This document shows positions 1 to 64,000 of a DNA stretch of 64,000 bases, in pieces (position 1 is the first letter of the stretch; every line of letters starts with the position of its first letter). The position numbers and the translations under genes are program-made. The stretch lies in the NCBI RefSeq assembly GCF_000620125.1, contig NZ_JHVL01000003.1, forward strand, positions 62,001-126,000. The letters are read 5' to 3'. Under the pieces are notes generated by a model. The model was not told where the DNA came from. It saw only the letters and a list, made by a program, of their open reading frames with translations, and searched no databases. The stretch comes from Clostridiisalibacter paucivorans DSM 22131 (GTDB lineage: Bacteria; Bacillota; Clostridia; Tissierellales; Clostridiisalibacteraceae).

Positions 1-23
1 TCCCGTGGAGTAAAGTTTTTCAT
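1..23 (-). CDS. hslU: ATP-dependent protease ATPase subunit HslU (first codons only)
   Basis: Only the first seven codons lie in the window. They read MKNFTPR and then run off the edge. An HslU N-terminus normally reads M..(M/F)TPREIV, so this matches. A ribosome site (AAGGAGAG, 35-42) sits 11 bases before the ATG. The position directly downstream of hslV is the normal one for hslU, whose AAA+ ring unfolds substrates for the HslV peptidase. The call rests on seven residues plus context. Confidence 0.75.
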
Positions 24-144
24 TTCTATATACACTCTCCTTATAAAAGAACCCTTCAGCTTTTTTTCTTTAGTTTATTATAACATTTAAAGTATCTTAA
101 TAATGCTGGATTCTTTCAAACTTTATTTTCCTCCCATTAAGCCT

Positions 145-675
145 TTATAAGCTCTTAACAATTATATTTTCATTAGTAAACACACATATGGAGGATGCTA
201 TCAATAATGCTTCTTTAACTATATCTTTTGCATCTAAATCAGAATATTTTATCAAAGCCTTTCCTGCTGACAAAGCATAATTTCCTCCAGATCCTATAGC
301 AACAATATCATCATCTGGCTCTATAACCTCGCCATTCCCCGATATTACAAGAAGGTCTTTGTGATTAGCCGCTATAAGCATAGCTTCTAATTTTCTAAGG
401 ATTTTATCTTTTCTCCAATCCTTTGCCAATTCTACTGCAGCTCTTTTAAGATTCCCTTCAAACTCCTCTAATTTATCCTCTAACATTTCTGATAAAGTAA
501 CAGCATCTGCAACTGAACCTGCAAAGCCTACTAGAACTTTACCATTATAAAGCTTCCTAACTTTTTTAGCTTTGCTTTTCATTATAGTTTTATCTCCCAT
601 GGTAACCTGCCCATCTCCTGCCATGGCTAAATCACCATTTTTTCTAACAGCAATTATTGTAGTAGCTCTTAACAT
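145..675 (-). CDS. hslV: ATP-dependent protease peptidase subunit HslV (ClpQ)
   Basis: Peptidase of the HslUV (ClpQY) proteasome-like complex; it degrades cytoplasmic proteins unfolded by HslU. The protein shows the family hallmarks: N-terminal [38 protein letters not shown] and the GSGGNYAL loop. An upstream TTG would give 182 residues. I chose the ATG at 675 because GGGG lies 8 bases before it, giving 176 residues, typical of the family. The catalytic Thr of mature HslV would be residue 5 (after M-L-R-A), so removal of a short propeptide is implied, as in some other non-proteobacterial HslV proteins. hslU follows. The usual trmFO and xerC neighbours between topA and hslV are absent. Confidence 0.95.
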
Positions 676-849
676 AGTTTCAACCCCTATCAAATACTTT
701 AACTTTTTTATAGAACTCCAAACCCTTACATAATTTTCAAAGGATTAATTTGTCCTATAAAAATAAATCCTTCATCCAAATTCCTATATATCCCAGTACA
801 AACGCCTAAGTTATTTATAGTTATTATAAAACATATGAATATTATCATA

Positions 850-878
850 ATTTTAAACTTTATTCAACCTTTTGACAA
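850..878 (-). promoter_or_regulatory. Putative SigA promoter for hslVU
   Basis: On the minus strand TTGTCA (873-878) is followed after exactly 17 bases by TAAAAT (850-855). It lies between topA and hslV, about 175 bases before the hslV ATG, so the transcript would carry a long leader of unknown role. A prediction from consensus match only. Confidence 0.5.
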
Positions 879-912
879 TAATTTTGTTATATTTTTAACT
901 TTTATTTAATAA

Positions 913-2988
913 TTACTTCTTTGTTTCCTCTTCATAACCACATACAGTACATTTAAGTTTATCCTTTTTTTTCAATTTTTTTATTATCATAAGGCCTTCG
1001 CATTCTGGACATTTCTTTTTAGATGGCTTTTGCCAGGATACAAATTTGCAATCTGGATAATTGCTACATCCATAGAACTTTCTTCCCTTTTTAGACCTTC
1101 TTTCTATTATCTCTCCTCGGCATTCTGGACATTTAACTCCTATCTCTTTAAGTAAAGGCTTAGTATTTTTACATTCAGGATATCCAGGACAAGCTAAAAA
1201 TTTACCATATCTACCATGTTTAATTACCATGTTTCTTCCACATTTTTCACACTCTACATCCGTCACTTCTTCTTCTATTTCTATTTTACTTATCTCTTTT
1301 TCTGCTACCTCTAAAACTTTTTCAAAATCTTTATAAAAATCTTTTATAACACTCTTCCATGTTATTTTTCCTTCTTCAATCTTATCTAATTTCTGTTCCA
1401 TATCTGCAGTAAACTCTTCATTGACAATATTTTGAAAGTATTGTTCTAATATTTCTGTAACTAAAATTCCCAGTTCTGTTGGCATAAAATATTTGTTCTC
1501 TAAAATCACATATCCTCGAGCTAATATTGTACTTATAGTAGGAGAATAAGTACTAGGTCTACCAATTCCAAGCTCTTCTAAGATTTTAACTAAACTGGCC
1601 TCAGAGTATCTTGGTGGAGGTTGAGTAAAATGCTGATTTGGATTAATTTTATTTACATCTACCTTTTCTCCTTCCTCTAAATCAGGTATATTTATGTCTT
1701 TGCTATTATTGGAAATAGTGTACACTTTTAAAAAACCATCAAATTTAATTTTAGATCCATTACTTTTGAATATATAATTATTAGCCCTAATTTTTACAGA
1801 TAATGTATCATAAACTGCAGGTGTCATTTGACTAGCAACAAATCTATTCCATATTAACTTATACAGTTTATATTGATCCTTTGTCAATGAATCTTTTATT
1901 TTTTCAGGGTCTCTATAAACAGAAGTAGGTCTAATAGCTTCATGGGCATCTTGTATATCGTCCTTTTTCTTTTTCTTGAATTGTCTACCCTGTACACAAT
2001 AATCTTTTCCAAATTTATCCAGTATATAGTTAGTAGTATTCTTCAATGCCTCATCAGATATCCTCACCGAATCTGTTCTTATATATGTTATCAATCCTTG
2101 AGTACCCTCTCCCTGTATATCTATACCTTCATATAATTGCTGAGCAATACTCATTGTTTTTTTAGTAGAAAACCCTATTTTTTTGGACGCATCTTGTTGT
2201 AAGCTACTAGTCGTATATGGTGGATAAGGATTTCTCCTTTTATTTCCTTTTTTAACTTCCTTTACTATGAAATCACTATTTTTTAATTCTTTTAAGATTT
2301 TATTTGTTTCATCTTCATTTTTTATAGTAATTTTTTTCTCTTTATTATCTGAAATAGCTGCAAACAGCTGAGATTCAAATTCAATAGAGTCTTTATTAAG
2401 CAATGCTGTTATTGACCAATACTCCTCTGGTTCAAATGCATCAATTTCCTTCTCTCTATCACATATGAGCTTTGTAGTTACCGATTGAACTCTACCTGCA
2501 CTTAATCCCTTTCTAACTTTTCTCCATAATAGCGGACTAATTTTATAACCCACTAGTCTATCTAGAACCCTCCTTGCCTGTTGAGCATCTACTAGATCCA
2601 TATCTATTTTTCTAGGATTCTTTATAGCCTTTTGTATTGCATTTTTGGTTATTTCATTAAATTCTATCCTATTATTTTCATTATTATTTAATCCTAAAGC
2701 ATTAGATAAATGCCAAGATATAGCCTCTCCCTCTCTGTCAGGGTCAGTAGCTAAATATATCTCTTCAGCCTTTTTCGCCTCTTTTTTTAACTCCGCCAAT
2801 ACAGGCCCTTTTCCTCTAATAGTTATATATTGAGGGTCAAAATTATTTTCAATATCTACACCTAATTTACTCTTTGGTAAGTCTATAACATGGCCTACAG
2901 ACGCCTTTATTTTATATTTTCTTCCTAAGAATTTTCCTATAGTCTTTGCTTTAGCTGGAGACTCAACAATAACTAAAGATTTTGCCAA
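913..2988 (-). CDS. topA: DNA topoisomerase I (TopA)
   Basis: Type IA topoisomerase that relaxes negative supercoils through a 5'-phosphotyrosine intermediate. Residues are numbered for the 691-aa form. The Toprim domain begins at once (VIVESPAKAKTI, with the catalytic Glu) and carries DPDREGEA near 82-89. The active Tyr is in ITYIRTDS (about residue 302). The GLSAGRVQS motif is near 161. The C-terminus holds three four-cysteine zinc ribbons (CxxCG...CPGYPEC, CPEC...CSNYPDC, CPEC...CTVC). The start is a TTG with GGAGGTG six bases upstream; the longer frame adds 11 non-conserved residues. dprA and comM lie upstream, as in many Firmicutes. Confidence 0.97.
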   Translation of the reverse strand: MAKSLVIVESPAKAKTIGKFLGRKYKIKASVGHVIDLPKSKLGVDIENNFDPQYITIRGKGPVLAELKKEAKKAEEIYLATDPDREGEAISWHLSNALGLNNNENNRIEFNEITKNAIQKAIKNPRKIDMDLVDAQQARRVLDRLVGYKISPLLWRKVRKGLSAGRVQSVTTKLICDREKEIDAFEPEEYWSITALLNKDSIEFESQLFAAISDNKEKKITIKNEDETNKILKELKNSDFIVKEVKKGNKRRNPYPPYTTSSLQQDASKKIGFSTKKTMSIAQQLYEGIDIQGEGTQGLITYIRTDSVRISDEALKNTTNYILDKFGKDYCVQGRQFKKKKKDDIQDAHEAIRPTSVYRDPEKIKDSLTKDQYKLYKLIWNRFVASQMTPAVYDTLSVKIRANNYIFKSNGSKIKFDGFLKVYTISNNSKDINIPDLEEGEKVDVNKINPNQHFTQPPPRYSEASLVKILEELGIGRPSTYSPTISTILARGYVILENKYFMPTELGILVTEILEQYFQNIVNEEFTADMEQKLDKIEEGKITWKSVIKDFYKDFEKVLEVAEKEISKIEIEEEVTDVECEKCGRNMVIKHGRYGKFLACPGYPECKNTKPLLKEIGVKCPECRGEIIERRSKKGRKFYGCSNYPDCKFVSWQKPSKKKCPECEGLMIIKKLKKKDKLKCTVCGYEEETKK

Positions 2989-3019
2989 AACATACACCTC
3001 CGTAATCCTAATGACTGTC

Positions 3020-3028
3020 ATTATATCA
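3020..3028 (-). promoter_or_regulatory. Putative extended -10 promoter for topA
   Basis: The minus strand reads TGATATAAT, a perfect extended -10 element (TGn plus TATAAT). It lies about 30 bases before the TTG start of topA and about 20 before its ribosome site. No good -35 is present, as expected for this promoter class. A second possible promoter, with a perfect TTGACA, lies farther upstream near 3150. Confidence 0.45.
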
Positions 3029-3169
3029 AAACTAATAATACTAGTCCATAATAATCCAATATCTTTGATATTACATATATTCTTTATTAAATTTTTTCAA
3101 AAAAATGTTATAAGATTTCTTGTTCCATTCTTATATAAATTTAACGATTTGTCAAGAAATTATTTATAA

Positions 3170-4270
3170 TTAAATATTTAAAACAAATATCCTACCAGGC
3201 ATCTGTTTAATTATTCCCTTCATTTCAAGAACAGTTAATATTCCATTAACCTGAGATATAGGCAGATTTACATTGTATGCTATTACATCAGCATGTATAG
3301 GTCCCATCTTCATATTTTCAACTATAACTTTTTCCATATCACTTAAATTTTCAATTGAAATATTCATAGTATCTATTTTATATAATTCCTTATTATTCTT
3401 TAATTCATTTATTTCTTCAATAATATCATTTATATTGACTACTAATTTTGCTCCCTCTTTTATAAGCTTATTAGTTCCCTGGCTATAAATACTATTAATA
3501 TTTCCTGGCAATGCAAAAACATCTTTACCTTGTTCTAAAGCATGTTCAACAGTTATGAGAGAACCACTTTTTTCTTTAGCCTCTACAACCATGACTCCCA
3601 AAGAAAGTCCACTTATAATTCTATTTCTCAATGGAAAATTATAATGTAAAGGTTTAGTTCCTAAAGGATACTCAGAAATAATGCCACCATTTTCTTGAAT
3701 TTTATTGTATAACTCCCTATTTTTTTTAGGATAAATTACATCAACTCCAGAACCCAAGACGGCTAATGTTCTTCCATTACCTGCAATAGCACCTTTATGA
3801 GCATAAGTGTCTATACCAATAGCCATACCACTTACTATTGTAATACCCTTCTCAGCTAATTCCCTTGCAAATTTTTCTGAGGCCCATTTTCCATAATAAG
3901 TGGCCTTTCTAGCCCCTACTATAGCTACAGATAAAAAATCTGTTTTTTTAATATTCCCTTTTACATAAAGTACCCTGGGAAAATCATAAATATTTTTTAA
4001 TGTTGATGGATATTCAGCATCACAACTAGTAATTATTTTAACTTTATTCTTTTCTATTTTAGATAATATATTATAAAAAAAATCTTCATTCCTATATTTT
4101 TTTAAATTTTTTTTAGCCTTTAAACTTATATTAGGTATATTATCTATCTCACTTAAAGGTATATCCCATAATTTTTCTATACCACCCAAATACTTTTCTA
4201 TGTTACCTATTGATTTATTTGTGATACCATTTATATTATTTAGCCAAATCAATGTATTTCTCTTGTGCAT
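3170..4270 (-). CDS. dprA: DNA-processing protein DprA (Smf)
   Basis: Binds incoming single-stranded DNA and loads RecA during natural transformation. A helix-hairpin-helix-like N-terminal region (about 1-65) is followed by the DprA Rossmann-like domain. Recognisable stretches are VAIVGARKAT, EKGITIVSGMAIGIDTYAH, TLAVLGSGVDVIYP and PLRNRIISGLS. A C-terminal winged-helix-like tail ends in a KQMPGRIFV-type segment. The length of 366 is normal. It sits 30 bases after comM and before topA, a common order. Presence of dprA and comM alone does not prove competence. Confidence 0.95.
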   Translation of the reverse strand: MHKRNTLIWLNNINGITNKSIGNIEKYLGGIEKLWDIPLSEIDNIPNISLKAKKNLKKYRNEDFFYNILSKIEKNKVKIITSCDAEYPSTLKNIYDFPRVLYVKGNIKKTDFLSVAIVGARKATYYGKWASEKFARELAEKGITIVSGMAIGIDTYAHKGAIAGNGRTLAVLGSGVDVIYPKKNRELYNKIQENGGIISEYPLGTKPLHYNFPLRNRIISGLSLGVMVVEAKEKSGSLITVEHALEQGKDVFALPGNINSIYSQGTNKLIKEGAKLVVNINDIIEEINELKNNKELYKIDTMNISIENLSDMEKVIVENMKMGPIHADVIAYNVNLPISQVNGILTVLEMKGIIKQMPGRIFVLNI

Positions 4271-4300
4271 GATATCATTACCTTTCCTGGGAAATATTAA

Positions 4301-5830
4301 CTAGGACCAATATTTTCTATCAAGACTTCTATATTGTATGGCTTCAGCAACATGAGAGGTATTTATAGATTCAGAATTATTTAAATCAGCAATAGTTCTA
4401 GCCACTTTGAGAATCTTATTATATGCCCTAGCACTAAGTCCTAGCTTTTTATATGCTGTTTTCATCATCTTCTTAGATTCATTGTTTAAATCACAATATA
4501 TATTTATACCATTCCCTTTCAATTGTCCATTAGAAAAAATATTTACATCTTTATATCTTTCAAGCTGTTTGTTCCTAGCTACATTCACCCTTTTTCTTAT
4601 ATCTTTAGAAGATTCTTTTGCCTTCCTTTTCTCTAAATCACCATACTTTACAGGTGATACTTCAACTATAATGTCTAGCCTATCTAATAATGGCCCACTA
4701 ATCTTTCCTAGATATTTATCTATATCTCTTTGTGAACATGTGCACTCATGTACCGGATCACCCAAGTAACCGCATGGACAAGGGTTCATACTAGCTACAA
4801 GCATAAACTTAGCTGGATAAGATAAAGTAGCATTGACCCTTGATATGGTGACTTCTTCATCTTCAATTGGTTGTCTTAGTACTTCTAAAACATTTTTCTG
4901 AAATTCAGGAAGTTCATCCAAAAAAAGCACACCATAATTGGCCAAAGATACTTCTCCTGGTTTTGGAATTCTTCCACCACCTACCAAGGATGTTTTAGAT
5001 ATAGTATGATGTGGTGCTCTAAAAGGTCTTTTAGTGATGATATTATTATTCTTTAATAGTCCAGCTACACTATATATTTTTGTAATCTCTAGAGCCTCCT
5101 CAAATGTTAATTCGGGTAGTATTGATGGTAGTCTCCTTGATATCATTGTCTTTCCCGAACCAGGAGGTCCAATAAGCAATATATTATGAGCTCCAGCTGC
5201 AGCTACCTCCATGGCCCTCTTAATACTTTCTTGACCTTTTACATCTATGAAATCTTCATCCATATCAATGAGTTCAGAAAATATATCCTTTATATTACTT
5301 TTATATGGAGTGATTTTTTTCTCACCATTGAGATATTCTACTAATTCATAAAGATTTTTTACAGGTATTATATCTATGCCTTCGATCATGCCACATTCAT
5401 GCATGTTTTGAGAAGGCAGTATTAACTTTTTTATCCCTTTTTCTCTTAAGGATATAGTCATGGGTAATGCTCCCTGTATTTTATTTATTTCACCATTTAA
5501 GGATAGTTCCCCTATAAAACACATCTCATCCATTTTTTTATTTTCAACAATATCTAATGCTGACAATATACCTATAGCTATTGCTAAATCTATTTGTGAA
5601 CCTTCTTTTTTCAAGTTTGCTGGAGCAAGGTTTATAATTATTCTATTCAAAGGAAATTTAAAACCACTATTGTTTATAGATGACCTAACCCTTTCCTTAG
5701 ACTCCCTTATAGAAATATCAGGTAAGCCAACGATTTGAAATGTAGGTAAGCCCTTTGAGATATCAGTTTCAACATCTACTATATAGCCATCTAACCCTTG
5801 TAACACACAAGTTTTTAATTTAGACAACAT
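4301..5830 (-). CDS. comM: YifB/ComM family magnesium chelatase-like AAA+ ATPase
   Basis: ComM-type AAA+ helicase, known in other bacteria to drive branch migration during integration of transforming DNA. The N-terminal ChlI/Lon-like domain spans about 1-170. Walker A is GPPGSGKT at 221-228 and Walker B is in VLFLDELPEF. The Mg-chelatase C-terminal domain carries arginine-rich motifs (LDRLDI, LSARAYNKILKVARTIADL). A cysteine cluster (CPCGYLGDPVHECTCS) is typical of the family. The length of 509 is normal. The ATG follows AAAAGGGG at about 9 bases. It is paired with dprA downstream. Confidence 0.94.
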   Translation of the reverse strand: MLSKLKTCVLQGLDGYIVDVETDISKGLPTFQIVGLPDISIRESKERVRSSINNSGFKFPLNRIIINLAPANLKKEGSQIDLAIAIGILSALDIVENKKMDEMCFIGELSLNGEINKIQGALPMTISLREKGIKKLILPSQNMHECGMIEGIDIIPVKNLYELVEYLNGEKKITPYKSNIKDIFSELIDMDEDFIDVKGQESIKRAMEVAAAGAHNILLIGPPGSGKTMISRRLPSILPELTFEEALEITKIYSVAGLLKNNNIITKRPFRAPHHTISKTSLVGGGRIPKPGEVSLANYGVLFLDELPEFQKNVLEVLRQPIEDEEVTISRVNATLSYPAKFMLVASMNPCPCGYLGDPVHECTCSQRDIDKYLGKISGPLLDRLDIIVEVSPVKYGDLEKRKAKESSKDIRKRVNVARNKQLERYKDVNIFSNGQLKGNGINIYCDLNNESKKMMKTAYKKLGLSARAYNKILKVARTIADLNNSESINTSHVAEAIQYRSLDRKYWS

Positions 5831-5975
5831 TTTACATAACCCCTTTTAATCTTAAGTTTTTCAATATTCTTCCTAGTAGATATTCAATATATTTTGATAA
5901 AATCCTTTTAATTTTCTGAAAATATTTTAGGTAAAAAAAAAGGACTTAAATATTACTGTGATAAAAAGTAATAAT

Positions 5976-6335
5976 TTATGCCCAAAATGCATCTTTAATA
6001 TGGTTTACCCTATTGCTCTGTTTTAAATACACTTCTATTATATCAAATCTAAATTGAGTATTTCTTATCCTTTTATAATTTATATAATTTTGAGCCACCT
6101 TAATAAGTTTAATTTGCTTTTTTCTATCTACTGCTTCGTAAGGATATCCAAAGTTTAAGCTATTTCTTGACTTTACCTCTATAAATACTATAAGCCCTTC
6201 TTTCTCTGCTATTATATCTATCTCTCCTATATTACAAGTATAGTTTTTATCTAATATATTATAACCCTGGTTTAGTAAATACTTTTTTGCTACATTTTCT
6301 CCCCTATTTCCAATGATTCTATTCTTAAATTTCAT
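5976..6335 (-). CDS. yraN: YraN/UPF0102 family nuclease-fold protein
   Basis: Small protein with the Holliday-junction-resolvase-like nuclease fold; its cellular role is unproven. Conserved features are GNRGENVAKKYLLNQGY, GEIDIIAEK and IVFIEVKSR, which together give the E...D...ExK pattern of the fold. The longest open frame adds 30 residues that overlap the upstream gene. I chose the ATG at 6335 because GGGGG precedes it by 7 bases and the 119-residue product fits the family. The start overlaps the end of the upstream FlhB-C-like gene by 11 bases, which suggests translational coupling. Confidence 0.9.
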   Translation of the reverse strand: MKFKNRIIGNRGENVAKKYLLNQGYNILDKNYTCNIGEIDIIAEKEGLIVFIEVKSRNSLNFGYPYEAVDRKKQIKLIKVAQNYINYKRIRNTQFRFDIIEVYLKQSNRVNHIKDAFWA

Positions 6336-6612
6336 CCAACTGCCCCCATTTTTCATCAAGCTCATATACAAATGCCAAAATACTAGCCACAGCATTATAT
6401 AATTCTTCTGGAATATTTCCACCAATATCTATGTCCATAAGCTCTCGTGCAACTTCTTTATTTTCATGCACTTTAACATTGCTTTTTTTTCCTTTGTCTA
6501 TTATATTATCAGCGACTATTCCTTTTCCTTTAGCTATAATCTTAGGAGATATATAATCTTTTTTATATTGTAATGCTATTGCAATTTTATTTTTATTTTT
6601 TTTATTACTCAA
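6325..6612 (-). CDS. FlhB C-terminal-domain-like protein (YlqH/FlhX type)
   Basis: A 95-residue cytoplasmic protein equivalent to the C-terminal switch domain of FlhB/YscU without the membrane part. It shows IAIALQYKKDYISPKIIAKGKG and GNIPEELYNAVASILAFVY, the family core. The NPTH autocleavage motif that in full FlhB precedes this core is missing, so the self-cleavage switch cannot operate. It corresponds in position to B. subtilis YlqH, next to an YlqG-like gene. No other flagellar gene is in the window. Function unknown; a link to flagellar export is inferred only from homology. Confidence 0.85.
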   Translation of the reverse strand: MSNKKNKNKIAIALQYKKDYISPKIIAKGKGIVADNIIDKGKKSNVKVHENKEVARELMDIDIGGNIPEELYNAVASILAFVYELDEKWGQLDEI

Positions 6613-6616
6613 AAAA

Positions 6617-8155
6617 TCACACCCTGATATCTATCATATAATTTCTACTTTTTTCACTAAATAAGAAGTCTGTAATTATATCCTTTTCTCTATCCCTATA
6701 ATTTACAAATACATTTTTAAATCCATTTTTATTTAGCATATTAATTAATTTAGACTCATTTTCAGCCAAAAAATCTTTTACAAATTCATCCTCAATATTG
6801 AAACTTATATTAACTCTATCTTTATGAAAATCACATAATATATCTATTTTATTAAGATTCTTTGTGTTCAAAGATAGAAATACTTTTGTATTATCTAGAT
6901 TACCTAAATTCTTCTTTTTATTAAAAATATATAATTTTTCATTTAAAAATTCTCTGTTTGTTATCAAAGGCATATAAAAAAAGGTCATATTATTATTCAA
7001 TTGATTTACAAAATTAACTTTTTCTTCTATGTTTTTCAAAGAAGATATAACTTCAGTATTTTTATATTTATTAATAATACTACTTTCCTTTAAATCTTCT
7101 AAACTATTCATCAAATCTCTATACTCGGTTTTAAACTCTTCAACATTTTTTAGTTCCATATTTAATTCTGTTTTACCAGTCCACTTTTTTATCCCGTTAA
7201 CAATTTTCTTTATATCTTTATCCTCAGTAATAATATCATTGGATTCCAATAACTGTATAAGATTCTCTATATCTCTAACTATGAAACCTTCCCGTTGAAT
7301 TATTTGATTTAAAAAATTAATATTTTTAATTGACACATCAATATTAGATTTCATTAATAAAGCTATTGATTTTATTAAATTATTATTACTTTGGAATCCT
7401 TTACTTATATTCTGAAAAGTCTCTCTTCTAAATTTTAAAGCATTATCCATCTCAATAGACTTATTAATTGAAGTGTCTCTATTGTCTATATAATTCCTTT
7501 CTCTAACTTTAGACTCTCTGTTATCTATATCTAAATTTTTTTTATGTATAATTTCTTTAGACATGTCCTCATCCATATGCTCTTTTATATTTTTCCCTTT
7601 AAAATCAATTCTGGGCTTGTCTAATTTAGTTTTAAAAGTTTGTAAAATATTTTCTTCTAATGGATCTCCCTCTGGAAAGATAGTCTGTATTATTTCATCA
7701 TTACCCATATGCTTAAAACTGTTTAATTTATCTACAATCTTAGAAATATTACTTATAGTTTCTTTATTAATTGGCATTTCCATTTCTAAAAGAGATTTTA
7801 CTATTTGAACATTTCTATCATTTGATTTCAAACCACTTTGGTTCAAGATATTATCTATAGTCTTATTTGTTAAATTTTCATTTGCTTCTTTGATATTTTC
7901 ATCAGAATATGGAGATATTATGAGCTGAGAATCTCCCATATCCTTTATAATAAAATCTATTAAAGCACCATTTTTAAAATCTATGGGTACTTTAAGCTCA
8001 CCAGTTATTACATGGCCACTGCCAAAATCTATAGTTATCATATTTCCGTCAATACCAATAATTCTACCCTTTAATACATCACCAATCTTGAGGTTTATAT
8101 TCTGTTTAACCATATTTATTTTCATATTGTTGAGTAGAATTGGTTGTAAATCCAT
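6617..8155 (-). CDS. YlqG-like protein, possibly FliK (hook-length control)-related
   Basis: A 512-residue Lys/Asn/Ile-rich protein that I recognise mainly by position: it sits directly upstream of the FlhB-C-like gene and downstream of rnhB, where B. subtilis has ylqG. The N-terminal 90 residues look like a compact beta-rich domain (GDVLKGRIIGIDGNMITIDFGSG). A long low-complexity middle is followed by a C-terminal domain (about 400-512) with alternating strands reminiscent of the FliK C-terminal domain. The ATG at 8155 has GGAGGA six bases upstream; a longer frame starts 11 codons earlier without one. Four bases separate it from the next gene. The functional call is weak. Confidence 0.6.
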   Translation of the reverse strand: MDLQPILLNNMKINMVKQNINLKIGDVLKGRIIGIDGNMITIDFGSGHVITGELKVPIDFKNGALIDFIIKDMGDSQLIISPYSDENIKEANENLTNKTIDNILNQSGLKSNDRNVQIVKSLLEMEMPINKETISNISKIVDKLNSFKHMGNDEIIQTIFPEGDPLEENILQTFKTKLDKPRIDFKGKNIKEHMDEDMSKEIIHKKNLDIDNRESKVRERNYIDNRDTSINKSIEMDNALKFRRETFQNISKGFQSNNNLIKSIALLMKSNIDVSIKNINFLNQIIQREGFIVRDIENLIQLLESNDIITEDKDIKKIVNGIKKWTGKTELNMELKNVEEFKTEYRDLMNSLEDLKESSIINKYKNTEVISSLKNIEEKVNFVNQLNNNMTFFYMPLITNREFLNEKLYIFNKKKNLGNLDNTKVFLSLNTKNLNKIDILCDFHKDRVNISFNIEDEFVKDFLAENESKLINMLNKNGFKNVFVNYRDREKDIITDFLFSEKSRNYMIDIRV

Positions 8156-8219
8156 CTTTATTCCTCCAATGACAATTATTATCTCCATACTTATTAACTG
8201 AACATTTTTATTATATTAT

Positions 8220-8251
8220 ATATTATAGTATATTCTTTCTTATGTAAACAA
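8220..8251 (-). promoter_or_regulatory. Putative promoter for the ylqG-like/FlhB-C-like/yraN group
   Basis: Two overlapping SigA-like readings exist on the minus strand: TTTACA (8243-8248) with TAATAT (8220-8225) at 17 bases, and TTGTTT (8246-8251) with TATAAT (8222-8227) at 18. No SigD-type GCCGATAT element is seen, so flagellar sigma control is not supported. Confidence 0.4.
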
Positions 8252-8269
8252 TTTAATAAATCTTATTCA

Positions 8270-8941
8270 TCATTTAAGGTATTTTTTACAAAAAGATCTT
8301 CTATGATATTTACATAACCCATATTTAAGTATTGCTTCACTATGTGCCCTTGTCTCATATCCCTTATGACTATCAAATCCATATTGAGGAAATTCCTTGT
8401 GGGCAGTCTCTATAATAGCCTTATCCCTAGAGGCCTTAGCAAGAATTGAGGCAGCAGCAATACAAGCACTTTTAGAATCTCCCTTCACTATAGATTTATA
8501 GTTTTTAATGGGAATATTTCTATAATTGCCATCTATTATATATATTTCTGCTTCGATTCCTGAATTATCTTTCATATGAGAAATTGCCCTTTTAAAAGCT
8601 AAAAAATTTCCCTTCTGTATACCAATTTCATCTATTTCTTCATTGCTTACTCTACCTATACCCCATCCTAAAGCCTTCTCTTTTATCTCTTCAGCCAATT
8701 CATACCTAGTTTCTTCCTTTATTTTTTTACTGTCATTGAGCCTATATATATCTATATCTTGGGGCAATACACACACCGCTGAAAAAATATCAAATGCAAC
8801 ACACCCACGGCCACTTTCGTCTATCCCACCTAATAACTGTACTCCAAAATTATTATCAAAATCCTTAAACATCTCCAACCTTTTTAATGCCTTCTCCATT
8901 CTCTTACTGACTTTCGTACTCAAATAATATTCTCCTTTCAT
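8270..8941 (-). CDS. rnhB: Ribonuclease HII, divergent
   Basis: Cleaves RNA in RNA-DNA hybrids and at single ribonucleotides in DNA. The metal-binding residues are present: GIDESGRG (Asp-Glu), IIDGNY (Asp) and ASRDK (Asp). The conserved Tyr is in HKGYETRAH. The segment after GRG reads CVAFDI where most RNases HII have PLAGPV, so the protein is divergent at a normally invariant loop. An extra N-terminal stretch of about 38 residues precedes the core. Eight bases separate it from rbgA. Confidence 0.9.
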   Translation of the reverse strand: MKGEYYLSTKVSKRMEKALKRLEMFKDFDNNFGVQLLGGIDESGRGCVAFDIFSAVCVLPQDIDIYRLNDSKKIKEETRYELAEEIKEKALGWGIGRVSNEEIDEIGIQKGNFLAFKRAISHMKDNSGIEAEIYIIDGNYRNIPIKNYKSIVKGDSKSACIAAASILAKASRDKAIIETAHKEFPQYGFDSHKGYETRAHSEAILKYGLCKYHRRSFCKKYLK

Positions 8942-8949
8942 ATAAATAC

Positions 8950-9792
8950 TTAAGGTAATTCCAATGTTATAGCTCCCATTTTTCCCCTCCTAAATTCATC
9001 TAAAATTATATGGGAAACCCTTGTATAGTCTATATTATTGCCCTTTAAAATGCACCCTCTTTTAATAGCTATTTCATCATATATTTCTAAAGGTGTTTTT
9101 TCCTCTACATCTATATTGTATCTATTAATTAACGACTCTGGAGACAATGCTAGTAATCTTTCTATTAACTTTAGTCCCAACGTCTCTATATCCAAAATTT
9201 CATCTTTTATTGCTCCAGTAAACGCCAAATTAAGGGCAACCTTTTTATCTTCAAATTTAGGCCACAATATTCCAGGGGTATCTAACATTTCAATATTTCC
9301 CTTTAACCTTATCCACTGCTTACCTTTAGTAACACCTGGTCTATTGCCAGTCTTAGCACTTTTTTTTCCTGCTAAGCCATTTATTAAAGTTGATTTACCT
9401 ACATTGGGTATACCTACAATCATAACTCTAACAGCTCTGTTTTTTACTCCTCTTTTTTTTAACCTCTCTAATTTATCAAATGCTTTTTTATTAGTCAAAT
9501 CTATTATTTCTTTTATCCCTTTATTTTTTATTGAATTAGCTAATATGACATCTTCTCCTTTAGAATTAAAATATTGCATCCACATATTATTTGCTCTATT
9601 ATTGCTTAAGTCAGATTTGTTTAATACAACAACTCTAGGAGTATCGCCCAAAATACTATCTATCTCTGGATTCTTACTACTCATAGGTATCCTTGCATCT
9701 AATAGTTCAATTACTACATCTATCAATTTTAAATTAGACTTTAATAATTCTCTAGTTTTTTTCATATGCCCTGGAAACCAATTAATATTCAT
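8950..9792 (-). CDS. rbgA: Ribosome biogenesis GTPase RbgA (YlqF)
   Basis: Circularly permuted GTPase needed for late assembly of the 50S subunit. G motifs appear in permuted order: NKSD (G4, residues 58-61), then GIPNVGKST (G1, near 127), a GVTKG switch and DTPG (G3). The N-terminal NWFPGHMKK is the family signature. The length of 280 is typical. The ATG follows AAGGTGGTG. It lies between rplS and rnhB, the conserved Firmicutes arrangement, although a terminator-like hairpin follows rplS. Confidence 0.96.
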   Translation of the reverse strand: MNINWFPGHMKKTRELLKSNLKLIDVVIELLDARIPMSSKNPEIDSILGDTPRVVVLNKSDLSNNRANNMWMQYFNSKGEDVILANSIKNKGIKEIIDLTNKKAFDKLERLKKRGVKNRAVRVMIVGIPNVGKSTLINGLAGKKSAKTGNRPGVTKGKQWIRLKGNIEMLDTPGILWPKFEDKKVALNLAFTGAIKDEILDIETLGLKLIERLLALSPESLINRYNIDVEEKTPLEIYDEIAIKRGCILKGNNIDYTRVSHIILDEFRRGKMGAITLELP

Positions 9793-9889
9793 ATCATAAC
9801 ACCACCTTAAAAATTAGATACTATTACCATCTTTCCCTTCTAATTTTATATATAAACAATATTTTCAATTTTATATCTTATAAATAAAT

Positions 9890-9914
9890 ATTGGGACTGA
9901 TAAACAGTCCCAAT
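9890..9914 (-). terminator. Hairpin terminator after rplS
   Basis: A perfect 10-bp stem (ATTGGGACTG / CAGTCCCAAT) with a 5-base loop lies 17 bases past the rplS stop. The minus-strand transcript then reads ATTTATTTATAAG, moderately U-rich. It probably ends or thins transcription before rbgA. Confidence 0.7.
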
Positions 9915-9930
9915 AAATTTAATATCTTTA

Positions 9931-10278
9931 TTAATAATCTCTTTTCTCTTTAACTCTAGCACTCTTTCCTGTTCTTGTTCTCAAGTAATTCAATCTTGCT
10001 CTCCTTACTCTACCACTTCTTACAACTTCGATTTTTTCTATCTTAGGAGTATGAATTGGGAATGTTCTTTCAACACCAACGCCATAAGAAATTCTTCTAA
10101 CAGTGAAAGTAGCTCTTGAACTCTTTCCTTGTTTTTTAAGTACAGTACCTTCAAAAACCTGAATTCTTTCTCTATTACCCTCTTTTATGTGATAATGTAC
10201 CTTTACAGTATCTCCAACATTAAAATTAGGTAAGTCTTGCTTTAATTGTTCTTGTTCTAACATTTTTATTACATCCAT
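9931..10278 (-). CDS. rplS: 50S ribosomal protein L19
   Basis: L19 sits at the 30S-50S interface. The 115-residue sequence shows the family blocks [45 protein letters not shown] and the basic C-terminus with RRARLNYLR. It follows trmD, as usual, but has its own likely promoter and leader upstream, which would let its level be set separately from trmD. Confidence 0.98.
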
Positions 10279-10338
10279 TATTTTACCTCCTCTCTTCCTA
10301 GGTGTTCATATACTATATAGAGGACCACCCGTATTACC
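10279..10338 (-). promoter_or_regulatory. rplS 5' leader with possible anti-Shine-Dalgarno pairing
   Basis: About 60 bases of predicted untranslated leader. The sequence TCCTCT (encoded at 10319-10324) can pair perfectly with AGAGGA (10288-10293), part of the ribosome site of rplS, and a nearby GGTG/CACC pair could extend the fold. L19 leaders are known in Firmicutes as ribosomal-protein autoregulatory elements. I infer this is one but cannot align it to a model here. Confidence 0.4.
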
Positions 10339-10344
10339 CATGCT

Positions 10345-10373
10345 ATTATAGCATACATAGTGTTAAAATACAA
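10345..10373 (-). promoter_or_regulatory. Putative promoter for rplS
   Basis: An extended -10 (TGCTATAAT; TATAAT at 10345-10350) lies 17 bases from TTGTAT (10368-10373), which abuts the trmD stop codon. It would start a short transcript of leader plus rplS independent of the trmD operon. Confidence 0.55.
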
Positions 10374-11105
10374 TTATTTTTCAACAACTTTTTTTATATC
10401 TTCCAATATTTTCTTATCATCCTTAGAAAGCTTAATATTTTCCAGTAAATCTTTTCTTCTCAAATATGTGAGCATTAATGATTGGTATCTTTTCCACTCT
10501 TCTATTTTCTTATGATTACCTGATAATAAAACTTCAGGAACACTTATATCATTGAAAACTCTTGGTCTTGTATACTGAGGATGCTCCAATAACCCTTCAT
10601 AATGAGACTCATCCTTAAAGGAATCTTCATTTCCTAATACCCCAGGTAATAATCTTATTATTGAGTCCATTACTACCATAGCTGCTAATTCTCCACCTGT
10701 AAGCACATAATCTCCTATAGATATTTCGTCGTCTACATAATTATCTATGATCCTATTATCAATACCTTCATAATGACCACATATAAATATTATATGCTCT
10801 TCTTTTGATAGTTCTCTTGCCAAGTTCTGATTGAATACCTTTCCCTTAGGACTCATATAAATGACTCTTGCATTTTTATAGTCTAAACTTGAAAGTGCAT
10901 TGTATATGGGCTCAGGTTTCATAACCATCCCTGGCCCTCCCCCAAATGGGTAGTCGTCTACTCTCTTATGTTTATCATTAGAAAAATCCCTTATATCAGT
11001 ATAGTTTACAGCTACAATATTTCTATCTATTGCTCTACCCATTATGCTCTCACCCATAACTGTATCAAACATGTTCTTAAAAATAGTAAGCACATCTATT
11101 TTCAT
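10374..11105 (-). CDS. trmD: tRNA (guanine37-N1)-methyltransferase TrmD
   Basis: SPOUT-class trefoil-knot enzyme that makes m1G37 and prevents frameshifting. The N-terminal MKIDVLTIFKNMFD, PFGGGPGMVMKPEP, FICGHYEGIDNR and the knot segment SIGDYVLTGGELAA are all present. The C-terminal RPRVFNDISVPEVLLSGNH is typical. The length of 243 is normal. Its ATG overlaps the rimM stop by four bases (ATGA), indicating coupled translation. Confidence 0.98.
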   Translation of the reverse strand: MKIDVLTIFKNMFDTVMGESIMGRAIDRNIVAVNYTDIRDFSNDKHKRVDDYPFGGGPGMVMKPEPIYNALSSLDYKNARVIYMSPKGKVFNQNLARELSKEEHIIFICGHYEGIDNRIIDNYVDDEISIGDYVLTGGELAAMVVMDSIIRLLPGVLGNEDSFKDESHYEGLLEHPQYTRPRVFNDISVPEVLLSGNHKKIEEWKRYQSLMLTYLRRKDLLENIKLSKDDKKILEDIKKVVEK

Positions 11106-11599
11106 TCTATCAATCCTTCAATAGGTGATATAATCATACATTTTCTTTCAATATTTATATCTTTTATAAATTCTTTAACGGCCGGTACCATATACTGTTT
11201 ATCTTCTTTCTTGATTACGTATATATCTGCCCCACCATTTTGGAGAACATCTACTACTTCACCTAAATATTTATTCTCCATATCAAATACTTCTAGTCCC
11301 ACAATATCAAATATAAAATAATTATCTTCAGGTAATTTAATTGCATTCTTTTTGTCTATATAAATAAATTGTTCTTTATATTTCAAAACATCATTTATGT
11401 TATTATACTGATCAAATTTTATTATAACAAATCCTTTTTTGTACCATATTCCATCTATACTTAACTCTTCTTTATCTTCTCCTACAAATACCCTATCAAA
11501 ATCCTCAAACCTTTCTTTTTCATTAGTTAAAGGTATTATCTTGAGTTCGCCCTTTATTCCTTGAGTATTGACTATTTTTCCCACTTGGATATATTCCAT
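11102..11599 (-). CDS. rimM: Ribosome maturation factor RimM
   Basis: Assists 30S subunit assembly through contact with S19. The N-terminal domain starts VGKIVNTQGIKGELKIIPLT and the C-terminal PRC-barrel carries LEVFDMENKYLGEVVDVLQNGG and KEDKQYMVPAVKEFI. The length of 165 is normal. Translationally coupled to trmD. An AGGTGT ribosome site precedes the ATG. A hairpin with a U-tract separates it from khpA upstream. Confidence 0.97.
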   Translation of the reverse strand: MEYIQVGKIVNTQGIKGELKIIPLTNEKERFEDFDRVFVGEDKEELSIDGIWYKKGFVIIKFDQYNNINDVLKYKEQFIYIDKKNAIKLPEDNYFIFDIVGLEVFDMENKYLGEVVDVLQNGGADIYVIKKEDKQYMVPAVKEFIKDINIERKCMIISPIEGLIE

Positions 11600-11637
11600 A
11601 CATACACCTCTATATTAATAAAGTAAGAAATTAATAT

Positions 11638-11671
11638 AAAAAAGGGACTAGATAATGCCCTAACCCCTTTT
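11638..11671 (-). terminator. Intra-operon terminator-like hairpin after khpA
   Basis: The minus-strand transcript reads AAAAGGG, an inner TAG/CTA pair, then CCCTTTTTT: a 7-bp outer stem with an internal loop followed by a run of T. It overlaps the khpA stop codon. Since rimM follows in the same direction with no clear promoter between, it may be a partial terminator. Confidence 0.5.
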
Positions 11672-11897
11672 AAATAATCTCTACAACAACTCTTTTATTT
11701 TCTTTAATAGCTGCCGCTTTAACAACAGTTCTTATGGCTTTAGCAATTCTACCTTGCTTGCCAATTACCTTTCCCATATCTTCTGGGGCTACCTTTAATT
11801 CTATAATTACAGATTGAGTTCCCTCTATCTCATTAATGCTAACCTCTTCTGGATTATCTACAAGTGCCTTCGCAATAACTTCTACTAAATCACCCAT
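11670..11897 (-). CDS. khpA: KH-domain RNA-binding protein KhpA (YlqC)
   Basis: A 75-residue single KH domain with the GKQG signature loop (MGKVIGKQGRIAKAIRTVVKAAA). KhpA forms an RNA chaperone complex with KhpB in Gram-positive bacteria. It sits between rpsP and rimM, its standard location. Confidence 0.95.
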   Translation of the reverse strand: MGDLVEVIAKALVDNPEEVSINEIEGTQSVIIELKVAPEDMGKVIGKQGRIAKAIRTVVKAAAIKENKRVVVEII

Positions 11898-11920
11898 TTT
11901 TCCACCCCCTGAAAGCTATA

Positions 11921-12190
11921 TTACGCCTTCTTAACTTCTTCACACTTTTCATAAACACCGTTGCTCTTAAATAGATTACTTACTGTTTCTGTAGGTTTAG
12001 CACCATTCTTAAGCCATTGTATAGCCTTTTCATCATCTATTTTAACCTCTTTTGGTTGGGCAACTGGATTGTAATAGCCAATTTCTTCTATAAATCTTCC
12101 ATCCCTTGGGGAACGAGAATCAGCAACAACTATCCTATAAAAAGGTTTCTTTTTTGCTCCCATTCTTTTCAATCTTATTTTTACTGACAT
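11921..12190 (-). CDS. rpsP: 30S ribosomal protein S16
   Basis: An 89-residue protein starting [26 protein letters not shown] in form, with the conserved [13 protein letters not shown] and a C-terminal [12 protein letters not shown]. Essential for 30S assembly. It follows ffh by 27 bases with a GGAGGTGAG ribosome site. Confidence 0.98.
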
Positions 12191-12217
12191 TTTCTCACCT
12201 CCTTCTAGTTAGGTATG

Positions 12218-13561
12218 CTATTTAAACATAGGAAAATTAAATTTTCCTTTCTTTTTCATAGATTTCTCTAAGCCTGAAAACTTCTTCATCATTTTTTTAG
12301 TCTCTTTAAATTGTTTGAGCAATCTATTTACATCTTGAATTTTATTTCCACTACCTTTTGCAATCCTCTTTCGTCTGCTTCCATCTATAATATTGGGATT
12401 TACCCTTTCTGCCTTAGTCATAGATTGAATTATCGACTCTATCTTTACCAACTCTTTATCATCTACATTGAGATTTTTTAATTGTTTAGATCCCATGCCA
12501 GGTATCATTTCAAGTATCTGACTTAAAGGCCCCATATTTTTCATCTGTTCCAATTGATCAAGAAAATCTTCAAATGTAAATTCTTGATTCCTTAATTTTT
12601 TTTCTAATTCCCTAGCTTTTTTGTCATCAATAGAAGCTTGTGCCTTCTCTATAAGACTTAACACATCCCCCATACCTAGTATTCTAGACGCCATTCTATC
12701 AGGATGGAAGGGCTCCAGTTGATCCAATTTCTCGCCTAATCCCACAAATTTTATAGGTTTATCAGTTACTGCCCTTATGGATAATGCTGCTCCACCTCTA
12801 GCATCTCCGTCAAGTTTTGTTAGCACAACTCCATTTATCCCTAATTTATTGTCAAAGGTCTCTGCAACATTTACTGCATCTTGACCTGTCATAGCATCTA
12901 GTACAAGAAGTATTTCATTTGGGTTTACTTCTGACTTTATATTCTGTAATTCTTCCATAAGATTTTCATCTATATGAAGTCGTCCGGCAGTATCTATTAT
13001 TATCAAATCATTTCCATGTTTTTTTCCATGCTCCAATGCAGCCTTTGCTATATCAACAGGACTTTGCTTATTTCCCATAGCAAATACTGGTATGTCCACC
13101 TTATCTCCTACCACTTGTAATTGTTTTATCGCTGCTGGCCTGTATACATCACAAGCAACTAATAAGGGTCTTTTTCCTTTCTTCTTAAGTAATGCGCCAA
13201 GTTTTCCAGAAGTTGTAGTTTTACCTGCACCTTGAAGTCCGCACATCATTATGACCGTCGGAGGATTAGGTGCAAACTCAATCTTACTTTCACTTTCACC
13301 CATTAATTTAGTTAATTCCTCATTAACTATTTTTATAACTTGTTGACCAGGAGTAAGGCTTTCCATAACTTCCTGTCCTATCGATCGCTCTTTAACAGTA
13401 TTTATGAAATTTTTTACAACCTTAAAATTAACATCTGCCTCTAATAATGCTAGTTTTACTTCCCTCATAGCATTTTTTACATCTTTTTCCGATAATTTGC
13501 CTTTTCCCTTTAACTTACCCAGTGTATTTTGAAGCTTCTCAGCTAAGCTTTCAAAAACCAT
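12218..13561 (-). CDS. ffh: Signal recognition particle protein Ffh
   Basis: SRP54 GTPase that with 4.5S/6S RNA brings membrane-protein ribosomes to FtsY. The N domain (1-95) is followed by the G domain with GLQGAGKTT (108-116), IDTAGR, TKLDGDARGG and the GLGEKLDQLEPF closing segment. The methionine-rich M domain (from about 325) has GMGSKQLK and the SRRKRIAKGSG RNA-binding motif. Its ATG overlaps the ylxM stop by one base (TAATG), so translation is coupled. Confidence 0.98.
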   Translation of the reverse strand: MVFESLAEKLQNTLGKLKGKGKLSEKDVKNAMREVKLALLEADVNFKVVKNFINTVKERSIGQEVMESLTPGQQVIKIVNEELTKLMGESESKIEFAPNPPTVIMMCGLQGAGKTTTSGKLGALLKKKGKRPLLVACDVYRPAAIKQLQVVGDKVDIPVFAMGNKQSPVDIAKAALEHGKKHGNDLIIIDTAGRLHIDENLMEELQNIKSEVNPNEILLVLDAMTGQDAVNVAETFDNKLGINGVVLTKLDGDARGGAALSIRAVTDKPIKFVGLGEKLDQLEPFHPDRMASRILGMGDVLSLIEKAQASIDDKKARELEKKLRNQEFTFEDFLDQLEQMKNMGPLSQILEMIPGMGSKQLKNLNVDDKELVKIESIIQSMTKAERVNPNIIDGSRRKRIAKGSGNKIQDVNRLLKQFKETKKMMKKFSGLEKSMKKKGKFNFPMFK

Positions 13562-13938
13562 TATTTAACCTCCTGATTATTATCTAATATTCCTTCAGCC
13601 AATCTCTTTATTACTTTAGCTTTTTTTACACAATCTATATAGTCATTGTCATTATAGCTAATAATTTCGTCTACAATTTTTAGTATCTCATTAATATTTT
13701 TATTGTTATTTTTAAATCTATATATCAATCCTAACTTTTCTTCATACCCATACAATTTTTCTTCTGCTCTCTTTATATTATCATATACCCCTTGTCTACT
13801 TATATTTATATTTTCTCCAATTTCAGCTAAAGACAGGTCATGTATATAGTACTGCTCAATACAAAGGTATTGCTTCTTACTTAATAATTTACCATAAAAA
13901 TCAAACAAAATACCTATTTCCACTATTTTTTCAAACAT
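13561..13938 (-). CDS. ylxM: YlxM family SRP-associated DNA/RNA-binding protein
   Basis: Small sigma-70 region 4-like helix-turn-helix protein of the UPF0122 family; in streptococci it modulates SRP assembly. The core reads LFDFYGKLLSKKQY, YYIHDLSLAEIGENINISRQGVYDNIKRAEEKL. I start it at the ATG at 13938, with GGTGAG four bases upstream, giving 125 residues. A TTG four codons earlier has no ribosome site. It is the first gene of the ylxM-ffh unit. Confidence 0.93.
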   Translation of the reverse strand: MFEKIVEIGILFDFYGKLLSKKQYLCIEQYYIHDLSLAEIGENINISRQGVYDNIKRAEEKLYGYEEKLGLIYRFKNNNKNINEILKIVDEIISYNDNDYIDCVKKAKVIKRLAEGILDNNQEVK

Positions 13939-13944
13939 ATAACT

Positions 13945-13964
13945 CACCAACCATTTTTTTGGTG
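13945..13964 (-). promoter_or_regulatory. Hairpin over the ylxM ribosome binding site
   Basis: CACCAA (minus-strand transcript) can pair with TTGGTG across an 8-base loop. The second arm contains most of the GGTGAG ribosome site of ylxM. This could limit initiation of the coupled ylxM-ffh pair; the stem is only 6 bp, so the effect is speculative. Confidence 0.35.
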
Positions 13965-13988
13965 TAAAGCTATCTCCTTGACAGAGAT

Positions 13989-14017
13989 ATTTTATAATAA
14001 AAAGATTTCATTGTCAA
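13989..14017 (-). promoter_or_regulatory. SigA promoter for ylxM-ffh and downstream genes
   Basis: TTGACA (14012-14017), exactly 17 bases, then TAAAAT (13989-13994) on the minus strand, about 50 bases before the ylxM ATG. One of the strongest promoter matches in the window. The -35 lies just past the ftsY stop. Confidence 0.75.
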
Positions 14018-14020
14018 CCA

Positions 14021-15061
14021 TTATTCAAAAATTGCATTCACAAAGTCTTCTGGATTAAAATCCTGCAAATCATTTATTCCTTCTCCTACTCCCACAAGCT
14101 TAACTGGTACCTTTAGTTCTGATTGAACAGCTAACACAACTCCTCCCTTTGCAGTACCATCTAGTTTAGTAAGCACTATACCTGAAATATCACAAGCTTC
14201 TTTAAATAATTTTGCTTGTAATACAGCATTTTGTCCTGTAGTTGCATCAACAACCAATAGTACTTCTTTAACAGCATTGGAATATTCTCTATCAACTATC
14301 CTAAATATTTTATTTAATTCATTCATTAAGTTTTTCTTGTTGTGTAATCTACCTGCAGTATCACAAATTAATATATCTGTATTCCTAGCTTTTGCGGCTT
14401 GTATCCCATCAAAGATTACCGCCGCTGGATCAGAACCCTCATTATGGGATATTATATCTACATTAGCCCTATTAGACCATTCTTCTAATTGTTCTATAGC
14501 TGCAGCCCTAAATGTATCACCTGCTGCTATAAGCACTTTTTTGCCTTCTCTTCTAAACCTATATGCCAATTTGCCAATAGTAGTAGTTTTTCCTACACCA
14601 TTTACTCCAACAACTAACACTATAGCTGGAGAAGGAGTTATATTCAGCTCATTTTCTTCAACCTCTGTTAATATCTCCGTTAATTCTTCCTTCAATAGAT
14701 TTCTTATATCACTGACCTCTGTGAGTTTTCTCTCTTTAACTTTATCTTTTACATCTTCAATTATTCTCAAGGTAGTCTCCACACCCACATCAGCAGTTAT
14801 CAACACCTCTTCCAATTCTTCAAATAATTCTTCATCTATTTTTCTATAAGACTTTAATATATTATCTACCTTATCTGTTATTCCCTTTTTGGTTTTTTCA
14901 AGACCACTCTTTAATTTAGAAAAAAGCCCTGCCTTAGATGGCGTTTCTTCAAAATCTTCTTTCTCTTGTATCTCTTCCTCATCTATAACTTCTTCGTTTA
15001 TAACTTCTTCGTTTATTATATTTTTTTCTTTTTTATTTTTTTTAAAAAAACTTTTAAACAT
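14021..15061 (-). CDS. ftsY: Signal recognition particle receptor FtsY
   Basis: SRP receptor GTPase at the membrane. The first 45 residues are a lysine patch followed by a Glu-rich acidic A domain. The NG domain carries GVNGVGKTT (152-160), DTFRAAAIEQL, CDTAGRLHNK, TKLDGTAKGG and GVGEGINDLQDF. The length of 346 is normal. Fourteen bases separate it from smc, whose transcript it probably shares. Confidence 0.98.
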   Translation of the reverse strand: MFKSFFKKNKKEKNIINEEVINEEVIDEEEIQEKEDFEETPSKAGLFSKLKSGLEKTKKGITDKVDNILKSYRKIDEELFEELEEVLITADVGVETTLRIIEDVKDKVKERKLTEVSDIRNLLKEELTEILTEVEENELNITPSPAIVLVVGVNGVGKTTTIGKLAYRFRREGKKVLIAAGDTFRAAAIEQLEEWSNRANVDIISHNEGSDPAAVIFDGIQAAKARNTDILICDTAGRLHNKKNLMNELNKIFRIVDREYSNAVKEVLLVVDATTGQNAVLQAKLFKEACDISGIVLTKLDGTAKGGVVLAVQSELKVPVKLVGVGEGINDLQDFNPEDFVNAIFE

Positions 15062-15075
15062 TAATTTTTCCTCCT

Positions 15076-18000
15076 TTAACTAGCCTTTTCAGATTGTTTT
15101 TCCGATAATTTAACAGATACTAATCTACTTATGCCTTCTTCTTCCATCGTTACACCATATAAGGAATCTACTGATTCCATCGTTCCCTTTCTATGGGTTA
15201 TAACTATAAATTGTGTGTTTTCTATAAACTCTTTTAGATAATCCGCAAACCTATATACATTGGCATCATCTAAGGCTGCTTCTATCTCATCCAATATACA
15301 AAAAGGTGATGGCTTCAATTTTAGTATAGCAAAGAGTAATGAAATTGCTGTTAAAGCCTTTTCTCCACCTGATAATAGAGATATATTTTGAAGTTTTTTA
15401 CCTGGAGGTTGAGCTATTATATCTATCCCTGTAGTCAATATATCTTCTTTATCAACCAGATATATATCTGCCTTTCCTCCTCCAAAAAGTTTACTAAATA
15501 TCTCTTTAAAATTTTCTCTAATTATTTTAAAATTATATAAAAATTGTTCTTTCATCTTTTTTTCCATATCTTTTATAACTTTTTTTAATCTCTTCTTAGC
15601 GTCAACCAAATCACTCTGCTGACTAGTTATAAACTCAAATCTTTCTTTTATAGTTTCATATTCTTCTATAGAATTCATATTTACTGTACCTAAGTCCTTT
15701 ATTTTGGCCTTTATCTTTTTTATATCATTTTGAACTTTAGTTACATTTTCTATATTTTCTTTATATTTTAATGCCATTTGATAAGATAATTCATATTCTT
15801 CCCAGAGCTTATTATTATAGTTTTCTAATTGCATATCATATTTAGCTTTCTTTACCTCAATAGTATTTTTACTCTTTTCTAAATCTTTTATTTTTTCCTC
15901 TAATTTATCAAATTCCAACTGTTTTTTTTCTAAAAATTGATTTTTAACCACCCTTTTATTTTTTAATTCAATTATAGTATTGGCATAATCATCTATATTT
16001 AGTTGCAATTCTTCCTCTTTAGACTTTAAATCCTCTGTATATACTTTTAATACTTTAACAGTATCCTTGTTTTTATTAAGTTCTTCTTTCCTTTCACATA
16101 TATTCCCTTCTAATAAAGTAATATCCTCTGTGACTCTATCAATATTTTGTAAAATGCCTTTAAATTCCTGATTTAATGATGCTTTTTTTATTTTTAATTC
16201 ATTTAATAAAGCATATGCCTCTTTTCTCTGTTTCTTTTCACTATCAGACTTCATAACCATATTATTTACATCTTCTTGAGTTATATTGTTCTTTTCCTTT
16301 AATTTAAGCAATTCATCTTCTATACTCTTAATTTGTTCATTGGATTCTTTTAATTCTTCATCAAGTTGATTTTTTTCTTCCTGAAGTAAATCTCTATTCT
16401 TTTCCATTCTGTTAATCTCACTAATTATATTATTTATATCATTTTCTAATTTTATATGATTTATATTATAATTCCCCAACTGTTCCTCTAAATCATCGAT
16501 ATTATTTTGTAAGCTGGCAAGTTTATTCTCCATTTCATGGCGTTTTTTATTTACGCTGATGAACTCTTCTTTCAATTTTGTCAATTCTTTTTTCAATTCA
16601 CCAATCTGTCTATCTCTAGCTAATAAATTAGTATTACTATTATTAATACTTCCCCCTGTCATAGAACCCCCTGGATTCAAAACATCTCCATCTAATGTTA
16701 CTATTTTTAAGGAATGGTTGTATGCTCTGGCTATCTTAATACCATAATCAATATTTTGTACAACTAATACCCTCCCAAGTAAGTATCCCAAAATATTAGT
16801 GTAATCCTTATCATATCTTATTAACTCAGAAGCAACACCTATAATACCCTTTGTAGAAAGCAATTTTCTCTCCCTATTATTTAACCCTCTTGGTTTAATA
16901 CTTTCCATTGGCAATAATGTAACACGACCACCCTTAATCTTTTTCAAATAATTTATTATTTTTTTAGCATCATCAGCAGTTTCAGTAACAATATTTTGTA
17001 ATGTACTTCCCAATGCTACTTCTATAGCCTTCTCATACTGTTTATCCACATTTATTAGCTCTGCAACTACACCTCTTACAGCTTTACCTAATATAGATCT
17101 TCCCTTACAATATTTTAGCACAGTCCTAACACTTCTATAGTAGCCTTCATAATCACCTTTCATATCATTTAATACTTTATATTTAGATTCTTTTGTATTT
17201 ATTGATGTCTTTAAAGTGTCTAATTCATTTAAAACTGTTTTAAATGAATTATTAATATTGGTTTTATTCTCAATTTTCCTTGATTTGTCTTCTTTAATCT
17301 TTTCTATAGTTTTTGTTATATCTGACAACTCTTTTTTCTTATATTCTAAATTTTCATATATGCTTTTTAAATTTTCAGTCTGGTCATTGGCTTCAATATC
17401 AATTTGCTTAAGTCTTTTAACAATATTTCTATTAAAACTGTTAATAGTATTTATTTCTCCTTTTTTGTCAGCAATTAAATTAAGAAACTGTATCATATCG
17501 CCTTTTTTATCTTCAATATCTTTTTCTTTGAAATTAATTTCTGTATCTATTTCATTGATATAAGATAATTTGATTTCTATCTCACTTTCTATCTCTTGTA
17601 CCTCTTTTCTAAATTCCTCTTTTTTAGTATTTAACATCACTTTTTCCTGTTCTAAACCAGATACTTTCTTATGAAGACTAACTATTTCTTCCTCAATTCT
17701 ATTTATTTCTTTTAATGAAAAAGATATCTTCTCATCATTCAATTTACATTGACTATTATTCTTCTCTAATAAGTTTTGAGCCCTATATTTATCATTATTT
17801 ATTTGGTCAATGGTATCATTTAACTTATCTGTCTCAGTCTGAATATCCTGCAATACATTTTCTAGTTTAGACTTTTCATTATTATTATAAGATATTTGAT
17901 CATTTATGAGCTGCTGTTGATTCTCTATATGTAGCAGTTGATCCCTTAATCTTTCAATCTCTCTTACAAAAAGATTGACCTCATTATTTTTTAGTTTTTC

Positions 18001-18666
18001 GGAAAGAGCTATATACTCCTTAGCATCTTTACTTTGTTTTTCTAAAGGATCTAATTGTTTTTCTAATTCTAACTTTATATCATTTATTCTTATAAGGTTG
18101 TCCTCTGTTTTTTCAAGTTTTTTTTCCGCCTCTTGCTTTCTAGTCTTATATTTTACTATTCCTGCTGCTTCCTCAAAAAGTAATCTTCTATCCTCAGATT
18201 TAGAACTTAATATATTGTCTATTTTTCCCTGTCCAATAATAGAATATCCATCAATGCCTATACCAGTATCCATAAACAATTCTTTTATATCTTTTAGCCT
18301 ACATGATGTCTTGTTTATATAGTATTCACTTTCACCAGACCTAAAAACCCTTCTGGTTACACTCACCTCAGAATAGTCTATAGGCATTTTTTCGTCTTTA
18401 TTATCTAACACCAATGTTACCTCACAAAATCCTAAAGGTTTTCTTTTTGCCGTGCCAGTAAATATAACATCTTCCATTTTACTTCCCCTTAGAGTCTTGG
18501 CACTTTGTTCTCCTAGAACCCATCTTATAGCATCAGAAATATTGCTTTTCCCACTACCATTTGGCCCAACTATACCAGTTATTCCCTTTTCAAAATCTAT
18601 TTTAGTCTTATCAGCAAAAGATTTGAATCCCTGAAGCTCTATTCTCTTTAAATACAAAAAACTCAC
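15076..18666 (-). CDS. smc: Chromosome segregation ATPase Smc
   Basis: Condensin ATPase that extrudes DNA loops with ScpA/ScpB. The 1196-residue chain starts with an ATPase head (GPNGSGKSN near 33-41, GYSIIGQG Q-loop). Two long coiled coils flank the hinge (about 500-680; KGRSILGKAVRGVV, GGRVTLLP, LNPGGSMTGGS). The C-terminal head has signature LSGGEKALTAISLLFAI and Walker B FCILDEIEAALDD. Long runs of Glu/Lys/Ile/Asn in the arms are typical for a low-GC genome. It sits between the radical SAM gene and ftsY. Confidence 0.98.
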   Translation of the reverse strand: MSFLYLKRIELQGFKSFADKTKIDFEKGITGIVGPNGSGKSNISDAIRWVLGEQSAKTLRGSKMEDVIFTGTAKRKPLGFCEVTLVLDNKDEKMPIDYSEVSVTRRVFRSGESEYYINKTSCRLKDIKELFMDTGIGIDGYSIIGQGKIDNILSSKSEDRRLLFEEAAGIVKYKTRKQEAEKKLEKTEDNLIRINDIKLELEKQLDPLEKQSKDAKEYIALSEKLKNNEVNLFVREIERLRDQLLHIENQQQLINDQISYNNNEKSKLENVLQDIQTETDKLNDTIDQINNDKYRAQNLLEKNNSQCKLNDEKISFSLKEINRIEEEIVSLHKKVSGLEQEKVMLNTKKEEFRKEVQEIESEIEIKLSYINEIDTEINFKEKDIEDKKGDMIQFLNLIADKKGEINTINSFNRNIVKRLKQIDIEANDQTENLKSIYENLEYKKKELSDITKTIEKIKEDKSRKIENKTNINNSFKTVLNELDTLKTSINTKESKYKVLNDMKGDYEGYYRSVRTVLKYCKGRSILGKAVRGVVAELINVDKQYEKAIEVALGSTLQNIVTETADDAKKIINYLKKIKGGRVTLLPMESIKPRGLNNRERKLLSTKGIIGVASELIRYDKDYTNILGYLLGRVLVVQNIDYGIKIARAYNHSLKIVTLDGDVLNPGGSMTGGSINNSNTNLLARDRQIGELKKELTKLKEEFISVNKKRHEMENKLASLQNNIDDLEEQLGNYNINHIKLENDINNIISEINRMEKNRDLLQEEKNQLDEELKESNEQIKSIEDELLKLKEKNNITQEDVNNMVMKSDSEKKQRKEAYALLNELKIKKASLNQEFKGILQNIDRVTEDITLLEGNICERKEELNKNKDTVKVLKVYTEDLKSKEEELQLNIDDYANTIIELKNKRVVKNQFLEKKQLEFDKLEEKIKDLEKSKNTIEVKKAKYDMQLENYNNKLWEEYELSYQMALKYKENIENVTKVQNDIKKIKAKIKDLGTVNMNSIEEYETIKERFEFITSQQSDLVDAKKRLKKVIKDMEKKMKEQFLYNFKIIRENFKEIFSKLFGGGKADIYLVDKEDILTTGIDIIAQPPGKKLQNISLLSGGEKALTAISLLFAILKLKPSPFCILDEIEAALDDANVYRFADYLKEFIENTQFIVITHRKGTMESVDSLYGVTMEEEGISRLVSVKLSEKQSEKAS

Positions 18667-18683
18667 CTCTCTTGAAAGCTAAG

Positions 18684-19769
18684 TCACATCAAGCCTTCTT
18701 CCTTTAGATATTTTTTAGTATATTCTCGTAAGTTAATTTCAAAGTTTTTATTATCAATATTTATATTTATATTATATCTTTCAATTGAATCTTCAAATAT
18801 TTTTATCCTTTTTATATTATATTTCTTCTTAAAATATTCTATATTATTCTTTTTATGACCTACTATATTATTTATATCTTCACTATTTGCTAATATTTTT
18901 ATTTCATCATATGATATGCACTGTTCCTTCATAAACATATTAATAATTATTTTAAACATATTCCCTTCTACCAATTGTCTAATAGCAGGATGAAATGGAC
19001 CTCCTACCACATCTCCATGTAAAGAGATGTTTTCTGTAGGTTGCAATCCTATTCTTATGACATCTATGTTATTGTATAAAAACATCATCAACAGTTTACT
19101 GCAAATATTTACTGTGTCTTCCAAGCCCATGGGATTATATTCTTCATTCTTATACATTTTTTCTAAATAAGTATCTTTTACTACTAGAGTAGGGTAAATT
19201 CTAACAAAATCAGGTGCTAAATTTATAATTTGATGGGCAGTTTTAATAGATTTTTCTTCGGTATCTTCTGGCAACCCTAGCATCATTTGGATCCCCAATT
19301 TAAATTCATACCTTTTTATTAAATTAACCGCATTGATGACATCCTCAGCATTATGTCCCCTTTTACTGGCAAAAAGTACACTATCATCTAAGGATTGTAC
19401 TCCCAATTCAATTATATCTACCCCATGTTCTTTTAACATAGTTAAAATACTTATATCTATACAATCTGGACGTGTAGATAGCCTTATAAGATCAATTTCT
19501 CCCTTTTCCTTATATTCATTGGCAATAGAGAGAAAAGTTTTTTGGATTTCAAAATCTATTGCAGTAAAACTCCCACCGAAAAAAGATATCTCTAATATGG
19601 CATTAGATTTAGGTAATGTCATTAAATATTCCTCTATAATATTTCTTACATCCTTTTCAGTTAAATCTGTGGTTATCCCCGTTATTTTTTTCTGATTACA
19701 AAAAACACAATCATTGGGACAGCCCCTATGTGGTACAAAAATAGGAATGATGTAACGTTTCTTAGACAT
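18684..19769 (-). CDS. Radical SAM protein, Elp3/YhcC-like
   Basis: The [4Fe-4S] cysteines CPNDCVFC (Cx3Cx2C) lie near residue 17, followed by the SAM-binding GGSFT segment and a radical SAM barrel (IDIIELGVQSLDDSVL, GIQMMLGLPEDT). Elp3-type domain similarity is clear, but the C-terminal half is short and I see no acetyltransferase domain. The 361-residue protein is often found between rnc and smc in Clostridia; its substrate is unknown. Its start overlaps the rnc end by 8 bases. Confidence 0.85.
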   Translation of the reverse strand: MSKKRYIIPIFVPHRGCPNDCVFCNQKKITGITTDLTEKDVRNIIEEYLMTLPKSNAILEISFFGGSFTAIDFEIQKTFLSIANEYKEKGEIDLIRLSTRPDCIDISILTMLKEHGVDIIELGVQSLDDSVLFASKRGHNAEDVINAVNLIKRYEFKLGIQMMLGLPEDTEEKSIKTAHQIINLAPDFVRIYPTLVVKDTYLEKMYKNEEYNPMGLEDTVNICSKLLMMFLYNNIDVIRIGLQPTENISLHGDVVGGPFHPAIRQLVEGNMFKIIINMFMKEQCISYDEIKILANSEDINNIVGHKKNNIEYFKKKYNIKRIKIFEDSIERYNININIDNKNFEINLREYTKKYLKEEGLM

Positions 19770-20475
19770 CTACATCACCTAATCCTATTAAAGCTGCCTT
19801 AGCTGCATTTTGTTCAGCTTCTTTTTTACTCTTACCTTTACCTGCACCTAATATATGTTCATTATTATTTACTTCTACAAAAAAAATCTTATTGTGATCA
19901 GGCCCTTCTTCCTTTACTACCCTATAAACTATATTAGAATGGGATTCCTGTTGTATTATTTCCTGCAATTGAGTTTTATAGTCTAAAAAGAGCCTACCTT
20001 CAGCTGCTTGTTCTATAAATGGGTTCAAATTATACAATACAAAGTTTCTTGAAGCATCAAAGCCTCCATCAAGATATATTGCACCAATAATCGCTTCAAA
20101 GGCATCTGCCAAAATAGAATTCCTTTTTCTTCCTCCTGTACCTTCCTCTCCTCTTCCCAAAAACAAATATTCTCCAAGTCTTATATTTCTTGCAGCAGAA
20201 GACAAGGTATTTTCACATACAACTATAGCTCTAAATCTAGTGAGATCACCTTCTGGGTGATTAGTATATTTTTTAAAAATATAATCACTTACAATTAATC
20301 CCAAAACCGAATCTCCAAGAAACTCTATTCTCTCATTGTTTTTTATCTTATCAGATTTTTGTTCATTGGAATAGGAACTATGGGTAAGTGCCCGTATAAG
20401 TAAACTCTTATCCTTAAATTTATATTTAATCCTATCCTCAATTTCTTTAACTATATTCTTCTTCTTATCATTCAT
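19762..20475 (-). CDS. rnc: Ribonuclease III
   Basis: Cleaves double-stranded RNA in rRNA and mRNA processing. The RNase III signature NNERIEFLGDSVLGLIVSDY and the second acidic helix DAFEAIIGAIYLDGG provide the catalytic Glu and Asp residues. A double-stranded RNA-binding domain (DYKTQLQEIIQQ... GKGKSKKEAEQNAAKAAL) ends the protein. I start it at the ATG at 20475 with GGAGGGT five bases upstream (237 residues); the longer frame adds 15 unconserved residues. Confidence 0.97.
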   Translation of the reverse strand: MNDKKKNIVKEIEDRIKYKFKDKSLLIRALTHSSYSNEQKSDKIKNNERIEFLGDSVLGLIVSDYIFKKYTNHPEGDLTRFRAIVVCENTLSSAARNIRLGEYLFLGRGEEGTGGRKRNSILADAFEAIIGAIYLDGGFDASRNFVLYNLNPFIEQAAEGRLFLDYKTQLQEIIQQESHSNIVYRVVKEEGPDHNKIFFVEVNNNEHILGAGKGKSKKEAEQNAAKAALIGLGDVDV

Positions 20476-20549
20476 ATTTACCCTCCACACGATAATTAGG
20501 TAAAATCGTAAATATTGCAATGTGGATTGAAATACTTACGACATTACCC

Positions 20550-20571
20550 AATATATAGTTTACTATATATT
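20550..20571. repeat. AT-rich inverted repeat
   Basis: AATATATAGT, a TT spacer, then ACTATATATT: 10-bp perfect arms made only of A, T and a single G/C pair. It directly abuts the large palindrome at 20572. Between them they fill much of the rnc-fabF gap. Confidence 0.7.
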
Positions 20572-20617
20572 ATATAATCCATGCAAACAAAAGTACTTTT
20601 GTTTGCATGGATTATAT
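20572..20617. repeat. Perfect 46-bp palindrome between fabF and rnc
   Basis: Arms of 23 bp are fully complementary around a central GTAC with no loop. It starts 44 bases past the fabF stop codon. As RNA it would form a very stable hairpin and probably ends the fab operon transcript, though the bases after it are only weakly U-rich on either strand. Its perfect symmetry also allows a protein-binding or cruciform role. Confidence 0.85.
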
Positions 20618-20660
20618 TAATAAAATCTAACCACGTATATGAAATGTATTTTTTAATTTA

Positions 20661-21902
20661 TCAAATGTATTTTTTAACTATTATAGATGCATTATGTCCG
20701 CCAAATCCTAGGGAATTTGACATAGCATAATTTACCCTTTGATTAATTCCTTCGTTTGGTACATAGTCTAAATCACATTCTTCATCGTTTACTTCATAAT
20801 TGATTGTAGGAGGTATAAAATCTTCAGATACACTCAAAGCTAATACTATACCTTCTATTCCTCCAGCCGCTCCCAATAAATGCCCTGTCATAGATTTAGT
20901 AGAACTCACCTTTAATTTATACGCATGTTCACCAAAAACAGATTTAATAGCCATGGTTTCAAACTTGTCATTATATGGAGTAGATGTACCATGGGCATTT
21001 ATATAGTCTATAGCTGTAGGATCAATTTCAGCATCTTTTAATGCTAAAGATATGGCCCTTGCTGCACCTTCCCCTTGTTCTGCAGGAGCTGTAATATGAT
21101 ATGCATCTGCACTCATACCATATCCAACTACTTCCCCATATATTGTTGCTCCTCTATTTATTGCATGCTCCAATTCTTCTAATATAAGTATTCCTGCACC
21201 TTCTCCCATTACAAATCCATCTCTATCCTTGTCAAATGGTCGACTAGCCTTTTGAGGTTCATCATTTCTAGTCGAAAGTGCCTTCATGGAACAAAATCCC
21301 GCTACAGCTAATGGTGTTATAGATGCTTCAGTACCTCCACTTATCATTATATCTGCATCTCCTCGCTGTATAACCTTAAATGCATCCCCTATTGCATTAG
21401 TTGAAGATGCACAAGCAGTAACCACTGTTTCATTAGGTCCCCTCGCTCCAAAGGCTATAGAAATTTGTCCAGCAGCCATATTTCCTATCATCATAGGAAT
21501 AAAAAAAGGACTTACTCTTTTAGGACCTCTTTTTAATAATTTTTCATATTGTTCCTCAAGGGTAGTCAATCCACCAATGCCACAACCTAAAATAACCCCA
21601 AATTTATCTTTATTAATTTTTCCTAAATCAATTCTAGAATCCTTAACCGCCATCATACTAGCTGCCAAGCCATATTGAGTAAATAAATCCATCCTCTTTG
21701 CTTCTTTTTTATCTAAATACTCCGTCGGCTTAAAATCCTTAACCTCCCCAGCTATCTTAGCTGGATAATCAGTAGTGTCAAATTTAGTAATATTGCCAAT
21801 TCCATTTTTTCCTTCTCTTATAGCTTTAAAAAAATCTTCCTTGCCGTTACCTATAGGACTTATTATTCCAACGCCAGTAATTACTACTCGTTTTTTTTCC
21901 AT
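20661..21902 (-). CDS. fabF: Beta-ketoacyl-ACP synthase II (FabF)
   Basis: Condensing enzyme that elongates acyl-ACP with malonyl-ACP. The Cys-His-His triad is visible: Cys164 in [11 protein letters not shown], His in NAHGTSTP and His in [13 protein letters not shown]. The GFGGHN glycine loop is near the end. The 413 residues are typical. It is the last gene of the FapR operon. A hairpin separates it from acpP. Confidence 0.98.
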
Positions 21903-21932
21903 ATTGTCACCACCAATACCTTTTATATTTAA

Positions 21933-21953
21933 GGCCCCGATTGTATCGGGACC
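21933..21953 (-). terminator. GC-rich hairpin between acpP and fabF
   Basis: The transcript can fold GGTCCCGAT / ATCGGGGCC with one mismatch over a 3-base loop. No true U-run follows, so it could slow transcription, or protect the 3' end of an acpP message, rather than fully terminate. It may help acpP be expressed above fabF. Confidence 0.45.
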
Positions 21954-21963
21954 TGAAACATTA

Positions 21964-22191
21964 TTATATATGTTCCTTTATATAATTTACTGCATCTTTC
22001 ACAGTTTTAATCTTTTCTGCATCCTCATCAGGTATTTCTAAATCAAATTCATCTTCTATAGCCATTATTAGTTCAACAACATCTAACGAATCTGCATCAA
22101 GATCTTCTTGAAATGAAGCTTCCATTGTTATCTCGCTTTCTTCAACCTCTAATTGATCAGCAACTATAACCTTTAATTTTTCAAATGCCAT
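21964..22191 (-). CDS. acpP: Acyl carrier protein
   Basis: Carries acyl chains on a 4'-phosphopantetheine arm attached to Ser35 in [12 protein letters not shown]. The highly acidic 75-residue protein is standard. I chose the ATG at 22191 with GGAGGTG seven bases before it over a GTG three codons earlier. It sits between fabG and fabF. Confidence 0.97.
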
Positions 22192-22232
22192 ATTACACAC
22201 CTCCTTTCAAAGTCATTCATATATTCTTAATA

Positions 22233-22979
22233 TTAATTAGTGCCCAATCCTCCATCTACAACAATAACTTGACCAGTAATGTATTTAGCATAATCACTAG
22301 CTAAAAAAGCAACGGCATTGGCAACATCATCAGGTTGACCAAGTTTGTTTAAAGCAATCCCCTTTATATATTCAGCTTTTATTTTATCTGGCAATTTATC
22401 AGTCATATCTGTTTCTATAAATCCTGGAGCAATAGCATTAACCCTTATATTCTTTTTCCCTACTTCTTTAGCCAAAGATTTAGTAAGACCTATAATTCCA
22501 GCCTTTGAAGCAGAATAATTACATTGACCTGCATTTCCAGTTAATCCTACTATAGAAGATATATTTATTATACTCCCATGCTTCTGTTTTATCATTTTCC
22601 TTATTATGGACTTTGTAACATTAAAGCTACCTTTAAGATTAATATCTAATACTAAATCCCAATCTTCTTCAGTCATTCTCATAATTAAATTATCTTTAGT
22701 AATTCCTGCATTATTCACAAGTATATCTATTTTATTAAATTTACTTAGTGCCTCATCTATTAAGTTCTTAGCTTGTTCAACATTAGACACATCCGCCTTT
22801 ATTGCAATCCCTTCACTTCCTAATTCCTTTATTTCATCTACAACTTTATTTGCCTTTGTTTCATTGCTAGAATAGTTGATTATAACATTAGCACCTAAAG
22901 AAGCCAATTTCAATGCTATCGATTTACCAATTCCTCTAGAGCCTCCAGTAATCAATGCAACTTTTCCCTCTAAATTCAT
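22233..22979 (-). CDS. fabG: 3-oxoacyl-ACP reductase FabG
   Basis: NADPH-dependent short-chain dehydrogenase for the first reduction of each elongation round. The cofactor loop is TGGSRGIGK (11-19) and NNAG is at 89-92. The catalytic residues are Ser141/142, Tyr155 and Lys159 (YSASK). The 248-residue start has GGAGG six bases upstream. It follows fabD by 12 bases. Confidence 0.97.
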   Translation of the reverse strand: MNLEGKVALITGGSRGIGKSIALKLASLGANVIINYSSNETKANKVVDEIKELGSEGIAIKADVSNVEQAKNLIDEALSKFNKIDILVNNAGITKDNLIMRMTEEDWDLVLDINLKGSFNVTKSIIRKMIKQKHGSIINISSIVGLTGNAGQCNYSASKAGIIGLTKSLAKEVGKKNIRVNAIAPGFIETDMTDKLPDKIKAEYIKGIALNKLGQPDDVANAVAFLASDYAKYITGQVIVVDGGLGTN

Positions 22980-22991
22980 CAATATCCTCCT

Positions 22992-23936
22992 TTAAAGAAG
23001 TTCTTTTTTAATTTTCAATATATCATCCATACACTCAACATTATAACATTTGACCTTTTTCTTCATCTTTCTAGACGTCTTTTTAGTAAATGTAGTAAGA
23101 GTTTTACCTGGCCCTACTTCTACAAAAGTCTCAACTCCATCATTTATCATTTTTTCAGTTACATCCTGCCAAAGCACAGATTTATATACCTGACTAACTA
23201 AAATATCTTTAATATTATCATCTTCTGAAATATAATCCCCTGTAACACTGGAAATTATATCTTTATTTTTCTGATTAAAATCAACATCGTTAAGAACTAA
23301 TTTCAATTTATCTCCTGCGGGCTTAAGTAAACTGCAGTGAAAAGGTGCACTTACCGGAAGGCGTATTGCCCTTTTACATCCATTTTCCTTTGCTATTTCA
23401 CAAGCAGACTCTACAGCGTCAATCTCCCCAGATATAACTATTTGACCTGGGCAATTAAAATTAGCGGCTTCAACTATGCCCTTTTTACTGGCTTCATCCA
23501 ATACATCATTTATCTTGTCTCTTTCAAGCCCTATAAGAGCAGCCATTGTTCCTCTACCTATAGGTACTGCTTCTTGCATATATTTACCCCTAAGCTTTAC
23601 TATTTTAATAGCATCAGCAAAATCCAATACCCCTCCATATACTAATGAACCATACTCTCCTAAACTCAATCCACCAGTGATATCTGCCTTAAATCCCAAT
23701 TCTTCTAAGACTTTAGTAATTGCCATACATACAGTCAATATAGCAGGTTGTGTATTTTCAGTTTTAACCAGATCACTTTCAGGGCCTTCAAAACACATTT
23801 TACTTATATTAAATCCAAGGAACTCGTTTGCTATATCAAATATCTTTTTTGCTTCCTTACTCTTTTCTACAATATCCTTGCCCATTCCCAAATATTGCGC
23901 ACCCTGACCAGGATATATGATAGCTATTTTTCCCAT
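22992..23936 (-). CDS. fabD: Malonyl-CoA:ACP transacylase FabD
   Basis: Loads malonyl groups onto ACP. The nucleophile elbow is GGLSLGEY (Ser91), and the catalytic His is in SAPFHCSLL. GQGAQY at the start and VGPGKTLT near the end are also family marks. The 314 residues are normal. Closely packed between fabK and fabG. Confidence 0.97.
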   Translation of the reverse strand: MGKIAIIYPGQGAQYLGMGKDIVEKSKEAKKIFDIANEFLGFNISKMCFEGPESDLVKTENTQPAILTVCMAITKVLEELGFKADITGGLSLGEYGSLVYGGVLDFADAIKIVKLRGKYMQEAVPIGRGTMAALIGLERDKINDVLDEASKKGIVEAANFNCPGQIVISGEIDAVESACEIAKENGCKRAIRLPVSAPFHCSLLKPAGDKLKLVLNDVDFNQKNKDIISSVTGDYISEDDNIKDILVSQVYKSVLWQDVTEKMINDGVETFVEVGPGKTLTTFTKKTSRKMKKKVKCYNVECMDDILKIKKELL

Positions 23937-23948
23937 TTAACATCACCT

Positions 23949-24887
23949 CTAAATATCATTTAGGTTTTCTCTTATATCAGATGCCTCTCTAATTATATCC
24001 TCTATTACCTCTTTACAGCTCTTTATATCCTTTACAAGGCCACTTATTTGACCTGCCATAACAGAACCACATTTAATATCTCCATCTATAACTGCATTTC
24101 TAAGAGCTCCCATTCCTATTTTCTCCATCTCTTCCAAAGAAGCATTATTTTTTTCTAATTCCATGTACTTTTTATATAATTTGTTTTTAAGTATTCTAAC
24201 AGGATGACCAGTAGTTCTGCCCGTCACCACAGCATCTCTATCTTTGGCCTTAAGAATAAACTTTTTATAATTTTCATGCACCTCACACTCTTCAGTACAA
24301 ACAAATCTTGTTCCTATTTGAACACCTTTAGCTCCTAAAGTCAGTGCAGCTAAAAAACCTCTCCCATCTGCTATCCCTCCAGCTGCAATAACCGGGATAC
24401 TAACAGCATCAACTATTTGAGGCACTAAAGACATAGTGGTAAGTTCTCCTATATGTCCACCAGCCTCTGTTCCTTCAACTATTATGGCATCAGCACCTGA
24501 CCTTTCCATCCTTTTAGCTAATGCAACCGATGGAACTACAGGTATAATTTTTGTACCTATCTGTTTAAACTTATCAAGATACTTACCTGGATTGCCTGCA
24601 CCAGTAGTTATTACTGGCACCCTTTCTTTATATAATAAATCCATTACTTCTTCAATAAAAGGAGACAATAGCATAGCATTTACTCCAAAACTCTTGTCTG
24701 TCATAGATTTTATTTTCTTTATTTCTTTTTCTATAACCTCAGCAGGCGCATTACCACAACCTATAATGCCCAAACCCCCTGCATTGGATACTGCTGCTGC
24801 CAACTCTGCAGTGGCAACCCAAGCCATACCCCCTTGCAATATGGGATATTCTATATCTAAAAGTTCACATATTTCTGTTTTAAACAT
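23949..24887 (-). CDS. fabK: Enoyl-ACP reductase II FabK (FMN-dependent)
   Basis: FMN/NAD(P)H enoyl reductase of the 2-nitropropane dioxygenase superfamily, which replaces FabI in many Gram-positive anaerobes. Seen are LLDIEYPILQGGMAWVATAELAAAVSNAGGLGIIG, GTEAGGHIGE and VIAAGGIADGRG flavin-site segments and GTRFVCTEEC. The 312 residues fit. Its place in the fab operon supports FabK over a nitronate monooxygenase. Confidence 0.95.
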   Translation of the reverse strand: MFKTEICELLDIEYPILQGGMAWVATAELAAAVSNAGGLGIIGCGNAPAEVIEKEIKKIKSMTDKSFGVNAMLLSPFIEEVMDLLYKERVPVITTGAGNPGKYLDKFKQIGTKIIPVVPSVALAKRMERSGADAIIVEGTEAGGHIGELTTMSLVPQIVDAVSIPVIAAGGIADGRGFLAALTLGAKGVQIGTRFVCTEECEVHENYKKFILKAKDRDAVVTGRTTGHPVRILKNKLYKKYMELEKNNASLEEMEKIGMGALRNAVIDGDIKCGSVMAGQISGLVKDIKSCKEVIEDIIREASDIRENLNDI

Positions 24888-24897
24888 TTAATTCCTC

Positions 24898-25887
24898 CTA
24901 TCTATGCCATTCTAGTACACAAGAGCCCCATGTCAATCCTCCACCAAATCCCACAAGTAAAACATTATCTCCATTCTTAATGTTGCCCTTTTTCAACGCC
25001 TCATCCAATGCAACAGGAATAGATGCCGCCGACATATTACCATATTTATCTAAGTTCACAAATACCTTGTCTTCTGTCATCTTCAATCTCTTCCTTGCAG
25101 CATTTATTATTCTAATATTAGCTTGATGAGGAATGAGATAATCTATATCAGATAACTCAAGGCCACTTTTCTGTATAACCTTCTTCGATGCCTCATCCAT
25201 AATCTTTACAGCAAATTTGAAAACTCCATTTCCTTCCATTTGCACATAATGTAATCTCTGATCCACAGTCTCATGAGTAGCAGGATATAATGAACCTCCT
25301 GCTGGCTGTTTTAGATATTCAGCACCTTTTCCATCAGCTCCTATATCTATAGCTAATATCCCTCCATGCTCTACTTTGCTCATAACCACTGCTCCAGCAC
25401 CATCTCCAAATAAAATGCATGTGTTTCTATCTTTCCAATCTATAATTTTAGATAGTGCATCGGCACTAATTACAAGCACATTTTTATAAATACCCGAATT
25501 TATATAGCCATATGCTACAGACATACCATATAAAAAACCTGAACATGCAGCCTCTAAATCAAAAGCTGCCGCATTTGTACATCCTAGCTCCCTTTGCACA
25601 ATACAACCCGTCGAAGGAAATGCCATATCAGGAGTTATAGTTGTAACTATTATAAGATCTATATCTTCAGGACATAACCCAGCATCCTTTAATGCCAATT
25701 CTCCAGCTTTTATACACATGAAAGATGTAGCTTTATCTTCATCCAATATCCTTCTTTCAACTATCCCAGTTCTACTCCTTATCCACTCATCATTTGTATC
25801 TACCATCTTTTCAAGCTCTTTATTTGTAACTATTTTTTCTGGCAAGTAACTTCCTATACCTATAATCCCTACTTTATTCTTTTCCAA
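24898..25887 (-). CDS. fabH: Beta-ketoacyl-ACP synthase III FabH
   Basis: Starts fatty acid synthesis by condensing acyl-CoA with malonyl-ACP. The triad is Cys115 (DLEAACSGF), His in LIPHQANIR and Asn in [11 protein letters not shown]. The 329 residues are normal. The start is a TTG preceded by AAGG, overlapping the end of plsX by 14 bases, so translation is probably coupled. Confidence 0.97.
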
Positions 25888-26890
25888 ACGTATCCTTCCC
25901 TTCTAACCTATGGATTTCTGACTGTACAATATCTACCACTTTATTTTCACTAAATATCTTTGCCTGTTTTATAGCATTTTTTATAGCAATATTATCAGAA
26001 CTTCCATGGGCTTTTATTACGGGCTTCTTCACTCCCAGCAATGGGGCTCCTCCATATTCTCTATAATCTAAGTCCGCTTTAAATGCCTTTAACCCAGGCT
26101 TTAACATCAAAGCTCCTAATTTAGTTAGACTATTTTTCATGAATGCCTTTTTCAAAAGGCTAAAAATAGTCTCAGCAAGCCCTTCAGTAAGTTTTAATAT
26201 TATATTTCCCACAAAACCATCACACACCAACACATCTACAATTCCTTTGGGTATATCTCTAGCTTCTACATTTCCATAGAAATTTATATCAGTTCCTTGC
26301 AATAAGCCAAAGCTTTCTTTAGTAAGCTCATTTCCTTTACCTTCCTCTGTTCCTATGTTTACCAATCCAACAGAGGGACTATCTATCCCTAAAACCCTTT
26401 GACAATATATACTTCCCATTACAGCAAAATGTTGTAAATGTTTTGGCCTACAGTCCGCATTGGCTCCTACATCCATCAATAACGATACACCTTTACTAGT
26501 AGGATATACTGTTGCCAAAGCAGGTCTATCAATGCCCTTTGTTCTTCCTACTATAAAAAGCCCTCCACTTAATAGTGCTCCAGTATTACCTGCTGAAATA
26601 AATGCATCTACTTCACTATTTTTCAAAAGCTTTAAACCTACTACCATTGAAGAATTTTTCTTTCTTCTTATAGCCATTACAGGTTTGTCTTCATTGGTTA
26701 TTATTTCCTCAGCATTTATTATTTCAATTTTTTCCTCATTGAATTCATACTTCGATAATTCTTTTCTGATTTTACCCTCTATTCCAACTAATACAATATG
26801 TACTCCATACTCCTTAATAGCATCTATAGAACCTTTAACTACTGAATTAGGTGCTTTGTCTCCACCCATAGCATCAACTGCGATCTTCAT
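25874..26890 (-). CDS. plsX: Phosphate acyltransferase PlsX
   Basis: Makes acyl-phosphate from acyl-ACP for phospholipid synthesis. The N-terminus [43 protein letters not shown] and DVGANADC are family blocks. The ATG at 26890 has GGAGGGG four bases before it and gives 338 residues; the longer frame adds seven. It lies between fapR and fabH in the FapR operon. Confidence 0.97.
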
Positions 26891-26916
26891 GAAACCCCTC
26901 CTAAAATACATATCTG

Positions 26917-27471
26917 TTAAACAGAAACCAATATGAATTTTCCTCTAAACACCTGTTCCTGTCCTGCATATATAAATACATGGACAAAATATTTGTTAGT
27001 TCTTTGCCTCACAACTTCTGCCTTAGCCACAAGTTTTTGCCCTGCCTTTACCGGTGTTTTATATTTTATATTAGCCACACCCGTCACAGCTACATTTGCA
27101 TCTATAACAGCCATAGCAATAGATTCTGCTTGGGCAAAAATATGATGCCCCCTAATTATATTAGTCTTTTTAAAAGCCATTTCTTCTGTGGTCTCCAATA
27201 TAGATATTCCATTTTCTCCCAAATTTAGATCTACTAATTCCCCTACTATCTCAGTTCCTCCAATGGATTTCACCTTGGAATAATTCATCTCTGCAACATT
27301 TTTTATCCTCTCTCTTAATTCTGGAATGCCTAGTTCCAATCTATCTAATCTTATAGTCTGAATGCTTACACCAAATATTTCCATCAACTCTTCATCTGTT
27401 AAAAATGGATCTTCTTTTAATCTCTTTTTTAGGTTTTCTTGCCTTTCTTTCTTGGATAGTCTTTTTTTCAT
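26917..27471 (-). CDS. fapR: Fatty acid and phospholipid biosynthesis repressor FapR
   Basis: Repressor released by malonyl-CoA. The N-terminal helix-turn-helix (about 18-55; [31 protein letters not shown]) is joined to a hotdog-fold effector domain (about 70-184, with [18 protein letters not shown]). The length of 184 is typical. It is first in fapR-plsX-fabH-fabK-fabD-fabG-acpP-fabF and has its own operator upstream, so it autoregulates. Confidence 0.97.
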
Positions 27472-27498
27472 AATTCCACCTCAAGTTATAACTTCAAT

Positions 27499-27515
27499 TT
27501 AGTACCTGTTACTAA
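27499..27515 (-). promoter_or_regulatory. FapR operator
   Basis: A 17-bp inverted repeat, TTAGTA-CCTGT-TACTAA, matches the FapR box as known from Bacillus. It lies just downstream of the -10 element and covers the expected transcription start. An additional half site (TTAGTA, 27519-27524) overlaps the -10 itself. Confidence 0.9.
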
Positions 27516-27520
27516 CACTT

Positions 27521-27549
27521 AGTATATATCATTGGTTATAAAAATTCAA
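27521..27549 (-). promoter_or_regulatory. Promoter of the fapR operon
   Basis: TTGAAT (27544-27549), 17 bases, TATACT (27521-27526) on the minus strand. The predicted start near 27514 falls in the FapR operator, so bound FapR would block RNA polymerase. Confidence 0.75.
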
Positions 27550-27560
27550 GCTTTTTATTG

Positions 27561-27597
27561 CAAAATAAAAAAGATAGCGAAATTAATCACTATCTTT
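27561..27597 (-). terminator. Terminator after rpmF
   Basis: AAAGATAG / CTATCTTT stem with an additional GA/TC pair inside, followed on the minus strand by TTTTTTATTTTG. A good intrinsic terminator that isolates the yceD-rpmF unit from the fapR promoter. Confidence 0.85.
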
Positions 27598-27601
27598 AAA
27601 A

Positions 27602-27781
27602 TTATTGTGCATCTATAACTTCTTCATTTTTATAATATCCACATTCTTTACATACTCTATGAGGTAATTTTAACTCATGGCATTGTGGACACTCTACAAA
27701 CATTGGTTTGTTTAACTTGCTATTAGAGGCTCTTCTTTTATCTCTTTTAGCCTTAGACGTTTTTCGCTTAGGTACAGCCAT
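27602..27781 (-). CDS. rpmF: 50S ribosomal protein L32
   Basis: A 59-residue protein read directly from the sequence: it starts [19 protein letters not shown], with the zinc cysteines CPQC and CKEC and ends EEVIDAQ. GGGGGTG lies six bases before the ATG. It follows yceD, the conserved pairing in most bacteria. The four-cysteine (zinc) form is the normal paralogue here. Confidence 0.96.
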
Positions 27782-27798
27782 TATGACACCCCCTTAAA

Positions 27799-28305
27799 TC
27801 AATCTATTAATTCCTTTAATTTAGCCAGACGAGGATCAATATCTATATCACTGCATCCACAGTCTCCCTCATTCAAATCCTTTCCACATTGAGGACAAAT
27901 CCCTTTACAATCCTCTTTACATGTAGATTTCATAGGTAAAGACATCATTATTAAAAAAACCGCTACCTCTTTTAAATCAATCTTGCCTTTATCATAGTGT
28001 ATAACAAAGATATCATCTTCTTCATCTACTGTTTTTCCTTTTTCAAGTACAATACCATCAAAAGATATAGTATTGCTATTCTTAAATTCAATTAAACACC
28101 TATCACATACATCTATATACTCATAAAATAAATCTCCATATACAAATATATCTTCTTCTGATTTTAGTATTTTACCATCAAAGGATATTGGCCAATTAAA
28201 TTTTAATATCTTTCCATTAACCTTCAAATCTTTAATACGAAATTTTTCTGATATAGAAATCTCATCAACTATACCATTTAAAATTTTTGAAATATCGACA
28301 ATCAT
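27799..28305 (-). CDS. yceD: YceD/DUF177 family protein
   Basis: A 168-residue DUF177 protein with CDRCLIEF in the middle and a C-terminal cluster CKEDCKGICPQCGKDLNEGDCGC that looks like a metal site. Members are cotranscribed with rpmF and in plants and E. coli are linked to 23S rRNA accumulation. The start has GAGGTG upstream. It shares a consensus promoter with rpmF. Confidence 0.92.
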   Translation of the reverse strand: MIVDISKILNGIVDEISISEKFRIKDLKVNGKILKFNWPISFDGKILKSEEDIFVYGDLFYEYIDVCDRCLIEFKNSNTISFDGIVLEKGKTVDEEDDIFVIHYDKGKIDLKEVAVFLIMMSLPMKSTCKEDCKGICPQCGKDLNEGDCGCSDIDIDPRLAKLKELID

Positions 28306-28336
28306 TCAAATCACCTCATGATAATAGCCAAACTCA

Positions 28337-28365
28337 ATTATATAAACTGATGAGATCTTTGTCAA
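28337..28365 (-). promoter_or_regulatory. Consensus SigA promoter for yceD-rpmF
   Basis: TTGACA (28360-28365), exactly 17 bases, TATAAT (28337-28342): a perfect SigA consensus in both hexamers and spacing, just upstream of yceD. Confidence 0.85.
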
Positions 28366-28407
28366 GAGTTTTTTATTGTTATTTTTAGCTAAAAAATATA
28401 ATATGGA

Positions 28408-29598
28408 TTAAGCATATTTTACTGTATCTCTAGCTATCATAAGTTCTTCATTTGTAGGTATTATTAGAACCTTAACTTTAGAATCACCAGCACTTATTAA
28501 AATTTCTTCTCCTCTAGTATTATTCTTTTCTTCATCTATATTTATACCTAAGAATTGAAGCCCTTCACAGATATCTTTTCTAGCAGCAGCAGAGTTTTCG
28601 CCTAGTCCTGCTGTAAATACTATTACATTGACTCCATCCATTATTGCAGCATATGCACCAATATATTTTTTCACTCTGGCAGTAAATTTATCCAATGCTA
28701 ATTTAGCCCTTTGATCGCCTTTGTCCGCAGCTCCTTCTATATCTCTAAAATCACTGCTAACGCCAGAAATGCCCAAAACTCCTGATTCTTTGTTCAACAA
28801 ATTATTTATACCATCTATATCCAAATTTTCTTTTTCCATCAAATATGTTATTATAGCTGGATCTAAGTCTCCAGACCTTGTCCCCATAGCAAGTCCTTCT
28901 AATGGAGTAAAGCCCATACTTGTATCTATAGATTTACCATTCTTAACCGCTGTCAAACTTGCACCATTTCCTAAGTGACAAGTTATTAGTTTTAAGTCCT
29001 CTAATTTCTCATTTAGCATTTCAGCAGCTCTATTTGCAACATATTTGTGAGATGTTCCATGGAAACCATATCTTCTTATACCATATTTTTCGTAAAGTTC
29101 ATATGGAATAGGATATATGTAAGATGATGCTGGCATAGTTTGATGGAAAGCAGTATCAAATACAGCTACCATAGGAGTATTTGGCATCAATTCCTTACAT
29201 GCATTAATACCCATAATATTTGGTGGATTATGAAGTGGCGCTAATTCTGCACATTCCTCTATAGCTTTCATTACTTCATCATCAATTTTTACTGAATCAG
29301 AAAATTTTTCTCCTCCATGCACTACTCTATGTCCCACTGCACCTATCTCATCCATTGATTTTACTGCACCATGTTCAGGATTCACTAGGGCATCCAATAC
29401 TATCTTAAGCGCTACCTTATGATTTTCCATAGGTTTTTGTATAACTACTTTTTCTTTCCCTGTAGGTTTATGGGTTATTACCGAACCTTCTATACCTATT
29501 CTTTCTCCTAAACCTTTAGCTAAAACACTTTCATTAGTCATGTCAATTAATTGATATTTTAATGATGAACTTCCACAGTTAATAACTAGTACTTTCAT
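28408..29598 (-). CDS. ackA: Acetate kinase
   Basis: Makes ATP from acetyl phosphate in fermentative acetate production. Seen are [46 protein letters not shown] (active-site Arg/His), CHLGNGASL and the TAGLGENS nucleotide loop. The 396 residues are normal. AGGAGGT precedes the ATG. The partner phosphotransacetylase gene is not next to it here. The divergent tmcAL gene on the other side encodes an acetate-using enzyme. Confidence 0.98.
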
Positions 29599-29634
29599 GT
29601 TCTACCTCCTAGACATTATATTCTCAATAATACA

Positions 29635-29663
29635 ATATTAATATATTAAACAAAAAAAATCAA
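29635..29663 (-). promoter_or_regulatory. Putative promoter for ackA
   Basis: TTGATT (29658-29663), 17 bases including a run of T, then TAATAT (29635-29640), about 40 bases before the ackA start. Confidence 0.5.
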
Positions 29664-29773
29664 CCTCATTGAAATTTTTATTATTTTAATTTGTATTATT
29701 ACTAGATATGTTTAAGATATTATTATAGACTATGTAATATAGCATTCTACTATTATTGTGGAGGTGTTTATTT

Positions 29774-31027
29774 ATGGAAACAGTAGGTATAGTAACTGAA
29801 TATAATCCCTTTCATAATGGCCATTTATACCATTTAAATAAAGCAAAAGAAAAAACAGGATGTAAATATGTAGTTTCAGTAATGAGTGGTAATTTTGTTC
29901 AACGGGGCGAGCCAGCCATATTAGACAAATGGACACGGGCCAAAATGGCAATAGATAACGGTGTTGATTTAGTTTTCGAAATCCCTTCAATCTATTCTTG
30001 TCAAAGTGCAGAATTCTACGCAGAAGGATCAATAAAACTACTAGATGGATTAGGATTTATAGATTCATTGTGCTTTGGTAGTGAATGTGGCAGTATACAT
30101 CCATTGAATACGATATCTAATTTACTAATTAAAGAACCACCAGCATTCAAAGACTCATTAAAATACTATTTAAACAAAGGCCTGCCCTTTCCAAAAGCTA
30201 GAAGCCATGCCCTCACAAAGTATCTTTCAAAATATAATTTAGAATATGATATTGACTCCATATTGTCTAATCCCAATAATATATTGGGAATAGAATATTT
30301 AAAAACCCTTAACTCAATAAAAGGCAATATCAGACCCTTTACAATAAAAAGAATAGGTGCCCATTACAACTCAACTGAACTTGATAAAAATATATCTAGT
30401 GCCACTGCCATTAGAAAAGAAATACTTCATTCATATGACTTACAAAATATATCTGGGTTTATTCCTAACAATTGTTATCTATATATCAAGGATTTTTTAA
30501 AAAAGTATAACAATGTTAATAGTTTGGAGAATTATACCAAAATAATACTATATCTCTTATCAACTAGACATAATCAATTTTTGTCTGAAATAATGGACAT
30601 AGATGAAGGTTTGGATAACAGAATCATTAAATATCTAAAAAATTATTCTTCTATTATTGATTTTTTAGATAATATTAAAACCAAAAGGTATACATTCACT
30701 AGACTCCAAAGAATTTTAATCCACCTATTGTTGGGCATCGATCAATATACATTCAAAGAGTTACACAAAAAAGGTCCTCAATATTTAAGGCTTTTAGGTG
30801 CCAGTAAAAATGGCCTGTACCTTTTATCTAAAAATAAGAATTCCTGCAAACTACCCATAATAACCAAATTTGCAGATTATAAAAAACATTCTTCATTGCA
30901 TTTAGAAAAGATGATATCCTTTGACATAGAGGCTACTAATGTATATTTTCTTGGACTAAATTCAAATCAGTATAAAAACAATTTGGATTTTTTTGTTTCT
31001 CCATATATTAAAAAGGAGTGTGATTAA
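29774..31027 (+). CDS. tmcAL: tRNA(Met) cytidine acetate ligase TmcAL (YlbM)
   Basis: Uses acetate and ATP to acetylate C34 of elongator tRNA-Met. The nucleotidyltransferase-like N-terminus reads GIVTEYNPFHNGHLYHL, followed by VSVMSGNFVQRGEPAILDKWTRAKMA and the SATAIRKEI segment. The 417-residue start at 29774 has GGAGGTG about six bases upstream; a longer frame begins six codons earlier. Divergent from ackA; it is followed after two bases by a glycosylase gene. Confidence 0.95.
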   Translation: METVGIVTEYNPFHNGHLYHLNKAKEKTGCKYVVSVMSGNFVQRGEPAILDKWTRAKMAIDNGVDLVFEIPSIYSCQSAEFYAEGSIKLLDGLGFIDSLCFGSECGSIHPLNTISNLLIKEPPAFKDSLKYYLNKGLPFPKARSHALTKYLSKYNLEYDIDSILSNPNNILGIEYLKTLNSIKGNIRPFTIKRIGAHYNSTELDKNISSATAIRKEILHSYDLQNISGFIPNNCYLYIKDFLKKYNNVNSLENYTKIILYLLSTRHNQFLSEIMDIDEGLDNRIIKYLKNYSSIIDFLDNIKTKRYTFTRLQRILIHLLLGIDQYTFKELHKKGPQYLRLLGASKNGLYLLSKNKNSCKLPIITKFADYKKHSSLHLEKMISFDIEATNVYFLGLNSNQYKNNLDFFVSPYIKKECD

Positions 31028-31029
31028 CT

Positions 31030-31674
31030 TTGTCCCACAATAAAATTCAGCATATATATAATGTACTTCATGAAACCTTAGGAGTTCAAAATTGGTGGCC
31101 AGCAGATTCCCAATTCGAGGTAATTATCGGTGCAATACTTACTCAAAATACATCATGGAACAATGTAGAAAAAGCTATAAAAAATCTAAAACCCTTTTTG
31201 ACTCCAGAAATAATCTATGAAATGGATATAGAAAAATTAGCAATACTAATAAAACCCAGTGGTTTTTTTAATATAAAAGCAAAACGCATAAAAAATTTTC
31301 TCAATTGGTTTTATAAATATGATTTTTCCATTGATAGATTAGAAAAAATAGAGACTGAAAAATTAAGAAATATGTTGTTGTCAATAAATGGTATAGGAAA
31401 AGAAACAGCTGATTCAATACTTCTATATGCATTAGATAAAGAAGCTTTTGTAGTAGATGCATATACAAAAAGAATCATGACTAGGATAGGAATTACAGAT
31501 AATGACAATTATGATATATTACAAAAGCTCTTTATAGACAACCTTCCAAAAAATACATACATATATAATGAATATCATGCATTAATTGTATCATTAGCTA
31601 AAAAATATTGTAGGAAAAATCCCATATGCAACAATTGTCCATTAAATATGCTTTGTAAACATGTACAGTATTAA
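31030..31674 (+). CDS. Endonuclease III-related HhH-GPD DNA glycosylase (MagIII-like)
   Basis: Base-excision repair glycosylase fold. The family N-terminal block FEVIIGAILTQNTSWNNVEKAI is clear. The helix-hairpin-helix is INGIGKETADSIL (119-131) and the catalytic Asp is Asp143 in VVDAYTKR. The Lys that makes endonuclease III a lyase is replaced by Glu125, so a monofunctional glycosylase such as 3-methyladenine glycosylase III fits better. Four cysteines (194, 200, 203, 209) suggest an iron-sulfur cluster, but spacing is Cx5Cx2Cx5C rather than Cx6C. TTG start after AAGGAG; probably cotranscribed with tmcAL. Confidence 0.85.
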   Translation: MSHNKIQHIYNVLHETLGVQNWWPADSQFEVIIGAILTQNTSWNNVEKAIKNLKPFLTPEIIYEMDIEKLAILIKPSGFFNIKAKRIKNFLNWFYKYDFSIDRLEKIETEKLRNMLLSINGIGKETADSILLYALDKEAFVVDAYTKRIMTRIGITDNDNYDILQKLFIDNLPKNTYIYNEYHALIVSLAKKYCRKNPICNNCPLNMLCKHVQY

Positions 31675-31682
31675 AATTATTA

Positions 31683-31709
31683 ATCCTCGAGCTCAAATAA
31701 CTCGAGGAT
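31683..31709 (-). terminator. Hairpin at the end of the Cys-rich small gene
   Basis: ATCCTCGAG / CTCGAGGAT, 9-bp perfect stem, 9-base loop containing the stop codon of the minus-strand gene. The minus-strand transcript continues TAATAATTTTAA, fairly U-rich; the plus strand does not. It lies between convergent genes. Confidence 0.65.
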
Positions 31710-31911
31710 GCTCCTCCAAATCTCTCTTAACTTCTTTTGTAGTCACTATGCCTTTTCTTATGGCACATTTAGGACAATACGCTTCAGCACAACCATTCAT
31801 AGTAGATATTACAGCTCCACATTCCTTACAAATTAATATGCAAGCACATGCAGTTCCTGTTGCCGCTAATATTTTTTCCCCATTTATAGTATAACCTATA
31901 ACTTTTTCCAT
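31693..31911 (-). CDS. Small cysteine-rich hypothetical protein
   Basis: A 72-residue protein I cannot assign. It has seven cysteines (22, 24, 28, 31, 41, 46, 49), including two CxxC pairs (CKEC and CPKC) that could form a zinc ribbon. GGGTGG lies seven bases before the ATG, which with the terminator hairpin supports a real gene. Monocistronic, convergent to the glycosylase and divergent from ylbJ. Confidence 0.75.
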   Translation of the reverse strand: MEKVIGYTINGEKILAATGTACACILICKECGAVISTMNGCAEAYCPKCAIRKGIVTTKEVKRDLEEHPRVI

Positions 31912-31961
31912 AGCTTCACCACCCTCTTATTATATTTATATTCTTAAGACTAATTTAATGT

Positions 31962-31990
31962 TAATATGATATATCTAAAACTCATATAAA
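31962..31990 (+). promoter_or_regulatory. Possible SigE-type promoter for ylbJ
   Basis: TAATATG (31962-31968), 14 bases, CATATAAA (31983-31990). This resembles the mother-cell SigE consensus (KMATATT, 13-14, CATACAHT) at 6 of 7 and 6 of 8 positions. It lies about 50 bases before ylbJ, which belongs to the SigE regulon in B. subtilis. AT-rich DNA makes chance matches easy. Confidence 0.4.
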
Positions 31991-32038
31991 TAATAAACAT
32001 TAAATATAATATAAGAGGTTGAATATGGAGGGATAATT

Positions 32039-33256
32039 ATGAATTATATTAAAAAATACATAAATAATATAGGTTACATATTTATTATTATATTCTTAAT
32101 CTATATAACAATCACATTGATTGTATATCCAGATAAGATGATAAAGGCTTCTATCGATGGAGTAGATACTTGGTTTTATACAGTGCTACCTTCTCTATTG
32201 CCTTTTTTCATAATCTCAGAACTATTAATGAAATTAGGGGTATTGGACTTTATCTCTCTCATGTTAGAACCCTTTATGAGGCCTTTATTTAATGTCCCTG
32301 GTGAAGGTTCTTTCACCTTTGCCATGAGTATAACTTCAGGTTATCCAGTAGGAGCAAAATTGGTTTCCCAACTAACTAACCAAAAAAAAATTTCCATATA
32401 CGAAGGACAAAGATTATTATCTTTTTGTTCCACTTCTGGTCCTCTTTTTATGATAGGAGCTGTTTCAGTAGGTATGCTAAATTCCCAAGCTTTAGCTCCA
32501 TTAATAGCAATTCCCCATTACTTATCAGCTATAGCTATGGGCCTACTATTTAAATATTATAAAGTAGATAAAAAAACTCCATATAAAAATAAAAATTATA
32601 AATACAATATAAAAAAGATAAGAAAATATAGACAAATAAAAAAAATCAGCATAGGCAAAGTATTAAATAATAGTGTAAATGATTCTTTCAAAACTATATT
32701 ATTAATAGGAGGATTTATAATCCTCTATTCAGTAATAATCGAAGCACTAAACATATCTAAAATTATAGATCTAATATCGTATGTTCTAATGAAAATCATA
32801 CCTTTTTCTCAAAATAAAGATGTATACAAAGGGCTAATTGCTGGTTTCATTGAAGTAACCAATGGCTGTAAATTAATAGCAGAATCCAATGCTCAAAATA
32901 TTGGATTTAAACTTTGCTTGATAAATTTCTTAATAGGATGGAGCGGATTGTCTATACATAGTCAAGTGGCTACATTTATGTTTGAATCAAAAATAAAAAT
33001 GAGCATTTACATTTTATCTAAATTTTTACAAGGTGTCTTTGCTTCTCTATTTACAATTATAATATTAAAATTAAACCTATTTAATCTCTCTATATCAGTA
33101 GCCAAAAATTTAGTTTTTGAAAAAAATATGAGTTTCATAAATTTATTTGTTAAAAATACAAAAATATTTATTTTTATTATTATTATTACTCTAATCTTAT
33201 CTGTGATAAATTTATTAATATTTAAGGCTATTTCCATATTTAAAAAAGAGTATTAA
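32039..33256 (+). CDS. ylbJ: Sporulation integral membrane protein YlbJ
   Basis: A 405-residue multi-spanning protein of the nucleoside-transporter-like gate family, needed for spore cortex formation in B. subtilis. The first membrane helix (about 12-32) is followed by FYTVLPSLLPFFIISELL, the SITSGYPVGAKLVSQL motif and SFCSTSGPLFMIGAVSVGM; a second repeat is seen near 275-300 (IEVTNGCKLIAES, LIGWSGLSIHSQ). GGAGGG precedes the ATG. Its presence argues for a spore former. Confidence 0.93.
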   Translation: MNYIKKYINNIGYIFIIIFLIYITITLIVYPDKMIKASIDGVDTWFYTVLPSLLPFFIISELLMKLGVLDFISLMLEPFMRPLFNVPGEGSFTFAMSITSGYPVGAKLVSQLTNQKKISIYEGQRLLSFCSTSGPLFMIGAVSVGMLNSQALAPLIAIPHYLSAIAMGLLFKYYKVDKKTPYKNKNYKYNIKKIRKYRQIKKISIGKVLNNSVNDSFKTILLIGGFIILYSVIIEALNISKIIDLISYVLMKIIPFSQNKDVYKGLIAGFIEVTNGCKLIAESNAQNIGFKLCLINFLIGWSGLSIHSQVATFMFESKIKMSIYILSKFLQGVFASLFTIIILKLNLFNLSISVAKNLVFEKNMSFINLFVKNTKIFIFIIIITLILSVINLLIFKAISIFKKEY

Positions 33257-33290
33257 ACTAAAGTCATCGAATATTTTTTAGTTTTTTTAG

Positions 33291-33318
33291 TTGAAATGTT
33301 CGTATTTTGTGATATTAT
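33291..33318 (+). promoter_or_regulatory. Putative promoter for the FAD-dependent oxidoreductase
   Basis: TTGAAA (33291-33296), 16 bases, TATTAT (33313-33318) preceded by TGA, an extended -10. It lies about 40 bases before the gene. An AT-only stem (AACTAAA/TTTAGTT plus T-run) just upstream may end ylbJ transcription. Confidence 0.5.
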
Positions 33319-33355
33319 TATATTGTCGATAATATACAAGATAGGATGTGAGGAT

Positions 33356-34771
33356 ATGAAATACGATGTAATTATAGTTGGAGCTGGTCCAGCTGGACTA
33401 TTTACAGCTTTAGAATTAATCAACCTCAATTCTAATAAAAAAATATTATTATTAGAAAAGGGAGAAAAAGTAGAAAACAGACATTGTCCCAAAGAAGAAA
33501 CCAATGTATGTGTTAACTGCTCTCCATATTGTAATATCACAGCTGGAGTTTCAGGTGCAGGGGCTTTTTCTGATGGCAAATTAAGTCTAAGTCCAGAAGT
33601 AGGTGGGATGTTGCCTGAATATATAGGCTATGATAAAACTAAGGAGTTAATAAAATATACAGACAATATATATCTCAATTTTGGAGCAGATCCCCATGTA
33701 GAAGGGTTAGGAAATGATAAATTAGTTCAAGAAATAAGACGAAAGGCAATTAAAGCCAATTTGAAATTGATTGATTGTCCTGTTAGACATCTAGGCACTG
33801 AAAAAGCTCATACAATATATAAAAAAATCCAAGATTACTTAGTAGCCTCTGGTGTAGAATTAAAAGTCAATTTTACAGTTAAAGATTTAATAATAAAAAA
33901 TAACAAAGCTATAGGCATTAAAGCTTTAAAATCTATGGATTACAGAGAATGCAATGATAGAAACATAGAGACCATATACGGCGAAAAAATTATTCTTGCA
34001 GTGGGAAGAAAAGGTGCAGATTGGTTAAAACAAATGTGTGTACTTCATAACATAAACCATAGTGCTGGAACTGTAGATATTGGAGTAAGAGTTGAAGTCA
34101 GAAATGAAATTATGGAGCAAATAAATAACGTCTTATATGAAGGTAAATTAATTGGATATCCAAAGCCTTTCAAAGATAAAGTACGTACATTCTGCCAAAA
34201 TCCAGGTGGTTTTGTTTCAGAAGAAAAATACGATAATAACTTAGCTGTAGTTAATGGCCATTCATACAAAGAAAAAAAGAGTCAAAATACAAATTTAGCC
34301 ATATTAAGCTCTCACAATTTTAGATATCCCTTCAATCAGCCCATTGAATACGGAAAAAAAGTTGCTCAATTAGTCAATATGTTAGGTAATAATAGAATTC
34401 TAGTTCAAAGATATGGAGATATAATAGATGGTAAAAGAACTTGGGAAAAAGAACTTAGTCAATCCAATGTAAAGCCATCACTCAAGGATGCAGTTGCTGG
34501 AGACATTACCTCAGCTATTCCATACCGTCCAATGATGAATATAATTAAATTTATAGAAGCTATGGATATAATTGTCCCAGGTTTTGCCAGCCCAGAGACA
34601 TTGTTATACGGCCCAGAAGTTAAGTTTTATTCAAATAAAGTAAAAATAGATAAGCATTTTCAAGGAAATATTGAAAATTTACATTTCTTAGGGGATGGAT
34701 GTGGTCTTACAAGGGGTCTAATGATGGCATCATGTTCTGGCGTTGAAATGGCTAGATTAATTAGTAAATAA
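33356..34771 (+). CDS. FAD-dependent dehydrogenase (COG2509-type)
   Basis: Soluble flavoprotein of unknown substrate. The FAD-binding loop VIIVGAGPAGLFTALEL opens the protein and GDGCGLTRGLMMASCSGVEMA closes it. A cysteine cluster CPKEETNVCVNCSPYC (about 44-60) is characteristic and might bind an iron-sulfur centre. A VSGAGAFSDGKLSL block follows. I start it at the ATG at 33356 (471 residues), directly at the Rossmann fold; the longer frame adds 20 unconserved residues. Confidence 0.85.
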   Translation: MKYDVIIVGAGPAGLFTALELINLNSNKKILLLEKGEKVENRHCPKEETNVCVNCSPYCNITAGVSGAGAFSDGKLSLSPEVGGMLPEYIGYDKTKELIKYTDNIYLNFGADPHVEGLGNDKLVQEIRRKAIKANLKLIDCPVRHLGTEKAHTIYKKIQDYLVASGVELKVNFTVKDLIIKNNKAIGIKALKSMDYRECNDRNIETIYGEKIILAVGRKGADWLKQMCVLHNINHSAGTVDIGVRVEVRNEIMEQINNVLYEGKLIGYPKPFKDKVRTFCQNPGGFVSEEKYDNNLAVVNGHSYKEKKSQNTNLAILSSHNFRYPFNQPIEYGKKVAQLVNMLGNNRILVQRYGDIIDGKRTWEKELSQSNVKPSLKDAVAGDITSAIPYRPMMNIIKFIEAMDIIVPGFASPETLLYGPEVKFYSNKVKIDKHFQGNIENLHFLGDGCGLTRGLMMASCSGVEMARLISK

Positions 34772-34794
34772 GGCGATAAATATCGCCTTATTTG
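34769..34794 (+). terminator. Hairpin terminator between convergent genes
   Basis: TAAGGCGATA / TATCGCCTTA, a 10-bp perfect stem with a 2-base loop that includes the stop codon of the flavoprotein gene, followed by TTTGGTTT. It may also serve the opposing gene, whose stop is at 34797. Confidence 0.75.
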
Positions 34795-34796
34795 GT

Positions 34797-35240
34797 TTAA
34801 AATCCTTTTAATTCATCCCTATTTTTGTCAATAGTATCTATTACAAAGTTTAATTTTTCTTGAACCTCTTTTAAAAGTTCATCAGCATACTCTCTAGCAC
34901 CAAGTCGAATTTCTTTTGCATTCACTTGTGCCTTACCTATAATTTCTTCGGCCCTTTCCTTAGCTTTTTTAGTTATCTCCTCTTCATCTATCATTTCTTC
35001 CATATGTACCTTTACTTCTTCAATCATTGTATCGGCTTCATTTTGGGCCTCTGCAAGTATTCTTTGCCTTTCTTCTTTTATCCATTCTGCCTGTTTTATT
35101 TCATCTGGCAATTTAATTCTTATTTCTTTAATTACATCTAATATATCTTCTTTATCCACCAACAATTTTCCTGCAAAGGGTATAGTAGAACTTTCCTCAA
35201 GAATATCCTCTATTTCATCTAAAAGTCTCAATACATCCAT
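34797..35240 (-). CDS. Coiled-coil protein, function unknown
   Basis: A 147-residue, strongly charged helical protein. Residues 50-140 read as a near-continuous coiled coil rich in Glu, Lys and Ala (ERQRILAEAQNEADTMIEE, KAKERAEEIIGKAQ), similar in feel to ATP synthase b-subunit stalks and DivIVA tails. No membrane segment is present, so it is not subunit b. It starts one base after the coaD stop and is conserved beside coaD in many Clostridia as I recall. Role unknown. Confidence 0.8.
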   Translation of the reverse strand: MDVLRLLDEIEDILEESSTIPFAGKLLVDKEDILDVIKEIRIKLPDEIKQAEWIKEERQRILAEAQNEADTMIEEVKVHMEEMIDEEEITKKAKERAEEIIGKAQVNAKEIRLGAREYADELLKEVQEKLNFVIDTIDKNRDELKGF

Positions 35241-35241
35241 T

Positions 35242-35721
35242 TTAAACCCCCCTTATTTTTTCAAATATGGCTTTTTCAACTATTTTAGGTACTAAACTAG
35301 ATATATCTCCGTCAAATTGAGCCACTTCCTTTACTAAACTGGAACTTAAAAACAAATATTTATTACTAGTCATTAGAAAAAAAGTTTCTAAATCTTTATT
35401 CAAACTAGAATTTAACAATGCCATTTGAAATTCATATTCAAAATCTGCTACAGCTCTAAGTCCTTTAATTATTATTGATACATTTTTACTCTTAGCATAA
35501 TCAACTAATAAACCTGAAAAACAATCTATTTCCACATTACCAAAGTCTTTTGTAACTTCTTTTAAAAGCTCTATTCTCTCTTGAACAGTAAACATAGGCT
35601 TTTTTGATGGATTATTTAATACAGTAACAATAATTTTATCAAACTTTTTACTACTCCTTTTTATTATATCTAAATGACCATTAGTTACTGGATCAAAACT
35701 ACCTGGATAAATCGCTACCAT
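35242..35721 (-). CDS. coaD: Phosphopantetheine adenylyltransferase
   Basis: Penultimate step of coenzyme A synthesis. The nucleotidyltransferase motif is [16 protein letters not shown], and the distal [19 protein letters not shown] and [12 protein letters not shown] blocks are typical. The 159 residues are normal. Downstream of rsmD, the usual pairing. Confidence 0.97.
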
Positions 35722-35746
35722 TGTATATAAAACCTCCTTTAACTAG

Positions 35747-36301
35747 TTAGCATTTCAATTTGAAAAATGATACTCCAGTGTCTCCATATCTTCTGCTGTC
35801 TATTTTGTAAATATTACCAACAAAGTCTGGTAAAGATAATTTAGATTCATGTTCTACTATGACTCCGCTATCTTGTTTCAATAATGCATGTCTATCTATT
35901 TCTTTTAACACTGGCATTATAAGCTCTTCATTATATGGTGGATCTAAAAATATATATTTAAATTTTACATTTTTTCTACCTAAAATAGCAATAGCATTCT
36001 TACTATTATTTTTATATATATTAGCTTTATCTATCAATTTAGTATTTATTAAATTTTCTTTTATAATTTTTATGCTGTCAATATGATTATCTATAAAAAA
36101 ACATTTTTTTGCTCCTCTACTTAAAAACTCTATCCCCATACTGCCTGTACCTGAAAAAAGATCTAAAACAATATCATCATCTTTTATATCGCCTATTATG
36201 TTGAATATAGACTCTTTAATTCTATCTGATGTAGGTCTTATTCTCAGACCCTTAGGCGTCTTTAGTTTACGACCTTTAGCACTACCTGTTATAACTCTCA
36301 A
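35747..36301 (-). CDS. rsmD: 16S rRNA (guanine966-N2)-methyltransferase RsmD
   Basis: SAM-dependent methyltransferase; GTGSMGIEFLSRGA is the SAM-binding motif I/II region and FLDPPYNE the catalytic N-methylation motif. RVITGSAKGRKL at the start and RPTSDRIKESIFN are family blocks. TTG start after GGGAGG, spacing 11, 184 residues. Confidence 0.95.
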   Translation of the reverse strand: MRVITGSAKGRKLKTPKGLRIRPTSDRIKESIFNIIGDIKDDDIVLDLFSGTGSMGIEFLSRGAKKCFFIDNHIDSIKIIKENLINTKLIDKANIYKNNSKNAIAILGRKNVKFKYIFLDPPYNEELIMPVLKEIDRHALLKQDSGVIVEHESKLSLPDFVGNIYKIDSRRYGDTGVSFFKLKC

Positions 36302-36330
36302 TATTATTAATACCTCCCAACACTCTAATA

Positions 36331-36359
36331 TTTATATTTTAGCACATTACTTTATACAA
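36331..36359 (-). promoter_or_regulatory. Putative promoter for rsmD-coaD
   Basis: TTGTAT (36354-36359), 17 bases, TATAAA (36331-36336) on the minus strand. It lies between the recG terminator and the rsmD ribosome site, so the three-gene group is likely its own unit. Confidence 0.55.
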
Positions 36360-36360
36360 C

Positions 36361-36390
36361 ACAAAGAAAAGCTGACTAAAAAGTCAGCTT
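36361..36390 (-). terminator. Terminator of recG
   Basis: A 9-bp perfect stem (AAGCTGACT / AGTCAGCTT) with a 4-base loop contains the recG stop codon, followed on the minus strand by TTCTTTG. The U-tract is broken but the stem is good. Confidence 0.75.
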
Positions 36391-38453
36391 AGAGTTATAT
36401 CTTCAATTCTATCTCCGAACATATATATAATATGCTCCTTAAGTTTCGTATATTTTTTAGATTGCAAATATTGGTCTTGTTTTAAAATATAACTTGCCAC
36501 CTTCTGAGATAACTTCAATAATTTCATATCAGTAAATATATTTGCTATTTTCAAATCAGGCAATCCATGTTGTCGTGTGCCAAAAAATTCTCCAGGACCT
36601 CTTAGTTTCAAATCTTTTTCCGAAATTACAAACCCATCAGTAGTCTGTTCCATTATTTTCATTCTTTCTCTAGCTATTTGACTTTTTCCTTCACTAATTA
36701 ATATGCAATATGACTGATATTCTCCCCTTCCAACACGTCCTCTCAGCTGATGGAGTTGGGCTAGACCAAACCTCTCTGCATTTTCTATTACTATTATATT
36801 TGCATTGGGCACATTTACTCCCACCTCTATTACTGTAGTAGATACCAATACATCTATATTACCTTTTTTGAATTCATTCATTATATTGTCTTTTTCTTTC
36901 CCCTTCATCTTACCATGAAGAAGCCCTGACCTCAAATCAACAAAATATTTTTTAAGACTATTATATAATTCTGTTGCTGATTGTAAAGATAATTCTTCAG
37001 AGTCTTCCACAAGGGGACAAACAATATAAGCTTGTCTTCCTTCTTTTACCTGTTTTTTTATAAAGTTGTAAACTCTGTTTTTCATTTTTGCTATTGTAGC
37101 ATAAGTTTCTATTTTCTTTCTACCAGGAGGCAGTTCATCTATTATAGAAATGTCTAAATCACCATATAATATTAAGGCCAATGTCCTTGGTATAGGAGTA
37201 GCAGTCATTACCAACACATCAGGATTTTTGCCTTTTTGAGTTAACAATGCCCTTTGTTTTACTCCAAATCTATGTTGCTCATCAGTTATTACTAGACCTA
37301 GTTTGTTAAATTTAACTGTATCTTGAATCAAAGCATGGGTTCCTACTAGTATATCTATTTCCCCCTCTCGGGTTCTCTTTAGTATATCATTCTTTTTCTT
37401 GGCAGAAATATTTCCTATCAATAGTTCGCATTTAATTCCATAATCATCCAACATTTCACTAATGCTTTCATAATGTTGAGTAGCTAATATTTCCGTTGGC
37501 GCCATCATTACTGCTTGATATCCACTTCTAATGGCCTTAAACATAGCCATAATAGCCACAATAGTCTTTCCTGAACCTACATCTCCTTGTACCAACCTAC
37601 TCATTACTTTAGGAGATTCCATATCTTTTGAGATTTCATTAAATACTTTCTGTTGTGCCTTTGTTAAACTAAATGGTAATTTATTAATAAATTCCTTTAT
37701 CTCAATTACATCGTCAAACTTAATTCCTTGACTTTTATGACTATTTTTATGCTTTATTAAATAAAGACCTAACTGTAACAATAAAAACTCTTCAAGGGCT
37801 AACCTTTGTTTAGCCTTTAAATAATCACTCCTTGTTTTTGGAAAGTGTATATTAACCAATGCATTCTGTATAGAATATAATTTTAGAGATTCAACTATAT
37901 CTTTAGGTAAAATATCATCTACCTCATTGACCACAGCATTTAAGGCATTCTCTACTATTTTCATTATTTCATTATTACTTATACCCTTGGTCAAGGGATA
38001 TATGGGAATAATTCTCCCTACCCTTTTATTTTGTCCATCATCTTTTTCTATTGCTGGACTATTAATTTGTATCTGCCCATATTTCATCTTTATTTTACCA
38101 CTTACTTTAATTATACTGCCCATCTTTAAACTATCTAAGATATAATTTTGATTAAACCATACAAGATAGGCCACCCCTGTGCCATCTGAAACGGGAACCT
38201 TAATTATACTCATACCCCTTCTAGGCCTTGATATACTAGGTGCTCCAGATATCTTAACCTTTAGGTTAGCCTTTTCATCATTTTTACAATCTTTAATTTT
38301 ATTAAAGCTACCTCTATCTTCATAGGATCTAGGAAAATAATAAATTAAATCTCTAACATTTTCTATACCCATTTTCTTTAAAACTTTAGCTCTTTTGGGG
38401 CCTACTCCTTTTATGTATTGAACTGAAGAATATAAACTATTCAATCTAATCAC
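36384..38453 (-). CDS. recG: ATP-dependent DNA helicase RecG
   Basis: Superfamily 2 helicase that regresses stalled forks and remodels branched DNA. The N-terminal wedge (OB) domain spans about 60-150. Walker A is GDVGSGKTIVA, Walker B is DEQHRFG, and MTATPIPRTLAL is motif III. The C-terminal helicase half has STTVIEVGVNVPNA and QLRGRVGRG. The 689 residues are normal. A GTTAGTAG-family repeat lies just upstream. Confidence 0.97.
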   Translation of the reverse strand: MIRLNSLYSSVQYIKGVGPKRAKVLKKMGIENVRDLIYYFPRSYEDRGSFNKIKDCKNDEKANLKVKISGAPSISRPRRGMSIIKVPVSDGTGVAYLVWFNQNYILDSLKMGSIIKVSGKIKMKYGQIQINSPAIEKDDGQNKRVGRIIPIYPLTKGISNNEIMKIVENALNAVVNEVDDILPKDIVESLKLYSIQNALVNIHFPKTRSDYLKAKQRLALEEFLLLQLGLYLIKHKNSHKSQGIKFDDVIEIKEFINKLPFSLTKAQQKVFNEISKDMESPKVMSRLVQGDVGSGKTIVAIMAMFKAIRSGYQAVMMAPTEILATQHYESISEMLDDYGIKCELLIGNISAKKKNDILKRTREGEIDILVGTHALIQDTVKFNKLGLVITDEQHRFGVKQRALLTQKGKNPDVLVMTATPIPRTLALILYGDLDISIIDELPPGRKKIETYATIAKMKNRVYNFIKKQVKEGRQAYIVCPLVEDSEELSLQSATELYNSLKKYFVDLRSGLLHGKMKGKEKDNIMNEFKKGNIDVLVSTTVIEVGVNVPNANIIVIENAERFGLAQLHQLRGRVGRGEYQSYCILISEGKSQIARERMKIMEQTTDGFVISEKDLKLRGPGEFFGTRQHGLPDLKIANIFTDMKLLKLSQKVASYILKQDQYLQSKKYTKLKEHIIYMFGDRIEDITLS

Positions 38454-38494
38454 CTCTAATAAATCAGCTTCTATCTCAATTAAAAATAAAAACA

Positions 38495-38588
38495 GTTAGT
38501 AGCTAGTTGCTAGTAATCAATAGACCAATGATGAAATTCTATAGATTTCTACCATAACCTACTAACTACCAACTGCTAAACTACTAAC
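38495..38588. repeat. GTTAGTAG hairpin repeat, copy 1
   Basis: Starts GTTAGTAGCTAGTTGCTAG and ends with CTACTAAC; the outer 8 bp are perfectly complementary and the rest pairs imperfectly (the right arm reads GTTAGTAG, then CAGTTGGTAGTTAGTAG when reversed). It fills the recG-yloV gap. Related elements occur at 54398 and 60702. Confidence 0.65.
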
Positions 38589-38592
38589 TATA

Positions 38593-40227
38593 TTATTCTA
38601 TAGAGAATATATAATAATATAAAGGCTGTCCACCATAGACTACTTCTATATCATAATCCTCCAATTCCTTCTCTAAGGATTGTGATAATTTTTCGGCTTC
38701 CTCTTCAGACACATCGTTTCCATAAAATATAGTTATAAGGTCATTGTCCTCTTCTATTGTGTTCTTTAATAATTCCATGGACACATTCTCAATATCATCA
38801 CCTACTGATAATATCTCTCCATTACAAATACCTATTATGTCATCTTTATTGATTTCTTTATCATCTATATTAGTATCTCTAACTGCATAGGTAACCTGTC
38901 CTGTTTTTACATGTTCAAATGCATCTGTCATATTTTCTATGTTTTTATCTATATCCATATCACTTTCAAAGGCCAACAAAGCAGCTACACCTTGAGGTAT
39001 AGTTTTAGTTGGCAATACATATATGTTTCTATCACTTAGATCTTTAGCTTGATTTGCAGCTAATATTATATTACCGTTATTAGGCAAAATTATTATACTC
39101 TCGCCTTTTACCTCATTTATAGCTTTAATTATATCTTCAGTGCTAGGATTCATAGTCTGCCCACCAGGTATTATATAATCAACTTTAAGCTCTCTAAACA
39201 CGTCAGCTATACCATCACCCATAGCCACAGAAATAAAACTATATTTTTTGTATTCTTCTTCCCCATATTTGTCATTATCATTTATATGATCTTCTTTATC
39301 GTCTAATACTTTATTCTGATGTTGATATCTCATATTATCTATCTTTATATCTATAAGTTCTCCTGATTTAAGTGCCTCTTCTATAACTTTTCCTGGATTA
39401 TTGGTATGTATGTGTACTTTCACTACATCTTCTCCACCTACAACCATCAAAGAATCACCATAAAAAGATATCTTTTGTCTAAACTCATTTTCGTCTACTT
39501 TAGCCTTATTAATAATAAATTCGGTACAATATCCAAATTTAATGTCAGTAGCTGGATCAGTATCCCTTTCGTTAGAGTAATCAGAATAATCTTCAAGTAC
39601 AGCCGATTCTTTTCCCATCAAACCATCTAAAATTCCCTTTAATATATATATTAATCCCTTGCCACCTGCATCTACTACTCCAGCCGTTTTCAAGACATCT
39701 AACATCTCTGGAGTTCTCTCTAATGCCTCTTGTCCATGATTTATAACTGTCTCTAAAAACACTTGTATATCCTTCTCTTGACGATATATCTCCATAGCCT
39801 TTTCTGCACATTCTCTAGCAACAGTCAATATAGTACCTTCTATAGGTTTCATTACCGCTTTATATGCAGTATCCGATGCCATTCTAAATCCTTCAGCCAA
39901 TACCTTTACATCTAATCTTTTTTTACCTTGAAGACCTTTACTAAACCCTCTAAATAATTGAGATAATATTACTCCGGAATTTCCTCTAGCCCCCATCAAA
40001 GAACCTTTAGCTATCCCTTTAACTATATCATCTATATTATTGGAATCTATATTTTTTATTTCCTTTGCTGCCGATTGAATAGTCAACGACATATTAGTGC
40101 CTGTGTCTCCATCTGGCACCGGAAAAACATTCAGGGCATTGACACCTTCTTTATTCTTCTCAAGGGTATTTGCTCCCACTATAAAAGCCTTCTTAAGCAA
40201 ATCCCCATCTATATATTCAATTTTCAA
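38593..40227 (-). CDS. YloV/FakA-type DAK2 domain kinase
   Basis: A 544-residue protein with an N-terminal DAK2 nucleotide-binding domain (NVFPVPDGDTGTNMSLT, GARGNSGVILSQLFRG, DAGGKGL) and a C-terminal DegV-like/EDD domain. In S. aureus the equivalent, FakA, phosphorylates fatty acids bound by FakB proteins; in Bacillus it is YloV. It follows yloU by about 18 bases, the conserved pair. Fatty-acid kinase activity is inferred from family. Confidence 0.9.
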   Translation of the reverse strand: MKIEYIDGDLLKKAFIVGANTLEKNKEGVNALNVFPVPDGDTGTNMSLTIQSAAKEIKNIDSNNIDDIVKGIAKGSLMGARGNSGVILSQLFRGFSKGLQGKKRLDVKVLAEGFRMASDTAYKAVMKPIEGTILTVARECAEKAMEIYRQEKDIQVFLETVINHGQEALERTPEMLDVLKTAGVVDAGGKGLIYILKGILDGLMGKESAVLEDYSDYSNERDTDPATDIKFGYCTEFIINKAKVDENEFRQKISFYGDSLMVVGGEDVVKVHIHTNNPGKVIEEALKSGELIDIKIDNMRYQHQNKVLDDKEDHINDNDKYGEEEYKKYSFISVAMGDGIADVFRELKVDYIIPGGQTMNPSTEDIIKAINEVKGESIIILPNNGNIILAANQAKDLSDRNIYVLPTKTIPQGVAALLAFESDMDIDKNIENMTDAFEHVKTGQVTYAVRDTNIDDKEINKDDIIGICNGEILSVGDDIENVSMELLKNTIEEDNDLITIFYGNDVSEEEAEKLSQSLEKELEDYDIEVVYGGQPLYYYIFSIE

Positions 40228-40245
40228 AATCAGTACCTCCTTAAT

Positions 40246-40602
40246 TTACTTTTGTACTCTTACCCCTTGTACATATACGTTTATTCTTTCAACTTCCATA
40301 CCTGTCATATTTTCAATATTATATTTCACCTTATCTATTATATTATTGGCTACTACAGATATTTTCACACCAAACTGTACTACTATATATAAATTTATCG
40401 AAACTTTATTTTCAACTGTACTAACCTTTACTCCTTTTGTTAAATGTTCCTTTTTTAAAAGCTTAACTAAACCATCTGTTGCATTCCTACTTGCCATACC
40501 TACTAATCCATAACATTCCATAGCAGCCATGCCAGCTATTGTAGCTATAACAGTATCATCAACATTTACACTACCATATTGGTTAACTATTTTACTAGGC
40601 AT
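40246..40602 (-). CDS. yloU: Asp23/Gls24 family protein YloU
   Basis: A 118-residue Asp23 family protein of the type paired with YloV. Family blocks are GSVNVDDTVIATIAGMAAMECYGLVGMA and GVKISVVANNIIDKVKYNIENMTGMEV. The ATG at 40602 has GGGAGG seven bases before it; the longest frame adds 18 residues that lack conservation. Function is not well defined; association with cell envelope stress in relatives. Confidence 0.9.
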   Translation of the reverse strand: MPSKIVNQYGSVNVDDTVIATIAGMAAMECYGLVGMASRNATDGLVKLLKKEHLTKGVKVSTVENKVSINLYIVVQFGVKISVVANNIIDKVKYNIENMTGMEVERINVYVQGVRVQK

Positions 40603-40637
40603 TAACAGGCCTCCCTTTAAATCTTTTTTATATATAT

Positions 40638-40666
40638 ATTCTACATTATATTTCATATCTAATCAA
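40638..40666 (-). promoter_or_regulatory. Putative promoter for yloU-yloV
   Basis: TTGATT (40661-40666), 17 bases, TAGAAT (40638-40643) on the minus strand, about 35 bases before the yloU start. It faces away from the rpmB promoter. Confidence 0.45.
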
Positions 40667-40743
40667 CACATGTAGAATTTCATTATATACTTGATTTATT
40701 CCCAATATATTATAATACAAACATACAATTTTTAAAATAGATA

Positions 40744-40773
40744 TTGCAATTATATGTTATACTGTGTTAAAAT
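40744..40773 (+). promoter_or_regulatory. Putative promoter for rpmB
   Basis: TTGCAA (40744-40749), 18 bases, TAAAAT (40768-40773) preceded by TGT (extended -10). About 50 bases before the rpmB GTG. Confidence 0.5.
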
Positions 40774-40825
40774 AGTGATGTTTATAGTGTATTAGTTATG
40801 TTCCGTAGTTAAGGAGGTGTTTTTT

Positions 40826-41017
40826 GTGGCAAATTACTGTGAAGTATGTGGAAAAGGAAAAATGAGTGGTAACAATGTTAGTTTTTCTATGCGTCATTCA
40901 AGAAGAACTTGGAAACCAAATATTAGAAAAGTAAAAGTAGTTATTGATGGAACACCAAGAAGAATGAATGTATGTACAAGATGTTTAAGGTCTGATAAAG
41001 TAAAAAGGGCTTTATAG
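40826..41017 (+). CDS. rpmB: 50S ribosomal protein L28
   Basis: A 63-residue zinc-type L28 with CEVCGKGKMSGNNVSFSMR, RRTWKPNIRKV and CTRCLRSDKV. The start is a GTG with AAGGAGGTG seven bases upstream; the longer frame adds three residues. It is monocistronic on the plus strand, opposite to its neighbours, as in B. subtilis. Confidence 0.96.
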   Translation: MANYCEVCGKGKMSGNNVSFSMRHSRRTWKPNIRKVKVVIDGTPRRMNVCTRCLRSDKVKRAL

Positions 41018-41024
41018 ATATCAT

Positions 41025-41056
41025 GGCTCCTCGTTTAAAGGGGCCTTTTACTTTAT
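41025..41056 (+). terminator. Terminator of rpmB
   Basis: GGCTCCT / AGGGGCC stem (7 bp with one G-U pair), 7-base loop, then TTTTACTTTATT on the plus strand, eight bases after the stop. Confidence 0.8.
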
Positions 41057-41066
41057 TATGTCCAAT

Positions 41067-41243
41067 TTAAGTCATTCTAAAAATTATCCACCCGGAAATA
41101 ACTAATAGTACGCCTAATATTAATAGCCATACTTTAAGTGGTACTACTTGAATTATTATTATACAACCTATCACAGACATAATAATAGCAATCATTTTTT
41201 TATAACTATGACAATGATACATCTTTCTTTTTTTCCATCTCAT
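41067..41243 (-). CDS. Small membrane protein, 58 residues, hypothetical
   Basis: Read directly from the sequence; not previously listed because of size. It has a basic N-terminus (MRWKKRKMYHCHSYKK) followed by two hydrophobic stretches (about 17-33 and 36-55) separated by a short VPLK turn. GGGGTG lies six bases before the ATG. It occupies the rpmB-thiN gap, otherwise 355 bases with no gene. I cannot name a family; similar small two-helix proteins occur in Clostridia. Confidence 0.6.
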   Translation of the reverse strand: MRWKKRKMYHCHSYKKMIAIIMSVIGCIIIIQVVPLKVWLLILGVLLVISGWIIFRMT

Positions 41244-41344
41244 TTATTACACCCCTATAGAGTATTGCTTTTATTTATTGTATTCTATAAAATAATATTT
41301 GTTACTAACTTTAGAAAAAAGTAATATGGTGCATTTATTAAATA

Positions 41345-41369
41345 ATAAAAAAAGACCTAAATGGTCTTT
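41345..41369 (-). terminator. Terminator of thiN
   Basis: AAAGACC / GGTCTTT 7-bp stem with 5-base loop just after the thiN stop, followed on the minus strand by TTTTTTTATTATTT. A strong intrinsic terminator that closes the rlmN-to-thiN operon. Confidence 0.85.
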
Positions 41370-41372
41370 ATA

Positions 41373-42008
41373 TTAATCCTTTGATTTAACGACTAAACAT
41401 ATACCGTCTTCAATATCTATTTCTCCCTCATCTTCTATCAATTCATTACTTATTCCCAATGTAGCAGAAAACTTTATTGTAGCTTTATTTAATTTATATT
41501 CAAATCCCTTTAATGTAATACCAGAAACATCTCCAAATATAGGTATTAGAGATATGTATTTATAATCTTCCTTTAATACCTTGCCTCTGCCAGAAAATAA
41601 AAATGCCTTATTATGGTCATTTATTATCTTTGCATCTATTCCTTTTTGAAATAAATCGTATAGAAGCATTATATTAGCTATGCTATGATCTAATCTAGAA
41701 CCTATGGCACCCAATATTGTAATTTCTGTAGCACCCTTCTCCACAGCAAAGTTTAAACACAACTCCATATCTGTATAATCTTTTTTTGTAGGAAAATCCT
41801 TTATGGGAACATTAAATCTATCGAACCATTTAAGATCATCTTCATCTATAGAATCTAGATCACCTATTATTATATTAGGGACTACAGAGGATAATTTTGC
41901 GTGCTTAGCGCCACCATCTGCACATATTATAAAATCCCCTGTATCACAAATATTTTTAATTAATTGAGGATCTCCGCCATCTCCGCTGGCTATAACAATA
42001 CATTTCAT
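41373..42008 (-). CDS. thiN: Thiamine pyrophosphokinase
   Basis: Converts thiamine to thiamine diphosphate with ATP. The family N-terminus has IASGDGGD, FIICADGGAKHA, PNIIIGDLDSID and PTKKDYTDMELCL; GAIGSRLDHSIANI is the substrate loop. The 211 residues are normal. Downstream of rpe, as in B. subtilis. No thiamine riboswitch is seen. Confidence 0.96.
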   Translation of the reverse strand: MKCIVIASGDGGDPQLIKNICDTGDFIICADGGAKHAKLSSVVPNIIIGDLDSIDEDDLKWFDRFNVPIKDFPTKKDYTDMELCLNFAVEKGATEITILGAIGSRLDHSIANIMLLYDLFQKGIDAKIINDHNKAFLFSGRGKVLKEDYKYISLIPIFGDVSGITLKGFEYKLNKATIKFSATLGISNELIEDEGEIDIEDGICLVVKSKD

Positions 42009-42017
42009 AAAATCCCT

Positions 42018-42674
42018 CTATTCTTTACATATATGTTTAAATTCTTTTACAGCCTCTAATATATTGTCCGCTTTGAATACAGCAGAACCTGCTACAAATA
42101 CATTAGCTCCCCAATCCATTACTCTATTTATATTGTCAAGCTTTATTCCTCCATCCACCTGTATATCTATATCAAGTCCCTCTCTATTGATTATATCCCT
42201 TAGGTTTCTTACTTTTCTTTCCATATTATTTATAAGCTTCTGTCCCCCAAAGCCTGGGTTTACAGTCATAATAAGAACCATGTCAATATCTGGTAGTACA
42301 TGATAAATAGATTCCAAAGGGGTTGCAGGGTTTAATGCCACAGCTGCCTTTATTCCACTATTTTTTATCATCTGAACAGTTCTATGCAAATGTATTGTTG
42401 ATTCTTGATGAACTGTTATTATATCTGCTCCAGCAGCTACAAAATCATCTATATATCTTTCAGGCTTGTCTATCATCAAGTGTACATCAAAAGGTAAATC
42501 AGTTACTTTTCTTATAGATTTTATTACTGGTGCTCCAAAGGTTATATTAGGTACAAATACACCATCCATTATATCTAGGTGTATTAAATCTGCCCCACCT
42601 TTTTCTATATACTTTATTTGCTCATATAAATTACTAAAATCAGCAGAAAGTATAGAAGGTGCAATCTTTATCAT
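42018..42674 (-). CDS. rpe: Ribulose-phosphate 3-epimerase
   Basis: Interconverts ribulose- and xylulose-5-phosphate. (beta/alpha)8 barrel with [24 protein letters not shown] (metal His/Asp), [17 protein letters not shown] and VDGGI...[12 protein letters not shown] phosphate loop. The 218 residues are normal. It lies four bases downstream of rsgA. Confidence 0.98.
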
Positions 42675-42678
42675 AATT

Positions 42679-43557
42679 TTAATACCTCCTGTTATTTTTT
42701 ATTTCTTGCAAAAAGTTAATATAACTGTCATATCTTGTTTTACTTATTTCTCCATCCTCTAAGCTATTTTTTATAGCACAATCAGGTTCCTTATAATGCT
42801 TACAACCATTAAATCTACATAAATGACTTTTTTCATATATTTCCTTAAAATATAATTCTAAATCTTCTTCTTGAATAAAACTTAAATCTAAAGAACTAAA
42901 ACCAGCTGTATCTACTACCCAACCACCCATATCTAATTCCAATAATTCAGCCCATCTCGTAGTATGTTTTCCTCTATTAGTTTTCTTACTTATATCACCT
43001 ACTTTAAGATTGAGACCTTTTTGAATATTATTTAAAAGAGTAGACTTCCCTACCCCTGAAGGACCTGCGAATACAGTTATCTTGTCTTTTAATACAGATT
43101 TTAATTCATCTATACCTAGTCCTTTTTTTACTGTAGTATTTATAACTTTATATCCTGCATTGCTATAAATAGTATTTATTTTTTCCAATTCTTCAACACT
43201 GGCTAAATCTATCTTATTAATACATATATATATATCTAAATCTTGACTTTCTGCTAATATTAAAAATCTGTCCAATAGCCATAAGTTAGGATCAGGCTGT
43301 TTTATAGAAAAAACTATAACAGCCTGATTTACATTAGCCACAGGAGGTCTTATAAGCTCAGTCTCTCTATCAAACAATTCCATCACATACCCTATTTTTT
43401 TATCTTCATCAGTAACTTCTATTTTAACTTTATCTCCTACTAAAGGCTTCACAGATTTTTTCCTAAACAATCCTCGTGCCCTACATTCATAAACATCATT
43501 ATTGACTTTCACATAATAAAAACCACCTATACCTTTAACTATAATGCCTTCTAGCAT
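42679..43557 (-). CDS. rsgA: Ribosome small subunit GTPase RsgA
   Basis: Circularly permuted GTPase for late 30S maturation. An OB-fold N-domain (about 1-65) precedes the G domain with NKIDL (G4) before GPSGVGKST (G1) and DTAGF (G3). The C-terminal zinc site has CRFNGCKH followed by CAI. The 292 residues are normal. It follows prkC, a widespread arrangement that links ribosome assembly to PASTA kinase signalling. Confidence 0.97.
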
Positions 43558-43580
43558 TAATCCACTCCTTCCTGTTATTT

Positions 43581-45569
43581 TTAAAGCTCTATTTCTTTTT
43601 CTGTTATATATTCATCATCAAAATATATTATAACCTTTACTTTTCCTTTGCCCGATACAGGTACTTTGATTCCACCTTCATTTAATTTATGAGTTTTTTC
43701 GTATATAGTCTTTCTCTCTTCATTTTCTTCTTTTTCTATTTTCACTTTAACATCATCACCGTATTTCTCTTTATCACTTGGAAGCTGTAATGTTAATGTC
43801 CTTACTATTACTTCTTCACTCACTTCTTCACTATTTTCATCACCATTTTCATTTTGCTCGTTATTTTCATCAGGTATTGGTAGACCACTACTTATCTTTA
43901 AATTTATTGTTATGTTTTCTTCAACCTCTTCTCCCGATGGGAAACTTTGCCAAAAAATTATCCCTTTATCATACTCTTCATTAGATTCTTCTTCTACTTT
44001 CACTTTCTCAAATCCTTTGGCCCTTAACTGTGATTCACCCTTCTCTTTAGTTAAACCTACAACATTAGGCATAGTTATATATACTTTTTTAGGACCATTA
44101 CTTACAGTAAAACTTACTTTTGTATTTTTTGGCACTTCTTCATAAGCACTTGGATCCTGATTTATAACCGTTCCTATAGGGTATTCACTATTCTCATAAG
44201 AAACTTCCCCTTCCAATTCTAAATCATTTAAGCTTATAATCGCTTCATTAGATGTTAAATTCAGGAGATCAGGTACTTTAACAGTTTCTACCCCTTTACT
44301 AACAATTACTTCAATAGGGAACCCTTCGGCCACTTTATTCCCTGGAGATTCCATTTGTTCTATTATATAACCTTCCTTTAAAGTGTCATCGTTTCTTTCT
44401 GCTTTGACAACCATTTTTAAACCTTCATTCTCAAGCTTCATTTTAGCTACATCTTGTTCCAATCCTTCTACATCAGGTACAATTATATCTTCTCCCTTTA
44501 AATATCCTTTTAATGCAAAATATCCAAAGGCAATAGCAAAAGAAAATATAAATGCCGTTATAATGGCAAGCATAGTTATTTTTCTGCTTTTCCCTCTTTT
44601 ATTGTTATTGACATTATGATGATTCTTCTTTATTTTTCTTCTTTCTTTATCTCTGTTCTCGTTGATATTAACATCCTCCTTAACGGCTGGCATAACCAAA
44701 GTAGGGGAATCATTATAATCTTTAAATTCAATTATACTTTCTTGTCCTTTACCATTTTTTACTTTCCGTAAATCTTCCAATATTTCTTCTGCACTATTAT
44801 ACCTTAAACTTTGGTCTTTTTGTACAGCCTTCCTTATAATACGTTCCATATTCTCTGGCACATTTTTATCAATCTCTCTAGGTGGAATTATATCTTCCTG
44901 GATATGTTTAAGTGCTACTGATATAGGACTTTCTCCCTGAAAAGGCACTCTTCCTGTCATCATTTCATACATCACTATGCCTAGAGAATATATATCTGAT
45001 TTTGCATCAGTATAGCCTCCCCTTGCCTGCTCTGGAGAGAAATAATGTACTGATCCAATAACATTACTAGTATTCGTCACAGTAGATGATGTAGCCGCTC
45101 TAGCTATGCCAAAATCTGTAACCTTAATTTTTCCATCATCAGTGACCATTATGTTATGAGGCTTAATATCTCTGTGGACTATGTGATTTTTATGTGCATG
45201 ATTCAATGCTTCCGCTATTTGTATCGATATCTCTATCGTTTCATTTACTTCTAACTTTCCCTTTTCATTTATTAATTTTTTAAGAGTCTTACCTTTTATG
45301 TATTCCATCACTATATAATATATACTACCTTCTGAACCCACATCGTATATATTTACTATATTGTGATGAGATAGACTAGCTGCAGCTTGGGACTCCTTTC
45401 TGAATTTGTCTATAAACTCTTCATCATTGGTGAATTCTGGTCTTAACACCTTTACTGCCACATATCTATTTAGCAATCTACATTTAGCTTTGTAGACTAG
45501 TGCCATTCCTCCTCCACCTATTTTTTCAAGTATCTCATATCTATTTCCCAATAATTTTCCTATCATCAT
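43581..45569 (-). CDS. prkC: PASTA-domain Ser/Thr protein kinase PrkC (PknB type)
   Basis: Membrane kinase that senses muropeptides or lipid II and triggers germination or growth signalling. The cytoplasmic kinase domain (about 10-270) has GGGGMALVYKA, the invariant Lys in VAVKVL, HRDIKPHN, DFGIA and SPEQARGG. A single membrane helix lies near 332-352. Three PASTA repeats follow (VPDVEGL, VPDLLNL, MPNVVGL), then a low-complexity linker and a unique 75-residue Lys/Glu-rich C-terminal domain. It starts 12 bases after prpC. Of two adjacent ATGs, either could be used. Confidence 0.96.
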   Translation of the reverse strand: MMIGKLLGNRYEILEKIGGGGMALVYKAKCRLLNRYVAVKVLRPEFTNDEEFIDKFRKESQAAASLSHHNIVNIYDVGSEGSIYYIVMEYIKGKTLKKLINEKGKLEVNETIEISIQIAEALNHAHKNHIVHRDIKPHNIMVTDDGKIKVTDFGIARAATSSTVTNTSNVIGSVHYFSPEQARGGYTDAKSDIYSLGIVMYEMMTGRVPFQGESPISVALKHIQEDIIPPREIDKNVPENMERIIRKAVQKDQSLRYNSAEEILEDLRKVKNGKGQESIIEFKDYNDSPTLVMPAVKEDVNINENRDKERRKIKKNHHNVNNNKRGKSRKITMLAIITAFIFSFAIAFGYFALKGYLKGEDIIVPDVEGLEQDVAKMKLENEGLKMVVKAERNDDTLKEGYIIEQMESPGNKVAEGFPIEVIVSKGVETVKVPDLLNLTSNEAIISLNDLELEGEVSYENSEYPIGTVINQDPSAYEEVPKNTKVSFTVSNGPKKVYITMPNVVGLTKEKGESQLRAKGFEKVKVEEESNEEYDKGIIFWQSFPSGEEVEENITINLKISSGLPIPDENNEQNENGDENSEEVSEEVIVRTLTLQLPSDKEKYGDDVKVKIEKEENEERKTIYEKTHKLNEGGIKVPVSGKGKVKVIIYFDDEYITEKEIEL

Positions 45570-45581
45570 TTCACCTCTTTT

Positions 45582-46316
45582 CTAATCGACCTTTATTAGC
45601 ATAACCGTTGTATTATCTGTGCCGCCAACATTATTAGCTTTATTTATAAGAGTATCACACGCCACATCTAAATTTTCTTCTTTTGTCAATATTTCTGATA
45701 TATCCTCATCTTTTAACATATTAGTAAGACCATCAGTACAAAGCATAATTATATCTCCATTTTCTATATCTCGTTTAAATATATCGGGCTTTATTATATA
45801 ATCTGTTCCCAGAGCTCTTGTAATTATATTCTTTTGTGGGTGATTAGCCGCCTCTTCTTCACTTATGGTACCATTTTTAACCAATTGCGCAACTAATGAA
45901 TGGTCCTCAGTTATCTGTATTAATTTGTTATTCCTGAATAAATAAGCTCTACTATCTCCAATATGCCCTATATAAATATTGTCATCATAAATATATGCCA
46001 GTGTTATGGTAGTTCCCATTCCACTCAGATCATTTTCTTTCTCTGATTTACTAAGTATTACATTATTAGCTTTATTCAATATATTATATATCAATCTAAA
46101 AATATTTGAGTCTCCATTTTCAAGCTTATTTTTATCCCTATATATAATATCATTTATTGTATTAATAGCTAATGAACTTGCTATTTCTCCAGCATTATGT
46201 CCACCCATACCATCTGCAACAGCAAACAAGGCTATATTTGGTTCACTACACCATAGGTATGCATCTTGATTTATTTCTCTTATTAAACCTACATCAGTCT
46301 TTACAGCTACATTCAT
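45582..46316 (-). CDS. prpC: PP2C-type Ser/Thr phosphatase PrpC (Stp)
   Basis: Dephosphorylates PrkC and its targets. PPM motifs: TDVGLIREINQD, FAVADGMGGHNAGE (metal Asp), GSTLT-like GMGTTITLAY, IGDSRAYLF, DHSLV and GGTDNTTVMLIKVD. I start it at the ATG at 46316, with GGGGG about seven bases upstream (244 residues); an ATG six codons earlier has no ribosome site. Follows rlmN by 23 bases. Confidence 0.96.
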   Translation of the reverse strand: MNVAVKTDVGLIREINQDAYLWCSEPNIALFAVADGMGGHNAGEIASSLAINTINDIIYRDKNKLENGDSNIFRLIYNILNKANNVILSKSEKENDLSGMGTTITLAYIYDDNIYIGHIGDSRAYLFRNNKLIQITEDHSLVAQLVKNGTISEEEAANHPQKNIITRALGTDYIIKPDIFKRDIENGDIIMLCTDGLTNMLKDEDISEILTKEENLDVACDTLINKANNVGGTDNTTVMLIKVD

Positions 46317-46339
46317 AATTAACCCCCGCTTCATAAAAA

Positions 46340-47386
46340 TTATCGAGAATCATTCATATTCATATAGTCCCTTCTCAATTGACCACATGCTCCATTTATA
46401 TCTAACCCCATCTCCCTTCTAATAGTAGCATTAATACCTCCATCTTGTAATATGGATACAAATTTTTTAATATTTTTATCATAGGACCTATCTAATTTAC
46501 TTTCTTCAACAGGATTAAGGGGAATTATATTTATATGACATAACATCCCCCCTAAAAGATCTATCAGTTCTTTTGCATCTTTTCTTCTGTCATTTACACC
46601 ATTTACCATAGTATATTCAAAAGTTATTCTTCTATTTGTAGTATTTATATAGTATCTACATGCATTTATTAGTTCATCAATATTATATTTTTTGGCAATA
46701 GGCATAATTTTTTCCCTTTCTTTGTTAGACGATGCATGCAATGATATAGAAAGAGTTATAGGAATATTCTCATCTGCAAGCTTATAAATAGCAGGAACTA
46801 TACCACATGTAGAAAGAGCTATATGTCTATATCCTATATTTTGACCTTTAGCATCATGGATATTATATAAAAAATCTATTACATTATGATAATTATCTAA
46901 CGGTTCTCCACTTCCCATTATAACAATATTGTTTATTTTTATATCTAAATCTTTCTGTATTTTATATATTTGATCTAATATCTCTCCCGACGACATATTT
47001 CTTATAAATCCATCTTTAGTAGACGCACAAAATTCGCATCCCATCTTACAACCTACTTGAGTGGATATACACACAGTTATACCATGCTTGTAATACATAA
47101 CAACACTTTCTATCAAATTGCCATCTTCCAACATAAACAAATATTTTTTAGTATTATCCAACTTAGAATCAAATCTCTTAAATATTTTTATATCAGAGAT
47201 ATAGTATTTTTCTTTCAGCTTGTCCCGTAGAGCTTTAGGTAATCCTAATATATCGTCTATAGATTGAACCATCTTTTGATGTATAGCCCTAAATACTTGC
47301 TCCCCACGATATCCTTTTAATCCTAATTTTATAAATATATCTTTTAATCCCTTTAAAGTGTAGGATTTTAAATCTAATTTTTCCAA
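46340..47386 (-). CDS. rlmN: Dual-specificity RNA methyltransferase RlmN
   Basis: Radical SAM enzyme that makes m2A2503 in 23S rRNA and m2A37 in tRNA. The cluster motif is GCKMGCEFCAS (Cx3Cx2C), with MGSGEPLDNYHNV and STCGIVP. The C-terminal Cys that forms the methyl intermediate is in INGACGQLR. TTG start after GGAGTGG, 348 residues. Confidence 0.97.
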   Translation of the reverse strand: MEKLDLKSYTLKGLKDIFIKLGLKGYRGEQVFRAIHQKMVQSIDDILGLPKALRDKLKEKYYISDIKIFKRFDSKLDNTKKYLFMLEDGNLIESVVMYYKHGITVCISTQVGCKMGCEFCASTKDGFIRNMSSGEILDQIYKIQKDLDIKINNIVIMGSGEPLDNYHNVIDFLYNIHDAKGQNIGYRHIALSTCGIVPAIYKLADENIPITLSISLHASSNKEREKIMPIAKKYNIDELINACRYYINTTNRRITFEYTMVNGVNDRRKDAKELIDLLGGMLCHINIIPLNPVEESKLDRSYDKNIKKFVSILQDGGINATIRREMGLDINGACGQLRRDYMNMNDSR

Positions 47387-47433
47387 AACACCACTCCTAT
47401 TTGATTTTAATTGCTTATCCTATTCAAAAATAT

Positions 47434-47442
47434 ATTATACCA
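47434..47442 (-). promoter_or_regulatory. Putative extended -10 promoter for rlmN-prpC-prkC-rsgA-rpe-thiN
   Basis: The minus strand reads TGGTATAAT, an extended -10 (TATAAT at 47434-47439), about 50 bases before rlmN. No clear -35 is seen at 17 bases. It would let this group be transcribed apart from rsmB. Confidence 0.45.
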
Positions 47443-47505
47443 TATAATCAGTACTATATATATTTTTTTAATTTTTTATGATACCTAATATTTCCATGCT
47501 ATAAT

Positions 47506-48852
47506 TTATATTCTAACCATTTTAGCAATAAAAAAACCATCTGTTTCATGAATATTGGGATATAGTTCTAAATATCCCATATTTATCTGTTCTTGATTTA
47601 ATTTTATATCTAAATCTATTAAATCATCAATAGGACATAATTTAAAATCATTTTGCTTTAAAAATCTTTGTACTAATTCAATATTTTCATCCTTGTTTAT
47701 GGTACATGTACTATATATTAATATACCACCTTTTTTTACATAATTTGCTGCTATATTTAGTATATCAATTTGTAATTTTAATAATTCTTTTATATCTTTT
47801 TCAGTCCTATTATACTTTATCTCTGGCTTCCTCCTAATTAATCCCAATCCTGAACAAGGAGCATCAACCAAACAATAATCAGCTATTCCTATTAAGCTAT
47901 TATCCAATTTAAGGGCATTATATACTTCTGGTTTTATTATATGTATTCCCAATCTATTAGCATTGCTCTTTATCAATTCTATTTTATGATCATGTATATC
48001 TCTAGATATAATTTTTCCTTTATCTCCCATATATTCTGCCATGTGAGTTGACTTGCCTCCAGGAGCACTACATACATCTATTGTAACACTATCCTTTTTA
48101 GGATTCATAATTTCAGTTACCAACATGGAACTTTCATCTTGAATAGTAAATAGCCCTGTTTTATAATAATCAGTTTCAGTTATACCCTTAGGATTATATA
48201 CCACAATACCATCTTTAGCATATCTACATTTATCAACACTTATTCCATCATTACTTAATTTTTGTATTAAATCTTCTCTGGAAATTTTTAGGCTATTAGC
48301 TCTTATATTTAATAAAGGTCTACTATTATTAGCCATTAAAAGTTTCTCTGTAAATTGGGTTCCAAATTCCTCTATCCAATTCTCTATTAACCAGATTGGA
48401 TGAGAATATTTGATAGACAAAAACTCTTTATCTTGTTTTTTATTCAATTCATTTTGTATATTTTTTTTATTTCTTACTACATTTCTGAGTAATCCATTGA
48501 CAAATCCTATTGAACCTCTATGACCATACTTTTTGCTTAACTTAACTGATTCATTGCATGCAGCACTATCAGGAATTCTATCCATAAACATAATCTGATA
48601 AACACCCATTCTTAATATCTCTCTAATCCTAGGTGACAATTTCCTGAACCTTATTTTAGAGAATCTCTTTATTACCCAATCTATATAAATTCTATTTTCT
48701 AAAACTCCATACACTATCTCTCGTATTAATCCTTGCTCTCTATAATCACTGGATTTATTTATATTTTTATTCATTGCTACATTGGAATAGGCTCCTTTTT
48801 CGTTTACTCCATATAATATAGTAAGGGCTATATCTCTACTATTATTTCCCAT
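47506..48852 (-). CDS. rsmB: 16S rRNA (cytosine967-C5)-methyltransferase RsmB
   Basis: An N-terminal NusB-like domain (about 1-135) precedes the methyltransferase domain with VCSAPGGKSTHMAEYM, DAPCSGLGLIRRKPE (catalytic Cys) and YSTCTINKDEN (second Cys). The 448 residues are normal. Ribosome site AGAGGAG precedes the ATG. Located between fmt-side genes and rlmN, as in B. subtilis. Confidence 0.97.
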   Translation of the reverse strand: MGNNSRDIALTILYGVNEKGAYSNVAMNKNINKSSDYREQGLIREIVYGVLENRIYIDWVIKRFSKIRFRKLSPRIREILRMGVYQIMFMDRIPDSAACNESVKLSKKYGHRGSIGFVNGLLRNVVRNKKNIQNELNKKQDKEFLSIKYSHPIWLIENWIEEFGTQFTEKLLMANNSRPLLNIRANSLKISREDLIQKLSNDGISVDKCRYAKDGIVVYNPKGITETDYYKTGLFTIQDESSMLVTEIMNPKKDSVTIDVCSAPGGKSTHMAEYMGDKGKIISRDIHDHKIELIKSNANRLGIHIIKPEVYNALKLDNSLIGIADYCLVDAPCSGLGLIRRKPEIKYNRTEKDIKELLKLQIDILNIAANYVKKGGILIYSTCTINKDENIELVQRFLKQNDFKLCPIDDLIDLDIKLNQEQINMGYLELYPNIHETDGFFIAKMVRI

Positions 48853-48900
48853 ATATTTCTCCTCTCATAAATTAAATTTCAAAAAATTGTTTTATTGATA

Positions 48901-48909
48901 ATTATATCA
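48901..48909 (-). promoter_or_regulatory. Putative extended -10 promoter for rsmB
   Basis: TGATATAAT on the minus strand (TATAAT at 48901-48906), about 50 bases before rsmB and just past the terminator of the metallopeptidase gene, which makes a new start there likely. Confidence 0.5.
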
Positions 48910-48925
48910 CAGTTATTTTTATTAA

Positions 48926-48960
48926 AACAAAAAAAATTAAGGGGCCGTTACCCCCTTAAT
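48926..48960 (-). terminator. Terminator after the YugP-type metallopeptidase gene
   Basis: ATTAAGGGG / CCCCTTAAT 9-bp stem, 7-base loop, then TTTTTTTTGTTTT on the minus strand. The stop codon of the gene is in the stem. A textbook intrinsic terminator. Confidence 0.9.
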
Positions 48961-49654
48961 CTCTTCTATTAGCAAGCATAAGCAATCTTATCAATTGTGC
49001 AATAGCAGTAAGTGTAGCAGCTATATAAGTCAATGCAGCGGCGTCTAATACTTTTTTAGTAGGTTTCAATTCATCTGCAGTTAAGATGCCTGATTCCAAT
49101 TGTGCCAATGCCCTTCTACTGGCATTAATTTCCACGGGCAGTGTTACTATCTGAAAAGCTACAACACCTAAGTAAAGCAATATACCTGTCTTAATCATAA
49201 ATTGACCTGATTGAGCCCCTATAAGTAGTCCTCCTAATATCAATATCCATACAAATCTAGATCCAAATCCAGCTATAGGAGCAATGTTATTCCTCAATAT
49301 CAATGGAAAATATCCCTTTGCATGTTGTAGTGCATGACCTACTTCATGAGCTGCAACACCAACAGAAGCTACAGAGGAATTACTATAAACAGGTTTAGAT
49401 AATCTCAAAACCTTACTTCTTGGATCGTAATGATCTGTCAAATGCCCTCCAATATATTCTACTCTTACATCATGTAATCCGTTCCTATCCAATATCTTTC
49501 TAGCCACTTGAAACCCAGTATATCCTGAAATACTCGCCCTTTTTAAATATTTATTAAAAGTACTAGATACCTTGGTCTGTGCATAAAGGGCAAAAATTAT
49601 AGCTGGAATAAGTATAAGCATCTCAGGTCCAAATGTATAATATGGGTAGTACAT
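48956..49654 (-). CDS. YugP-type membrane zinc metallopeptidase
   Basis: A 232-residue membrane protein with an N-terminal helix, the zinc motif HEVGHALQHAKGY (HExxH) near 103, and two or three C-terminal membrane helices (about 130-175 and 205-228). This is the YugP (DUF2268-unrelated, neutral zinc metallopeptidase) pattern. Physiological substrate unknown. GGAGGA precedes the ATG; the DUF116 gene ends three bases upstream. Confidence 0.88.
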   Translation of the reverse strand: MYYPYYTFGPEMLILIPAIIFALYAQTKVSSTFNKYLKRASISGYTGFQVARKILDRNGLHDVRVEYIGGHLTDHYDPRSKVLRLSKPVYSNSSVASVGVAAHEVGHALQHAKGYFPLILRNNIAPIAGFGSRFVWILILGGLLIGAQSGQFMIKTGILLYLGVVAFQIVTLPVEINASRRALAQLESGILTADELKPTKKVLDAAALTYIAATLTAIAQLIRLLMLANRRD

Positions 49655-49657
49655 AAA

Positions 49658-50410
49658 TCATTCCTCCTTCATAAATTTAACAATAGCTTCCTCTATTTTT
49701 TTCATGTCTACTTTTGTATTAAAACAAGGTCCATTGGGCCTTTCATTAAATATACCCTTAACAGGAATCGATTTAACATCGGTTACTCCGCTTATTAAAT
49801 CTCTTTCACATGCTACAGCTATTATAGCCTTAGGTTTATACCTTTTTATCCATTGTCTTGCAAGGGTTCCTCCTGTAGCTACTACTACTTTAACTTTATA
49901 CTTATCTACTAAATCCAACATATCTTTAATATTACACTTCCCACACATTTTACAATTATTTATATCATTTGTTACCTTTATATCACATTGAGCGTTTTGT
50001 AAACAATGGGGTAATAATATCAATATGTCTTCTTTCCTTACCTTAATATCTTTACTATTTACTATTAAATTATTTATTTGTATTAAACTTCTCCTTAAAA
50101 TATTGATATCTATCCCTGTTATTTTAGAAATTAATTTAAGTAAGGGATATATTAAAGATACAAATAGATCTAATGTTTTAGAACTTATATTATCTATATT
50201 CTTCCCATTATTCAATCTATATATAGCAACCAAGCTCCAGATAATCATAATATTAAATATAAATCCAGATAAAATTATAATAATCAAAATACCTTTTGTA
50301 AACAATGTTACTTCGTTTATCATGAAATATATACTAAATGCTAACACAGCAATTAATATCAGAATAACCAGTAGTGCTCCCTTTGCAAACGCCTTAAAGT
50401 CCTCTTTCAT
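49658..50410 (-). CDS. DUF116 family membrane protein
   Basis: A 250-residue protein with two N-terminal membrane helices (about 12-32 and 38-62) followed by a cytosolic domain containing CLQNAQCDIK, CKMCGKC and a later Cys in VACERD. The cysteine set suggests metal or iron-sulfur binding. DUF116 genes often lie with fmt and rsmB in Clostridia, which suggests a link to translation, but the function is unknown. Confidence 0.85.
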   Translation of the reverse strand: MKEDFKAFAKGALLVILILIAVLAFSIYFMINEVTLFTKGILIIIILSGFIFNIMIIWSLVAIYRLNNGKNIDNISSKTLDLFVSLIYPLLKLISKITGIDINILRRSLIQINNLIVNSKDIKVRKEDILILLPHCLQNAQCDIKVTNDINNCKMCGKCNIKDMLDLVDKYKVKVVVATGGTLARQWIKRYKPKAIIAVACERDLISGVTDVKSIPVKGIFNERPNGPCFNTKVDMKKIEEAIVKFMKEE

Positions 50411-50444
50411 TGAATCACTTCCACATATCTATTTGTCTATAAAT

Positions 50445-51374
50445 TTATTTCAATAATATATTCTTTTTAATTTCATTTCCCCTCAAATAATCTTTAACAG
50501 CCATTCTTTTCTTACCTGGAAATTGGATTTCTTTTATTAATAATAAGTAATCTAAACACTTTATATATATACCATTATCATCTACATCCACTATCTTTCC
50601 TGGTGATTCATTTACATTTTTTTCTATTATTTCTCCATCAAAAACTTTGACTTTAATATCATTATATATGAAGTAAGCTGACGGCCAAGGATTTGTACCT
50701 CTTATTAAGTTTCTAATATCTTTACAATTTTTATTCCAATTAATATGTCCCAATTCTTTATTTAACATTGGTGCATAAGTAGATGACTTATGCTCTTGAG
50801 GCTCTGGTATAATTGTTTTTTTATTCAACCCTTCCATAGTATCTATAAGTAACTTAGCCCCCTCATTCATAAGTTCATCATGGAGTTGTTCAGCATTGGT
50901 ATCTTCTAATATATCTACCTCTTTTTTTAACAGCATATCTCCACTATCTAACCCTTTTGCCATAAACATAGTAGTTACTCCAGTCTTATGCTCTCCATTA
51001 ATTATAGCCCAGTTTATAGGAGCTGCTCCCCTATATTTAGGTAAAAGTGATGCATGAACATTCACACATCCCAATCTAGGTATATTAAGAATATCTTCCT
51101 TTAGTATTTGTCCATATGCTACTACAACTATAATATCAGGATCTAAGCTTCTGATTAAAGAAATAGATTCTTCGTTATTTACACTCTTTGGTTGATATAC
51201 TTCTAGCCCTAATTCCAATGCCTTTTTTTTCACTGGTGTAGGTAGAAATTTCTTTCCCCTTCCTTTGGGCTTATCAGGTTGTGTTATAACTAAATCTATT
51301 TTATCTCCATGTTCATAAATTTTTTTAAGGGTAGGTACTGCAAAATCTGGAGTACCCATAAATATTACTTTCAT
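50445..51374 (-). CDS. fmt: Methionyl-tRNA formyltransferase
   Basis: Formylates initiator Met-tRNA with 10-formyl-THF. FMGTPDFAVPTL, NVHASLLPKYRGAAPINWAI (catalytic Asn/His) and GITTM-like GVTTMFMAKGLDSGDML are clear. The C-terminal OB domain ends the 309-residue chain. Thirteen bases after def. Confidence 0.98.
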   Translation of the reverse strand: MKVIFMGTPDFAVPTLKKIYEHGDKIDLVITQPDKPKGRGKKFLPTPVKKKALELGLEVYQPKSVNNEESISLIRSLDPDIIVVVAYGQILKEDILNIPRLGCVNVHASLLPKYRGAAPINWAIINGEHKTGVTTMFMAKGLDSGDMLLKKEVDILEDTNAEQLHDELMNEGAKLLIDTMEGLNKKTIIPEPQEHKSSTYAPMLNKELGHINWNKNCKDIRNLIRGTNPWPSAYFIYNDIKVKVFDGEIIEKNVNESPGKIVDVDDNGIYIKCLDYLLLIKEIQFPGKKRMAVKDYLRGNEIKKNILLK

Positions 51375-51386
51375 TTGATCAACTCC

Positions 51387-51830
51387 CTATTCTTTGAAAA
51401 GTTTGTCTATATATAATATTCCATTCAGATGATCTGTCTCGTGGCATAGTGCCCTTGCTAATAATCCTTCGCCTTCTATAACTTTCTCTTCTCCATTTAT
51501 ATCCATATATTTAACCTTTACTTTTCTAGGCCTTTTAACCTTTCCAGATCTGTCAGGAACACTTAAACAACCCTCTACATCTATGGCTTCTCCCTCTTGA
51601 TATATAATCTCAGGATTTATCAGCCTCAATAGTCCTTGACCCACATCTATTACTACTACTCTCCTTAAAATTCCTACTTGAGGTGCTGCTAATCCTACAC
51701 CATCCTCTTCTCTCATTGTATCTATCATATCATCTATCAATACCTTTAACCTATCATCTATTTTTTCTACAACCCTTGATTTTTTCCTCAAAATAGGGTC
51801 TCCTTCTATTCTCACATTTCTTATAGCCAT
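51387..51830 (-). CDS. def: Peptide deformylase
   Basis: Removes the formyl group from new proteins. Three motifs bind the metal and shape the site: [17 protein letters not shown] (Cys) and HETDHLNG (two His). The 147 residues are typical of the short class. Between priA and fmt. Confidence 0.98.
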
Positions 51831-51841
51831 ACTATCATCTC

Positions 51842-54304
51842 CTACATTATAGAATTTGGATTTATATCTAAGCTAATTTTCAATCCTTTAAATCTTTGCT
51901 TTATACAAATATCATATAATATATTTTTAATCCCTTCAATATAGATACTATCTATTTTGATTATTATTTGCAACCTATAATTGTTTTTGATCTTAGCCAA
52001 AGGAGCACTTCTAGGACCAAAAATATCCTCAACTATTATTCCTTCTTCTTTGAATCTATTTTTTAGTTCATTACATATAATCTTTGAAACCTCCTGCACC
52101 CTTTTAATATTTGGACCATAAAACAATATATTAACTAATTCACCATAGGGTGGATACTTGAATAATTCTCTTATTTTTATTTCTTCGTTATAAAAGCTAA
52201 TATAGTCATTATTCTGTGCATATATTATAGAAAAATGCTCTGGCTGATATGTTTGTAATATAACTCTTCCTTTCACATCACCTCTACCTGCCCTACCACT
52301 AACCTGAGTAATTAATTGAAATGTTCTTTCGGAAGACTTATAATCTGGTAAATTCAATGTTAAATCTGCAGCAATAATACCTACTAAAGTCACATTGGGA
52401 AAATCTAAACCTTTAGCTATCATTTGAGTTCCTATAAGTATATCTATCTGACCCGTCTTAACCTTATTCAAAATTCTTTCATGGCTACCTTTCGATGTTG
52501 TAGTGTCCACATCCATTCTGGCCACTCTGCTTTTAGGAAACTCTTTTTTTATAAATTCTTCTATTTTCTGAGTGCCAACTCCAAAGGATTTAATATATTT
52601 ACTTCCACAACTAGGACATATTTTAGGTAATTTCATTGTCATGCCACAATAATGACATTTTAATAAATCATTATAGCTATGATATGTTAAAGATATGTCA
52701 CAATTTTTACATTTAGCCACATACCCACATTCTCTGCAAGAAACAAATGTAGAATGTCCCCTCCTATTCAAAAACAATATTGTCTGCTGACCCTTTTTTA
52801 AATTATCTTGTATCCCTTTATATAGACTATAGCTTAAAATAGATTTGTTTCCTAACATAAGTTCATCCTTCATATTCACTATTTCAACACTGGGCATATT
52901 TAAATTATTGGCCCTTTTATTCAGTGTCAATAATTTGATATTCCCTGCCTTTGCCCTATAATATGTCTCTAATGAAGGTGTAGCCGAAGCTAATATCAAT
53001 CCAGCACCTTCTAAATCACATCTTTTTTCTGCCACTTCAATAGCATCATACTTTGGGTTCATTCCAGATTTATAACTATTTTCATGCTCTTCATCAATAA
53101 CTATTAAGCCCAAATCATTAAAAGGAGCGAATATAGCTGACCTTGCCCCCACCACTATATCTGCATCTCCCTCATTAATCCTTCTCCACTGATCATACCT
53201 TTCACCTAAAGATAGTCTACTATGAAGGATAGCTACCTTATTCCCAAATCTACCTACAAATCTGTCTACAGTTTGAGGTGTTAAGGATATTTCTGGTACC
53301 AGTACTATTGCTTGCTTTTTCTTCTTTAACACTTCCTCTATTACTTGCAAATAAATTTCAGTCTTACCACTTCCAGTTACTCCGTGTACCAGGAATTTTT
53401 TTCCTTTTTTGAAATCCATCTCATTTATGATTGTTTCATAGCATTGCCTTTGCTCTTTATTTAAAACATGTTTTTCAAATGGCTTTATATTACTGTTAAT
53501 AGGATCTCTTTTTATTTCTTTATCTGTTATACTTATGATGCCCTTTTTTTGTAATGCCTTTATAGATGAAAAACTAGCATCAGACATTTGCATAAGCATT
53601 TTCAAACTCATAGAATTGTTTTCTTTCAATATCTCCAATATATCTCTCTGCTTATAGGCATTTCTGCTTAAACTACTAATGACACTATTTAAATCATCTA
53701 CCATCAATAGTACATGTTTTTCATATTTTTTATTTATTCCTACATCTATTTTCTCTATACTATTAATTATTCCCTTCCTCTTTAATGATTCTATGCTACT
53801 ATATATATTTGGCATATTTAAAGCAGTTTTAAGTTTATTAATTTCCACTTGTCCATTTAACTGTAAAAAGTCAATAATATTTCTTTGATTTTGTGAAGTG
53901 ATTTTTTCCATTTTAACTTCATCTAAATCTATAGTCATTTCTATATATCTTTTAGTTTTCTTAAAAATTCCTGTAGGTACAATGGTTCTAAAGACATCAA
54001 TATAGGTAGAAAGATATTTTTCTTTCATCCAAAGTCCTAAAGATACCATATTCTTATCTAGCAATGGCTTTTCTGACAATACCTTTTTTATATACTTTAT
54101 TTTTTTTATTTCAACATCTATTTTATCAGTTACAAATATTATAATGCCTTCAATCAATTTGTTCCCAAAGCCAAAGGGCACCAATACCTTTTTCCCTACT
54201 TCAATTAGATTTATCATATCATTGGGTACCTTATATGTATATACTCTATCTGTTTTAGTGCTATTATTATCTATTATAATATGTGCAAAAATATTGCTTT
54301 TCAT
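51842..54304 (-). CDS. priA: Primosomal protein N' (PriA helicase)
   Basis: Restarts replication at collapsed forks. The 3'-DNA-binding domain (1-105) is followed by a winged-helix region, then the helicase with [15 protein letters not shown] and ATPSLE. Eight cysteines form the paired zinc sites ([23 protein letters not shown]). C-terminal helicase motifs: [14 protein letters not shown] and QVSGRAGRG. At 820 residues it is at the long end of the family, mostly from the linker region. Confidence 0.97.
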
Positions 54305-54397
54305 CTTACCAATCCCTTTTAAAATTATATGTTTATTATAACATAATCAAACTCCAACAACTGAATTATAGAAAACACTATTTTAAAATATAAAAAA

Positions 54398-54457
54398 TTA
54401 GTAGTTAGTGGCTTAATATAAAATCTCTTATACTAACTATTAACCACTAGCTACCAA
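54398..54457. repeat. GTTAGTAG hairpin repeat, copy 2
   Basis: TTAGTAGTTAGTGG pairs with CCACTAGCTACCAA (13 of 14 positions, one G-T), and TTAATA/TATTAA extends the stem inward after a one-base bulge. It lies in the 220-base priA-coaBC gap, which otherwise shows nothing but AT-rich DNA. Confidence 0.65.
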
Positions 54458-54524
54458 CCATCAATTTACTTCATAAGCACTGATTGTCTTTATAACTTTA
54501 TTATGAATACTTTATAAAAATCAA

Positions 54525-55736
54525 TTATTTATCAATACCCCTCCGTTGTATTAATGTCGTAATTTTATCTACAATGACACCAGATAACTGGTCTTTACTC
54601 ATTTTAGGGTGTTCTTCTATATTATCTTTGCCATCTAGAATAGTTACCACATTAGTATCTCCTCTAAAACCAGCATCTTGTTCTGCAACATTGTTGGCTA
54701 CAATGAAATCAAAATTTTTCTTCTTTATTTTCCTTGTTGCGTTTTCTATAACGTCTTTGGTCTCAGCAGCAAATCCAATTATTATCTTATTCCCTTTAAT
54801 TTTTCCAAATTCATATGCTATATCAGGATTTTTAACAAAAGACATTTTTAGTGTATTCTCATCTTTTTTAATTTTATGGTCACTAACAATATCTGGTCTG
54901 TAATCTAATGGTGCTGCTGCTTTTACAAGTACATCACATTCTTTAAACCTTAATTTTATAGCCTCTAGCATTTCTCTAGTAGTATTAACTCTTATAGCTT
55001 CAACTCCTTGAGGTATGTCCAAATTAGTTGGTCCAGTTACAAGGGTAACTTTAGCTCCTCTACGAGAAGCCTCTTTAGCTATCGCATACCCCATCTTTCC
55101 ACTGGAATAATTAGTTAAATATCTAACTGGATCCAAGGGCTCAATTGTAGGACCAGCAGTAATTATAAATGTCTTGTCTTTAAGGTCTTGTGCCCTTTCA
55201 AAAAAATCTTTTACATAATCAACTATAATCTCTGGTTGAGGCAATTTACCTGCTCCATAATCTCCACAAGCTAATCTACCTGAGTCAGCATCTATAAATT
55301 CGTAACCGTTTTCTCTTAATTTATTTACATTTTCGTTAAAAATAGTATTATTATACATATTAGTATTCATCGCAGGGCCAAATATCACCTTTGAAGTTGT
55401 AGCCATTATAGTAGTTGTCAGCATGTCATCTGCTATTCCATTGGCAACTTTTCCAATGATATTAGCAGTTGCAGGAACTATTAAAAACAGGTCTGCCTTT
55501 TTTGCCAGTGAAATATGTTCTATATCCCATTCCACAGGCTGTTCAAACATATCTACTATAACACGATTTTGAGATATTGAGCTAAAAGTTAATGGAGTCA
55601 CAAATTCCTTAGCAGACTTAGTCATAATTACATCTATATTTGCACCCATTTTTTTTAATTTACTTATTACATCTACTGCCTTATATACGGCAATTCCTCC
55701 AGTAACTCCCACTACAATGTTTTTACCTGTTAACAA
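54525..55736 (-). CDS. coaBC: Bifunctional CoaBC (PPC synthetase/decarboxylase)
   Basis: Two steps of coenzyme A synthesis. The N-terminal flavin decarboxylase half (CoaC, about 1-185) has GVTGGIAVYKAVD, the HISLAKKAD His and GPAMNTNMY. The CoaB half follows with ITAGPTIEPLDPVRYLTNYSSGKMGYAIA and a KKDENTLKMSFVKNPDI lysine motif. The start is TTG after GGGGTG (403 residues). Fourteen bases after rpoZ. Confidence 0.97.
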   Translation of the reverse strand: MLTGKNIVVGVTGGIAVYKAVDVISKLKKMGANIDVIMTKSAKEFVTPLTFSSISQNRVIVDMFEQPVEWDIEHISLAKKADLFLIVPATANIIGKVANGIADDMLTTTIMATTSKVIFGPAMNTNMYNNTIFNENVNKLRENGYEFIDADSGRLACGDYGAGKLPQPEIIVDYVKDFFERAQDLKDKTFIITAGPTIEPLDPVRYLTNYSSGKMGYAIAKEASRRGAKVTLVTGPTNLDIPQGVEAIRVNTTREMLEAIKLRFKECDVLVKAAAPLDYRPDIVSDHKIKKDENTLKMSFVKNPDIAYEFGKIKGNKIIIGFAAETKDVIENATRKIKKKNFDFIVANNVAEQDAGFRGDTNVVTILDGKDNIEEHPKMSKDQLSGVIVDKITTLIQRRGIDK

Positions 55737-55750
55737 ATCACATCACCCCG

Positions 55751-55954
55751 TTATTTTATACCTGTTATTTTGGGTCTTGTATAATTCACCTTATCTTCAG
55801 CTACCTCTTTTAAAGCCAATATTACAGGTTTTGTTTCATCAACTAACTCGGTATTATGCTCTACTAACTGCCTAGCCCTTTTTGATACCATCATAATCAA
55901 CGTATATCTACTATCTACTTTCTCCAATAATTCATCAATTGAAGGACTTACCAT
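55751..55954 (-). CDS. rpoZ: RNA polymerase omega subunit
   Basis: A 67-residue omega subunit. SIDELLEKVDSRYTLIMMVSKRARQL is the conserved helix pair and KPVILALKEVAEDKV a further family block. I use the ATG at 55954 with GGAGG eight bases upstream; a GTG one codon earlier is possible. Between gmk and coaBC, the standard place. Confidence 0.95.
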   Translation of the reverse strand: MVSPSIDELLEKVDSRYTLIMMVSKRARQLVEHNTELVDETKPVILALKEVAEDKVNYTRPKITGIK

Positions 55955-55969
55955 CACTATTACCTCCTA

Positions 55970-56566
55970 CTATATTTTTTCTAATATATTTTTTTGTCTT
56001 TTAACCTTACATTTTTCTGCAATAATAATAGATTCTATTCTTCTTACAGCATTATCAACTTCATCATTTAACACTCCATAATCATATTTAAACAAATATT
56101 TTAATTCATCATAGGCACTGCTTATTCTTTCTACCAATGATTCTTGTGTTTCTGTCCCCCTATTGGTAATTCTGTTTCTTAACTCTTCCATTGATGGAGG
56201 CAATATAAATATGAACACACCATCTGGATATAAATTTTTTATCGCCAAAGCTCCCTGGATATCTATTTCCAGTAATACATCCTTCCCACTTTGTAGCTTT
56301 TCTAAAACATATTTTTTAGGCGTACCATAATAATTCCCGTATACCTTAGCATATTCTAAAAAGTCTCCATTATCAATCATCTCTTTAAAATTATCTTCAT
56401 TATTAAAAATATAATTTACTCCATTTATTTCACCATCTCTAGGTTGCCTTGTGGTCATAGACACAGATATATTAATATCTTCATTTTTGTTTAATAATTC
56501 TTTACACACAGTACCCTTCCCTGCACCAGAAGGCCCAGAAACTACTATCAGTAAACCTTCTTCCAT
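55970..56566 (-). CDS. gmk: Guanylate kinase
   Basis: GMP to GDP. P-loop VVSGPSGAGKGTV near 7-19, SMTTRQPRDGEINGVNY (GMP-binding), GNYYGTPK and LEIDIQGALA. The 198 residues are normal. Follows remA, then rpoZ. Confidence 0.98.
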   Translation of the reverse strand: MEEGLLIVVSGPSGAGKGTVCKELLNKNEDINISVSMTTRQPRDGEINGVNYIFNNEDNFKEMIDNGDFLEYAKVYGNYYGTPKKYVLEKLQSGKDVLLEIDIQGALAIKNLYPDGVFIFILPPSMEELRNRITNRGTETQESLVERISSAYDELKYLFKYDYGVLNDEVDNAVRRIESIIIAEKCKVKRQKNILEKI

Positions 56567-56580
56567 CTTAAATCTCCTTT

Positions 56581-56847
56581 CTATTCATTGCTATCCATTT
56601 CATTCTCTCTACTATTTAATCTATGAGCAACAGTTTCTGGCTGCACTGCCGACAATATAATATGATCACTATCAGTAATTATAACTGCTCTTGTCCTCCT
56701 ACCATAAGTTGCATCCACAAGCATTCCCCTATCCCTTGCCTCTTGAATAATCCTCTTTATAGGGGCTGATTCTGGACTCACGATGGCTACTATCCTATTA
56801 GCTGATACTATGTTACCAAATCCTATATTAATTAATTTAATTCCCAT
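56581..56847 (-). CDS. remA: RemA-like DUF370 regulatory protein
   Basis: An 88-residue DUF370 protein. [31 protein letters not shown] and [28 protein letters not shown] match RemA, an arginine-rich DNA-binding ring protein controlling biofilm and osmoprotection genes in B. subtilis. Here it is between yicC and gmk, its standard place. Confidence 0.93.
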
Positions 56848-56862
56848 GTCAATAACCTCCTT

Positions 56863-57744
56863 CTACTCTATATTTTGTATTTGCTCTCTTATTTTTTCTA
56901 ACTCACTTTTAATTTCCACCACACTATTTGTTATCTCTAGATCTCCTACCTTGGAACCTATAGTATTTACTTCCCTATTCATTTCTTGAACAAGAAAATC
57001 TAATTTGCGTCCCACAGGCATGTCAGCATTTATGGTTTTCTTCAATTGATTTATATGACTAAACAATCTCACTATCTCTTCAGTTATATTGCTCTTATCT
57101 GCAAAATAAGCTACCTCATTGGCTAATCTAGTCTCATCAAGCTCATAAGCATCCTCTAAAAGCTCTTCTATTCTATTTTTCAATTTATTTTTATATTCTA
57201 ATACAACTCCAGATGCTCTATTTTCTATGCCTTTCACTGTCTTTTCTATAATATTTGATCTATCTATTATATCATGAGCAAGCTCTTTACCTTCTTTAGC
57301 CCTCATTATATATAAATTATTTATAGCTTTCTCTACAGCTGGTTTAAGGCACATCCAAATCTCATCTTCATCTTCATCTTTTTTCTCTATTTTTAATACA
57401 TCTGGAAAACTAGATAACATCTTTAATGATAAATTTTTCTCTATATTACATTCTTCACATAATTCACCCAACGCCTTTATGTAAGATTTTGCCAAATAAA
57501 TATCAGGTTTTACTTCTACACCTCTATCTTCTAAATTTGTTAAATGTATATATACCTCCACTCTACCTCTATTAACTTTTTCCTTTATAAGTTTTTTAAT
57601 ATTTTCCTCTAAATAGCTCAAATGCTTAGGCATCTTTATTATAACATCATTATACCTATGATTAACAGATTTTATTTCTATTATAAACTGTCTAAAATCA
57701 TCACTATTCTCCCCTCTACCAAAACCTGTCATACTCTTAACCAT
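56863..57744 (-). CDS. yicC: YicC/YloC family endoribonuclease
   Basis: The N-terminus MVKSMTGFGRGE and SVNHRYNDV are family signatures, with a C-terminal DUF1732 helix bundle (GRKLDFLVQEMNREVNTIGSK). Recent work on relatives shows endoribonuclease activity. I start at the ATG at 57744, since GGAAGG is nine bases before it (293 residues); an ATG three codons earlier abuts the ribosome site. Confidence 0.92.
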   Translation of the reverse strand: MVKSMTGFGRGENSDDFRQFIIEIKSVNHRYNDVIIKMPKHLSYLEENIKKLIKEKVNRGRVEVYIHLTNLEDRGVEVKPDIYLAKSYIKALGELCEECNIEKNLSLKMLSSFPDVLKIEKKDEDEDEIWMCLKPAVEKAINNLYIMRAKEGKELAHDIIDRSNIIEKTVKGIENRASGVVLEYKNKLKNRIEELLEDAYELDETRLANEVAYFADKSNITEEIVRLFSHINQLKKTINADMPVGRKLDFLVQEMNREVNTIGSKVGDLEITNSVVEIKSELEKIREQIQNIE

Positions 57745-57816
57745 GAAAACCATCCTTCCTAAATATTATAATCAATTTTACCATAAAATACACTTATGTC
57801 AATGAATACCTAATCT

Positions 57817-58650
57817 TTAGTCACAGTAGTATTCGCCCTTACAAATCCTTTTTGCGGGTCCTGTCATATATAAAATATTATTCTTGTTCTCTATTTCTAC
57901 CACTCCTCCTAAGAGATGTATATTTACTTTATCATTAGTGCCATATAATTTTGATGATATTACAGCTGTTGCAGTAGCTCCAGTACCACAGGCCAATGTC
58001 TGACCTACACCCCTTTCCCACGTTAACACTTCTATATTATTATCATCTATTATTTTGCAAAAATTTACATTTATGCCTTCTGGAAACAGTTCATGCCTCT
58101 CAATTTTAGGTCCGATATCCTTTATATCTAAATCCTCTATATTGTCTATAAAAATCACTCCATGCACACTACCCATAACAAAAACAGATATTCTATAATC
58201 TATTCCATCTATCTCTATTTTTTCATTTATAAAGTTGTCTTTATCAGTATTAATCGGCACAGACTTACTATTGAAATCAGGACTCCCCATATTTACCCTT
58301 ACTTTATGTACTAAATCATTATTTATAAAAACCTTTACTTTCATTATTCCTGCTAATGTTTCCACTGTAAAACTTTTGTTTATAACTATATTATTGTCAA
58401 ATATATACTTTGCAAAACATCTTATACCGTTACCACACATAGGGGCCTCTGTTCCATCTCCATTATAAAAGACCATTTTTATGTCTGCAACTTGAGAACT
58501 ACAAACTATCATCATTCCATCTGCTCCAACACCAAAATGCCTGTCACATACCTTTTTAGCTAACAGATTATAATTTGGTAATTCCCCGTCTATTCCATTG
58601 AAAATAATAAAGTCATTTCCTGCTCCTTCAAGCTTCTCAAAATTAATCAT
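57817..58650 (-). CDS. dapF: Diaminopimelate epimerase
   Basis: Makes meso-DAP for lysine and peptidoglycan. Two catalytic cysteines are visible in CGNGIRCFAKY and ACGTGATATAV, and the N-terminal GAGNDFIIF is typical. The 277 residues are normal. GGAGG precedes the ATG. It is first in the run toward yicC and gmk. Confidence 0.97.
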   Translation of the reverse strand: MINFEKLEGAGNDFIIFNGIDGELPNYNLLAKKVCDRHFGVGADGMMIVCSSQVADIKMVFYNGDGTEAPMCGNGIRCFAKYIFDNNIVINKSFTVETLAGIMKVKVFINNDLVHKVRVNMGSPDFNSKSVPINTDKDNFINEKIEIDGIDYRISVFVMGSVHGVIFIDNIEDLDIKDIGPKIERHELFPEGINVNFCKIIDDNNIEVLTWERGVGQTLACGTGATATAVISSKLYGTNDKVNIHLLGGVVEIENKNNILYMTGPAKRICKGEYYCD

Positions 58651-58863
58651 TTATAAAAAACCTCCATCTTTATTAATAGAGTCAAAATCCAATATTAAGT
58701 ATATTATATTATATTATACTTATATGATTAAGCCCTTATTTAGATAAAAGAAATATTTATTTGAATACCTTAAATAATCAGCCTACTATATTCATTTTGC
58801 AATATTATTATATATCATATGAAATTAACTTAAAGGATATGGTTAAATTATAATTACATTTAC

Positions 58864-58892
58864 TTTAAAGTCTATTATTTTAATGTTATACT
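58864..58892 (+). promoter_or_regulatory. Putative promoter for rqcH
   Basis: TTTAAA (58864-58869), 17 bases, TATACT (58887-58892) with TGT just before (extended -10), about 35 bases before the rqcH start. Confidence 0.45.
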
Positions 58893-58926
58893 TTAGAATG
58901 AATATTAAATTTTGGAGGAATATTAT

Positions 58927-60699
58927 ATGTCATTAGATGGAATTGTAATAAAATCATTAGTACACGAGTTCAACAACACAATTTTAAATGGAAAAATAGA
59001 TAAAATTTATCAACCTGAAAAAGATGAATTGCTTATAAATATAAGAAATAAGGGTAATAACTATAGACTACTCATCTCTTCCAGTAGTAATAACCCAAGG
59101 ATATATCTTACAGATAAGTCTAAGCCTAATCCCATAACTCCTCCCATGTTCTGTATGCTTTTAAGAAAGCATCTGCAAGGAGGTAAGATAACAAAAATAT
59201 TTCAATATAAAATGGAACGTATTTTAATGATGGATGTACAGTCTCTTGATGAACTGGGAGTATTATGTGAAAAAAGACTGGTTATAGAAATAATGGGTAG
59301 ACATAGTAATATAATAGTAATAGACAAAGAATCCTTTACAATACTAGATACAATAAAGAGAATAAGTCATGATGTAAGTGCTGTCAGACTAGTTCTTCCT
59401 GGCATTAAATATAAATTTCCCCCTGCCCAAAATAAAAAGAATCCATTGGAAACCACTGACACAGAATTCTATGAATTATTTAAAACTATAAATTCAGGCA
59501 TATTAACTTACAAGTTTATTTATACACATTTCATGGGCATAAGTCCCCTCTCAGCTAAAGAAATATGTGAACGAGCGAGTATAGACCCAAATAGTCATAT
59601 AGGTGAGCTTAATCATTTACAAAAGGATGCCTTATACAATTCGTTTTGTAATTTAATGCAAGACGTTAAGCAAAATATTTTCAACCCTACCATTATATGG
59701 GATAAAAATAAGATTATTGGATTTTCTTCTATAGATTTAACCCAATATAAAAATTATAAAAAGACTAATTATAAATCTATGAGCAAAATATTAGAAGAAT
59801 TTTATGATAAAAGAGATAAATTGGATAGATTACACCAAAAAACTACTGACCTACGAAAAGTGATTCATAATAAGTTAGAAAGAAATCAAAAAAAATTATC
59901 AAAACAAATAAAGGAACTACAGAATGCTAAAAATAGAGAAAAATACAAAGTATTTGGTGAACTCATAACAGCAAATATATACAAATTAAATAAAGGAGAT
60001 ACTGAACTTGAAGCTATTAATTTTTATAGTGAAAATCAAGATACTATAAAAATTAAACTTGATAAAAGACTAACTCCTGCCCAAAATGCTCAAAAATATT
60101 TTAAAAGATATAATAAACTAAAGACAGCTTACACGATGGTAAGCAAGCAAATAAAAAAGACAAAATCAGAAATAGATTATTTAGAAAATATATTAGTCAG
60201 TATTGAAAATTCAACAGAAATAAATGATATTGATGAAATTAAAGAGGAATTAAGGGACGAAGGCATATTAAAGCAAAGAAAATCTTTCTCAAAGAAGAAA
60301 AAAAAGAAATCTTCTTCCAGTCCTCATCATTTTCTTTCCTCTGATGGATACCATATTTATGTAGGAAAAAATAATAAGCAAAATGACTATCTTACTTTAA
60401 AATTGGCAGATAAAAATGATCTATGGTTTCATACTAAAGATATCCCAGGATCCCATGTTGTCTTGAAAAATCCTGGGAAAAATACACCTGAATCTACATT
60501 ATTAGATGCAGCACTATTAGCTGCATATTACAGTAAAGCTAGGCTTTCTAGTAATGTTCCAGTCGACTATACCCAAAAAAAACATGTCAGAAAGCCCAAT
60601 GGAGCCAAACCAGGTATGGTTATATATGACAATAATTCAACCCTTTATGTTACTCCAAGAGAAGATTTGATTAGCAACATAGAGCTTCTTAAACCTTAA
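58927..60699 (+). CDS. rqcH: Ribosome quality control protein RqcH (NFACT/FbpA family)
   Basis: Binds stalled 50S-peptidyl-tRNA complexes and directs alanine tailing in B. subtilis. The NFACT-N domain (about 1-260; DGIVIKSLVHEF, GKIDKIYQPEKDELL, RIYLTDK) is followed by a long coiled-coil arm (about 285-430) and the NFACT-R domain (about 465-585; YVGKNNKQNDYLTLKLA, DLWFHTKDIPGSHVVLK). A Lys-rich linker lies near 452-464. The 590-residue start at 58927 has GGAGGAA seven bases upstream. Confidence 0.96.
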   Translation: MSLDGIVIKSLVHEFNNTILNGKIDKIYQPEKDELLINIRNKGNNYRLLISSSSNNPRIYLTDKSKPNPITPPMFCMLLRKHLQGGKITKIFQYKMERILMMDVQSLDELGVLCEKRLVIEIMGRHSNIIVIDKESFTILDTIKRISHDVSAVRLVLPGIKYKFPPAQNKKNPLETTDTEFYELFKTINSGILTYKFIYTHFMGISPLSAKEICERASIDPNSHIGELNHLQKDALYNSFCNLMQDVKQNIFNPTIIWDKNKIIGFSSIDLTQYKNYKKTNYKSMSKILEEFYDKRDKLDRLHQKTTDLRKVIHNKLERNQKKLSKQIKELQNAKNREKYKVFGELITANIYKLNKGDTELEAINFYSENQDTIKIKLDKRLTPAQNAQKYFKRYNKLKTAYTMVSKQIKKTKSEIDYLENILVSIENSTEINDIDEIKEELRDEGILKQRKSFSKKKKKKSSSSPHHFLSSDGYHIYVGKNNKQNDYLTLKLADKNDLWFHTKDIPGSHVVLKNPGKNTPESTLLDAALLAAYYSKARLSSNVPVDYTQKKHVRKPNGAKPGMVIYDNNSTLYVTPREDLISNIELLKP

Positions 60700-60701
60700 A
60701 A

Positions 60702-60756
60702 AAGTTAGTAGTTCGTAGTTGATGGAAAAATGAAAAATCCCTTTAACTACGAACTA
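60702..60756. repeat. GTTAGTAG hairpin repeat, copy 3, between convergent rqcH and pyrD
   Basis: AAGTTAGTAGTTCGTAGTT on the left; the 12-bp stem TAGTTCGTAGTT / AACTACGAACTA (60709-60720 and 60745-60756) is perfect over a 24-base loop. The right arm contains the last codons and the stop codon of pyrD. It could end transcription from both sides, but no good U-run follows. Confidence 0.7.
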
Positions 60757-61676
60757 TATATCTCCAATTTTCCAATAATCTCTGATACATCTTTTATGTT
60801 ATTTTTTTGCATATATTTTTTCAATTCTACTAATAATTCCACAGTCAATCTTGGATTTACTAAATTTCCAGTTCCTATAGCCACTGCACTGGCACCCGCA
60901 AGTAAAAACTCTATAACGTCAGTAATATTCATTATGCCTCCCATGCCTATTATTGGAATTTTCACAACTTGGGCTACCTCCCACACCATTCTCAATGCTA
61001 TAGGTTTTATAGCTGGACCTGATAATCCCCCCACATTATTTCTCAATATTGGTTTTTTAGTTTTTATATCTATTGCCATTCCCAATAATGTATTTATAAG
61101 ACTTAGACCATCTGCTCCTGCTTTTTCAGCCATTAATGCTATTTCTTTTATGTCTGTCACATTGGGAGACAATTTCACTATCAAAGGCTTTTCGGTACTA
61201 TCTCTAACCGACTTTGTAATCCTATATACCATATCCTTATCTGTGCCAAAAGCAACCCCTCCCCGTTTAACATTAGGACAAGATATATTCATCTCTATGG
61301 CATCACATCTACTCTTATCAATTCGTGCTGCCATTTCACAATATTCTTCTATAGTGTTTCCTGATATATTAGCTATAATCGTAATATTCTTGTCCTTTAA
61401 ATAAGGAAGTTCTTTATCTATAAAATATTCTACTCCAGGATTTTCTAATCCCACACTATTTAACATCCCTCCAACAGTCTCCGCTATTCTAGGAGATTTA
61501 TTCCCCTTTCTAGGTTTAAGAGTCAATCCCTTAACTGAAATAGCACCTATATTAGCTATGTCCATAAACTCTTCGTATTCTCTCCCAAATCCAAATGTCC
61601 CCGAAGCTGTAATAATAGGATTTTCTATTATTAGTCTCCCAATATTTGTATTCAGATTTATATCTCTATTATCCAT
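60747..61676 (-). CDS. pyrD: Dihydroorotate dehydrogenase B, catalytic subunit (PyrD class 1B)
   Basis: FMN enzyme of pyrimidine synthesis, partner of PyrK. Seen are NPIITASGTFGFGREY, SVKGLTLKPRKGN, NISCPNVKRGG (catalytic Cys), KLSPNVTDI and GMGGI...AIGTGNL. The 309 residues are usual. Its end lies in a repeat element, which supplies the last residues (YSS) and the stop. The start overlaps pyrK by eight bases. Confidence 0.97.
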   Translation of the reverse strand: MDNRDINLNTNIGRLIIENPIITASGTFGFGREYEEFMDIANIGAISVKGLTLKPRKGNKSPRIAETVGGMLNSVGLENPGVEYFIDKELPYLKDKNITIIANISGNTIEEYCEMAARIDKSRCDAIEMNISCPNVKRGGVAFGTDKDMVYRITKSVRDSTEKPLIVKLSPNVTDIKEIALMAEKAGADGLSLINTLLGMAIDIKTKKPILRNNVGGLSGPAIKPIALRMVWEVAQVVKIPIIGMGGIMNITDVIEFLLAGASAVAIGTGNLVNPRLTVELLVELKKYMQKNNIKDVSEIIGKLEIYSS

Positions 61677-62448
61677 TTAATTTCACCTCATTACCCCAAA
61701 ATACTGGCCCATCTTTACATACCTTTTTCATTTCACCATTAGCAGTTTCTATAGAACAACCTAAACATGCTCCAAATCCACAAGCCATTCTCTCTTCTAA
61801 GGATATTTGACATGGAATATTAAATTTATTTGATATATCTATTATTTCATTGAGCATTGGATTAGGACCACAGCTATATATTAAATCTATATTATTTTTT
61901 GTTAAAAATTTTATAAATACTTCAGTAATAAATCCTTTATATCCAACTTCTTCATCCTTCATAGATGATATATATATTTTTTTACAATGTTCTCTTATCT
62001 CATTCATATAGGGTTTATCATTAAATCCTAAAAATACACTGATATTGTTTTTTTTACTCAGTATTCTAGATAGATATAATAATGGAGCTACCCCTATACC
62101 TCCCCCCACAATAGCAATATTTTTTCCTTCATTATTTATATCAAATCCATTACCTAAAGGTCCCATTACATTTAATTTTTGACCATCTCGAAAAGATTTC
62201 ATTATACCCGTTCCTTTTCCTATTACTTTATAATACAGTTTTATAATACCCTTTTCTTTGTCTATATCATTTATACTGATAGGTCTTCTAAGAAGAGGGT
62301 CTAAGCCCAACCCCTCACTAACTTTTATCTGTATAAACTGACCTGGTGTACATTTTTTTACTATATACTTACTTAATAATTCCATCACATAGATATCTTC
62401 TACCACAAGCTCATTTTTTAATATAATACAATCTTCTATATATTTCAT
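61669..62448 (-). CDS. pyrK: Dihydroorotate dehydrogenase B electron transfer subunit PyrK
   Basis: Passes electrons from PyrD to NAD through FAD and a [2Fe-2S] cluster. RRPISIND is the FAD motif, GGGIGVAPL the NAD region, and the C-terminal CGFGACLGC...C set the cluster ligands. The 259 residues are normal. Overlaps pyrD. Confidence 0.97.
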   Translation of the reverse strand: MKYIEDCIILKNELVVEDIYVMELLSKYIVKKCTPGQFIQIKVSEGLGLDPLLRRPISINDIDKEKGIIKLYYKVIGKGTGIMKSFRDGQKLNVMGPLGNGFDINNEGKNIAIVGGGIGVAPLLYLSRILSKKNNISVFLGFNDKPYMNEIREHCKKIYISSMKDEEVGYKGFITEVFIKFLTKNNIDLIYSCGPNPMLNEIIDISNKFNIPCQISLEERMACGFGACLGCSIETANGEMKKVCKDGPVFWGNEVKLNG

Positions 62449-62458
62449 ATCAAATCAC

Positions 62459-63376
62459 CTACCATAATAACTTTCCATGTTTTTTTAAGGTCCTATTTAT
62501 ATTATCTCTCATTTGTATTGTCTCCTCTAATATAGCTTTATAACATTCTTCATCTTTATATATACCCTTGTACTTTTCCTTCTTATGAGCAGTAATTATT
62601 CCCCTTGAGGAATTTACTACGGCTCCTAAGCCATCTTTATTAAAGGCCCCCACCACATCTTCTCCAGTACCTCCTTGTGCTCCATATCCTGGAACAAGAA
62701 AATAACTCTTACTCATTATCTTTCTTAATTTCTCCATCTCTTTAGGATACGTGGCTCCAACTACTGCTCCCATAGAGCTATACCCATATTTTCCCACACA
62801 TTCATTTCCCCATCTATCTATATGTTCGCCCACTATTTCATATATGGTCTTTTTATTTGATATTATATCTTGAATATCTATAGCCGATTTATTAGATGTT
62901 CGTGCCAATATAAATACTCCTTTTTCTCTTTCATCCATATATTTAATGAAAGGAGCTATGGAGTCGATCCCTAGATATGGATTTAATGTCACAGCATCTA
63001 CATTTACATACCCACCCCCAAAATAGGCATTTGCATAAGCTTCTGCTGTGGAACCAATATCACCTCTTTTAATATCTGCAATTATTATTAAATCCTTGGA
63101 CTTCCCATATTCAACAGTCTCCTTGAAAACCTTAAATCCTTCAATTCCATAGGCCTCATAAAAAGCTATTTGTGGTTTTATACAAGACACAAAAGGTGCC
63201 ACAGTATCTATAATTCCTTTATTAAATTCCAATATGGCTGCCATATTCCCCTCTAAGTCTTGTTCATATTTATTCTTAATAAAATCTGGTACATATTCTA
63301 TTTTAGTATCTATCCCTACTATGCAGTGAGACCTTTTTTCTTTTATCTTATTTATAAGATTATCTATAAATATCAT
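62459..63376 (-). CDS. pyrF: Orotidine-5'-phosphate decarboxylase, type 2
   Basis: Last step to UMP. The long type-2 form (305 residues) has HCIVGIDTKIEYVP, the catalytic ADIKRGDIGSTAEAYANA (Asp-Lys-Asp), FILARTSN and VPGYGAQGGTGEDV. AAAGGAGG precedes the ATG. Between the uracil permease and pyrK. Confidence 0.96.
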   Translation of the reverse strand: MIFIDNLINKIKEKRSHCIVGIDTKIEYVPDFIKNKYEQDLEGNMAAILEFNKGIIDTVAPFVSCIKPQIAFYEAYGIEGFKVFKETVEYGKSKDLIIIADIKRGDIGSTAEAYANAYFGGGYVNVDAVTLNPYLGIDSIAPFIKYMDEREKGVFILARTSNKSAIDIQDIISNKKTIYEIVGEHIDRWGNECVGKYGYSSMGAVVGATYPKEMEKLRKIMSKSYFLVPGYGAQGGTGEDVVGAFNKDGLGAVVNSSRGIITAHKKEKYKGIYKDEECYKAILEETIQMRDNINRTLKKHGKLLW

Positions 63377-63403
63377 TATATTTCCTCCTTTTACGCATAT
63401 TAA

Positions 63404-63431
63404 AGGAGTAGCAAATAAATATACTACTCCT
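63404..63431 (-). terminator. Hairpin between the uracil permease and pyrF
   Basis: AGGAGTAG / CTACTCCT 8-bp perfect stem with a 12-base AT loop, followed by TTTAATA on the minus strand. The second arm lies 16 bases from the pyrF ribosome site. It may be a terminator or attenuator; I see no PyrR-type anti-antiterminator loop. Confidence 0.5.
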
Positions 63432-63441
63432 GTTACTTTTA

Positions 63442-64000
63442 TTAGGCATTCTCTGGCAATATTTTATTAACTACAATTCCTATAATAGCCGCCAAACTTA
63501 ATCCAACTATCTGTATATTATCAGTTATTTGAATACCTATTATACCATCAAATGCTCCCATTTGCTGTTTCAATTTTATAAATTCAGTTCCTATACCTGC
63601 AACCAATATAAAAGATGCCACTATAAGATTTCTATTGCTAGAAAAATCAACTTCAGAGTCACTTAGAGTCCTAAGTCCAACACTGGCAATCATACCAAAT
63701 AATATTAAACTTACTCCTCCCATTACGGGCACTGGTATAGTCTGTAAAACTGCTCCCAATTTACCTATAAAACTAATCCCTATAGCTATACATGCCGCAA
63801 GTCTCAATATTGATGGATTATAATTTTTGGTTACTGCAAGGACACTGGTATTCTCTCCATAGGTAGTATTTGCAGGCCCTCCTATAAATCCAGCCATAAT
63901 AGTCGCAAGACCATCTCCTAATAATGTTCTATGAAGCCCAGGATCTTTGAAAAAATTCTTTCCTACTACAGCTCCATTAGTTGTTATATCTCCTATATGT
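63442..64000 (-). CDS. pyrP: Uracil permease, UraA/PyrP family (C-terminal part, cut by window edge)
   Basis: The open frame runs unbroken off the right edge; only the C-terminal 185 residues are seen. They begin at HIGDITTNGAVVGK and include DPGLHRTLLGDGLATIMAGF and GGPANTTYGENTSVLAVT, the family substrate-site motif (PxTxxGEN type), then at least four membrane helices (IPVPVMGGVSLILFG among them). An internal ATG at 63897 is not the start. Imports uracil; clustering with pyrF, pyrK and pyrD fits. Confidence 0.94.
   Translation of the reverse strand, partial: HIGDITTNGAVVGKNFFKDPGLHRTLLGDGLATIMAGFIGGPANTTYGENTSVLAVTKNYNPSILRLAACIAIGISFIGKLGAVLQTIPVPVMGGVSLILFGMIASVGLRTLSDSEVDFSSNRNLIVASFILVAGIGTEFIKLKQQMGAFDGIIGIQITDNIQIVGLSLAAIIGIVVNKILPENA

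Follow-up and report, generated by a model that had tools for sequence, protein, structure and literature searches.

A genome-specific family of dispersed intergenic hairpins built from heptanucleotide repeats in Clostridiisalibacter paucivorans

Three intergenic gaps of the window, meaning the whole 64,000-nucleotide stretch of DNA analysed here (G000:C3:62001-126000 of a 3.25 Mb draft genome), hold members of a dispersed intergenic hairpin family that is specific to this genome and occurs beyond chance. We interpret it as a new REP-like hairpin family of heptanucleotide repeats, probably acting as an RNA hairpin in the 3' untranslated region. The typical element is 97 bp long and consists of TAGTTNN heptads, a 41-nt core and complementary heptads, i.e. 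(TAGTTNN)n-core-(NNAACTA)n. It stands out by a core of its own, by arms that always follow one order and by a strong tendency to sit immediately behind a stop codon.

The original prediction, made from the window alone, was that these gaps hold related hairpin sequence. This was borne out, as recognizable related hairpins were present in all three by both sequence and RNA folding. A covariance model (R1), trained on 44 elements from elsewhere in the genome with the window copies excluded, recovered exactly these three places as its top three matches (Table 1); the next match in the window had an E value of 0.49. RNA folding z-scores of the three copies ranged from -3 to -7.4, and the window holds 6 occurrences of the word GTTAGTAG, where 1.7 would be expected. 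No Rfam match above the gathering score was found in the window. A separate intergenic feature at 20572-20617 of the window is a loopless perfect 23-bp inverted repeat, formed by ATATAATCCATGCAAACAAAAGT and its complement.

Table 1. Positions of the three window copies and their parts (coordinates of the window)
Feature	Position	Strand	Model match or remark
Copy 1, full-length element, exactly 97 nt	38494-38590		R1 E value 4.6e-10
Copy 1 left arm, degenerate TAGTTNN-type heptads	38494-38520	+	
Copy 1 conserved 41-nt core hairpin	38521-38561	+	R1 match 38507-38575; core match 38526-38556
Copy 1 right arm, complement of TAGTTNN heptads	38562-38590	-	
Copy 2, shorter, core diverged	about 54397-54461		R1 match 54395-54460, E value 1.5e-4
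Copy 3, shorter element	60702-60756		R1 match 60702-60763, E value 8e-6
TAG stop of pyrD, contributed by copy 3 heptad	60747-60749	-	ORF 60747-61676, minus strand

Copy 1 is flanked by two minus-strand genes, a FakA-like/DAK2 gene and recG, and 2 nt separate the end of its right arm from the upstream gene's TAA stop. The minus-strand, i.e. transcribed, RNA of this copy folds at -39.4 kcal/mol compared with -19.1 kcal/mol for the plus strand. Copy 2 is located between the minus-strand genes coaBC and priA. Copy 3 separates the convergent pyrD and a gene of the NFACT family, whose nearest named relatives are a Bacillota MAG and Caloranaerobacter at about 60% identity, a result that puts the genome in Tissierellales; the TAA stop of the NFACT gene is 3 nt before the start of the copy. 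That none of the copies encodes protein held generally but not for copy 3, which overlaps the end of pyrD: the C-terminus ...IYSS and the stop are encoded within or beside its right arm (60747-60756). Similarity to solved PyrD extends as far as residue 302 of 309 and stops before the part encoded by copy 3. The location of the last pyrD residues and the TAG in or beside the copy indicates that the repeat has altered or capped the end of the protein.

Across the genome, GTTAGTAGTTAGTRG gave 687 matches with up to 2 mismatches, compared with 12 for the reversed control pattern, in agreement with the prediction of a dispersed family that is not due to chance. Further copies had likewise been expected, their lack being named as the contrary outcome; in addition to the hundreds of word matches, R1, with 150 of 4170 candidates scored, gave at least 150 matches genome-wide, which correspond to at least about 130 distinct places when strands are merged, mostly at gene ends. 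Detailed element statistics were drawn from 1.28 Mb of the 3.25 Mb, in which there were 91 clusters with at least 3 seed matches and 73 distinct cores.

The 41-nt hairpin core has the form TAGTTTAATGATGAAATCC-AYA-GGATTTCYACCATCAACTA, with the consensus TAGTTTAATGATGAAATCCATAGGATTTCYACCATCAACTA. Arm order among the clusters was '+-' in 68 and '+-+-' in 2, with no instance of '-+', so that a TAGTTNN arm is always followed by the core and then by the complementary arm. In this genome the variable NN positions are AG, CT, CG, GG and others. The consensus spans approximately 97 nt, beyond which there are just A/T-rich flanks; an outer flank resembling TGACAAAGGTATAAA was considered as a further part of the element and rejected, as it occurs beside some copies only. 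Element lengths fall at 76, 83, 90, 97 and 104 nt, with 33 of 53 sharing one residue modulo 7, which indicates that copies differ by whole heptads. Longer composites carry additional (TAGTTCT)n or (TAGTTCG)n arrays. A composite repeat at three places (G000:C9:4502-4785, C4:1-150 and C1:64387-64700) has heptad arms joined to a common block, AGAACCCAAATCTTTATTATGATTTGGAGTGAATCGCTTAGTGGTAAAG, and its copies on C4 and C9 share 98% identity.

The complementary heptad arms represent terminal inverted repeats, a feature of MITEs. Of the REP/MITE-like label originally proposed, the part referring to dispersed intergenic hairpins stands, but the unit is a tandem word of 7 bases, so the family fits heptanucleotide repeats as much as REPs or MITEs.

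The elements avoid divergent gaps, with 71 elements in co-directional, 17 in convergent and 2 in divergent gaps against expectations from intergenic bases of 71.4, 5.1 and 13.5. They lay a median of 11 nt from a gene 3' end and 95 nt from a 5' end, and 58 of 71 elements were nearer to the stop than to the next start. Elements at most 5 nt away from the preceding stop were more numerous than in every one of 2000 random placements; with the 60 nt ahead of the next start barred, there were 29 such elements compared with at most 28 in random placements. Stop codons were overlapped by 22 element ends and were TAG in 19 of these, an overlap to be expected in part, since the heptad itself carries TAG as its stop. 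Because a heptad is not a whole number of codons, a run of three heptads offers TAG in all frames to genes reading in from either flank, and this could account for the fixed arm order.

Hairpins at 3' ends that are enriched between convergent genes might be ordinary bidirectional intrinsic terminators. We consider this highly improbable, since the T fraction beside the elements was barely raised (0.43 compared with approximately 0.39) and at least 6 T in 8 were present at just 25 of 182 ends, and the absence of a U-tract makes intrinsic termination unlikely as the main role. In some gaps a separate GC-rich hairpin adjoins the element. Moreover, no element was found in the orthologous region of 80 named relatives, so the presence of the same bases at the same loci in distant relatives, which had been named as the mark of conserved terminators, was not observed.

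The core was oriented with a strong bias relative to co-directional genes (43:14, p 1.5e-4), and RNA from the preferred strand was the more stable in 38 of 47 elements. The same strand was also more stable in 8 of 10 convergent gaps; its greater stability is inherent in the element and does not prove site-by-site selection. The two arms of an element were no more complementary to each other than arms combined across elements (z 0.36), indicating that exact arm pairing is not visibly selected. In the core, stem pairing is retained in GAGAACC/GGTTCTC variants, but most of the compensatory changes come from that one variant, and the covariation may stem from a single subfamily. Of the compensatory stem changes that had been predicted, the arms thus have none and the core has few. 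Hairpin formation characterises the family as a whole, and no selection for exact pairing is evident at individual sites.

The account that we tentatively lean towards is that of dispersed non-coding REP-like heptad hairpins which spread by copying or recombination and were retained at 3' ends. Some copying or recombination process would have dispersed the elements. Retention at 3' ends may be due in part to the outward-facing heptads carrying TAG in three frames, with the consequence that growth into a gene end costs few residues only, and in part to the long hairpin that the transcript forms directly behind the stop. A protective or insulating effect on mRNA 3' ends is ascribed to REP hairpins, and a hairpin placed after the stop could act likewise here. 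Arm length would then be set by slippage, with heptads gained or lost.

The alternative of a MITE or a REP/RAYT-type mobile element, with a trans-acting transposase (Y1/HUH or other) moving a hairpin with GTAG-like feet, appears unlikely to us. The hundreds of dispersed copies with a common core speak for such an element, the inverted order resembles that of REPINs, the location at 3' ends is as described for REPs (PMC3733652), and this genome does carry Y1 genes. However, its RAYT-like Y1 transposase gene (L071 5278-6102, 274 aa) has inverted ends of the GGGGTCAGGCT type, which are unrelated to the heptad family, and no heptad element is located beside it. Y1_Tnp was also undetected in two draft genomes rich in TAGTTNN arrays (G145 and G214). 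RAYT mobilization is therefore not supported, and the mobility of MITE type that had been suggested fared no better: flanking direct repeats, as a sign of target-site duplication, had a mean of 2.12 compared with 2.13 by chance, and no transposase was found between nearby elements in 1.28 Mb of the 3.25 Mb. There were no recent near-identical pairs of single elements, the sole near-identical case being the larger C4/C9 block described above. No empty site was found in the genome, as spanning matches were the elements' own loci with the exception of one 47-nt match.

REPs are high-copy extragenic hairpins located mostly downstream of coding regions, and the GTAG-tagged REP/BIME/REPIN group resembles the heptad family in these respects and in its inverted order (PMC3733652). 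The heptad element is larger and is built of 7-base tandem units; GTAG recurs inside its paired arms rather than forming an unpaired tag at the foot of the hairpin, and a cognate RAYT flanked by the repeats was not found in this genome. The family thus misses two defining REP features, the unpaired GTAG tag and the flanked RAYT.

Among heptanucleotide repeats, the closest in design are the cyanobacterial STRR-type repeats, exemplified by the P6b stem of the Nostoc trnL intron, where the arms consist of complementary degenerate heptads (TDNGATT / NNTGAGT) in variable copy number (PMC4476775). The word is a different one, and the present element is dispersed at gene ends with its own core rather than being a single intron stem. 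The TAACTGA direct repeats of Beggiatoaceae, Cyanobacteria and Bacteroidetes form abundant intergenic arrays and share a similar word (reverse complement TCAGTTA), a patchy occurrence across phyla and stop codons within the repeats (PMC4679880), but those are direct repeats mostly just before starts, whereas the heptad elements are inverted hairpins after stops. The GGGAATC and GGGGA(C/T)T heptads of Xanthomonas and Nostoc are over-represented in intergenic regions, variable in length and in some cases inverted; they are G-rich, are proposed quadruplex formers and are unrelated in word and structure (PMC4692102). The array words themselves were not found in the papers on bacteria that were searched, the sole match being a plant paper. 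The element joins two usually separate literatures, those of REP-like hairpins and of heptanucleotide repeats.

The heptad words were compared across the order and the phylum. A clear word excess was present in only 2 of 60 same-order genomes (G011 and G037), a set with no member of the same genus. Arrays of four TAGTT heptads occurred in 28 of 398 genomes of the phylum, with the highest numbers in G214 (307), the present genome (283), G145 (166) and G167 (37), and with control matches being nearly nil. The array-rich unrelated Clostridia have other NN bases (GC, CA/CG, GT) and no good match to the core; the two-armed arrays found there have an arm order identical to that seen here. R1 gave weak matches in some of these genomes, such as 48 in G145 with a best E value of 3e-6, which we attribute mainly to the arms. 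Tandem 7-mers of all words were found at 14.9 per 100 kb compared with 4.4 in relatives. They were 3 to 6 times denser in array-rich genomes than in relatives, with periods 8 and 9 not raised, although these genomes were chosen by the TAGTT pattern and the density comparison is no fair test of TAGTT being special.

The 7-mer enrichment, the stepping of lengths by whole heptads and the genome-specific NN of unrelated Clostridia would all fit heptanucleotide microsatellites born locally by polymerase slippage and hairpin template switching, without dedicated spreading machinery, and an excess of bacterial heptamers with a slippage model has been published (PMC4692102). This explanation remains doubtful, as slippage fails to account for the conservation of a 41-nt core at non-homologous sites, for the constant TAGTT and for the fixed arm order. 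More speculatively, the TAGTTNN (loosely YAGYYNN) heptad hairpin could be a recurrent bacterial element that arises or moves repeatedly in unrelated lineages, with TAGTT and arm order fixed and NN lineage-specific, because some protein or copying process recognises the heptad of the 5' arm. The TAGTTNN arrays of unrelated Clostridia are natural replicates for the origin of bacterial 7-base repeats and for the question of whether these act on mRNA 3' ends at all.

Searches of viral contigs for the core and of plasmids for the consensus found none. Viral contigs did contain arrays of four TAGTTNN heptads, in at least 120 stretches by a count made without a control pattern. In the same-order genome G011 (L081-L087), TAGTTNN arrays adjoin a repeated hairpin resembling AAATCGACGAAGTCGACTTTGTT and a repeated GGCGAACAGCGAATAGCCTAATT block.
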